Below the pieces are notes generated by a model. The model did not search any database and was not told the origin of the DNA. It saw nothing but the letters and a program-made list of their open reading frames with translations. A program made the translations under genes and the position numbers. Of a stretch of DNA of 35,696 nucleotides, positions 1-35,696 are shown piece after piece. Origin of the DNA: an uncultured Lachnospiraceae bacterium (lineage in GTDB: Bacteria > Bacillota > Clostridia > Lachnospirales > Lachnospiraceae); the NCBI GenBank assembly GCA_902767015.1, contig CACXFV010000020.1, positions 1-35,696 of the forward strand. The letters are read 5' to 3'. Each line of letters begins with the position of its first letter. Position 1 is the first letter of the stretch.

Positions 1-106
1 ATAAGCTTTTCTTTTGAATTTTATTTGGCGGATACGCCACACCGACGAAATGCGAAGCATTTTGGAGGTTGGCTCTGAACAGTTACAATATTTATAAATT
101 TTTATT
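1..106. other. Intergenic edge with two small inverted repeats
   Basis: No gene is seen here. Two short hairpins lie downstream of the Uma2 gene: GGCG-gata-CGCC at 27-38 and AAATGC-gaa-GCATTT at 48-62. They are close together and could be part of a small dispersed repeat or a weak transcription end. A second copy is not visible in the window, so the repeat idea is untested. Confidence 0.3.
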
Positions 107-601
107 TTAGTAATTAGAAAAATCAAATATATAATCAAAGTCAATTTTTATATTAGGAAAAGATAATATATTTAAATCTTCTTTATTTCGTTCATTAATT
201 TTATCATGCAATAAATATTTATTGCCATAATCATCTAATAAATATCTTTCTATTTCTCTTTTTCTCCAGTCAATTAACCAGTATTCTTCGACACCTATTT
301 TACAATAAAGATCCATTTTTTCATTTCTATCAATATTTTCTGTAGAGTCAGATAAAACTTCTACTATAAATCTTGGTATTCCGCAATACCCAAGTCCTTT
401 TCTTTTTTTATCATCACAGAGAATTGATATATCCGGAAATCTATCTTTCCAATTTTCTTCTTCCCATCTATACCATTGTTCTCTCATTATTTTACATTTT
501 GTATTCTTAAAAAACGGACTAACCTCTGCTACTATATGATCCATTACTGCACCATGTTCCGGGGATTCATAAGACATATCTTTTATAGCTAATTCTGACA
601 T
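107..601 (-). CDS. Uma2 family endonuclease-like protein (PD-(D/E)XK fold)
   Basis: A 164-residue protein of the Uma2/DUF820 family, which has a restriction-endonuclease-like PD-(D/E)XK fold but no settled function. The family signature is visible: a PDIS segment near residue 56, then FIVEVLSDSTENIDRNEKM (about 78-96) and the GVEEYWLIDW strand (about 103-112), the usual catalytic core. The length is close to normal for the family. An AGGAGG site 8 bases upstream supports the ATG at 601. The protein is cytoplasmic, with no signal or membrane segment. It stands alone, about 120 bases from the next gene on the same strand. Such genes are numerous in Lachnospiraceae and cyanobacteria and often look mobile. 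Family assignment is secure; the cellular role is unknown. Confidence 0.85.
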   Translation of the reverse strand: MSELAIKDMSYESPEHGAVMDHIVAEVSPFFKNTKCKIMREQWYRWEEENWKDRFPDISILCDDKKRKGLGYCGIPRFIVEVLSDSTENIDRNEKMDLYCKIGVEEYWLIDWRKREIERYLLDDYGNKYLLHDKINERNKEDLNILSFPNIKIDFDYIFDFSNY

Positions 602-719
602 AATCTAATCCTCCTATTTGGTCAAGTGCTTTGTCCTTATCTTTCAAGAATTTTTCTGTTGAGATTATTATATCATCATTACAGGATTTTGCAAGAAAAT
701 CTGTTGCCGCCTGCAAAAA

Positions 720-2471
720 TTATGCATCGCCTTCTGTACCGTCTCCGATCAACACCTTTTTCCCTTCAAAAGCAAAGCCGTATTTCCTGATATGCGCTTC
801 CGTAAAACCGAGACTTATAAGCTCTGCCCCATAGTTTTTATCTTCAATCTGCTTTAGTGCCGCCTGCACTGTTGCTGCCAGATTCGCCTCGCGCTTTTCC
901 CTTCTCACCTTAAATTCAATGATAATGGCGTCCTGACTTCCCTGTGCACTGCTTCTGTCTTTCGGGTAGATCATGATATCATACCTTCCGAACCCACTCT
1001 CTCTGTTAGACTTCACCTCGTACCGGTCTGACATATCAACCATCAACCCCAGCACAAAGCCATGGTAGAATCGCTCCGGCTCACTTTTTCTAAAAGCCTT
1101 TTCCCCTGTTCCGCCGGTGTCAAAGCTGCTGAATACCTGCAAAGAGATTCGCTCCATATATTCATTCATCATATCCACATCGCCGAGCAGCAATGCCTTG
1201 ATAAAATCATTATAGCTGCTTCTCACACTGCCAAACCAGTCACTGACCATACGGAAAAACATTTTCCTTACTTCTTCATTCGTCAGGGCAAGCTGATACA
1301 GCGCATATCCGCTTCCGGCGCTTTCTTCCTCCGCCTGATAAGAAAGCACCTTCAGATAGCCTGTCGCCAAAAGCAGACTCCAGATAGCACTTTCGTTAGT
1401 ATCCAGATTGTTATAGACAATCTGTTCATCAACCGGCACCTCTATAATCTCTCCGTGAAGCAGCTTTTCAAAGGTCTTCTTGCAATCCACATCGCCCTCT
1501 CTGATCAGCTTTCCCACCAGACTGTTGGAGCTTGTGTTTGCCCAGTAGGTTGACAATTTACCTTCTTTCAGATAATTGATGATCGACCACGGATTATAGA
1601 TATCCTTTTCCTCTCCAAAGACAAAACCATCATACCAGTACTTTACCCCGTCTTTGTCCGTCAGTCCCATCTCGTCCATCGCCGCAAAGACTTCTTTCTC
1701 CGTAAAACCAAAGGCTGTCGCATACCGGCTGCTGGTGGTGGTGACCACCGCCAGATTATTCAGATCAGAGAAAATGGATTCCTTGCTCACTCTGGTAATT
1801 CCCGTCATCACAGCACGTTCATAATGTGGATTGGTCTTGAAGGTAGAATTGAACAGGCTTCGGATAAAGGCGGTAAATTCATTCCAATAACCGTGTACAT
1901 AAGCCTCCTGCATAGGCGTATCATACTCATCCAACAATATGATCGCTTTTTTTCCATAGTGCTTGTACAGATAAGACGCCAGATAATAGATTGCTCTCTT
2001 TGCATCCTCAACTGAAACACCGGACATCATCCGCTTAATATATTCCTTTTCCTCTGCCAGCAATTTCTCCGAATCCAGCAGCTCACTGTGACGCTGATAC
2101 TGTTCCTTAAGAATGTCACAGATAGATGCGATCGTTTCGACACAGGTAACTTCTTTCACATCCGCAAAGGACAGGCTGATCACCGGATAACTTCCCTGCA
2201 GATCTCGGTATTCCTTCTCCTGCCAGATCTTAAGACCTTCAAACAAGTCTGAACGTTTTTCGTAGCGATTGGAAAAAAATGCTTCCAGCATGCTAATATT
2301 CAACGTCTTTCCAAAACGGCGAGGTCTGGCAATCAGGGTTACCTTATCACCACTTTCCCACCACTGTCTGATAAAATCCGTTTTATCCACATAAAAGCGA
2401 GCTTCCGTGATCATTTCCTCAAAATTCTGTATTCCGATCGCCACAGTTCTTCCCATTTTACTTTTTGCCAT
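720..2471 (-). CDS. AAA-ATPase-like / PD-(D/E)XK nuclease domain protein (DUF1703 type)
   Basis: A 583-residue protein of the common AAA-ATPase_like plus DUF1703 architecture. The N-terminal part has the family's Walker A variant ARPRRFGKT at about 49-57 and a Walker B LLDEYDTPM at about 181-189. The C-terminal part carries the nuclease-like core GFGRYDIMIYP followed by AIIIEFKV. The chosen ATG at 2471 starts the sequence MAKSKMGRTVAIGIQNFEEM, which matches how these proteins begin, and has AGAGG about 9 bases upstream. An upstream ATG at 2546 would add 25 basic residues without an SD. The family occurs in many near-identical copies in Bacteroides and Lachnospiraceae genomes. Its function is unproven; mobile-element or defence roles have been suggested. 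Confidence 0.85.
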   Translation of the reverse strand: MAKSKMGRTVAIGIQNFEEMITEARFYVDKTDFIRQWWESGDKVTLIARPRRFGKTLNISMLEAFFSNRYEKRSDLFEGLKIWQEKEYRDLQGSYPVISLSFADVKEVTCVETIASICDILKEQYQRHSELLDSEKLLAEEKEYIKRMMSGVSVEDAKRAIYYLASYLYKHYGKKAIILLDEYDTPMQEAYVHGYWNEFTAFIRSLFNSTFKTNPHYERAVMTGITRVSKESIFSDLNNLAVVTTTSSRYATAFGFTEKEVFAAMDEMGLTDKDGVKYWYDGFVFGEEKDIYNPWSIINYLKEGKLSTYWANTSSNSLVGKLIREGDVDCKKTFEKLLHGEIIEVPVDEQIVYNNLDTNESAIWSLLLATGYLKVLSYQAEEESAGSGYALYQLALTNEEVRKMFFRMVSDWFGSVRSSYNDFIKALLLGDVDMMNEYMERISLQVFSSFDTGGTGEKAFRKSEPERFYHGFVLGLMVDMSDRYEVKSNRESGFGRYDIMIYPKDRSSAQGSQDAIIIEFKVRREKREANLAATVQAALKQIEDKNYGAELISLGFTEAHIRKYGFAFEGKKVLIGDGTEGDA

Positions 2472-2663
2472 CTGCTTCGCCTCTTTTCTATTATTCCTTC
2501 CCTGTGATCTTTTTACGATTATACCATTCCGCTGATGACAAAACAATGGCTATTTTACCATTTCACCAACTAAAAATAAACACTGAAAATGAACCAATAC
2601 AGAGAACGTAATGTGAGTATTTTTTTGTATTATCATTTTGCTGATTGCACACCACATTTTTTA

Positions 2664-2692
2664 TTGCCTATTTTGTATCTTTCGTTTATAAT
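2664..2692 (+). promoter_or_regulatory. Sigma-A type promoter for the flagellin-like gene
   Basis: TTGCCT (2664-2669) and TATAAT (2687-2692) are separated by exactly 17 bases. Transcription would begin near 2699 and give a leader of about 100 bases that contains a small inverted repeat, GCAGAA-t-TTCTGC (2705-2717), ahead of the AGGAGG site. A housekeeping promoter is unusual for a flagellin, which is normally transcribed by the flagellar sigma factor; I see no convincing flagellar-sigma site. Confidence 0.6.
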
Positions 2693-2799
2693 AAATTTAC
2701 AGAGGCAGAATTTCTGCTTAGCAAAAAAATTTTGAAAAAAACTGTTCATTTATTTATTACAATGTATAGGTAAAAAATTTTTAGGAGGAGGCGTAACCC

Positions 2800-3552
2800 A
2801 TGAGTAGTATATCAGGTGTAAACGGAGTAAATTACGGTGCTTTTGCCAGTGGAATAAAATTGCAGTCCGCTTCTGACGGAGCCGCAGAGATGGCGATCAC
2901 CGAAAAGGAAGATTCCCAGATCAAAGGCTATGAAGCCGGTGCGAATAACATTGGCTCCGCCAAAGATGCCATCAACATTTCCGATGCAGCTCTCGGAAGC
3001 ATTACCGATTATCTGCAGAGGATCCGCGAGCTGGCTCTTTCTTCCATGAATGCGACGGTTTCCGATTCTGACAAGCAGAGTATCCAGTCAGAGATTGACC
3101 AGATGAAAAGCGGCATTGCCGATGTGGCTTCCCAGACACAGTATAACACGAAGAATCTTTTGGACGGCAGTAACAACAGTTTTCAGATTGCTACCGATCC
3201 TAACGGCGGCTCATCAACCGTCAGCACAGTCAATGCAACGCTGGAATCACTCGGCATTGCCGATTTCGACGTAACAGGAGATTTTGATTTGAGCAAGATT
3301 GATGATGCCATCGCTAAGATTTCCGATGGCAGAAGTACTATGGGCGCACAGTCTAACGGATTAGAATATCTTGAACGATTAAACAGCACAGCTGCCTATA
3401 ATCATACTGCTGCCAAGAGTAAGCTGGAAGATCTCGACTATCCACAGGCAATTGAGGAAAAGAAAAAGCAGGAGGTTCTTCAGCAATATGCGATCATGAT
3501 GCAGAAGAAAAAGCAGGAGGAAGAGCAGCAGAAACTCAATCTTTTTCAGTAA
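2800..3552 (+). CDS. Divergent short flagellin-like protein
   Basis: A 250-residue protein of the flagellin/FlgL family. Residues about 18-120 align with the flagellin N-terminal region: SGIKLQSASDGAAEMAITEK corresponds to the usual SGxxINxAxDDAAGLxISEK, followed by IRELALSSMNATVSDSDKQ and an NTKNLLDG segment. The first roughly 20-30 residues that normally form the hydrophobic D0 helix are replaced by a short Ser/Gly/Asn stretch. The C-terminal D0 helix is present in outline (EVLQQYAIMMQ) but carries many Lys, Glu and Gln residues and ends NLFQ. Because D0 mediates filament packing, this may not be an ordinary filament subunit. An AGGAGG site precedes the ATG. No other flagellar gene is nearby. 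Flagellin homology is clear; the function is not. Confidence 0.8.
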   Translation: MSSISGVNGVNYGAFASGIKLQSASDGAAEMAITEKEDSQIKGYEAGANNIGSAKDAINISDAALGSITDYLQRIRELALSSMNATVSDSDKQSIQSEIDQMKSGIADVASQTQYNTKNLLDGSNNSFQIATDPNGGSSTVSTVNATLESLGIADFDVTGDFDLSKIDDAIAKISDGRSTMGAQSNGLEYLERLNSTAAYNHTAAKSKLEDLDYPQAIEEKKKQEVLQQYAIMMQKKKQEEEQQKLNLFQ

Positions 3553-3571
3553 ATCATGCCGAATGCATAAT

Positions 3572-3624
3572 AAAATCCGTCATATAGCATGTATGATATC
3601 AGCTTATGCTATATGACGGATTTT
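3572..3624. terminator. Perfect 19-bp intrinsic terminator
   Basis: The arms 3572-3590 and 3606-3624 are perfect inverted repeats of 19 bases around a 15-base loop. The plus-strand side ends in a T run after ...GACGG. It lies 20 bases after the flagellin-like stop codon. The minus-strand side also ends in TTTT, so it may terminate the convergent wall-protein gene as well. Confidence 0.88.
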
Positions 3625-3715
3625 TCATTTTTAATGTAATCATTCAGCCATAAACAGAAATACCCACAAATAACTGTAATGTTACATTTTCATGCCTGTA
3701 ATTGAAGTGAATGAA

Positions 3716-6700
3716 TTATTCTGTTTCATCTGACTCCTTTTTCTTTAACTTAAGTGTAAGTCCCAGAGCACCGAGCGCTGTCACCATTGCACTGAATATT
3801 CCCCAAATTCCGGTATTGTCTCCGGTCTTTACGGAATGATCAGACTTTGACAATTGATCAGCCGGCCGATTAGCCGCATTGGCATTACCCATTGCACTGT
3901 CACGGGACAAATTGTCAGATGCAATCTCATTATATGCACTGTTATCAGTACTATTATTCTCTGTGCTATTATTCTCTATACTATTAGTGCTATTATCGCT
4001 GCCTCTGTTGTCCGTATTATCGCTACCACTATTATTATTGTCATTTGTATTATCTTCCGGCTCATTGTTGCCATCCGGTGTTTCAACCTTTTCCCTAAGT
4101 GCTTCAACTGCAGCATTAAGGGCTGATGTAGCAGCATCTATTTCTTCCTGAGTCGCATCTAAATTATCATATACTGTATTTGCTGCCTTTAATGCCTGAT
4201 TAAATCCTTCTACAGTTTCATCGGTATACTTGTCTGTTTCGATTTCACCTGCTTTTTCAACCGCCTCTTCAAGCGCAGCTCTGTCCCCTGCTTCTTTAAT
4301 TACTGTTCCTGAAGCTGTAGGATATCCGTATGACTGAACTGTAACCTCATATTTTGCATTTTCAGGAAATAATGTCGTTCCCCTTTTGCCTGTTGTCGCT
4401 GCATCAAGATTTACTGTACCATCTTCATTAAAGAGTACTGAACCTGCATTATTGATAACCTCTCCATTTACGGAAACTGATGAAATATTACCGATGTAAT
4501 CTGCAAGAGCAATTCCCTCCGGCAATACAAGTGCATTATTCTCTATAGACGCTTTCTCATTTACAGATTCTGAATTAAGCACAAAATTGACAATCACATC
4601 CTCATATTCAGCATCCTTGAATACCAATGTATACTGTCCGACACCTGTATTCTCTGTCTTATTGATGGTAAGCACCTGAGTTGTATCAGTATCAGACGCT
4701 GATAAGTGATTTTCGCTATCTGATGGTCCGCCAGCCAATAATACCTTGGCTTCTTCAACTGCCTCTATTGTATAATCCTTACCTGCCTCAAGTGTTTTTC
4801 CCTTAAAGTCAGCCTTTGCAAGAAGATAATGATTACCTGAAGGAGCTGTAATCGTAATATTTACTTTTACTCCATCCTTGAACTCTGCATCACCCTCCAC
4901 TTCTGCCGTTATACCTTGCGTTTTTTCTGTCAGCAATGTCTTAACTTTTAATTCTGTTTCCACAACTATATCTGCGCCATCTTTTACAAGATAAGTAATC
5001 TTTTTGATGGTCTTACCCTGAATATCTGCAAATCTCTCATAATCAAGTACATTGCCATGTGGCTCTGTAAAGCCTTCTGTTGCTGCAAATGACATCTCGT
5101 AGGTCTGGAACCAAAGATTTTCAAGATGTGTAAGACCATACTTTACGCCATCCGAGGTTTCTAATACACAACCAAGGACATTTTCTCTCTCTACAGGATT
5201 ATAGATTGCATCATTCTTATAAAGACTGATGAGATAATCGCCCCATCTGCTGTCTGTCGATATCTGTGCTGTAATATTTTTATCAGTCTCAACCTCTGTT
5301 ACCATTTTGCTAAAGGTTCCGTCACCATTTAAGATCTTATATTCTGCAGGTGTGTCAGCACCCTCTTCTATTAGTGTTGCATTCTTGACAAATTCTAATA
5401 CCTTATTGTTACTTGTCTGATTTTTCTCAATTGCATCTGATGCCTTAGCATATAAATCTGCCGGAATTGCAATATTGACATCTTTAAGTCCCTCAATGTC
5501 TACGCCGTTTTCTTTTTCCGTATAATAAGTTGCTGCAAAATTCTTAGATTTCTGGGTAGTAGCACTGCTGACTGCATCATACATACCCTTATCACGATAT
5601 CCGGCAGTGCTGACTTTATCCTCTGCCGTCAGATCAAGGTTTGGAGACTCCTTTACCTCTGTCAGTTCTCCATAATAGAAATCTGCATATGGCATATTCA
5701 CTGTTGCATACACATACTTATCAACCTTCTTTGTCACTTTACCTGATGCTGTCGGATATCCATCTGACTCAATAACAACCTCGTAATCGCCGTAATCAGG
5801 AAATAAGGTTGTCGCCCCACGGCCTTTTGTTGCTGCCAGCAGGTTGATGGTTCCATCTTCATTGCAGATAACAGCTGCTGCATTATTAACTGCCTTTCCA
5901 TTTACCTTGACTGCCGATATATTCTTAATATATGCGATTGTATCCACATCCTTAGGCAATACCAGTTTATTATCTTCTATTTCAGCTTTCTCATTTACCT
6001 GCTCTGAATTCAGTATAAATTCAGCCGTTACATCCTCATATTCTGCATCCTTAAAATTAACTGTATACTTACCAACACCTGTATTATCAGTCTCATTAAT
6101 TGTAATAACACCATCTGCATATGTATAATCTGTACCTGCGCTAAGTATCTTTCCTCCAAAAGTAATTGTATTGATTGTATATGTGTCTGCAGGTGTTGTA
6201 TTCTTAACATCAACCTTTTCACCACCCTGATACAGTGCTGCCTCTGTCTGTGGTGTTAACTCGATTGTCTGCCCATTATCAAGTAACTTCTTAACCTTTA
6301 AATTTGTGTTAATGACTACATCTGTTCCATCTTTTACAAGATAAGTGATCTTTTTAATGGTTTTGCCCTGAATATCTGCAAATCTCTGATGATCTAACAC
6401 ATTTCCATGCGGCTCTGTAAAGCCTTCCGTTACCGCAAACGAGAACTCATAGGTCTGGAACCAAAGATTTTCAAGATGTGTAAGACCATACTTTGCACCA
6501 TCCGCTGTTTCAAGTATGCAGCCCAACATTTCCTCTCTTGTCAGCGGATTGTAGGTTGCTCCATCTTTATACAGACTAATCAGATAATCTCCCCACACAC
6601 TACCTGTTGCTATTGTTGCTGTAATCTCTGTATCTTCTTTTACCTCAGTTACCATCTTTGTGAGTGTTCCATCGCCATTTAATACCTTATACTCTGACGG

Positions 6701-7528
6701 TGCCTCTGCATCCTCGTCGAGTAATGTCACATTACTTACAATGTCTAAAAGCTTATTATTGCAGGCGGTCTTATCAGCTATTGCAGACTTTGCCTTCTTG
6801 TAGAGACTCTTAGGAATTGCAACATATACATCCTTAATTCCTTCAATATCAACTCCATTTTCCTTCTCTGTATAATAATAGGTTGCCGCAAAATTCTTAG
6901 ACTTGTTTGTTGTTGCACTGCTGACTGCGTCATAGATACCTTTTTCACGATATCCTGCTTCTGTCACCTTATCTGCTGCCTCCAAATCTATATCTGCTGA
7001 TTCTTTAACATCATTTAACTCTCCATAATAGAAATCTGCATACGGAAGATTGACCGTTCCATATACATAACCTGTATCATCTTCTTTTACAGGTGCCTGC
7101 CTGATAGCATCAAGTGCGGCCTCTTTGATTGCTGATGATACAATCGTTGCGCTTGAAACAGTATCGCACTTTTCTATTGTCTCTACTGTTGCCGGCTGAC
7201 CCTTAAGCTGCGTAAGTATACCTTTCCTTTTAGACGTATTACTGTTCAATGCACCATTTAAATAGGAATCATTATTGGTGCTGTACGTATCACCTGTTTT
7301 CACTGTCAAGTTGTCTATAAGCCCATCTTTTACAACAATACTTACTGTAACATCATAGTCATCCCACTCCCATTCTTCCGGCTCATCATTGACTACATTG
7401 TACGCCTTAGAAGATGTATATGTACCATCTGCTGCTACTTCACTACCTGTTACGGCAAGACCTTGTACAGGGCAAGATGCTGCCACCATCGATAAAGCCA
7501 TAATACCGGCAAAACCTTTTGTAAGCAT
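3716..7528 (-). CDS. Cell-wall-anchored protein: FMN_bind-like domain, two Tp47-like modules, FIVAR domain, KTGD sorting signal
   Basis: A 1270-residue secreted protein. Order of parts: signal peptide (about 1-25); FMN_bind-like domain (about 35-142) with the flavinylation-like motif DTVSSAT at 122-128; two long modules (about 153-600 and 604-1078) that repeat with a period near 450 residues (HLENLWFQTYE at 351 and 801); a FIVAR-like helical domain (about 1082-1147); an Asn/Asp/Ser-rich spacer; then KTGD (1234-1237), a hydrophobic segment and KLKKK, a sortase signal of the KTGD type. Each module opens with YADFYYGEL and then YDAVSSAT. This closely resembles the N-terminus of Treponema pallidum Tp47 (YADYWAGEL, then DAVSRAT) and the Tp47 domain family. 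It follows the ApbE/FMN cluster on the same strand but behind a hairpin, so it may have its own promoter. The start is problematic; see the 7533-7561 entry. Confidence 0.8.
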   Translation of the reverse strand: MLTKGFAGIMALSMVAASCPVQGLAVTGSEVAADGTYTSSKAYNVVNDEPEEWEWDDYDVTVSIVVKDGLIDNLTVKTGDTYSTNNDSYLNGALNSNTSKRKGILTQLKGQPATVETIEKCDTVSSATIVSSAIKEAALDAIRQAPVKEDDTGYVYGTVNLPYADFYYGELNDVKESADIDLEAADKVTEAGYREKGIYDAVSSATTNKSKNFAATYYYTEKENGVDIEGIKDVYVAIPKSLYKKAKSAIADKTACNNKLLDIVSNVTLLDEDAEAPSEYKVLNGDGTLTKMVTEVKEDTEITATIATGSVWGDYLISLYKDGATYNPLTREEMLGCILETADGAKYGLTHLENLWFQTYEFSFAVTEGFTEPHGNVLDHQRFADIQGKTIKKITYLVKDGTDVVINTNLKVKKLLDNGQTIELTPQTEAALYQGGEKVDVKNTTPADTYTINTITFGGKILSAGTDYTYADGVITINETDNTGVGKYTVNFKDAEYEDVTAEFILNSEQVNEKAEIEDNKLVLPKDVDTIAYIKNISAVKVNGKAVNNAAAVICNEDGTINLLAATKGRGATTLFPDYGDYEVVIESDGYPTASGKVTKKVDKYVYATVNMPYADFYYGELTEVKESPNLDLTAEDKVSTAGYRDKGMYDAVSSATTQKSKNFAATYYTEKENGVDIEGLKDVNIAIPADLYAKASDAIEKNQTSNNKVLEFVKNATLIEEGADTPAEYKILNGDGTFSKMVTEVETDKNITAQISTDSRWGDYLISLYKNDAIYNPVERENVLGCVLETSDGVKYGLTHLENLWFQTYEMSFAATEGFTEPHGNVLDYERFADIQGKTIKKITYLVKDGADIVVETELKVKTLLTEKTQGITAEVEGDAEFKDGVKVNITITAPSGNHYLLAKADFKGKTLEAGKDYTIEAVEEAKVLLAGGPSDSENHLSASDTDTTQVLTINKTENTGVGQYTLVFKDAEYEDVIVNFVLNSESVNEKASIENNALVLPEGIALADYIGNISSVSVNGEVINNAGSVLFNEDGTVNLDAATTGKRGTTLFPENAKYEVTVQSYGYPTASGTVIKEAGDRAALEEAVEKAGEIETDKYTDETVEGFNQALKAANTVYDNLDATQEEIDAATSALNAAVEALREKVETPDGNNEPEDNTNDNNNSGSDNTDNRGSDNSTNSIENNSTENNSTDNSAYNEIASDNLSRDSAMGNANAANRPADQLSKSDHSVKTGDNTGIWGIFSAMVTALGALGLTLKLKKKESDETE

Positions 7529-7532
7529 ATCA

Positions 7533-7561
7533 TTTTTTTGTTCATTTCTAGTATTTCCTCC
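7533..7561 (-). promoter_or_regulatory. Ribosome binding site and A7 tract giving an out-of-frame start
   Basis: On the minus strand a strong GGAGG (7557-7561) is followed 11 bases later by an ATG at 7545-7543 that reads MNKKM, but in a different frame from the long gene. The in-frame ATG at 7528 is 28 bases from the SD, too far. Between them lies a run of seven A (plus-strand T at 7533-7539). With eight A the first ATG would read straight into the gene as MNKKNDMLTKGF, a normal signal peptide start. This is either a sequencing length error, an inactivating or phase-variable tract, or a site of transcriptional slippage. Confidence 0.6.
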
Positions 7562-7603
7562 ATTCTTTCAATCTTTAAAAATTTATGCTTAAAATTTATA
7601 TAC

Positions 7604-7630
7604 AAAAATTACAGTTGAAGACCTGTAATT
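7604..7630 (-). terminator. Candidate terminator between the redox cluster and the wall-protein gene
   Basis: Arms 7607-7614 and 7623-7630 form an 8-bp stem (AATTACAG/CTGTAATT) with an 8-base loop. On the minus strand it is followed by TTT. A second, weaker hairpin AGTCAG/CTGACT lies at 7653-7670. The T run is short, so termination may be partial, letting some transcripts continue into the wall-protein gene. Confidence 0.4.
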
Positions 7631-7700
7631 AAAGTATCAGGAAACTAATATAAGTCAGCATAACCTGACTAATATATTAACAAATGTTAAAATAGTATAT

Positions 7701-8123
7701 TTATTCCAATCTGCATGTATAGGACTGCATCACCGGAACAATTCTTGATGATAGAAGTCCTATGATAAAACCTGTGACTGCACCTGCTATCAGAAGAACA
7801 GGAATATAGGCAATCAATTTCATATTTTCTACCAATATCATGGCAACAATGAGCTGACCTATATTGTGGCTTACTCCACCTGCAAGGCTGTATGCAATTG
7901 ACATCACATTGCCAAAGAGTATTCCAACCAAAACAATTCTTACAGCAGAGATTACCATCACCTCTCTTGTCCACATTATATAAAGTCCTACCACTACTAC
8001 TATATTTGCAATGCCAAGCTTTACCCCAGGTATTCCAAAATCAATAGGAAGTAAAGCTTCTACATAACTGAATATCATTGCTAATGCAATAAGCATAGCA
8101 CAGTATGCAACTTTCTTACTCAT
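7701..8123 (-). CDS. Gx transporter family protein (EetB / heptaprenyl diphosphate synthase component I-like), internally shortened
   Basis: A 140-residue integral membrane protein of the Gx-transporter/HepS component I family. Recognisable signatures are LLPIDFGIPGVKLGIANIVV (about 24-43), RIVLVGILFGNVMSIAYSLAGG (about 62-83) and HNIGQLIVA. Family members that I know are about 165-170 residues; here the stretch that normally lies between two AGG segments, about 25 residues including most of a membrane helix, is missing without a frameshift. A relative (EetB) sits in the Listeria flavin-based extracellular electron transfer locus, and others occur beside Rnf-like genes. GGAGG lies 8 bases before the ATG. 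It is the last gene of the apbE/FMN run. Family call good; transport substrate unknown; possibly impaired. Confidence 0.75.
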   Translation of the reverse strand: MSKKVAYCAMLIALAMIFSYVEALLPIDFGIPGVKLGIANIVVVVGLYIMWTREVMVISAVRIVLVGILFGNVMSIAYSLAGGVSHNIGQLIVAMILVENMKLIAYIPVLLIAGAVTGFIIGLLSSRIVPVMQSYTCRLE

Positions 8124-8172
8124 ATACTAATCCTCCAAATATCAATGAATTTGAACTGTTCAGTGGAATTCA

Positions 8173-8670
8173 CTATAAGCCAATCCACATTAATAAGCAA
8201 AACAATAATATTGCCCTGAATAAGGTGAACAGTACCTCATTACCCTTTAATTCATGGATTCCACAATGTATATTTGACTTAGGACAAATATCTATACACT
8301 TCTGGCACTGAAAACAGTCACCTCTTCCCTCCAAAGAACCTTTGCAGGGCAGTCCTATGTCTGAAGAACATTTTTTTGTACATGCTGCATCTCCAAGTGT
8401 TCCAAATGCACAGGCAAATCCACTGAAAAATCTTCCAAATACAATTGTATACAGACACAAAACAATCAGTACTGTCACAAATGAGGTAAGTTCAACCTCT
8501 TTTCCAAGACCAATCTGTGTAAATATGTATTTAACCCCGCCAAATGCGGCAGTAAATGCAGACGGAAGAAGTATAAAATATAATAATTGTATAGTTGCCC
8601 TTAAATATATATGCAGTTTTTTCTTCTGTTTAACAGAAAGATTTTTTATGTCTAATTTTTGTTTTTGCAT
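8173..8670 (-). CDS. Membrane-bound 4Fe-4S protein, NapH/NosR-like
   Basis: A 165-residue membrane protein with about three hydrophobic segments (roughly 25-48, 60-80 and 147-164). Between the second and third is a full [4Fe-4S] ferredoxin motif C119-x2-C122-x2-C125-x3-C129-P. Ahead of it, GRFFSGFACAFGTLGDAAC resembles the GRxFCGWxCPxGxLQD segment of NapH/NosR proteins but lacks the usual first Cys; further Cys at 97, 101 and 109 may bind metal. The start at 8670 is chosen because AGGTG lies just upstream and it follows the previous stop by 13 bases; an upstream ATG (8721) would overlap that gene. Likely role: moving electrons between cytoplasmic or quinone donors and the extracytoplasmic flavoproteins encoded upstream. 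Role is inferred from context. Confidence 0.72.
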   Translation of the reverse strand: MQKQKLDIKNLSVKQKKKLHIYLRATIQLLYFILLPSAFTAAFGGVKYIFTQIGLGKEVELTSFVTVLIVLCLYTIVFGRFFSGFACAFGTLGDAACTKKCSSDIGLPCKGSLEGRGDCFQCQKCIDICPKSNIHCGIHELKGNEVLFTLFRAILLFCLLMWIGL

Positions 8671-8683
8671 CGCTACACCTATT

Positions 8684-9154
8684 TTACTTTTCAGCTTTCT
8701 CAAGCGCTTTTTCTGTCGCATTTCTTATTCCCAAGGAACTAAAGGTTGCGCCGCAGACTGTGTCTGGGTCAGTGGACTGCCCAGCAATAATTTTATCTAT
8801 GATTTCCTTCGCCATATCTAAATAAGCTCCATCCTCACCATCCGCTTTGGTCACTGATATGTTTGTTATCATATCTTTTTCTATAGTTACAACTACCGTA
8901 ATATCTCCCCCAAAGCCTTGTGCTGTTCCTTCATAAACCCCATCATTATAAATCAGCTCAACCTCATGATCCTCATCTGATTGATTTGCCACCACGCTAT
9001 AGTAATACTCAACTACCTGATTAGCACTCTTAAGCTCTGCATTCAATCTGGCAATCTCATTATCTTTTGCTCTTAATCTGACAGTCATGTTATAACTGAT
9101 TATGAACGTTACTATTGACAGCACACTAAATGCTCTTATTGCTAAATCTTTCAA
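8684..9154 (-). CDS. Membrane-anchored single FMN-binding domain protein
   Basis: A 156-residue protein: an N-terminal membrane anchor (about 7-25), a short coiled coil (27-47), then one FMN_bind domain (about 71-152). The flavinylation motif reads DTVCGAT (131-137); Thr137 would carry FMN, with Cys where Ser or Thr is usual. The start codon is TTG: an AAGGAGG site lies 7 bases upstream of the TTG at 9154 and no ATG fits. About 100 bases separate it from the four-site FMN protein upstream, and the 4Fe-4S gene follows after 13 bases. It resembles RnfG/NqrC-type domains in isolation. Substrate of the ApbE encoded in this cluster, by inference. Confidence 0.82.
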   Translation of the reverse strand: MKDLAIRAFSVLSIVTFIISYNMTVRLRAKDNEIARLNAELKSANQVVEYYYSVVANQSDEDHEVELIYNDGVYEGTAQGFGGDITVVVTIEKDMITNISVTKADGEDGAYLDMAKEIIDKIIAGQSTDPDTVCGATFSSLGIRNATEKALEKAEK

Positions 9155-9255
9155 GAGTATTCCTCCTTAGTCTGTAATATTTTGCACATAGATCAATTAA
9201 TCCGCTGCCTCTCCTCTTAATGTCTCTTTTCGAACCTTCCTCTTTGTTTTGATAT

Positions 9256-10989
9256 TTATTCCCCCCGCATGTTGCTTTTGCCTGCGATTCTTGCTTCCTC
9301 TAATGCCATTTGACATGCTTCCAGAATTGATTTTGATGAACATGTCGCACCTGACACGGTATCTATTCCCTCAATTGTTCCTTCATCGGTAATTTTTTTG
9401 ACCATCCCGGCTATTCTTGAGGTTCCGGCGGATGCACGCCTTATAAAGCTGTCATTTGAAGAATCGCCATCTCCCTCAATATCTGTGATTTCTACTATCT
9501 TATCTGCCAAAACTCTGACTTTCACTGTAAGGTTATATTCTTCAAACATCTCGTCTTCATCCGGCGAACATATCACACTAATCTGGTAAATTCCATCATT
9601 GTATATCCTGTGTGTACTCTCCTGATTGTCACTGACGTTATCATTCTCTTCACAATTTCCATTCTCTTCACTATTTTGATCTTCTTCATCATTTTCATCT
9701 TTATCTGTCATATCGCCTATATCGTTGTCATCATCATTACTATTTGTGTTCTCACCATCATTATTTTGTTTTTCTGCCTGCTCTGTCGCTTCTTTAGCAA
9801 AGTTCAAAGCCTCTTCTATCACTTCAATGATTCCCTCTGAACTAAATGTAGCCCCTGATACTGTGTCAACCTCAGTTGTCTGTTTTTCTATTACCTTATC
9901 GATCAATGTAACTGCTCTGTTAGAGAATACATCATCATCATCTGTACTTAGGATCTTCACTGCCGTCAGTGTATGATCCTTCATCTCAACTGACACTTTC
10001 ACCTCGCCAGAGAAGCCTTCGCCACTTCCGTAATATACTCCATGAATATATGGAATTGTTCCGCTCACTTCAGGTGTTGCATCACCAGAAGATGTATTGT
10101 CTTTTAATGAATTATCTCCTGCTCCCTTTCCATTATTATTGCCACCATTGTCGTTACTATGTCCATTATGATTTTCGCCGATATTTTGATATGAACTTTC
10201 ATTATCATAAGGAGTTACATAATTTTCCAGACCTTTTACTTCTTCAGAATGATTCATTACCGCCTGACTGATTGCCTTTGCTGCAGCCTCTATTATTCCT
10301 TTGGAACTATAGGTTGCACCTGATACTGTATCTACTCTTACACTCTGCCTGTTGACTATATCCTTCAAAATTGGTGATGCCATTTCTATAAATTCTTCTC
10401 CATCTACAGTTGAAACTATCTCCGCAGATATTATTTTGCTATCAGCAATGTGCCCCACCTCATTACTCATATGTAATGCATCGGCGACAGCCTCTATAAT
10501 TCCTCTTGAGCTGTAGGTTGCCCCTGATATAATATCTACATCTATGCTCTGACTGCTTATCATTTTATTCATCACATTTCTTGCACGATTAAAAAATGCC
10601 TCGTCATCTCCATGACTTAAAATCTCAATATCTGCTATCTTTTTGTCTTTAATCTGCACAGCCACTCTGATAGTTCCTGAAAATCCTGTTCCTGCGCCTT
10701 CATATATACCATCCTCCAGATCAAAGCTGCCTTGAATACCCTCAAGATTGACAGCGCTGTCACTATTTTCTGCCTCATCCTTATTGTCAGCTTTGATTTC
10801 AATTTCCCTGTCTTTTATTTTAATGTGTTGTTCAGCCGCATCATCATTTTCAATCATCCGCCCTTCGAATGCCTGCACCTGATATATAGGAGCATCATAC
10901 CCTGTCAACGATATTCCGATACAGGTACCAACTAATATGACCGGAATAACCGGTGCAAATACAGATATTTTTTTTGATTTTTCTTTCAT
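9256..10989 (-). CDS. Multi-domain extracytoplasmic FMN-binding protein with four flavinylation sites
   Basis: A 577-residue protein with an N-terminal membrane anchor (about 9-30) and four ApbE-type acceptor motifs: DIISGAT (152-158), DTVSGAT (220-226), DTVSGAT (375-381) and DTVSGAT (543-549). FMN_bind domains 1, 3 and 4 are complete (about 93-173, 316-396, 463-565). The second (about 184-243) lacks the GxYxGxGxGFxG front part. Asn/Gly/Asp/Glu-rich linkers (250-310 and 405-460) separate them. The protein could act as a flavin wire carrying electrons outward. It starts 2 bases after the apbE stop, with GGAG inside the apbE end, so the two are translationally linked. FMN_bind repeats in one chain are a known theme of Gram-positive extracellular electron transfer. 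Confidence 0.88.
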   Translation of the reverse strand: MKEKSKKISVFAPVIPVILVGTCIGISLTGYDAPIYQVQAFEGRMIENDDAAEQHIKIKDREIEIKADNKDEAENSDSAVNLEGIQGSFDLEDGIYEGAGTGFSGTIRVAVQIKDKKIADIEILSHGDDEAFFNRARNVMNKMISSQSIDVDIISGATYSSRGIIEAVADALHMSNEVGHIADSKIISAEIVSTVDGEEFIEMASPILKDIVNRQSVRVDTVSGATYSSKGIIEAAAKAISQAVMNHSEEVKGLENYVTPYDNESSYQNIGENHNGHSNDNGGNNNGKGAGDNSLKDNTSSGDATPEVSGTIPYIHGVYYGSGEGFSGEVKVSVEMKDHTLTAVKILSTDDDDVFSNRAVTLIDKVIEKQTTEVDTVSGATFSSEGIIEVIEEALNFAKEATEQAEKQNNDGENTNSNDDDNDIGDMTDKDENDEEDQNSEENGNCEENDNVSDNQESTHRIYNDGIYQISVICSPDEDEMFEEYNLTVKVRVLADKIVEITDIEGDGDSSNDSFIRRASAGTSRIAGMVKKITDEGTIEGIDTVSGATCSSKSILEACQMALEEARIAGKSNMRGE

Positions 10990-10991
10990 CT

Positions 10992-12080
10992 CTAATCTCC
11001 ACCAATAATCGTAATGTCTAAATCACTTTTAAAATCTGTTGCAATTCCTTGCGTCACAAGCAGTCGACCATCTTCTGTATATAATATAGTGTCAAATTCT
11101 GCTTGATGTTCCTGCCAATAATCTATTGCACCGTCCCTGCCCATTATAAAAAGTGATGTTGACAGGCAATCCGCCATTGTCCCATCCGCACACACAATTG
11201 TAACAGAAATAAGTCCACTCCGGGCAGGATATCCGGTGTCAGGATTGAGAATGTGGTGATATCTCTCTCCATTTTCTTCAAAATATCTTTCGTACCCTCC
11301 TGATGTTATGACCGCTCTGTCATGTGTACTTAAGACTCCTATGTAATTCTCTTCATCAAGCGGATCTTGTATGGCAACACGCCATTCACTGCCATCTGCC
11401 TTGGTTCCTAATACCTGAACATTGCCACCATGATTCACAATTCCACTCTTAATTCCACAATTCATGAATATGTCCATTATTCTTGCCGAAGTATATCCCT
11501 TTGCAATTCCACCAAAATCAATTTTCATGCCATCTATTTCATATGTGACACTGGATTTGCTCTTATCAAAGCTAATTTTTGAAAAATCTGTGAGCTTTAG
11601 CAGGTCGTTAATCTTTTCTTTCTCCGGCACCTTGTATTCCCCGCTGGCAAAGCCGCATTCTTCAACAATCGGATATATGGCTACATCAAATCTTTTATCA
11701 GTGCTGTCATATACCTCTGCGGCTCTTCCTAACAGATATGCTACATCCTCAGAAACCTTTCCTCCACCATTACTGTTAAGCTTTTGAATCTCACTTCCGT
11801 CTGCAGTAGCTGATAAAAGTCCGTCTAATCTTTTTATCTCATCAACTGCCTGTGAGACCGCTTCATCTGCATTGCTTCCGTATGCCTGAACAGTCATATA
11901 GGTATCCATCGCAAATATATCCCGACTTGCCAGATAGTCATCAGACTTGGAAGTTTCAGAAGTTAATGATCCTCCTGATGCATCGTCAGGCTTACTATTT
12001 TTTGACGATGCCCGACATGCTGTTACAAAAAAACATAAAAGTATTAAATATATGATTATAGTATTTTTTGTCAATTGCAT
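10992..12080 (-). CDS. apbE: FAD:protein FMN transferase, lipoprotein
   Basis: A 362-residue ApbE-family flavin transferase, which splits FAD and esterifies FMN to Thr or Ser of FMN_bind motifs outside the membrane. The N-terminus is a lipoprotein signal with lipobox VTAC (Cys22). Family blocks are all present: FAMDTYMTVQAYG, DFGGIAKGYTSARI, GIVNHGGNVQVLG, a VITSGGYERYF block followed by YHHILNPDTGYPARSG, and GTMADCLSTSLFIMG with the metal-binding Asp and Thr region. It is the first gene of the redox cluster, followed directly by its likely substrate. The SD before the ATG is weak. A candidate promoter lies at 12160-12187. Very secure assignment. Confidence 0.95.
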   Translation of the reverse strand: MQLTKNTIIIYLILLCFFVTACRASSKNSKPDDASGGSLTSETSKSDDYLASRDIFAMDTYMTVQAYGSNADEAVSQAVDEIKRLDGLLSATADGSEIQKLNSNGGGKVSEDVAYLLGRAAEVYDSTDKRFDVAIYPIVEECGFASGEYKVPEKEKINDLLKLTDFSKISFDKSKSSVTYEIDGMKIDFGGIAKGYTSARIMDIFMNCGIKSGIVNHGGNVQVLGTKADGSEWRVAIQDPLDEENYIGVLSTHDRAVITSGGYERYFEENGERYHHILNPDTGYPARSGLISVTIVCADGTMADCLSTSLFIMGRDGAIDYWQEHQAEFDTILYTEDGRLLVTQGIATDFKSDLDITIIGGD

Positions 12081-12128
12081 ATTTTCACTTGAAAGTATCT
12101 CCTGTCACCGACTATTATTCGATGCAAT

Positions 12129-12140
12129 TAACTATAGTTA
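12129..12140. promoter_or_regulatory. 12-bp perfect palindrome in the apbE leader
   Basis: TAACTATAGTTA is a perfect palindrome at 12129-12140, just downstream of the predicted apbE promoter, where a repressor operator would sit. No regulator gene for it is adjacent. Short palindromes arise by chance in AT-rich DNA. Confidence 0.3.
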
Positions 12141-12159
12141 GTTTAGCATAACTCCACTT

Positions 12160-12187
12160 AGGATAACACAGTCTATTTTTTTGTCAA
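12160..12187 (-). promoter_or_regulatory. Sigma-A type promoter for the apbE redox cluster
   Basis: On the minus strand TTGACA (12187-12182) and TATCCT (12165-12160) are 16 bases apart. Transcription would begin near 12153, giving a leader of about 70 bases before apbE. It lies in the 350-base divergent gap between apbE and the symporter gene; the rest of that gap holds the palindrome and the symporter leader. Confidence 0.6.
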
Positions 12188-12306
12188 TATTGTTTTTTTG
12201 TAGAATTTTGTCATCAAGTTCCTGCATGTAACAGTCTAAAAGAAACCTTTTTGTCTATATTCATGTTCCTGGCTCAACGGTTACCCCATAATTGATAAAT
12301 TTCTTA

Positions 12307-12336
12307 TTGCATTTAATATTGGTTACATGATATAGT
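12307..12336 (+). promoter_or_regulatory. Candidate promoter for the symporter gene
   Basis: TTGCAT (12307-12312) and TATAGT (12331-12336) are 18 bases apart on the plus strand. The start would fall close to the hairpin at 12350-12387. Confidence 0.45.
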
Positions 12337-12349
12337 TCTAATGGCATTT

Positions 12350-12387
12350 TTTAATTGCAAATCACTCATTTGAATTTGGCAATTAAA
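12350..12387 (+). promoter_or_regulatory. Inverted repeat in the symporter leader
   Basis: TTTAATTGC (12350-12358) and GCAATTAAA (12379-12387) are perfect arms of 9 bases, extended by AAAT/ATTT with one bulged G. The repeat ends 27 bases before the SD at 12414-12420, so it could be an operator at the transcript start or an RNA hairpin affecting translation. Confidence 0.45.
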
Positions 12388-12430
12388 CGATTCCAAAAAA
12401 TACTTAATGATTCAAAGGAGATTGACACTA

Positions 12431-13972
12431 ATGACACTAATGAAACTTGTAGTTCTAATTATTTACTTTGCCATATTAATCGGCATTGGTCTGTATTGCA
12501 GAAAACACGCAACAGATGTAAACGGATTTGTACTGGGTGGCCGTTCAGTTGGCCCATGGCTTACTGCATTTGCTTATGGTACCTCTTACTTTTCAGCTGT
12601 TGTGTTTGTAGGCTATGCCGGTCAGTTTGGCTGGAAGTACGGTATCGCTGCTACCTGGGCCGGAATAGGCAATGCCATTATCGGTTCACTTTTGGCATGG
12701 GTAGTTCTCGGAAGAAGAACACGTATTATGAGCCAGCATCTTGACGCAGCAACCATGCCACAGTTTTTCGAAAAAAGATTTGGCAGTAAGGCATTAAAAA
12801 TCGGTGCATCTGTCATCATCTTTATTTTTCTTATCCCTTATACCGCATCACTGTATAATGGTCTTTCAAGACTTTTTGGGATGGCATTTGATATTGATTA
12901 CTCTGTCTGTATCATCATTATGGCAGTACTCACTGCGATATATGTGATCGCAGGCGGATATATGGCAACCGCCATTAACGATTTTATTCAGGGTATCATT
13001 ATGCTCTTTGGAATTGTGATCATTATCGCTGCCGTTATTAACAGCAAAGGTGGTCTTATGGCTGCGCTTGACGGACTTGCCAGGATTTCTGATGAGTCGG
13101 TTTCCACTATCCCGGGTGTATTTGCCTCCTTCTTAGGTCCTGATCCGCTCAACCTCATGTTTGTAGTGATCCTTACTTCTCTGGGAACTTGGGGACTGCC
13201 TCAAATGGTGCAGAAATTTTATTCTATTAAAAATGAAGACTCTATCAAGAAAGGAACCATTATTTCCACATTATTTGCACTTGTAGTCGCAGGAGGATGT
13301 TACTTCCTTGGTGGATTCGGTCGTCTGTTCTCCGATCAGATAGATGTGCAGTCAAATGGATTTGACTCCATTATTCCAACGATGTTATCAAATCTGTCAC
13401 CAATTTTGATCGCACTTGTGGTAATTTTGGTATTATCTGCGTCAATGTCCACACTTTCATCACTGGTAATTGCCTCAAGTTCAACACTTACGATTGACTT
13501 TTTAAAAGACAACTTCATTAAAAAAATGAGTGATAAAAAGCAGGTATTATTTATTCGTATTTTCATTGTTGTATTTATTGCCATTTCCTCTGTTCTTGCA
13601 CTGATACAATATAAAAACAATGTGACTTTTATTGCTCAGCTCATGGGTGTTTCATGGGGTGCCCTTGCCGGTTCATTCCTTGCACCATTTATGTATTCAC
13701 TCTACTCAAAGAATGTTTCAAAAATTTCCTGCTGGGTATGCTTTATATTCAGTTCCGTACTCATGGTGGCAAATATCTTCTGGCGTGAGAGCTTTCCGGA
13801 AATTATCCAGTCACCTATTAATTGTGGTGCCATCGCAATGATCGTTGGTTTGGTCATTGTTCCAATCATCAGTTTATTCACTCCTAAACCGGATAAAGCA
13901 CTGGTGGATGATGCGTTTGCAGGCTATACCAAAAAGACAACGGTGGAACAGAAGACGGCACTTGGCGACTAA
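12431..13972 (+). CDS. Sodium:solute symporter (SSS family)
   Basis: A 513-residue multi-pass protein with about 13 hydrophobic segments. Family features: an N-terminal helix followed by DVNGFVLGGRSVGPWLTAFA and YGTSYFSAVVFVGYAGQFGW (first core helix, where Na+ ligands lie), and LVLSASMSTLSSLVIASSST, the SSS signature with the second Na+ site. The nearest type is PutP/pantothenate-like but the solute cannot be told. The start at 12431 has AAAGGAG 10 bases upstream. The ORF extends to an ATG at 12407, but that lies ahead of the SD. A second ATG at 12440 comes from a direct repeat (ACACTAATG twice). It is divergent from the redox cluster and convergent with the atp operon. Confidence 0.88.
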   Translation: MTLMKLVVLIIYFAILIGIGLYCRKHATDVNGFVLGGRSVGPWLTAFAYGTSYFSAVVFVGYAGQFGWKYGIAATWAGIGNAIIGSLLAWVVLGRRTRIMSQHLDAATMPQFFEKRFGSKALKIGASVIIFIFLIPYTASLYNGLSRLFGMAFDIDYSVCIIIMAVLTAIYVIAGGYMATAINDFIQGIIMLFGIVIIIAAVINSKGGLMAALDGLARISDESVSTIPGVFASFLGPDPLNLMFVVILTSLGTWGLPQMVQKFYSIKNEDSIKKGTIISTLFALVVAGGCYFLGGFGRLFSDQIDVQSNGFDSIIPTMLSNLSPILIALVVILVLSASMSTLSSLVIASSSTLTIDFLKDNFIKKMSDKKQVLFIRIFIVVFIAISSVLALIQYKNNVTFIAQLMGVSWGALAGSFLAPFMYSLYSKNVSKISCWVCFIFSSVLMVANIFWRESFPEIIQSPINCGAIAMIVGLVIVPIISLFTPKPDKALVDDAFAGYTKKTTVEQKTALGD

Positions 13973-14080
13973 ATTTTGTGCCGACACATATAATTTAGTG
14001 TTTTCAAAGCCAAATTTTCCCTGACTGCTTACTATCCGACCTGCTTTAGTGAAGGCGGTATAAGTGGAATAAAGATGTAT

Positions 14081-14177
14081 AAAAAAGCTGTTGTATCCGG
14101 CAGGATAACTACAATGACAGTGCCATTATAGAAAATTGACACTATGTTGTGTTCATCGCCTGATTCAACAGCCTCTT
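14081..14177. terminator. Candidate bidirectional terminator with a long loop
   Basis: GCTGTTG (14087-14093) pairs with CAACAGC (14166-14172). On the minus strand the stem is followed by six T, on the plus strand by CTCTTTTT. It lies between the convergent symporter and atpC genes. The roughly 70-base loop holds smaller pairings such as TATCC/GGATA, so the structure is less certain than a simple hairpin. Confidence 0.4.
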
Positions 14178-14195
14178 TTTAGGTTACAGTTCTTA

Positions 14196-14609
14196 TTAAT
14201 GAATATCAAACTTTTCGATTCCCCTCAGCCTTGCCATGGCTCTGGCAAGTGAAGCACTGGATACATTGTATTCCATGATGCTCTGCTTTTGTCTTAACTG
14301 GTCCTTCGCCCTCTCCAGCGCCGCTTCGGCTCTGAATTTATCTATCTCTTCCGGTTTCTCCGCAGAATATACAAATACATCTGCCTTATTATTATCCACT
14401 TTAATGAGGCCGTCCGAGACAATAGCAACATGATTCACCCCATCGGGTGTCCTGAAATGAATCTCACCCACATCAATACAGGAAGTAATTGACTCATGAT
14501 TCGCCATGATTGCCATCTGCCCGTCAAAGGCAGGATATATCAATATTTCGCACGGACCCTCGTAGAAAACCCTGTTACAGGCGATTACCTTTAGTGTAAA
14601 TGTATTCAT
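14196..14609 (-). CDS. atpC: ATP synthase F1 epsilon subunit
   Basis: A 137-residue epsilon subunit: N-terminal beta-sandwich (FTLKVIACNRVFYEG, then a DGQMAIMANHESITSCIDVG block) and a C-terminal two-helix hairpin (EAALERAKDQLRQK onward). The start at 14609 is chosen because GAGG lies just upstream and MNTFTLKVI matches the family start. An ATG at 14645 adds 12 residues without an SD. It is the last gene of the atp operon. The C-terminal helices are present, so the inhibitory role on hydrolysis may be kept. Confidence 0.93.
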   Translation of the reverse strand: MNTFTLKVIACNRVFYEGPCEILIYPAFDGQMAIMANHESITSCIDVGEIHFRTPDGVNHVAIVSDGLIKVDNNKADVFVYSAEKPEEIDKFRAEAALERAKDQLRQKQSIMEYNVSSASLARAMARLRGIEKFDIH

Positions 14610-14686
14610 AGTTACCTCATTTCCATGGCTTTGATTACTCTCCATCTATTCTGATTCTGATATCCTGCTGCTGAACTGCTGCCGCG

Positions 14687-16093
<1,407 letters not shown>

Positions 16094-17059
16094 TCATTTC
16101 TGCATTGCACTCAGCGCCATAGCCTTTTTCTTTTTCTTCTTTCTAAGTGCCTTTGCACCGCCTATTACCTCCGTAATCTCCTGCGTAATCGCCGCCTGTC
16201 TTATACGATTATACTGTATAGAAAGCTCGCGAAGCATCGATTCGGCATTATTCGTTGCTGCCTGCATAGCTATCATTCTGCAATTTTCCTCGCTGGCACT
16301 GCTCTCAACCAGCGCGCCGTACATATAACCTGTAATATAATTGTATACGATCCTTTCCAGTACCCTCTTTGGCGACGGGTAAATCAAAAACCAGTCATCT
16401 GCATGCTCCAACTCTCCATCTGCATACATACCGACCCCCGCACTCTTTATCATTTCCTGTTTGATAAATTCATGGGTCTTCAAAGGGAGAAGCTGCTCAA
16501 AAGTAACTTCCTCCCGCATACTGTTAATCATTCTGGTATATACAATATACACTTCATCCAGTTCTTCTCTTTTATATAAGTCCACTATTCGTTCCGTGAT
16601 AACCCTGGCTCTGTGAATTGACGGATTATTTGCTGAGAAAAGAAAGGATTCATCCAACGGATACCCCTGTGAACGAAAGTAATGCCTTCCCACTTCTCCC
16701 ACAACATACATATGCAGGTCGTCAGCATTCTCCACCTGTTTTACTGCTTCCTTTATGACATTATGATTATAGGCTCCTGCCATACCTTTATCGCCCGTTA
16801 CGACAATATAGCCCTTTTTCTTAATCTTCTCTCTCTTATCTTTTTCCCTGTTATCAAAATATAAATGCTGCATATCGGGGAAATGGCATAAAATGCTTGT
16901 AATCTGCTCCTGAAGCCCATAAAAGAAGGGTGCCGTATCCTCCCTCTTCTGTCTCGCTTTTCGAAGTTTCATAGAAGACATCATGTACATCGCTTTGGTG
17001 ATTTTCATGGTATCCTTAATACTCTTTATTCGGTTTTGGATTTCTCTTGCATTGGCCAT
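16094..17059 (-). CDS. atpG: ATP synthase F1 gamma subunit
   Basis: A 321-residue gamma subunit. The N-terminal helix (REIQNRIKSIKDTMKITKAM) and the C-terminal helix (RIRQAAITQEITEVIGGAKAL) that make the central shaft are both clear, with the Rossmann-like middle between (VVTGDKGMAGAYN). It is about 30 residues longer than usual. Part of this is a tail after GGAKAL consisting of a run of basic residues (RKKKKKK) and AMALSAMQK. That tail would lie near the top of the alpha-beta barrel. The start is 6 bases after the atpA stop, with GGGAG upstream. Confidence 0.95.
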   Translation of the reverse strand: MANAREIQNRIKSIKDTMKITKAMYMMSSMKLRKARQKREDTAPFFYGLQEQITSILCHFPDMQHLYFDNREKDKREKIKKKGYIVVTGDKGMAGAYNHNVIKEAVKQVENADDLHMYVVGEVGRHYFRSQGYPLDESFLFSANNPSIHRARVITERIVDLYKREELDEVYIVYTRMINSMREEVTFEQLLPLKTHEFIKQEMIKSAGVGMYADGELEHADDWFLIYPSPKRVLERIVYNYITGYMYGALVESSASEENCRMIAMQAATNNAESMLRELSIQYNRIRQAAITQEITEVIGGAKALRKKKKKKAMALSAMQK

Positions 17060-17065
17060 GTGTCA

Positions 17066-18814
17066 TCACTCCCGACTCTGCTCTTTATATTTAACAGCGA
17101 CATCAATAATCGCTGCCCGCAAATCATCTGATAAATCTTTACTGCTGTCTAATTCATTAATGATTTCTGGATGATTGACCTTAAATTCTGTCAATAGCTC
17201 CTTCTGAAAATTCTTAATCTCTCCACTCGTTACATCACTGAATATATGTGCATTCGCTGTCACAAGAATGATAACCTGCTCTGCCATGCTAAGGGGCATC
17301 ATTCTCGGCTGCTTTAACAGCTCCATCAGCGCCCTTCCATGCATAAGCTGCTTTTTGGTATTGTCATCAAGGTCGGAAGAAAACTGGGTGAATACCTCCA
17401 TCTCGCGGTACTGTGCAAGATCAATACGCACACTTCCCGCTGCCTTCTTCATCGCCTTCGTCTGAGCCGCACCTCCCACACGGGATACAGAAAGACCAAC
17501 ATTGACAGCAGGTCTCTGTCCTGCAAAAAACAATTCTGTTTCAAGATAAATCTGCCCGTCTGTTATGGAGATAACATTGGTAGGAATATATGCCGATACA
17601 TCTCCTGCCTGTGTCTCAATGATCGGCAACGCTGTGATAGAGCCTCCTCCTGCCTCCCCTGAAAGCCTGCTGGAGCGTTCCAGCAGCCTTGAATGAAGAT
17701 AGAATACATCTCCCGGATATGCCTCTCGTCCCGGCGGTCTCTCCAAAAGCAACGAAATAGCTCTGTATGCCACTGCATGCTTTGACAAATCATCATAGAT
17801 GATTAGAACATCTTTTCCCTGATACATAAAATACTCAGCATGTGCTGTCCCTGAATATGGGGCTATATACTGAAGAGGTGCCGGCTCTGACGCCGTAGCA
17901 GACACCACAATTGTATAATCAAGTGCTCCTGTCTTACCCAAATTATTGACCAGTTTTGCAATGGTTGATGCTTTCTGCCCTATGGCAACATAGATGCAGA
18001 TAACATCTTTATCCTTCTGATTGATAATCGTATCCACTGCAATGGAGGTCTTACCGGTCTGCCTGTCACCAATAATTAACTCTCTCTGACCACGGCCTAT
18101 CGGAAACATGGAATCAATGGCAAGAATCCCTGTCTCCATCGGAACCGACACTGATTTTCTGTCAACAATTCCCGGAGCCGCACATTCCAACGGTCTGAAA
18201 CTATCCGCATTAATCTCTCCCTTTCCATCAATAGGATTACCCAGTGCATCTATTACTCTGCCAAGATATTCCTCACCAACAGAAATTCCAGCCATCTTTC
18301 CTGTTCTTACAACCCTGGTTCCCTCTCTGATTTCTGTGTCACGTCCAAATAATATGACACCAATCTCATCACGCCTGACATCCTGAACCATTCCCTTGAC
18401 ACCACAGTCAAAGATAACGATTTCTCCGTAAAAAGCATGTTCAATGCCGTCAACATTGGCAATACCGTCACCAACCCATGTAACTTCGCCAATCTCCTTT
18501 TCCTTTGCCTCCAATTCAAAATCCGCTATATCAGAACGAAGAAGAGAAACAATGGTATCTTTTTGTGTCGCATTCGCCCTTGCTTTATTCACACGTTCCC
18601 GAAGCTGTGCAAGTCTTCCCTCTTCACTCCAGTCAAATTCCTTGTTGCCTGCACGCAAAATAAAACCACTTTTCAGTGACTCATCTTTCTCTATTGTCAA
18701 TTCAACTTCTTCACAGTTAAATTCCTTTGCGATAAACTTCTTTATACCCGCTAACTGCTCATCATCAGGCAGTGTCACGCATATAAGCGTTGCTTCCATC
18801 TTATCACGTGCCAC
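17066..18814 (-). CDS. atpA: ATP synthase F1 alpha subunit with fused delta C-terminal-like domain
   Basis: A 582-residue protein, about 80 residues longer than a normal alpha subunit. Residues about 80-582 are alpha: GEVTWVGDGIANVDG, Walker A GDRQTGKT (249-256), ERPPGREAYPGDVFYLHSRL and the SVSRVGGAAQ arginine-finger region. Residues 1-72 instead look like the C-terminal domain of the delta (OSCP) subunit: a short beta-alpha-beta block and then SLKSGFILRAGNKEFDWS leading into GRLAQLRERV, matching the LIGGxxxRxGdxxxDxSxxxRLxxL pattern at the end of delta. No separate delta gene exists between b and alpha. The start codon is GTG at 18814, with AGGTG 7 bases upstream; it overlaps the atpF stop by one base. 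Alpha is certain; the delta origin of the extension is strong inference. Confidence 0.92.
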   Translation of the reverse strand: MARDKMEATLICVTLPDDEQLAGIKKFIAKEFNCEEVELTIEKDESLKSGFILRAGNKEFDWSEEGRLAQLRERVNKARANATQKDTIVSLLRSDIADFELEAKEKEIGEVTWVGDGIANVDGIEHAFYGEIVIFDCGVKGMVQDVRRDEIGVILFGRDTEIREGTRVVRTGKMAGISVGEEYLGRVIDALGNPIDGKGEINADSFRPLECAAPGIVDRKSVSVPMETGILAIDSMFPIGRGQRELIIGDRQTGKTSIAVDTIINQKDKDVICIYVAIGQKASTIAKLVNNLGKTGALDYTIVVSATASEPAPLQYIAPYSGTAHAEYFMYQGKDVLIIYDDLSKHAVAYRAISLLLERPPGREAYPGDVFYLHSRLLERSSRLSGEAGGGSITALPIIETQAGDVSAYIPTNVISITDGQIYLETELFFAGQRPAVNVGLSVSRVGGAAQTKAMKKAAGSVRIDLAQYREMEVFTQFSSDLDDNTKKQLMHGRALMELLKQPRMMPLSMAEQVIILVTANAHIFSDVTSGEIKNFQKELLTEFKVNHPEIINELDSSKDLSDDLRAAIIDVAVKYKEQSRE

Positions 18815-19299
18815 TACTCATCACCTGCTTTTTCCAAAAATTTATTATATAAAGCTCCGTCAACCTCTGAACCCTTCCGGTCGGCCATAATCTTTCTGGC
18901 AGCATCTACCACCATATCGGCAATCTCCTGCTCTGCACCTTTGAGGATTTTTTCTTTTTCCTCCTCTGCCTTCGCAGTTGCCTCCTGTTTCACTTTTGTC
19001 GCTTCTTTTTTCGCGTTATCAATAATTTTCTGATATTCTTCATCAGCAGACCTTCTCGCCTCTGCCAACGCTTTTTTCTGTTCGTCTTCAGCGTCCTTTA
19101 ATGATTTTTCATATTGCGCCTTCAAATCGTTCGCTTCGACTAACTTCTCCTCGGCTTCTCTGAATTGGCTCTCGGCTTCTTTCTGTCGCTGCTCAATAAT
19201 CCTTTGCACAGGCTTAAACAGTACGAGTCTGAGTGCAATAAAAAGCACTAAAAGATTGATGATAATAAATATGATTGTACTGGCTTCAATACTAAGCAT
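18814..19299 (-). CDS. atpF: ATP synthase F0 b subunit
   Basis: A 161-residue peripheral-stalk b subunit: one N-terminal membrane helix (about 7-29), then a long, highly charged coiled coil rich in Glu, Lys, Ala and Gln to the C-terminus. AGGAAGG lies upstream of the ATG. Its stop shares a base with the start of the delta-alpha fusion, so coupled translation is likely. Because delta normally joins b to alpha, this b must dock on the fused domain. Confidence 0.93.
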   Translation of the reverse strand: MLSIEASTIIFIIINLLVLFIALRLVLFKPVQRIIEQRQKEAESQFREAEEKLVEANDLKAQYEKSLKDAEDEQKKALAEARRSADEEYQKIIDNAKKEATKVKQEATAKAEEEKEKILKGAEQEIADMVVDAARKIMADRKGSEVDGALYNKFLEKAGDE

Positions 19300-19338
19300 C
19301 TTAACCTTCCTGCCTTTCTGTCACTGTTCACACCTATC

Positions 19339-19557
19339 TTATAGTTTTACAACCATCATAAGGGCAATAACGAATGCATAAATCGCAGTTGCCTCCGCCA
19401 ACGCACATCCCAAAATCAGGGTAGTTCTAATCTTTCCCTCTGCCTCCGGCTGTCTGGCAATCGCCTCTGTTGCCTTACCCGTTGCAATTCCGATACTCAA
19501 TCCTGCTCCTAAAACTCCAAGAGCCGCAACTCCTGCTCCAATTGCTAATATTGTCAT
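19339..19557 (-). CDS. atpE: ATP synthase F0 c subunit, predicted proton type
   Basis: A 72-residue hairpin of two membrane helices joined by the ARQPEA polar loop. The ion-binding Glu is E55 in LAEAT. The residues that mark sodium c-rings (Gln in helix 1 and Ser after the Glu in Ilyobacter-type rings) are here Ile22 and Ala56, so proton coupling is predicted. An AAGGAG site lies 8 bases before the ATG. Normal operon position after atpB. Confidence 0.95.
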
Positions 19558-19685
19558 AATCTTTTCTCCTTTTCACAATTATTAATATATGTTTATCCGC
19601 ATTCTCATATGGATTTCATCCGGCATGTCAATAAAAACTTCATCTGCCATTTTTTATCAGTTTAATCCTATTTCTTCAGTAACCT

Positions 19686-20375
19686 TTATTCTATTGCTTC
19701 ACTGATATATAACGATGTCAGAAATACAAACACATATGCCTGAAGTAAGCCGTCAAATATATCAAAATAGCAGCTGAATACCGCCGGCAATATCACCGGC
19801 ACAACAATCTTAATCAACTCCATAATAACAAAAGCACCCAGTACATTGCCAAAAAGACGCATGCACAGCGACAGCGGTCTGGTTACAATTTCCAACAGAT
19901 TAATCGGTGCCACCACCGGTATCGGCTCTATAAATTTGTGAAGCCAGCCTTTGATGCCTCTCTCATAGATTCCTGCTGCCTCAACCAACATAATACTCAT
20001 AAATGCAAGCGCAATCGTCACACTCAAGTCCTTGGTAGGCGCCTTAAATCCAAAAAGCCCTATTGTATTAGACAATCCTATATACAACAGTACCGTTGTA
20101 AGGTATGGAACATACTTCTTTCCCTTTGGTCCTATCATATTCTCCACCATTCCGGTAAGCTTTGTGACTATGAGTTCCGCTACTGCCTGTCTTTTACTGA
20201 TATTGTGTACCTTTAAATTCGCAGTTAAAATGGCAGAAACCAGTATCAGCACTGCCATGATAATCCATGTCACTACCACCGCCTCGGACACATTAACCTT
20301 AATACCGGCGACTGTAAATGAGAAAACGGTCTCGCAGTTCAACTCCTCCATCAGTTCCTTTGATATACCACCCAT
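19686..20375 (-). CDS. atpB: ATP synthase F0 a subunit
   Basis: A 229-residue membrane protein with about five to six helices. The conserved Arg helix is present in TRPLSLCMRLFGNVLGAFVIM, and the C-terminal helix DGLLQAYVFVFLTSLYISEA is typical. The start at 20375 (MGGISKELMEELN) has GGAAG upstream; the ORF extends to an ATG at 20447 without an SD. It is the first gene of the operon; no atpI precedes it. Confidence 0.94.
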   Translation of the reverse strand: MGGISKELMEELNCETVFSFTVAGIKVNVSEAVVVTWIIMAVLILVSAILTANLKVHNISKRQAVAELIVTKLTGMVENMIGPKGKKYVPYLTTVLLYIGLSNTIGLFGFKAPTKDLSVTIALAFMSIMLVEAAGIYERGIKGWLHKFIEPIPVVAPINLLEIVTRPLSLCMRLFGNVLGAFVIMELIKIVVPVILPAVFSCYFDIFDGLLQAYVFVFLTSLYISEAIE

Positions 20376-20486
20376 ATATTCACTTCCTTTCCTTATAAAA
20401 TGACTGATAACGATTGAAAAAGCGCGATACGAAACAGTATGTTTCATACCACGCTGTATATCGCCTCTGCCTTTCCTATTGATGGC

Positions 20487-20515
20487 ATTTTACCACAAAT
20501 TCGATGAATTATCAA
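20487..20515 (-). promoter_or_regulatory. Sigma-A type promoter for the atp operon
   Basis: On the minus strand TTGATA (20515-20510) and TAAAAT (20492-20487) are exactly 17 bases apart. Transcription would begin near 20480, leaving a leader of about 105 bases before atpB. Confidence 0.7.
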
Positions 20516-20533
20516 ATATTTCTTTAGGCTATT

Positions 20534-20682
20534 TTATTTTGTTTTTCCGTCAGGAATATCAAACTTTACAAACATGCCTCCGCAGGCGGCGCAAACAATA
20601 AATGAAGAATGTCTCTCCGATTGACGGATTCTAATTCTTCACGTACTGTACTTTGCCGTACGCTTTTAATTGCTGTTCTGCT
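20534..20682 (-). ncRNA. Candidate structured RNA or leader upstream of the atp operon
   Basis: The gap between MATE and atpB is GC-richer than other gaps here and has its own strong promoter at 20689-20717. The transcript would contain a hairpin CGTAC/GTACG near 20640-20662, a closing 7-bp stem TCCGTCA (20628-20622) with TGACGGA (20552-20546), and a GCCT-gcgg-AGGC hairpin inside it. All three minus-strand frames are open for stretches but none has a start codon with an SD. One frame (20566-20694) contains VREELESVNRRDILHLLF, another (20534-20638) contains CAACGGMFVKFDIPDG. From memory these translations recur as tiny hypothetical ORFs in related genomes, which would fit a dispersed repeat or conserved RNA; I cannot verify this. 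No clear terminator follows, so it may run into atpB. Confidence 0.35.
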
Positions 20683-20688
20683 GCGTTG

Positions 20689-20717
20689 ATTATACTATGT
20701 TCCCTTCAAGGTGTAAA
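20689..20717 (-). promoter_or_regulatory. Strong sigma-A type promoter ahead of the candidate RNA
   Basis: On the minus strand TTTACA (20717-20712) and TATAAT (20694-20689) are 17 bases apart, close to consensus. It lies 22 bases after the MATE stop and about 310 bases before atpB, so it is a second possible start for atp transcripts. Confidence 0.6.
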
Positions 20718-20738
20718 GTCTGTTTAACCGGACATTTT

Positions 20739-22106
20739 TTACGCCATTGTATCCAATACATCTCTATGCACCTTTCTGTAAAATATAAGTGTCAGCATCA
20801 GTGAAATCGTTTCTGCAATAGGAAATGCCAGCCAGACATAGGATACTTTTCCCATTAAAGACAATGCATATGCCACAGGAATCAGCACAACCAGCTGCCT
20901 TCCCAGCGATACCATCAGCGAGTAATAGCTCTTTGCAAATGCCTGAAAGACAGAGCCTAACACAATGCTGAGTGCCGCTATCGGAAAATGTACTGCAATA
21001 ATTCTCAATGCCGGTTTGCCGATAGAAATCATGTTCTCAGAGGCATCAAACAACGCAAGCAATAGTCGTGGTACCGTCTCGAAAACCAGCGTTCCAAGCA
21101 GCATAATGCAAAACGCCAGCCGCAGTGAAAAACTTAATGCTTCCTTAATCCTATCTTTCCTCCTTGCACCATAGTTATAAGCCAGTACCGGAATTAATCC
21201 GTTATTCAGACCAAATACCGGCATAAAGAAAAAACTCTGCAGTTTAAAATATACACCAAATACCGCAACCGCTGTATTGGAGAATCCATTTAAAATCTTA
21301 TTAAATGTATAAGTCATAATAGAACCGATGGATACCATCAAAATAGACGGAACACCCACAATATAGATTCCTTTTACTATCTCTTTCTTCGGATGCAAAA
21401 TTTTAGAGACCGAGAGATGAAGTTCCTTGTTATATCTGATATTCATCATCACGCCAAGCATCGCTGCCACTACCTGACCAAATATGGTTGCAATCGCCGC
21501 ACCGGCAACGCCCATTTCCGGAAATGGGCCAATTCCGAAAATCAACATCGGATCCATGATGATGTTGATAATGGCACCTGTCAATTGTGACACCATACTC
21601 AACAGTGTACGCCCGGTTGCCTGCAAAAGACGCTCAAAAGTCATTTGTGCAAACACACCTATGGAAAACATACATACATAAGATACATAGGTCGTTCCGT
21701 AATCAATAATAGTTGCATCTGATGTTTGTGACCGGATAAAAGGTCCCGCCAAAAATATTCCAATCATCAGAAATAAAAGATAATTAAAAAAATTCAATAA
21801 GATTCCCGTATTTGCCGTGGCATCCACCCGTTCAAAATTCTTTTCTCCCAACGATTTAGAAAGCAGGGCATTGATACCTACACCTGTTCCCGAACCCGCC
21901 GCAATCATTAAATTCTGTATCGGAAATGCGAGGGTGACTGCCGTCAGTGCATCCTCACTAATCTTTGCCACAAAGATGCTGTCAACAATGTTATACAATG
22001 CCTGTACCAGCATAGAAATCATCATCGGCAATGACATTGACACGATTAACGACTTGACAGGCATTGTACCCATTTTATTTTCTTTAGGTTTTACTGCGTT
22101 ATCCAT
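20739..22106 (-). CDS. MATE family efflux transporter
   Basis: A 455-residue membrane protein with twelve predicted helices in two halves, of the NorM/DinF-like MATE superfamily. Typical segments: PMMISMLVQALYNIVDSIFV (first helix), GTGVGINALLSKSLGE, MTFERLLQATGRT with the following GAIINIIMDPMLIFG block, and the second-half equivalent GLNNGLIPVLAYNYGARR. These proteins export drugs or toxic metabolites in exchange for Na+ or H+; the substrate is not predictable. GAGG lies a few bases before the ATG. It appears to be a single-gene unit with its own promoter at 22235-22264. Confidence 0.92.
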   Translation of the reverse strand: MDNAVKPKENKMGTMPVKSLIVSMSLPMMISMLVQALYNIVDSIFVAKISEDALTAVTLAFPIQNLMIAAGSGTGVGINALLSKSLGEKNFERVDATANTGILLNFFNYLLFLMIGIFLAGPFIRSQTSDATIIDYGTTYVSYVCMFSIGVFAQMTFERLLQATGRTLLSMVSQLTGAIINIIMDPMLIFGIGPFPEMGVAGAAIATIFGQVVAAMLGVMMNIRYNKELHLSVSKILHPKKEIVKGIYIVGVPSILMVSIGSIMTYTFNKILNGFSNTAVAVFGVYFKLQSFFFMPVFGLNNGLIPVLAYNYGARRKDRIKEALSFSLRLAFCIMLLGTLVFETVPRLLLALFDASENMISIGKPALRIIAVHFPIAALSIVLGSVFQAFAKSYYSLMVSLGRQLVVLIPVAYALSLMGKVSYVWLAFPIAETISLMLTLIFYRKVHRDVLDTMA

Positions 22107-22234
22107 TTGTACCTCTTTCCTTAATGTATAATTACTACTGATTCCTGAGATTCAGGAACATATATTCCACTTATTTTCCGGTCATCTGTTCAATACCGGT
22201 GTGCAAACGTGCTTACCATCAAGCAACGAAATAC

Positions 22235-22264
22235 AGTATAACACAGATAGCAGTCATTCGACAA
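22235..22264 (-). promoter_or_regulatory. Candidate promoter for the MATE gene
   Basis: On the minus strand TTGTCG (22264-22259) and TATACT (22240-22235) are 18 bases apart, overlapping the end of the preceding gene. The leader contains a hairpin TTCCTGA-gat-TCAGGAA at 22142-22158. Confidence 0.45.
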
Positions 22265-22826
22265 CATGAATTTTTTCTCTGATTTTCAATCTTTGATTGA
22301 GACATATCCACACAATAAGATGCTGCCATACAGGCACCACAATGTACCACATATCAAAATCCTTATTAATCACTCCCCCCAGACAGCTTAAAATAATTCC
22401 CAAAATCATCATTTTGATCATCAATTTTTTCAGATACACTTTTCTCGTATTCTGAAATTGTGCCAGATTGACAGGAAGCCATCTGACATACATTAAAACT
22501 TCTATATTCTCTCCCTTTTCAAAGGTGTTATCACCTATATTGATGACTAAATACCGATCAAGATACACCGATGCTGTCATCATCAAAACGGGTATCTGCC
22601 CAAAGATCAGACCGACAGATTCCCCTATCAGATAAATACTGTATCCTGCAAAGAGCATCATACCAAATACCATTTTTCTCATCAGATTCTCATAAGAATA
22701 CATCTGCTGCAATTTTTTATCAAATTGATATACTTTTTCCACAATACCCTTCTGTGCCATATCAGCCGTTTTATCATTCATTTTTCCATCCGATTTTTCA
22801 TCTAATCTTTCATTGATATTCCTCAT
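22254..22826 (-). CDS. Membrane protein paired with an ABC ATPase
   Basis: A 190-residue membrane protein with about four hydrophobic segments (roughly 53-72, 75-93, 137-155 and 160-178). I recognise no family. Its start (ATG 22826, with AAGGAA upstream) overlaps the last 17 bases of the ABC ATPase gene, so the two are translationally coupled and this is probably the permease partner. A longer start (22868) would add 14 residues with no better SD. It is the last gene of a five-gene unit that contains two such ATPase/membrane pairs. Permease role is inferred from context. Confidence 0.6.
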   Translation of the reverse strand: MRNINERLDEKSDGKMNDKTADMAQKGIVEKVYQFDKKLQQMYSYENLMRKMVFGMMLFAGYSIYLIGESVGLIFGQIPVLMMTASVYLDRYLVINIGDNTFEKGENIEVLMYVRWLPVNLAQFQNTRKVYLKKLMIKMMILGIILSCLGGVINKDFDMWYIVVPVWQHLIVWICLNQRLKIREKIHVVE

Positions 22827-23544
22827 TGCATTTCCTTTCTGCCTTTCCATCCCGAAGATAAATGACATAGTCCATATGTCGCTTAATTTCCTCTTCGTTG
22901 TGGGTACTCATGAGTATGGCATGTGTCTCATCCTCCATAAAATAATGGAGAATTTTAAAAAAATCTTTTCTGAATACCGGATCCATGCCGGCAGTTCCCT
23001 CGTCTATCAGCAAAATCCTGCTGTCATGGGACAAGGCAAACGCAAGCTGAAACTTTATCTTTTCTCCTCTTGAGCAGCTGCCAAATTCTCTCACATACGG
23101 CACACCAAATTCCTTCATTTTTTCTTTAAAGATTTCTTCTGAATAGTCGTCATAAAAAAAGCCCATCAGTGTCGCATTGTCGAGCATTGATTTTTTTGCA
23201 ATAAATCTGTGTTCTTCACTAATCAGACCTATATGCATCATATCCTGATAATTTGTCTTAATATCCTTATCATTTAAAAGGATTTCCCCCTCATAATTCT
23301 TCTGCATATTCATCAGCATATGGAAAATTGTCGTTTTTCCTGCGCCATTCACTCCCACAATTCCCGTCATATATCCCTCTTCGATTTTGAAGGAGATGTC
23401 TTTCAGGCAAAATACGTTGTCTTGCCGTGTTTTATGCCTGTCACCGGTTCCATGATAATGCATTTCTTTCTCTTTTGAACCGGCAAATAGTCTTCTTTTT
23501 TTCCTCTGTACAGTATAACTTACATGCTTTAACTCAATATACAC
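22810..23544 (-). CDS. ABC transporter ATP-binding protein (second pair)
   Basis: A 244-residue ATPase with Walker A GVNGAGKT, Q-loop region GLISEEH, a signature written CSRGEKIKFQLAFAL (LSGGQ replaced), Walker B ILLIDEGTAGMDP and the H-loop STHNEEE. DEGT instead of DEPT is unusual. Residues about 14-43 are a basic, charged insertion between the first two strands, absent from the sister ATPase in this operon. It resembles YtrB/BcrA-type ATPases. It is preceded by the GntR regulator and overlaps its membrane partner. Confidence 0.85.
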   Translation of the reverse strand: MYIELKHVSYTVQRKKRRLFAGSKEKEMHYHGTGDRHKTRQDNVFCLKDISFKIEEGYMTGIVGVNGAGKTTIFHMLMNMQKNYEGEILLNDKDIKTNYQDMMHIGLISEEHRFIAKKSMLDNATLMGFFYDDYSEEIFKEKMKEFGVPYVREFGSCSRGEKIKFQLAFALSHDSRILLIDEGTAGMDPVFRKDFFKILHYFMEDETHAILMSTHNEEEIKRHMDYVIYLRDGKAERKCNEEYQ

Positions 23545-23560
23545 TACTTTTTATCTCCTT

Positions 23561-23938
23561 TTACTTTCCATTTTTCCACAATTCCATCATCATCGTCTTA
23601 AATTCATCTTCACTCATCCCCGCACTTTTACAGTTTTCCACCAATTCTTCCGCTGTCTTCTCAATGATGACATATTGCTTTTCCTTGAGATAATTTTTAT
23701 TTGCCTCACAGACATAAAATCCTTTTCCCGCAACAGAACGTATCAGACCGGCTGCCTCCAACTCATCATAAGCACGTTTAGTCGTAATCACACTTACCTC
23801 AAGACTAGCGGCAAGCTTTCTAATGGAAGGGAGCGCTTCTCCTGATTTAAGTTCTCCGGTTAATATCAGATTCTTCATCTGGTTGACAATCTGCTCATAA
23901 ATGGCAAGATTACTGTTGGGATTAATAAATAGCTTCAT
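23561..23938 (-). CDS. GntR family regulator, YtrA type
   Basis: A 125-residue regulator: winged helix-turn-helix (about 8-75, IYEQIVNQMKNLILTGELKSG, SIRKLAASLEVSVITTKRAYDEL, GLIRSVAGKGFYV) followed by a short C-terminal dimerisation helix region, the small YtrA subfamily that controls ABC transporter operons. The start at 23938 has GGAG 7 bases upstream and begins at the family's usual MKLFINPNS; earlier ATGs (23950, 23977) lie at or before the SD. It sits between two ABC pairs and probably represses the whole unit through the inverted repeat at 25685-25740. Confidence 0.88.
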   Translation of the reverse strand: MKLFINPNSNLAIYEQIVNQMKNLILTGELKSGEALPSIRKLAASLEVSVITTKRAYDELEAAGLIRSVAGKGFYVCEANKNYLKEKQYVIIEKTAEELVENCKSAGMSEDEFKTMMMELWKNGK

Positions 23939-24001
23939 TAAAAACTCCATTTCTATGCAATCTGTTGTACATTCCACTTTGATTATTGCATTTCGATTTG
24001 C

Positions 24002-24697
24002 TTATTGTATGCCTTTATTTCCGTCGTACTCATGTACCGCCGCCTCAATCGCCTTTTGATAATATGACAGGTACAGCCTGATACCTGCCAGCACATTTAT
24101 CACCATTACCATGGCAAGCAGTACAATATCTACGATACTTTCCTCAGCTTTATTTTCATTCAATATGACAACAATAAACACATATCCAAACATATAGACC
24201 AGCCTTGACCAGATCTTTGCCATGGCATATCCGCTGCCATGGGTGTTTTGCCGCAATATGGGAGAGGCAATATTTTCTTCCACCGCCAGAATCAGCAGAT
24301 AGAGCGTATAAAGTATCCCCTGAGGCCAAGTATAAAGTTTAAGTCCCATGCACGCCATCATCAAAAGGCTAAACACTGCGAAGCTAAAGCCAACTTTCAT
24401 TTTATAAGAGTACCGAAGATATGTGCTCATTTCCTTTTCCGATAGTGGACACAAATGCATCATCCGGCTTAAACGAATCGGATACATCTGCGCCAATATC
24501 ACTGTCATCAAAAACAAAAGATGTGTAAGGTCGAAACCGATTTCTGCCATACTATTGCTTTTGAAATGATGGTCATATGCGATTGACGGCAGCCATAGAA
24601 ACAGCCACAGATAGCCATAATCTCCCGGATATTCCAAAATATTACGCAATCCTTTCCTGATGCCGCTGACGTAATCACTTAAAATATTTTGTATCAT
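24002..24697 (-). CDS. Membrane protein, ABC-2-like permease (first pair)
   Basis: A 231-residue membrane protein with about six hydrophobic segments (roughly 28-42, 56-75, 101-120, 124-140, 166-182 and 188-210). It has no family motif that I can name. It begins 25 bases after the first ABC ATPase gene and precedes the GntR gene, so it is taken as the membrane half of the first transporter. Several polar residues flank the first helix (YDHHFK). Confidence 0.6.
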   Translation of the reverse strand: MIQNILSDYVSGIRKGLRNILEYPGDYGYLWLFLWLPSIAYDHHFKSNSMAEIGFDLTHLLFLMTVILAQMYPIRLSRMMHLCPLSEKEMSTYLRYSYKMKVGFSFAVFSLLMMACMGLKLYTWPQGILYTLYLLILAVEENIASPILRQNTHGSGYAMAKIWSRLVYMFGYVFIVVILNENKAEESIVDIVLLAMVMVINVLAGIRLYLSYYQKAIEAAVHEYDGNKGIQ

Positions 24698-24721
24698 TGC
24701 CAGTCACTTCCTTTTTATACA

Positions 24722-25591
24722 TTACTTTTCACACTTGGAGCTCTTTTTGAATGCCTTGACATTGTAATACATAATTTCTTCAATGGTAGGTCTTCTTACC
24801 TGCAGTGTGTCAGAATATTTCCTGCCATACTTTGTATTTAACACCAATGCTGTACTGCCCTGTTCATTACTCTCCAGCCCCACCAGCCTCTTTTCATCAA
24901 TCTGCTTTACTTTGTATGTTTCCCCGCATACAATACTATACTTATCCAATAACGTCTCTCTGTCCATACTCAAAAACACTCTGCCGTCATGGATAAAAGT
25001 AATGTAATCTGCTATCTTATCCAAATCCGTGGTAAGATGGGTGGCAAGAATCACACTGTGCTCCCCGTCACTGACAAATTTCGTAATAATTCTCAAAAAA
25101 TGTTCTCTGAATTCAGGGTCAAAATTCGCGGTAGGTTCATCTAATACAAGTAATTTCGGCGAGTGTGCTAACGCAAAAGCAAACTGGAACTTTAGCCTCT
25201 CTCCCTTGGAAAGTGTCTTATACTTTCTTGTCCCGTCAAGTTCAAATAAGGTAAGATATTCGCCAAGTATGTTCTCATCATATCTCTCATAATACTTGCC
25301 ATATACCTCAGCATTTTTCTTAAGCGTCTGAAAATCATAGAATAATTCGTCCGTAGTGACAAAACCTATGTTGTTCTTTATCTGCTTTGCCTCTGTGGGA
25401 TACTCCGCACCAAACAGACTGACTTTTCCCTGATCCGGCTTGTACAATCCAAGAATCAGATTCAGTATCGTGGTCTTTCCTGCTCCGTTCTCACCAATCA
25501 GTCCCATGATATAACCCTTGGGCAACATAAATGAGATATCCTCCAACTTAAATTTTGAAAGCTTTTTATAGCATCCTGTCACTTTTACCAT
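24722..25591 (-). CDS. ABC transporter ATP-binding protein (first pair)
   Basis: A 289-residue ATPase: Walker A GENGAGKT (about 33-40), signature LSKGERLKFQFAFAL, Walker B LLVLDEPTANFDP and H-loop ATHLTTD. After the ATPase core (about 1-210) is an extra domain ending with EEIMYYN. This is the YtrB/BcrA-like layout. The start at 25591 has GGAGG 9 bases upstream; an ATG at 25627 precedes that SD. It is the first gene of the operon behind the palindromic promoter. Confidence 0.88.
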   Translation of the reverse strand: MVKVTGCYKKLSKFKLEDISFMLPKGYIMGLIGENGAGKTTILNLILGLYKPDQGKVSLFGAEYPTEAKQIKNNIGFVTTDELFYDFQTLKKNAEVYGKYYERYDENILGEYLTLFELDGTRKYKTLSKGERLKFQFAFALAHSPKLLVLDEPTANFDPEFREHFLRIITKFVSDGEHSVILATHLTTDLDKIADYITFIHDGRVFLSMDRETLLDKYSIVCGETYKVKQIDEKRLVGLESNEQGSTALVLNTKYGRKYSDTLQVRRPTIEEIMYYNVKAFKKSSKCEK

Positions 25592-25684
25592 GTAAAAACA
25601 CCTCCCGCCTGATGACTGCAAGGACATTGTAACCGTTTACGGCAGATTCACTCAGCGCAAAACAGATACATGCCTAAACGCACA

Positions 25685-25743
25685 ACAAGACTGTTTATAA
25701 ACTGTATATATATTAATATACAGTTTATAAACAGTCTTGTCAA
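25685..25743 (-). promoter_or_regulatory. Promoter overlapped by a 25-bp-arm inverted repeat, probable GntR operator
   Basis: The arms 25685-25709 and 25716-25740 are perfect inverted repeats of 25 bases with a 6-base loop. Each arm contains the palindrome GTTTATAAAC. On the minus strand a consensus promoter lies on top: TTGACA (25743-25738) and TATATT (25720-25715), 17 bases apart. The right arm fills the spacer and the left arm covers the start point and early transcript. This suits cooperative binding of two dimers of the YtrA-type repressor encoded in the operon. It also lies between the end of the por operon and the ABC operon and could form an RNA hairpin, but no T run follows. Confidence 0.8.
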
Positions 25744-25767
25744 GTCCTTTATCAGAATTTATATCAT

Positions 25768-26706
25768 CTATGCCTGAGCCTTAATCTGCAGTTCTTCCCA
25801 TCTTCTGTCCACTTCCTCCTGAAACTGCACAATCAAATCTTCATTACCTTTCTTAAACAGATGCTTAAAGCGTCCCTGCGTCTTTAAAAAGTCCTCAATC
25901 GGAAGCTTATTCTTTGGCTCATAATTGATAATCCACTTGCCATTCTCCACCTCATACAATGGCCAGTAACAGGTTTCAACTGCCAGCTTACAGATTTTTG
26001 CCATGTCAGCTGCCTCAAAGCGCCAGCCTCTCGGACATGGTGCCATAATATTCAAAAATGCCGGTCCCTCTGTATAGATGGCCTTTTCCGACTTCACATA
26101 CAAATCCTTCATATTACCGATGAAAGTAGTCTGTGCTGTATATGGAATATTATGTGCAGCCATCACTGCCACCAAATCTTTTCTAATCTGTGGCTTACCA
26201 TTCGAGCAGGAGCCCGCCGGTGTTGTGGTTGTATCTGCATACATCGGTGTCGCCGAAGAACGCTGAATACCTGTATTCATGTAGGCGCCATTGTCATAAC
26301 AGACATATACCATATCATGTCCTCTCTCCATCGCACCGGAAAGTGACTGGAGGCCGATATCATAGGTTCCGCCATCACCGCCAAATGTAATAAATTTATA
26401 GTTTCCCTTTACTTTTCCACGTTTCTTAAGTGCCTCATAAGCAGTCTGAACACCCGAAAGAGTCGCACCCGCACTGGCAAATGCCGTGTGGATATAGCTG
26501 TCCTCGTAAGAAGTATAGGGATATGTAAAGGAGGAAACCTCAAGACATCCTGTCGCATTTCCCACAACAGCCTTGTCCTCCGGATGCAGCGTTCTCAGCA
26601 CATTGCGAACAGCAATCGTACCGCCGCAGCCTGCACACATTCTATGACCCGGAGCCAGTCTTTCAGGTCGTTCCTGAAGTTCTTTAAAATTAAATTTCGT
26701 CGTCAT
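25768..26706 (-). CDS. porB: 2-oxoacid (pyruvate):ferredoxin oxidoreductase beta subunit
   Basis: A 312-residue beta subunit that binds thiamine pyrophosphate and one 4Fe-4S cluster. Visible: GHRMCAGCGG (Cys24, Cys27), Cys54 in ATGC, GGDGGTYDIG with the Mg/TPP motif GDGG (110-113), YDNGAYMNTG (about 137-146) and NIMAPCPRGW with the fourth likely cluster Cys. Pyruvate is the likely substrate, though 2-ketoisovalerate enzymes share this layout. It is the last gene of the porCDAB unit, 83 bases after porA. Confidence 0.93.
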   Translation of the reverse strand: MTTKFNFKELQERPERLAPGHRMCAGCGGTIAVRNVLRTLHPEDKAVVGNATGCLEVSSFTYPYTSYEDSYIHTAFASAGATLSGVQTAYEALKKRGKVKGNYKFITFGGDGGTYDIGLQSLSGAMERGHDMVYVCYDNGAYMNTGIQRSSATPMYADTTTTPAGSCSNGKPQIRKDLVAVMAAHNIPYTAQTTFIGNMKDLYVKSEKAIYTEGPAFLNIMAPCPRGWRFEAADMAKICKLAVETCYWPLYEVENGKWIINYEPKNKLPIEDFLKTQGRFKHLFKKGNEDLIVQFQEEVDRRWEELQIKAQA

Positions 26707-26789
26707 TTTTTAAGCAATCCTTTCTTAAATTTATCTTTCTCTTATTATTCTCAATTACCTTTCTCTGACAACCTTGCCTGCGCCAAATA

Positions 26790-27974
26790 CTACTCCCTGA
26801 TTCCAATATATCTGTATTCAGCATCTTCCTTTACTCCATTCACAGCCGCATCCGCAAGGTCTTCATATACCTTTTCAAAATCTTCTACCGTAATATCTCT
26901 TCCGGAAAGACCGTACATCAGATTGAGGACTTCTGCCTGATTCTTATATTTAAATAATGCTGCACCGAGTTCTGCCGCAAGCGGACCACCATTGGCACTA
27001 TAGCTCTCTGCCCTGTCCATAATGGCAATCGCCTTGCAACTTTTCAGTGCTTCTGCAAGCTCCTTCGCCGGAAATGGTCTGAATACTCTGATTTTCAACA
27101 GACCTGCCTTGATGCCCTTATCTCTCAACTTGTCAACAGCGTCCTTTGCTGTACCACAGGCAGAACCAATGGCAACAATCGCATAGTCCGCATCCTCCAG
27201 CCGGTACTCTTCAAACAATCCGTATTTTCTTCCGGAAATCTTTTCAAATTCCTCGGCAACATCAAGAATAACCTGCTTTGCATTCATCATTGCCTGTGCC
27301 TGCGCGCGTTTTGCCTCCATACAATAATTCGACACACCATAAGGTCCGATTGCCATTACTTCTTCCTTATTGAGAAGAAAATGCTCCGGCTTATATTCCC
27401 CGACAAAATCTTTAACCACATCATCTTCCAATAGGGTGATGTTCATCACGGCATGGCTGGTGATAAAACCGTCCATGCAAGCCATAATCGGCAGCATAAC
27501 ATCCTTATGCTCGGCAATTCTGTATGCCATGACAAAATTGTCATATGCCTCCTGGTTGTTCTCTGCGTAAATCTGAATCCATCCCGAATCTCTCGCGCCC
27601 ATACTGTCCGAATGTTCACAGTTGATATTCAGTGGTCCGGTAAGTCCCCTGTTGACTAGGGCGAGAGCGATTGGCAATCTGTCGGAAGCTGCCACATATA
27701 ACATCTCCCACATATAGGCAAGTCCGCATGATGAAGTAGCTGTCAGGGTTCTGGCACCTGCTGCCGATGCACCAATGGCCGCGCTCATTGAGCTGTGCTC
27801 ACTCTCTACAGGAATAAATTCTGTATCTATCTTTCCATTCGCAACATAATTGGATACAAATTGCGGTAACTCTGTCGAGGGGGTAATTGGAAAGGCCGGC
27901 ATGACATCCGGATTAATCTGCATGATTGCATAGGCAACAGCCTCGTTTCCTGACATTCTCTCTTTTATTGCCAT
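26790..27974 (-). CDS. porA: 2-oxoacid (pyruvate):ferredoxin oxidoreductase alpha subunit
   Basis: A 394-residue alpha subunit. The N-terminal domain (NEAVAYAIMQINPDVMPAFPITPSTE) and the GARTLTATSSCGLAYMWEMLY block are typical, as is the C-terminal Rossmann-like region (YAIVAIGSACGTAKDAVD, KIRVFRPFPAKEL). It starts one base after the porD stop, with GGAGG 8 bases upstream inside porD. Together with beta it oxidises pyruvate to acetyl-CoA and CO2, passing electrons to ferredoxin. Confidence 0.93.
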   Translation of the reverse strand: MAIKERMSGNEAVAYAIMQINPDVMPAFPITPSTELPQFVSNYVANGKIDTEFIPVESEHSSMSAAIGASAAGARTLTATSSCGLAYMWEMLYVAASDRLPIALALVNRGLTGPLNINCEHSDSMGARDSGWIQIYAENNQEAYDNFVMAYRIAEHKDVMLPIMACMDGFITSHAVMNITLLEDDVVKDFVGEYKPEHFLLNKEEVMAIGPYGVSNYCMEAKRAQAQAMMNAKQVILDVAEEFEKISGRKYGLFEEYRLEDADYAIVAIGSACGTAKDAVDKLRDKGIKAGLLKIRVFRPFPAKELAEALKSCKAIAIMDRAESYSANGGPLAAELGAALFKYKNQAEVLNLMYGLSGRDITVEDFEKVYEDLADAAVNGVKEDAEYRYIGIRE

Positions 27975-27975
27975 C

Positions 27976-28287
27976 TTATTTTCCCTCCTTCATCGTAATC
28001 GCATTAAACGGACAGACATTGACACATATTCCACAACCTTTACAGTGGTCATAATCAAAATCAAGTCTCCTGCCATCCTTTACCGGAATCGAACTGTCCG
28101 GACAATATGGAACACACAACAGGCACTGCTTGCATTTTTCAAAATCAAGTACAGGGGTGTTGACTCTCCATTCACCTGTGTTAAATAACCTTGATGAGCC
28201 TTTTTCATAAATCTGCAGTCCCGGTGTCAAGTCCTGCCACTTTACCGTCTCATCAATGTTTTCTGTTTTAAATTTATCTTCTAACAT
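27976..28287 (-). CDS. porD: 2-oxoacid:ferredoxin oxidoreductase delta subunit (2[4Fe-4S] ferredoxin)
   Basis: A 103-residue ferredoxin-like subunit with two complete CxxCxxCxxxCP motifs: CKQCLLCVPYCP and CKGCGICVNVCP. The roughly 45-residue N-terminal part is typical of PorD. It carries electrons from the catalytic subunits to ferredoxin. The SD GGAGG lies 13 bases from the ATG, slightly long. Confidence 0.93.
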   Translation of the reverse strand: MLEDKFKTENIDETVKWQDLTPGLQIYEKGSSRLFNTGEWRVNTPVLDFEKCKQCLLCVPYCPDSSIPVKDGRRLDFDYDHCKGCGICVNVCPFNAITMKEGK

Positions 28288-28366
28288 AATATAAGGCTTT
28301 CCTCCATTCGTTATCTGATTTATCTTATATCTTGTTTGGTCTTTGTATTATTTTCTCATTTCAATA

Positions 28367-28434
28367 AGCATGATTCTTTTCGTTAATCGTGCTTTTAACA
28401 AATTACTTAGCTGAGTACGCTTAAGTGCACTTAA
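28367..28434 (-). promoter_or_regulatory. Hairpin and palindrome in the porC-porD gap
   Basis: The 158-base gap within the por operon holds a 9-bp hairpin with one G-U pair (28367-28375 with 28385-28393) and a perfect 14-base palindrome TTAAGTGCACTTAA at 28421-28434, 12 bases after the porC stop. Neither has a T run on the minus strand. They may stabilise or process the transcript so that porC and porDAB are expressed at different levels. Confidence 0.4.
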
Positions 28435-28445
28435 CAAGTGAAGCT

Positions 28446-29018
28446 TTACTGCACTTCTTTAAATGCCATTCTCAATGCCTTCATATTACCTTCCAGTACC
28501 TCCGGCTTCTTCGCGAATTTATGTTCCAGCGAAGTCTGCATTTCTTTAAAAAAGCGTTCTTCATCCATGACACCGGTAATTTTTACCATCGCAGCAAGCA
28601 TCGGCATATTCGGGAAATATTTTCCGAGAGCCTCCTCAGATATCTTTCTGGCATCAATGGTATAGACATTTCCCTGATATCCCCGCAGCAACGGTATCAG
28701 CTCATCTTTATTCTTATCTGTATTAATTAAGATGCCTCCGTCTACACTCAGACCACTTGTCACATCCACATCATGCAACAAAGTCTCATCGACAACTGCC
28801 ACATAATCAGGGTGATAAATATTAGAATGTACCCGAAGCTCCCTGTCACTGATTCTGTTATAAGCCGTAATCGGCGCTCCCATTCTCTCAGGACCATATT
28901 CCGGAAAACCCTGAACCTGTTTTCCAATGCTAAAGGCAACATCAGCAAGCAGCATCGCTGCTGTCTTGGCTCCCTGACCGCCTCTGCCATGCCAACGGAT
29001 TTCAATCAAATCATTCAT
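28446..29018 (-). CDS. porC: 2-oxoacid:ferredoxin oxidoreductase gamma subunit
   Basis: A 190-residue gamma subunit beginning IEIRWHGRGGQGAKTAAMLLAD, the glycine-rich signature of PorC, followed by a FPEYGPERMGAP block and the VDETLLHDVDV region. It is the first gene of the unit porC-porD-porA-porB, the common order of four-subunit enzymes. Most clostridia also have a single-chain PFOR; whether this genome does cannot be seen here. Confidence 0.92.
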   Translation of the reverse strand: MNDLIEIRWHGRGGQGAKTAAMLLADVAFSIGKQVQGFPEYGPERMGAPITAYNRISDRELRVHSNIYHPDYVAVVDETLLHDVDVTSGLSVDGGILINTDKNKDELIPLLRGYQGNVYTIDARKISEEALGKYFPNMPMLAAMVKITGVMDEERFFKEMQTSLEHKFAKKPEVLEGNMKALRMAFKEVQ

Positions 29019-29055
29019 TTGTCTTTCCTTCCTTTTGTTGATAAATATAATATAT

Positions 29056-29084
29056 AGTATAATCGCATGGATTTAGGTTGTAAA
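29056..29084 (-). promoter_or_regulatory. Sigma-A type promoter for porCDAB
   Basis: On the minus strand TTTACA (29084-29079) and TATACT (29061-29056) are 17 bases apart. Transcription would begin near 29049, about 30 bases before porC. Confidence 0.68.
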
Positions 29085-29156
29085 GTTTTTTTTGCAGCTA
29101 TTAAAGTTACTGCCAGCGGTGTGTGTTGAAGAAACACTTTTATATCTGATCTGTTG

Positions 29157-30203
29157 TCAGGAACTGTTCCTTAGCTCCTTTTGCCTTTTCAGTCTCTCCT
29201 TCATCAGCTTCAGAAAATCTTCATTCCCCACCACCTTCATCAGCGGTCCATAAGAAAGTATTTCTATGAGCAGCTCAGTCTCATTTGCTCTGTTGTAATA
29301 GATATCGCACTGATAAAGGTCATCATGGAGATATGTAGTATTCTTTTTATAGTTTGCGAACTGAAGCATTGCGCGCTCGAGAGCATTTCGCTCATTTTTG
29401 ATCAGTACCGTGACAGGTTCATGATAATAACTGTTTACAATATATTCGTCAATATCCGGCAGTGTTTCCGGATAGTGGCGAGTAGGTTTAACATTGACAA
29501 TCCTGCTAACGTTAATGGTAAAAAAACGATACCGGCTTCGATTACGTGTCTCCAGCGCATAGAGCCGAAAAACATTGTTTTTTATGGAATACTCCAGTTT
29601 CGCAGGATAAAACCAGTGATGAATCCTCTTCGCAGTGTGGGACTGAAATTCAATCACCAGATATTCATGATTCTGAATGGCCTTTAGAATTGTTCTGAAT
29701 TTTTGACGGTAAATAGGATCAGAAAAATCATCACCATCTTCAAAACGGTCATAGTAGTAAAAATCACTCTGCCTAAAAAGAGGTTCTACCTCTTTTAAAC
29801 ACTCCTGCCATCTTTTTATCTCACTGTCTTTTAAAAATAACAGAATCCTCTCATCATTTAATAAGGTCTTCAGCCACCTCTTCTGCAAAACGGACATGGG
29901 AAGTGAAAACTTATTTTTAAGGACAGAGTAGTACATGTCATTTTTATTTTTACCATTGCCGGAATAAATGCCGCTGCTTTGATGAATACCATTATTAATT
30001 CCGTTGTTATTGTAATCCTCTTTGGACAACAACTGCCATCCTCCCTCCTCTGTCAGCTTTGGAATAAGGTATAACAAACTCTCCGAATAGCCAAGTTCAT
30101 TGATAATGTTATAGATTTCATTTATTGTCAATCCTTTATTACTACTTAATAATTCAGTAGTAATATGATAATAGCTATTGTAGATTTCAGAAAACAAATT
30201 CAT
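29157..30203 (-). CDS. WYL domain protein, probable regulator
   Basis: A 348-residue protein. The N-terminus (1-60) is a small helical region that may be a winged helix; residues about 62-90 are an Asn/Gly-rich linker; the WYL domain lies at about 170-240 (YLVIEFQSHT, WFYPAKLEYSIKNNVFRLYAL, RYRFFTINVSRIVNV) with a C-terminal extension after it. WYL proteins sense nucleic acids or nucleotides and usually regulate transcription. AAGGAGG lies 10 bases before the ATG. It follows the larger WYL gene in the same direction and both are divergent from rtcB, so they probably control RNA repair. Confidence 0.8.
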   Translation of the reverse strand: MNLFSEIYNSYYHITTELLSSNKGLTINEIYNIINELGYSESLLYLIPKLTEEGGWQLLSKEDYNNNGINNGIHQSSGIYSGNGKNKNDMYYSVLKNKFSLPMSVLQKRWLKTLLNDERILLFLKDSEIKRWQECLKEVEPLFRQSDFYYYDRFEDGDDFSDPIYRQKFRTILKAIQNHEYLVIEFQSHTAKRIHHWFYPAKLEYSIKNNVFRLYALETRNRSRYRFFTINVSRIVNVKPTRHYPETLPDIDEYIVNSYYHEPVTVLIKNERNALERAMLQFANYKKNTTYLHDDLYQCDIYYNRANETELLIEILSYGPLMKVVGNEDFLKLMKERLKRQKELRNSS

Positions 30204-30281
30204 GCCCCTGCTTCCTCCTTGTCTTAATGCCGGCAGTTGCAGACACTCTTAACCGACATTTAAAAACCATCTCCGGTAATC

Positions 30282-31691
30282 TTAATTCTCATAATATCCA
30301 TATAATTTTTGAATATCGTACAGAAATTTTTTACGCAGAAATTCATATTCACGCTGCTTCTCGCCCTGCTCATCCACCGCAAAAAAATGAATATCAATAA
30401 TCCTTCCGATAAATGTTCTCAGCCACGGAAACATTTCATTGGCATCAAATACAATCTTTTCAAATAAATAGGTATTGGGAGCAAGTCTCCTGCAGATGCC
30501 TCCCCGTCCCTCTTTTTTTAGCCTATTCAGAATAAACATTTCATACTCTTCATTAACGGAGAGTGTCAGTTCTAATTTTTCACGATGATTTTGCTTATGG
30601 TCAGAGCTGAAAGAGGTGCCCCATACATAATTTAGGTTTTGCTGCAATTTTTCAACCATCTCATCATAATGTGCCACTATCTCCTCATAATGCATAACCA
30701 TCTCACATGGGTGCTTTTCCTTCCCACATGGATTCGCTACCATTTTATCATGGTTTTCCACCATCTTATTGTTATGTACCATCGAAACCTTTTTTATCAT
30801 ATCCAGACGCACACATTTAAAACGGTAGCGAATTTCCCTATTTTGTTTTTTCACCACGCCATAAAAACATAAAAAGCGCCGACCTGTTCCGGTACTGACA
30901 AATATCTTGAGCGGCATGCCATATTCTATCCCCGACAAAGAATTTTTCCTGTTGCCGGATATTTCCATTGTAATCAGTTTCTTTTCATGAATAGCAGTAA
31001 TCAGCGAAAAAAGAATGCCGTCCTCCAGTGTAAAGACAGGAAAATCATGTTTTACGCGAAAAATAGTATTTTTCATATGCTGACTATCCAAAATAGTACT
31101 GCCGATATAGCCGAAAGGTGCACAGAGCTGGTAAAAGCATATGGCAGTTAACATCTCTTTCTCCCCTGCCACGCCCTCAGCCAGTTCATTATATGTCATT
31201 GATTTTTGATAAAGAAGTGTTTTTCCTGCCTTTTGGGTAATTAATAAACCTTCCTCCACATACTCATTACATTTTCTTCTCACAATCTGGGTGTCAAAAG
31301 TAACCCCATAATTCTCTGCAATTTTGTCAGCAATCTCCATGGCAGACAGCGCATTAGCAGCATTTTGTTCTCCCAGCACATCTAAGATAAAAAAATGCAG
31401 CAGAATATCATTGTCCGTAAAGCTCTTCACTTTCCAGAGACGAAACAGAGGATTGGTGTCAAACAGATTGGAATCTATCTGAAGGGAAACATTCTTACTT
31501 TTATCACAGGGATTCAGAGCAGTATGAACATACTCAGACAACCAGCTCTCAATTCGTCTCCGCTCATCATCATATGTACGGGCACTTTTCTTCGAAAAAT
31601 CGTTCCTGCTCTTGAAGCCATAAATAAAGAAGTCTCTGACATAGTCCCTGCATTTATCTATTGTTTTGATTAATTCATGAAATTCTGACAT
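30282..31691 (-). CDS. WYL domain protein with a heptad-repeat insertion, probable regulator of rtcB
   Basis: A 469-residue protein. A helical N-terminal part is followed by a winged-helix-like region (about 90-165: DILLHFFILDVLG, AMEIADKIAENYGVTFDTQIVRR) and a WYL-type domain (about 225-300: KKLITMEISG, YGMPLKIFVSTGTGRRFLCFY). Between this and the C-terminal domain lies a run of seven-residue units of the form x-MV-x-[HN]-x-[ED] with a Cys-containing break. The start at 31691 is preferred because the predicted promoter places the transcript start near 31714, downstream of the ATG at 31730. It is divergent from rtcB with a 96-base gap. Regulatory role inferred. Confidence 0.72.
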   Translation of the reverse strand: MSEFHELIKTIDKCRDYVRDFFIYGFKSRNDFSKKSARTYDDERRRIESWLSEYVHTALNPCDKSKNVSLQIDSNLFDTNPLFRLWKVKSFTDNDILLHFFILDVLGEQNAANALSAMEIADKIAENYGVTFDTQIVRRKCNEYVEEGLLITQKAGKTLLYQKSMTYNELAEGVAGEKEMLTAICFYQLCAPFGYIGSTILDSQHMKNTIFRVKHDFPVFTLEDGILFSLITAIHEKKLITMEISGNRKNSLSGIEYGMPLKIFVSTGTGRRFLCFYGVVKKQNREIRYRFKCVRLDMIKKVSMVHNNKMVENHDKMVANPCGKEKHPCEMVMHYEEIVAHYDEMVEKLQQNLNYVWGTSFSSDHKQNHREKLELTLSVNEEYEMFILNRLKKEGRGGICRRLAPNTYLFEKIVFDANEMFPWLRTFIGRIIDIHFFAVDEQGEKQREYEFLRKKFLYDIQKLYGYYEN

Positions 31692-31720
31692 GTTCGCAAC
31701 CTTTTTGAAATGATAATAAA

Positions 31721-31749
31721 ATCTTAACATGTTATGCTCTGTATGTCAA
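31721..31749 (-). promoter_or_regulatory. Sigma-A promoter for the WYL genes with overlapping palindrome
   Basis: On the minus strand TTGACA (31749-31744) and TAAGAT (31726-31721) are 17 bases apart. The palindrome TAACATGTTA (31725-31734) overlaps the -10 box and may be an operator. The plus-strand rtcB promoter is less clear: TTGAAA at 31705-31710 is the best -35 candidate, also running through this palindrome, so one site could control both directions. Confidence 0.62.
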
Positions 31750-31787
31750 AAGAAATCAGTAATATGAAAGATAAAAGAGGTGGCAAT

Positions 31788-33017
31788 ATGTTTGTACATT
31801 ATAAGGATACCAGATTTCCTATTAAAATCTGGTTAAAGGGATTGGAAAATATTGAGGAGAGCTGTTTGGAACAGGCAAAACATCTTGCCAGCCTTCCTTT
31901 TATTCATAAATGGGTGTGTCTGATGCCGGATACTCACACAGGAAAGGGAATGCCGATTGGCGGCGTGATTGCCACTAATAATGTGATTATTCCCAATGCA
32001 GTAGGTGTCGATATCGGCTGTGGCATGAATTTTATCGATACCAATATTCAATTGGACGATATTAAAGAAATCATCACCGGAAATGGTTCTCTTATACAGC
32101 TGATCATTAATAATTTTATGAGAAATATTCCTGTCAATCAGGCAAGACACAAAGAAAAGCAGCCATCCGAAGTTCTGGACAGAGCATTGGGGGAATTGGA
32201 TAAATATGAAAAAAATCCTGGGCTGCTCCCACTGATAGAAGATGGCTATTATCAGGTAGGAACCCTTGGAGGCGGAAACCATTTTGTGGAGCTGCAGGCC
32301 GATGACGATGGATATCTGTGTATCATGATCCACTCCGGCAGCCGTCATATGGGCAAAGCTGTCTGTGATTTTTTTCAAAATAAGGCGAGAGAACTGAATA
32401 CCAAATACTACAGCATGGTGCCGGATGAATACAGACTTGCCTTTTTGCCGGTAGACAGTGAAAAAGGCAGAGAGTATATCCACTGGATGCAGCTTTCCAT
32501 GGACTATGCATTTGAAAACAGAGCCCGGATGATGGAAGTAGCGAAGCAGGCATTTTATGATGCAGTGACAAAACATACCCAACTGAACGTAGTATTTGGC
32601 GAAGAAATTAACTGTCATCATAATTATGCTGCCATAGAAAATCATTTTGGTAAAAATGTGTGGGTTCACAGAAAAGGAGCCAATCGGGCACGAGTGGGAG
32701 ATAAGGCAGTGATTCCGGGTGCCATGGGAAGCTACAGCTATGTCGTAAAGGGTCTTGGTAATCCTGACAGCTTCTGTTCTTCTTCCCACGGAGCCGGCAG
32801 AGCATATTCGAGAACCGGTGCGAAGCAGGCATTTACGGTGGAGCAGGTCATGGTAGATTTAAAAAATCAAGGCGTGGTTCTGGGAAAGACCAAAAAGCAG
32901 GATGTTGCCGAGGAATGCCGGTTTGCATATAAAGATATTGATACTGTCATGGAAAACCAGCGAGATCTGGTAGAACCGGTCAGAAGGCTGAAAACAGTAG
33001 GCGTGTTAAAGGGGTAA
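31788..33017 (+). CDS. rtcB: RtcB family RNA ligase
   Basis: A 409-residue 3'-phosphate RNA ligase that joins 2',3'-cyclic phosphate or 3'-phosphate ends to 5'-OH ends using GTP and Mn2+. All active-site blocks are present: VGVDIGCGM with metal-binding Cys78, GGGNHFVEL, IHSGSRHMG, NCHHNYA, VHRKGANRA, PGAMGSYSYVVKG and SSSHGAGR, whose His (334) is the guanylylation site. The start at 31788 has GAGGTG about 7 bases upstream; earlier in-frame ATGs lie before that SD. Length suits the shorter bacterial RtcB type. No RtcA, archease or PrfH gene is seen. Divergent WYL regulators, a downstream tRNA-like RNA and a slipin suggest a stress-induced RNA-repair locus. Confidence 0.96.
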   Translation: MFVHYKDTRFPIKIWLKGLENIEESCLEQAKHLASLPFIHKWVCLMPDTHTGKGMPIGGVIATNNVIIPNAVGVDIGCGMNFIDTNIQLDDIKEIITGNGSLIQLIINNFMRNIPVNQARHKEKQPSEVLDRALGELDKYEKNPGLLPLIEDGYYQVGTLGGGNHFVELQADDDGYLCIMIHSGSRHMGKAVCDFFQNKARELNTKYYSMVPDEYRLAFLPVDSEKGREYIHWMQLSMDYAFENRARMMEVAKQAFYDAVTKHTQLNVVFGEEINCHHNYAAIENHFGKNVWVHRKGANRARVGDKAVIPGAMGSYSYVVKGLGNPDSFCSSSHGAGRAYSRTGAKQAFTVEQVMVDLKNQGVVLGKTKKQDVAEECRFAYKDIDTVMENQRDLVEPVRRLKTVGVLKG

Positions 33018-33060
33018 AACGTCACCATATGCTCCTGATTTTCCTGCGGCATATGAAGGT

Positions 33061-33156
33061 GTAAGACATGGATTTACAGGGCATGAACATGAATTTACAG
33101 GATATAAATCTGTAAGACATGAATCTGCAAGACATGTATCTGTTAGACATGAATTG
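33061..33156 (+). repeat. Degenerate 15-bp tandem repeats downstream of rtcB
   Basis: Three consecutive 15-base units, GTAAGACATGAATCT and two variants, occupy 33112-33156. A related unit starts at 33061 and partial ones lie between. In one plus frame they encode VRHES-ARHVS-VRHEL type five-residue units, ending at a TAA near 33175. That frame is offset from rtcB: it would be entered only by a shift just before the rtcB stop (reading GKTSPYAPDF...). No start codon with an SD serves it. Confidence 0.55.
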
Positions 33157-33212
33157 ACAGACCATACATTTGTATAAGAAAATATAACGAAAGTAATGTG
33201 CTGTATGAGAGT

Positions 33213-33290
33213 ATGGAAGAAGAGTTTCAAAAAGGCTCTTATCTGCTCCATGATGCCGAAAGGTATATCGTACATCACTTTGATCTATAG
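33213..33290 (+). other. Small open frame or gene remnant
   Basis: A plus-strand frame encodes MEEEFQKGSYLLHDAERY and seven more residues to a stop at 33288. The composition looks like real protein and the frame stays open upstream to about 33160, but there is no convincing SD. It could be the decayed end of a gene once located after rtcB. I do not recognise it. Confidence 0.2.
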
Positions 33291-33337
33291 CATATGTGTT
33301 TTATCACACATGCTCATCAATATTAATTGATGAATTG

Positions 33338-33356
33338 GAATGACTGTTAATCATTC
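33338..33356 (+). other. Anticodon-arm-like hairpin (GTT)
   Basis: GAATGA-CTGTTAA-TCATTC is a 6-bp stem with a 7-base loop whose middle triplet is GTT, as in tRNA-Asn. It lies 17 bases upstream of a T arm. No D arm or acceptor partner fits, and the spacing to the T arm is too long for a class I tRNA, so it is not called a tRNA. It may be an outer helix of the tRNA-like RNA that follows. A further hairpin TCATCAAT-atta-ATTGATGA precedes it. Confidence 0.35.
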
Positions 33357-33361
33357 TCAAA

Positions 33362-33432
33362 ATCATGGGTGTTGTCGGTTCAATTCCGACCGGAGTCTGC
33401 TCCGTAGCTCAATTGGTAGAGCACCATCTGAT
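33362..33432 (+). ncRNA. Circularly permuted tRNA-like RNA, YrlA-like Y RNA candidate
   Basis: In order: strand ATGG (33365-33368); 5-base variable-type loop GTGTT; T arm GTCGG-TTCAATT-CCGAC (33374-33390); closed acceptor hairpin CGGAG-tctg-CTCCG (33391-33404); U8-A9 equivalent TA; D arm GCTC-AATTGGTA-GAGC (33407-33422) with the conserved GG; A26 equivalent; then CCAT (33424-33427), pairing with the first ATGG. Every inter-helix spacing equals that of a tRNA, but the 5' and 3' halves are swapped and the anticodon stem is the open end. As I recall, YrlA Y RNAs have this layout, with the Ro-binding helix in place of the anticodon stem. Pairing extends by ATC/GAT. An alternative closing helix is 33365-33373 with 33434-33442 (8 of 9 pairs). 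Its place between rtcB and the slipin fits an RNA-repair role. The exact ends are unknown. Confidence 0.6.
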
Positions 33433-33476
33433 GAAAACCCATAAGGGTAATGGTATTTTGACGGTTCGAATCCGTC
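33400..33476 (+). ncRNA. Overlapping linear tRNA-like fold lacking an acceptor stem
   Basis: The same D arm (33407-33422) is also followed, in normal tRNA order, by ACCAT (33423-33427) pairing with ATGGT (33450-33454), a 5-base linker ATTTT and a second perfect T arm GACGG-TTCGAAT-CCGTC (33460-33476). The anticodon loop would be 22 bases and contains ACCC-ataa-GGGT. The bases after the T arm (CCTTAAC) do not pair with CTCCG, so no acceptor stem forms. This fold excludes the permuted one because both use CCAT. It could be the remains of a tRNA gene, a second Y-RNA module, or an alternative state. Confidence 0.45.
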
Positions 33477-33581
33477 CCTTAACAGAAAGCAATTTTGTGT
33501 TTCTCCTACCGGTGTCTTCTGCCGGACGGTCTGAAAAATCAGCAGAAACAGGATACCGCAGATACTTCACGAACAAAGAAT

Positions 33582-33600
33582 ACTGTCATCATATGACAGT
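33582..33600 (+). terminator. Strong hairpin downstream of the tRNA-like RNA
   Basis: ACTGTCAT-cat-ATGACAGT is a perfect 8-bp stem followed by TTTCTG. The T run is short, so it may be a 3'-end stabiliser or weak terminator for the rtcB or ncRNA transcript. Confidence 0.35.
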
Positions 33601-33612
33601 TTCTGAAAATAA

Positions 33613-33798
33613 TCTGTAAACGCAAAAGTTAGTTTTCTCGGACAGCACTGTACCGGCAAACAACTTAAAAGAGACAGAGGCTTTCTCCTGAAGAATCTGC
33701 TTAATGAATCTCCATTTCGATGACAGTGGAGAAACAAAATTTGCGAAACAATATATGAGTTTTGTCCGAATCTGATGATTGTCACGATGCGGCACTGA
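33613..33798 (+). other. Possible decayed coding sequence or dispersed repeat
   Basis: One plus frame is open from 33613 to 33798 apart from one TGA at 33721. It contains FLGQHCTGKQLKRDRGFLLK before and NKICETIYEFCPNLMIVTMRH near the end. The opposite strand is also open. I do not recognise a family. From memory, similar short translations occur in related genomes, which would fit a dispersed repeat; this is unverified. Confidence 0.25.
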
Positions 33799-33831
33799 AA
33801 CTTGTTTATACCGGAAAGGAATGGTAAAAAA

Positions 33832-34920
33832 ATGAAAACAATTATAAAGGATAATGAAATAGGATTTTTGATGAAAAACGGTAGATTTGAAAAGCTTTTG
33901 AAATCAGGCAGGTACAATATCACTGCATTTCTCGGTTATACCGTTGAAAAGGAAGAATGTAGAGGGGAAGTTCAGTTTAACTCTGTACCGTACAGCATCC
34001 TTGCACAGGACAGCCTGTTTTCACAGTCAACTGTAAGATATGAAATCCCTGACGGATACATAGGTTTTATCTATAAGAATGGTAACCTTATTTCGGCAAC
34101 CATAAAGCAGGAGTATGTCTTTTGGAACATATTTGACAGAATGGAGATACGGCTTGTATCTATGGATGAGACAGAGATAAAGAATCTGTCAAAGGCACAG
34201 CTTGAAAAACTTCCGATAAAATATTACTCCCAAATCGTAGTGTCAGAGGGAGAGGTTGCACTCATCTATTACGATAAAATCTATAAAAATACAGTAGGTC
34301 CGGGCGCCTATTATTTTTGGAATTACAATACAAGCGTCACCGGTGTGGTTGTCAACGTGAAATGGAAGGAGCTGCTGGTGGCAGGTCAGGAAATTCTCAC
34401 AAAGGATAAAGTAGGCATCAGAATGAATATCAATGTCAACTACAGAATTGTAGATGCCAAGGAATCCTATGCAACAAGAAAAGATACCGAAAAACAGCTA
34501 TATTCTTTTGTACAAATGGCTGTGAGGGAGCTTGCAGGAGAATATAAGCTGGATGAAATTCTTGAGAGAAAGGTTGAATTGTCTGATGCACTGAATGAGA
34601 AACTTAAGAAAAATGAGGGCGATTTCTTTGTGGAATTTCAGGAAGCAGGAATCAAGGATATCATTCTTCCGGGAGAAATCAGGGATATTATGAATACTGT
34701 TTTAATCGCCGAGAAGAAAGCGCAAGCCAATGTGATAGAAAGAAGAGAGGAGGTTGCTTCAACCCGCTCACTGCTTAACACGGCAAAGCTAATGGACGAA
34801 AATGCGACCTTGTATCAACTGAAACGATTGGAATATCTGGAAAGAATCTGTAGTCAGGTGGGCGAAATATCTGTATCCGGAAAAGGAGATTTAATCGATC
34901 AACTTAGCAAATTAATATAG
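33832..34920 (+). CDS. Slipin family protein (SPFH/band 7 domain)
   Basis: A 362-residue protein. The SPFH domain lies at about 140-300 (VVSEGEVALIYYDKIYKNTVGPGAYYFW, then ELLVAGQEILTKDKVGIRMNINVNYRIVD, VQMAVRELAGEYKLDEIL, GIKDIILPGEIRDIM) and a helical C-terminus follows (EKKAQANVIERREEVASTRS, LNTAKLMDENATLYQLKRLEYLE), as in slipins. The N-terminal 130 residues contain two more divergent copies of the GxIGFxxKNGxxxxxxxxGxY motif. There is no strong N-terminal membrane helix. The start at 33832 has AGGA about 11 bases upstream. Slipins are recurrent neighbours of rtcB in bacterial RNA-repair operons; their role there is unclear. It ends before a strong terminator. Confidence 0.85.
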   Translation: MKTIIKDNEIGFLMKNGRFEKLLKSGRYNITAFLGYTVEKEECRGEVQFNSVPYSILAQDSLFSQSTVRYEIPDGYIGFIYKNGNLISATIKQEYVFWNIFDRMEIRLVSMDETEIKNLSKAQLEKLPIKYYSQIVVSEGEVALIYYDKIYKNTVGPGAYYFWNYNTSVTGVVVNVKWKELLVAGQEILTKDKVGIRMNINVNYRIVDAKESYATRKDTEKQLYSFVQMAVRELAGEYKLDEILERKVELSDALNEKLKKNEGDFFVEFQEAGIKDIILPGEIRDIMNTVLIAEKKAQANVIERREEVASTRSLLNTAKLMDENATLYQLKRLEYLERICSQVGEISVSGKGDLIDQLSKLI

Positions 34921-34989
34921 GCAGAACCCATTACCGGTTGTTCATATCTTTAACCATTTCTTTCCGGCACAAACAATTCAGCATACAAT

Positions 34990-35035
34990 AAAGTACTTCC
35001 CAGGCAGCATCTTTTAACGCCTTAGAAGTACTTTT
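34990..35035 (+). terminator. Intrinsic terminator after the slipin gene
   Basis: AAAGTACTTC (34990-34999) and GAAGTACTTT (35025-35034) pair perfectly over 10 bases, with an inner AGGC/GCCT stem, followed by a T-rich stretch (TTTTCATATTTT). Convergent with the phosphatase gene. Confidence 0.75.
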
Positions 35036-35222
35036 CATATTTTACACACCGGCTGCCGTGTGTACCACGGGATTATCAATGTGAGACCGGACACCGGCAA
35101 CGCATACATCCGGATAACATTCGATATGACTATGAAGAAGTCTTGAAATGTTATCTGAATTTCTGACGCCCCTCCCAGAACCAGTGTGCATAATAGTATT
35201 ATATTACGAAATATGAGATAGT
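35036..35222. other. Intergenic stretch with short gene-like fragments
   Basis: No intact gene. Two overlapping plus frames look weakly protein-like (INVRPDTGNAYIRITFDMTM and IHPDNIRYDYEEVLKCYLNF) and the minus strand has a 63-codon frame with no supporting SD. This may be a small remnant; nothing is recognised. Confidence 0.2.
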
Positions 35223-35696
35223 TCAAGGCTGAACTGTGTAAAGAAATCCTTCACATCCCTCCACCACATCCTTCCATGTTGCCTGAAATTCTCCTGAATA
35301 CCATGGATCAGCAATGCTTCTTCCCCGATGTGCTTCATTCTCAGCAAAATCCAATAACAGCTTTATCTTGTTATCCACATCCGGTCCGGTAATGCAAATG
35401 GTATTACGAATATTGGCGATATCTGCACATAGAAGATAATCATAGTGGTGGTAATCGTTTTTTGTCACTTGCCTTGCCCGCTTGTTACTGAAATCTGTAT
35501 AGGCTGTTTTTCCAATTCCATGTTTTTTTAACTCTGCCTGGGCAGGCGGATAGATGGGATTGCCCCTACCTCCCCAAATCTCTTCCGTGCTGGTGGCGGC
35601 GGAAGCAATTTCAAATTGATCTTTGATACCACGTTTTTCCACCATATCCTTTAATATATATTCTGCCATTGGGGAACGGCAGATGTTGCCGTGGCA
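35223..35696 (-). CDS. Low-molecular-weight protein-tyrosine phosphatase (partial, start outside window)
   Basis: The frame runs to the window edge: before the internal Met at 35669 it reads CHGNICRSP, the P-loop C-x5-R-S of low-molecular-weight tyrosine phosphatases, so the true start lies a few codons beyond 35696. The visible part is 157 residues. The general acid loop DPWYSGEF is present near the C-terminus, as is the MAEYILKDMV helix after the P-loop. The family dephosphorylates tyrosine (or arginine) residues on proteins. Truncation is by the window only. Confidence 0.92.
   Translation of the reverse strand, partial: CHGNICRSPMAEYILKDMVEKRGIKDQFEIASAATSTEEIWGGRGNPIYPPAQAELKKHGIGKTAYTDFSNKRARQVTKNDYHHYDYLLCADIANIRNTICITGPDVDNKIKLLLDFAENEAHRGRSIADPWYSGEFQATWKDVVEGCEGFLYTVQP

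What the first reader, a model, noticed from the sequence alone, without database searches (positions are those of the whole stretch)
33362..33432. Circularly permuted tRNA-like RNA between rtcB and a slipin gene
Seen: a perfect T arm, a closed 5-bp acceptor hairpin, TA, a perfect D arm with GG, one base, then a strand pairing with the segment 5 bases before the T arm. All helix spacings equal those of a tRNA, but the order is permuted so the anticodon stem is the open end. Known, from memory: YrlA-class bacterial Y RNAs mimic tRNA in this way and are linked to Ro60/Rsr and RtcB operons. Inference: this is a Lachnospiraceae Y RNA or a new tRNA-mimic that is a scaffold or target for RNA repair. 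No Rsr gene is in the window.
Basis: partly seen in the sequence, partly recalled or inferred. Interest (0 to 1): 0.9.

Follow-up and report, generated by a model that had tools for sequence, protein, structure and literature searches.

The report
Permuted tRNA mimic with exchangeable anticodons
Beside an RNA-repair enzyme gene and a gene for a ring-type (SPFH) protein, this bacterium encodes an RNA that imitates a tRNA with its parts in rotated order and carries a copy of a tRNA anticodon loop; relatives carry other anticodons, as if the RNA were bait or a gauge for enzymes that cut tRNAs.

Summary
At 33361-33432 a T arm, a closed acceptor hairpin, a D arm and an open anticodon-position helix lie in circularly permuted tRNA order. 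A covariance model built without the window scores it 58.2 bits; Rfam YrlA fits it full length but below its cut-off (47.3 of 69 bits). In 45 distinct sequences, chosen by a structure parser, 16 of 19 pairs change on both sides. It fails as a Y RNA: no TROVE gene in 60 genomes searched. Its steady partner is a Band-7/SPFH (slipin) gene, with RtcB nearby in 54 of 80 loci. Over 84 loci 23 hairpin loops equal real tRNA anticodon loops (shuffles 0.35, max 2); 8 held-out loci give 3 (shuffles 0.064); 62 of 84 loci show none. Best reading, inferred: an RtcB-resealable bait or sensor for anticodon nucleases, held by an SPFH ring. From memory, an SPFH-linked tRNA-like RNA was reported in 2016.

The parts
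33364..33428 (+). permuted tRNA core: closing (anticodon-position) helix 33364-33368 with 33424-33428, enclosing T arm, closed acceptor and D arm
   Evidence: 4 of 5 closing pairs in the window; in relatives 5 of 5 pairs of this helix have both-side changes; R2 58.2 bits
33374..33390 (+). T arm 1 (GTCGG TTCAATT CCGAC)
   Evidence: sequence; models R1, R2, Rfam YrlA
33391..33404 (+). closed acceptor hairpin CGGAG-tctg-CTCCG, no CCA end
   Evidence: 5 of 5 pairs with both-side changes in relatives
33407..33422 (+). D arm GCTC-aattggta-GAGC with GG in the loop
   Evidence: 3 of 4 pairs with both-side changes
33337..33357 (+). anticodon-arm-like hairpin GGAATGA-CTGTTAA-TCATTCT; loop (33344-33350) identical to the tRNA-Asn(GUU) anticodon loop
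   Evidence: exact match to a real tRNA loop; the hairpin is in the minimum-energy fold
33437..33448 (+). small hairpin ACCC-ataa-GGGT between D arm and second T arm
   Evidence: minimum-energy fold of 33334-33480, not its centroid; not tested comparatively
33460..33476 (+). second T arm GACGG-TTCGAAT-CCGTC; with the D arm a weak linear tRNA match
   Evidence: RF00005 29.0 bits at 33404-33477; 34 of 84 loci with a T arm have a second one
33252..33269 (+). upstream hairpin P1 GAT-GCC-gaaa-GGT-(at)-ATC with AU bulge
   Evidence: read by eye; a loose motif of this shape was found by script in 66 of 84 loci, without a chance control, and that script did not find the window's copy
33551..33558 (+). 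conserved box GGATACCG before the slipin gene, function unknown
   Evidence: GGATACC downstream of the T arms in 59 of 84 loci against 2.2 in mononucleotide shuffles
33832..34920 (+). SPFH/Band-7 (slipin) gene; ATG at 33832 chosen over the listed TTG at 33802
   Evidence: PF01145 E 4.4e-29; start judged from the alignment of homologues
31734..33017 (+). rtcB, the only RtcB found in this genome
   Evidence: PF01139 E 1.4e-111; one match in G000, a 96.7% complete assembly
30282..31730 (-). WYL-type regulator by homology (WYL1)
   Evidence: no significant Pfam hit of its own; homologue in L057 hits PF13280; synteny
29157..30203 (-). WYL regulator (WYL2)
   Evidence: PADLOC WYL model E 1.5e-9; no Pfam hit

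Best explanation
A noncoding RNA of an RNA-repair locus. Shown by sequence: it has a tRNA-like body in circularly permuted order (closed acceptor without CCA, so it should not carry an amino acid) and carries a copy of a genuine tRNA anticodon loop (Asn in the window; exact Asp, Tyr, Phe, Gly, Leu, Lys and Glu loops in relatives; His and Ile by triplet only); it is kept next to an SPFH protein gene, mostly with RtcB and WYL regulators, in Proteobacteria with RtcR. Inferred: the SPFH protein forms a soluble ring or cage that holds the RNA; the anticodon hairpin serves as bait or gauge for anticodon nucleases (colicin E5, PrrC or VapC types, named from memory); a cut leaves 2',3'-cyclic phosphate and 5'-OH ends held together by the hairpin stem, which RtcB can reseal, so the bait is reusable; cut RNA may also signal to the WYL or RtcR regulator. 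The anticodon is swapped over evolution to follow the nucleases met.
For: Covariation. Independent models. Anticodon loops: exact matches to 44 real loops, 23 in 22 of 84 loci, against 0.35 in shuffles (max 2 of 200 sets), 1 of 621 hairpins in slipin coding DNA, 1 of 378 on the opposite strand, 0 with loops read backwards; 30 representatives at 70% slipin identity: 9 with a CU...A hairpin against 0.17 (max 2); 8 held-out loci: 3 against 0.064, 0 of 1000 shuffles reach 3. In two sets of positional homologues, picked by their stems, position 37 is A in 24 of 24 seven-base loops and 33 is U in 20 of 24, while 34-36 take 11 triplets. One held-out locus (L222) is a complete permuted tRNA-Asn with tRNA spacing. 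Placement: RtcB in 54 of 80 loci; RtcR beside slipin in Citrobacter, Burkholderia and Photobacterium, with sigma54-like sites upstream of the RNA in 8 of 8 proteobacterial loci, 6 of them close Enterobacteriaceae alleles. Printed background, passages only: the rtc operon is regulated by damaged tRNA, and the YrlA tRNA-like domain was suggested as competitive inhibitor of an anticodon nuclease (PMC7790460); Anabaena co-represses rtcB, a slipin gene and a tRNA operon (PMC10272220).
Against: No transcript, binding or cleavage data. 62 of 84 loci have no exact real loop by this test, and 4 of 19 class A hairpins have loops of 5 or 8 bases. The weaker criterion U33/R37 is met by 30 of 218 hairpins in slipin coding DNA too (46 of 132 in the RNA regions). 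The loops may be relics of tRNA ancestry. 26 of 80 loci show no RtcB in the flank held (some contigs end early), so resealing is not always local. In Salmonella, YrlA itself was not cut by the nuclease (PMC7790460, passage). The E. coli alleles and Citrobacter show no such loop by eye. No cognate nuclease was identified; only a few neighbours were examined.
Confidence: 0.42

Rival explanations
1. Scaffold without being cut: like YrlA with Ro60, the tRNA-like body tethers tRNA-binding or repair enzymes (RtcB, modification enzymes, RNases) to the SPFH ring. The anticodon loops only keep the molecule recognisable as tRNA.
For: The YrlA model fits the window and L113, L114, L044 below cut-off; bacterial Y RNA superposes on tRNA as a circular permutation (PMC11472068, passages); the SPFH model resembles stomatin, prohibitin, HflK/C and, over nearly its whole length, major vault protein.
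Against: Does not explain why anticodon triplets vary while the flanks of the triplet stay fixed.
Confidence: 0.28
2. Regulatory leader: the RNA lies in the slipin transcript and controls it, for example by sensing tRNA damage or tRNA-recognising factors, with P1 and GGATACCG as switch parts.
For: Upstream and on the same strand as slipin in the loci where it was found; conserved GGATACCG box and P1-like hairpin; in Proteobacteria it follows a sigma54-like site.
Against: Distance to slipin varies from about 240 to over 1000 bases, in L049 about 2.9 kb; a cis-regulator does not need varied anticodons.
Confidence: 0.15
3. A permuted pre-tRNA: ends are joined by RtcB and the closed acceptor is opened to give a working tRNA, as in some algae and archaea (that precedent from memory and a search listing, PMC3978253).
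For: Permuted order; L222 is a near-perfect permuted tRNA-Asn; RtcB next door.
Against: Closed acceptor helices of 4-8 pairs with loops of 2-13 bases in the parsed loci and no CCA in the window; in the window and many others, by eye, the anticodon hairpin is not in the tRNA position. Acceptor identity was not examined.
Confidence: 0.06
4. Debris of two tandem tRNA genes without function.
For: Model R1 has a match in 59 of 60 genomes; two such hits looked at are ordinary tandem tRNA genes, most others are judged so only by their length. Photobacterium carries two tandem linear tRNA-likes at the same place (54.1 and 46.4 bits); Burkholderia seems to, by eye only, as Rfam gave no hit there.
Against: Both-side changes in closed acceptor and closing helix; company with slipin over many genera and beyond one phylum; anticodon loop excess.
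Confidence: 0.04

Closest known systems
SPFH/Band-7-associated 'novel tRNA-like molecule' of RNA-repair systems (Burroughs & Aravind 2016, NAR, 10.1093/nar/gkw722)
   Same: From memory of the abstract: SPFH/Band-7 modules as scaffolds with a cognate tRNA-like RNA in RNA-repair systems. Very probably the same family.
   Different: The paper is not held and I saw nothing of it, so I cannot say whether it described the permuted order, the covariation, the anticodon hairpins or their variety.
YrlA bacterial Y RNA (Rfam RF02553; PDB 6CU1)
   Same: T arm, closed acceptor, D arm in circularly permuted tRNA order; near rtcB; model fits end to end.
   Different: Below gathering score; no Ro60/Rsr (TROVE) gene found; partner is SPFH; anticodon hairpin added; GGATACCG box and P1-like hairpin.
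Circularly permuted tRNA genes of algae and archaea (recalled; review seen only in a search listing)
   Same: Rotated order of tRNA halves.
   Different: Those yield working tRNAs; here the acceptor is a short closed hairpin, and ordinary tRNA genes with the same anticodon loops exist in the genomes sampled.
Vault particle (major vault protein with vault RNA)
   Different: Sequence identity about 10%, rmsd 5.6-8.3; other SPFH proteins score higher over the SPFH part; no evidence for a cage. Analogy only.

Membership tests
YrlA / bacterial Y RNA | permuted tRNA-like module with closed acceptor | tested here: met
YrlA / bacterial Y RNA | Rfam RF02553 gathering score 69 | tested here: not met
   47.3 bits; L113 47.0, L114 45.7, L044 37.4
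YrlA / bacterial Y RNA | Ro60-binding stem at the open end | tested here: inconclusive
   stem aligned with several non-standard pairs; no comparative test
YrlA / bacterial Y RNA | Rsr/Ro60 (TROVE) gene | tested here: not met
   PF05731 0 of 60 genomes incl. own; control rings in 1 of 14. DUF2828 search in own genome found nothing, but its control was silent too
YrlA / bacterial Y RNA | binding to Ro60 or PNPase | not testable with these tools
   needs biochemistry
tRNA | linear four-arm gene found by ARAGORN, full acceptor | tested here: not met
   ARAGORN 0 genes; RF00005 29.0 bits at cut-off, model positions 7-64 of 71, i.e. without acceptor
SPFH-associated tRNA-like RNA of RNA-repair systems | tRNA-like RNA next to an SPFH gene in an RtcB or RtcR locus | tested here: met
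SPFH-associated tRNA-like RNA of RNA-repair systems | details of the published description | not testable with these tools
   paper not held
anticodon-nuclease bait (proposed) | anticodon hairpins equal to real tRNA loops beyond chance | tested here: met
   22 of 84 loci, not all
anticodon-nuclease bait (proposed) | cleavage by an anticodon nuclease and resealing by RtcB | not testable with these tools
   needs in vitro assay
circularly permuted tRNA gene | gives an aminoacylated tRNA after processing | not testable with these tools
   needs tRNA-seq or charging assay

The most novel reading that the evidence does not exclude
A reusable, anticodon-programmable bait system: bacteria keep a permuted tRNA mimic that cannot enter translation, display one or more anticodon loops on it, swap these loops over evolution to match the tRNA-cutting toxins they meet, let RtcB reseal the bait after each cut, and hold it on an SPFH ring or cage that may resemble a simple vault.
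Probability: 0.35. Interest if true: 0.93.

Novelty: new variant of a known kind. Interest (0 to 1): 0.8.

Why it matters
What bacterial RtcB systems act on, and with which cofactors, is largely open. An RNA that displays exchangeable anticodon loops beside RtcB names candidate attackers locus by locus (Asn, Asp, Tyr, His triplets would fit colicin E5-type cutters; that specificity is recalled, not tested here) and makes the printed suggestion that YrlA-like domains compete for an anticodon nuclease (PMC7790460, passage) directly testable. It would also give SPFH proteins an RNA role.

Tried and rejected
Y RNA proper: rejected as a membership claim. Simple linear tRNA: rejected. I first thought GGTATnCC upstream and GGATACCG downstream form a long closing helix; judged by eye, the pairing does not extend consistently in Oscillospiraceae-type loci, while GGTATnCC can pair within the P1 hairpin, so I do not claim it. 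Folding of proteobacterial relatives gave no clear signal (z -1.36, -0.96, -0.07), and the E. coli element is weak: R1 12.1 bits over part of the model, no tRNA or YrlA match. Viral contigs: 82 pattern matches, none a relative; phage records: no slipin match. PADLOC: only the WYL model. Literature: searches listed no paper whose title or shown abstract describes the anticodon hairpins (long lists were shown in part); most subscription papers are not held.

Selection and limits. In alignment A2 the rows were chosen by my parser for pairing (48 of 84 regions passed; L046 and L004 then dropped), which inflates the share of paired cells; A4 (24 rows) is a subset. Regions are set by T arm positions; 7 of 91 upstream sequences had no T arm and were left out. 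Class A and C hairpins were picked by a stem pattern, so stem constancy is partly built in: class A is 19 of 34 loci with two T arms, class C 9 of 84. Held-out set: 12 new loci plus L132 (seen before); 8 of the 12 have a T arm, and 5 of these 8 (L216-L220) are from one genus; they share no 30-mer with each other or with the older set. L035 and L036 are near copies.

Full report
WHAT IS THERE. Between rtcB (31734-33017) and a Band-7/SPFH gene (33832-34920; the ATG at 33832 fits homologues better than the listed TTG at 33802) lies a noncoding stretch. The minimum-energy fold of 33334-33434 has the same T, acceptor and D arms and a closing helix in a slightly different register; its energy is only about two standard deviations better than shuffles. 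ARAGORN finds no tRNA. Rfam YrlA matches 33343-33451 end to end with 47.3 bits, below its cut-off of 69; Rfam tRNA matches 33404-33477 with 29.0 bits, at its cut-off.

RELATIVES. Slipin relatives were found in whole genomes and in 80 loci of named genomes, the best 80 of 547 confirmed. The gene is patchy: 8 of 291, 11 of 392 and 6 of 398 genomes of class, order and phylum samples, the window's own genome included each time. In 78 of the first 84 upstream regions a tRNA-type T arm is found, mostly 240-580 bases before slipin, in six parsed loci farther. Model R2, built from 24 cores without the window, scores the window 58.2 bits and 55 of the 80 loci at 56 bits or more, 24 of these being its own training rows; 16 further loci score 17.8-27.2 at best; nine have no match at E 0.001 (L038, L067, L072, L081, L089, L093, L095, L096, L107), two of which (L038, L072) hold almost no upstream sequence. 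The low-scoring loci are mostly Oscillospiraceae-type: T arm and closed acceptor with a shorter D-like arm.

COVARIATION. On 46 aligned cores (45 distinct, window included) the permuted structure pairs in 92.3% of cells (shuffled 65.9); 16 of 19 pairs change on both sides; 215 cells do so against 67.5 shuffled, and 24-63 when the partner is slid by 1-3 columns. All 5 pairs of the closing helix and all 5 of the acceptor change on both sides. RNAalifold finds the same four helices unaided, with 17 pairs. The rows had been chosen by a parser that asks for pairing, so the percentage is inflated. The subset A4 gives the same picture.

ANTICODON LOOPS. In the window, directly upstream of the core, GGAATGA-CTGTTAA-TCATTCT (33337-33357) carries the anticodon loop of tRNA-Asn(GUU). 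Hairpins with 7-base loops and U33/R37 are in excess around these cores: 33 of 61 hairpins, shuffles 3.6 of 29.6; with the region set by the conserved boxes 46 of 132, shuffles 5.0 of 38.7, slipin coding DNA 30 of 218; the stricter C32-U33-A37 form 25 of 132, shuffles 0.33, coding DNA 1 of 218. To avoid choosing a motif after the fact I took 44 distinct anticodon loops from 156 real tRNAs and counted exact identities: stems of 5 or more pairs, 13 in 12 of 84 loci (shuffles 0.14, max 1 of 200 sets); stems of 4 or more, 23 in 22 of 84 loci (0.35, max 2). Controls: slipin coding DNA 0 of 199 and 1 of 621; opposite strand 1 of 205 and 1 of 378; loops read backwards 0. So 62 of 84 loci have no exact loop in this test. 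Loci are related, so I also counted one locus per 70% slipin cluster: 9 of 30 have a CU...A hairpin against 0.17. Held-out: 12 new loci, 8 with a T arm, give 3 exact loops (L217 Asp, L219 Leu, L222 Asn) against 0.064, none of 1000 shuffle sets reaching 3. Five of the 8 are from one genus; they share no 30-mer with each other or the older loci.

INVERSE CONSERVATION. In two sets of positional homologues the anticodon changes while its flanks stay. Both sets were picked by their stem pattern, so the constancy of the stem is partly built in. Class A (stem mostly AGAC/GTCT just before a second T arm): 19 of 34 loci with two T arms, 15 with a 7-base loop, A37 in 15 of 15, U33 in 13 of 15, nine triplets (GUA, UAA, GAA, GUU, UGA, GUG, GUC, UUU, UUC); four have loops of 5 or 8 bases. 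Class C (stem ACAC or GCAC with GTGT): 9 loci, C32 and A37 in 9 of 9, U33 in 7 of 9, triplets GUC, UCC, UAA, ACC. The cleanest molecule is L222: T arm, closed acceptor, 2 bases, D arm, 1 base, anticodon arm CTCGA-CTGTTAA-TCGAG, with tRNA spacing, a complete permuted tRNA-Asn opened at the variable loop; RNAfold gives these arms for the 71 bases (in a fold with more flanking bases the D arm is lost). E. coli and Citrobacter relatives show no such loop by eye.

COMPANY. RtcB homologues lie within the held flank in 54 of 80 loci: in many Lachnospiraceae as WYL genes, rtcB, RNA, slipin; in Oscillospiraceae-type loci as WYL genes, RNA, slipin, rtcB (about 28% identity). Some loci have no rtcB in the flank; for nine of them I listed the neighbours, and those tested by Pfam gave ordinary families or none. 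The window's rtcB is the only one found in its genome. WYL: the window's 29157-30203 gene hits the PADLOC WYL model; its neighbour is called WYL only through a homologue. In Proteobacteria the slipin gene follows RtcR in Citrobacter, Burkholderia and Photobacterium; a site with one mismatch to a recalled sigma54 consensus lies upstream of the RNA in 8 of 8 loci, six of them close Enterobacteriaceae alleles (two sites with up to 2 mismatches in 9 kb of L196). Photobacterium has two tandem linear tRNA-likes there (54.1 and 46.4 bits); Burkholderia seems to have two by eye, but Rfam gave no hit; the E. coli element scores only 12.1 bits. 1621 of 5426 complete E. coli genomes hold at least 80% of the E. 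coli locus. The window element can also be read as a fused pair of tRNA-likes whose inner acceptor strands pair with each other. Model R1 has matches in 59 of 60 genomes, mostly longer than the true cores; two that I looked at are ordinary tandem tRNA genes; that is a confounder and a likely origin. Two other R1 hits are not tRNA arrays: L113 and L114, with other partner proteins.

MECHANISM. Shown: structure by comparison, anticodon loops, gene company. Inferred: binding to SPFH, cutting by anticodon nucleases, resealing by RtcB, signalling. Printed support, seen as passages: bacterial Y RNA is a circular permutation of tRNA (PMC11472068); the rtc operon is regulated by damaged tRNA, and the authors suggest the YrlA tRNA-like domain as competitive inhibitor of an anticodon nuclease, though YrlA itself was not cut (PMC7790460); Anabaena represses rtcB, a slipin gene and a 26-tRNA operon through TrcR (PMC10272220); a P. 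aeruginosa SPFH gene lies in the rtc locus (PMC13086221, one passage); a jumbo-phage survey names TROVE with a tRNA-like partner as repair platform (PMC7824862).

NOVELTY. From memory, Burroughs & Aravind 2016 named SPFH modules with a tRNA-like RNA; the paper is not held. So the kind is known; the anticodon hairpins and their exchange did not appear in the listings of my searches or in the passages I read. I rate it a new variant of a known kind.

Noticed in passing
L113 (G010:C34:71221-71293): A permuted tRNA core (R1 61.1 bits) between rtcB and a 467+ residue protein with no Pfam hit: another kind of partner protein, unknown family.
   Followed up: partly
L114 (G028:C9:8869-8937): A permuted tRNA core (52.1 bits; YrlA 45.7 bits) upstream of a DUF2828/DUF7788 protein; likeness to Ro60/TROVE with a vWA domain is from memory.
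   Followed up: partly
L106:4602-4735: Two permuted cores in tandem (67.5 and 60.9 bits) upstream of slipin; L221 also shows two T arm plus closed acceptor units in a row, by eye.
   Followed up: no
L056, L060, L061, about 40 bases before T1: A second hairpin with loop CTTGGGA or TTAGGGA, resembling proline anticodon loops with G37; these RNAs may display two anticodons.
   Followed up: partly
L092, L094, L224, closed acceptor hairpin: Here the closed acceptor hairpin itself has a 7-base loop of anticodon type (CTGTTAA, CTGTAAT, CTGTCAA).
   Followed up: no
L196, L199-L203: In E. coli and Citrobacter a nucleotidyltransferase-domain gene follows slipin; 1621 of 5426 E. coli genomes hold at least 80% of the locus; in those viewed with flanks it lies between yjbD and lysC.
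   Followed up: partly
L164, about 1501-1570 (G000:C7:9769-9838): An odd low-scoring tRNA (36.7 bits) in the window's genome, followed by a reading frame that looks like a NifB-type radical SAM gene (read; likeness from memory, not searched).
   Followed up: no
window 3716-7528: A 1270-residue protein with Shr-like haem-binding domains (PF07550).
   Followed up: no
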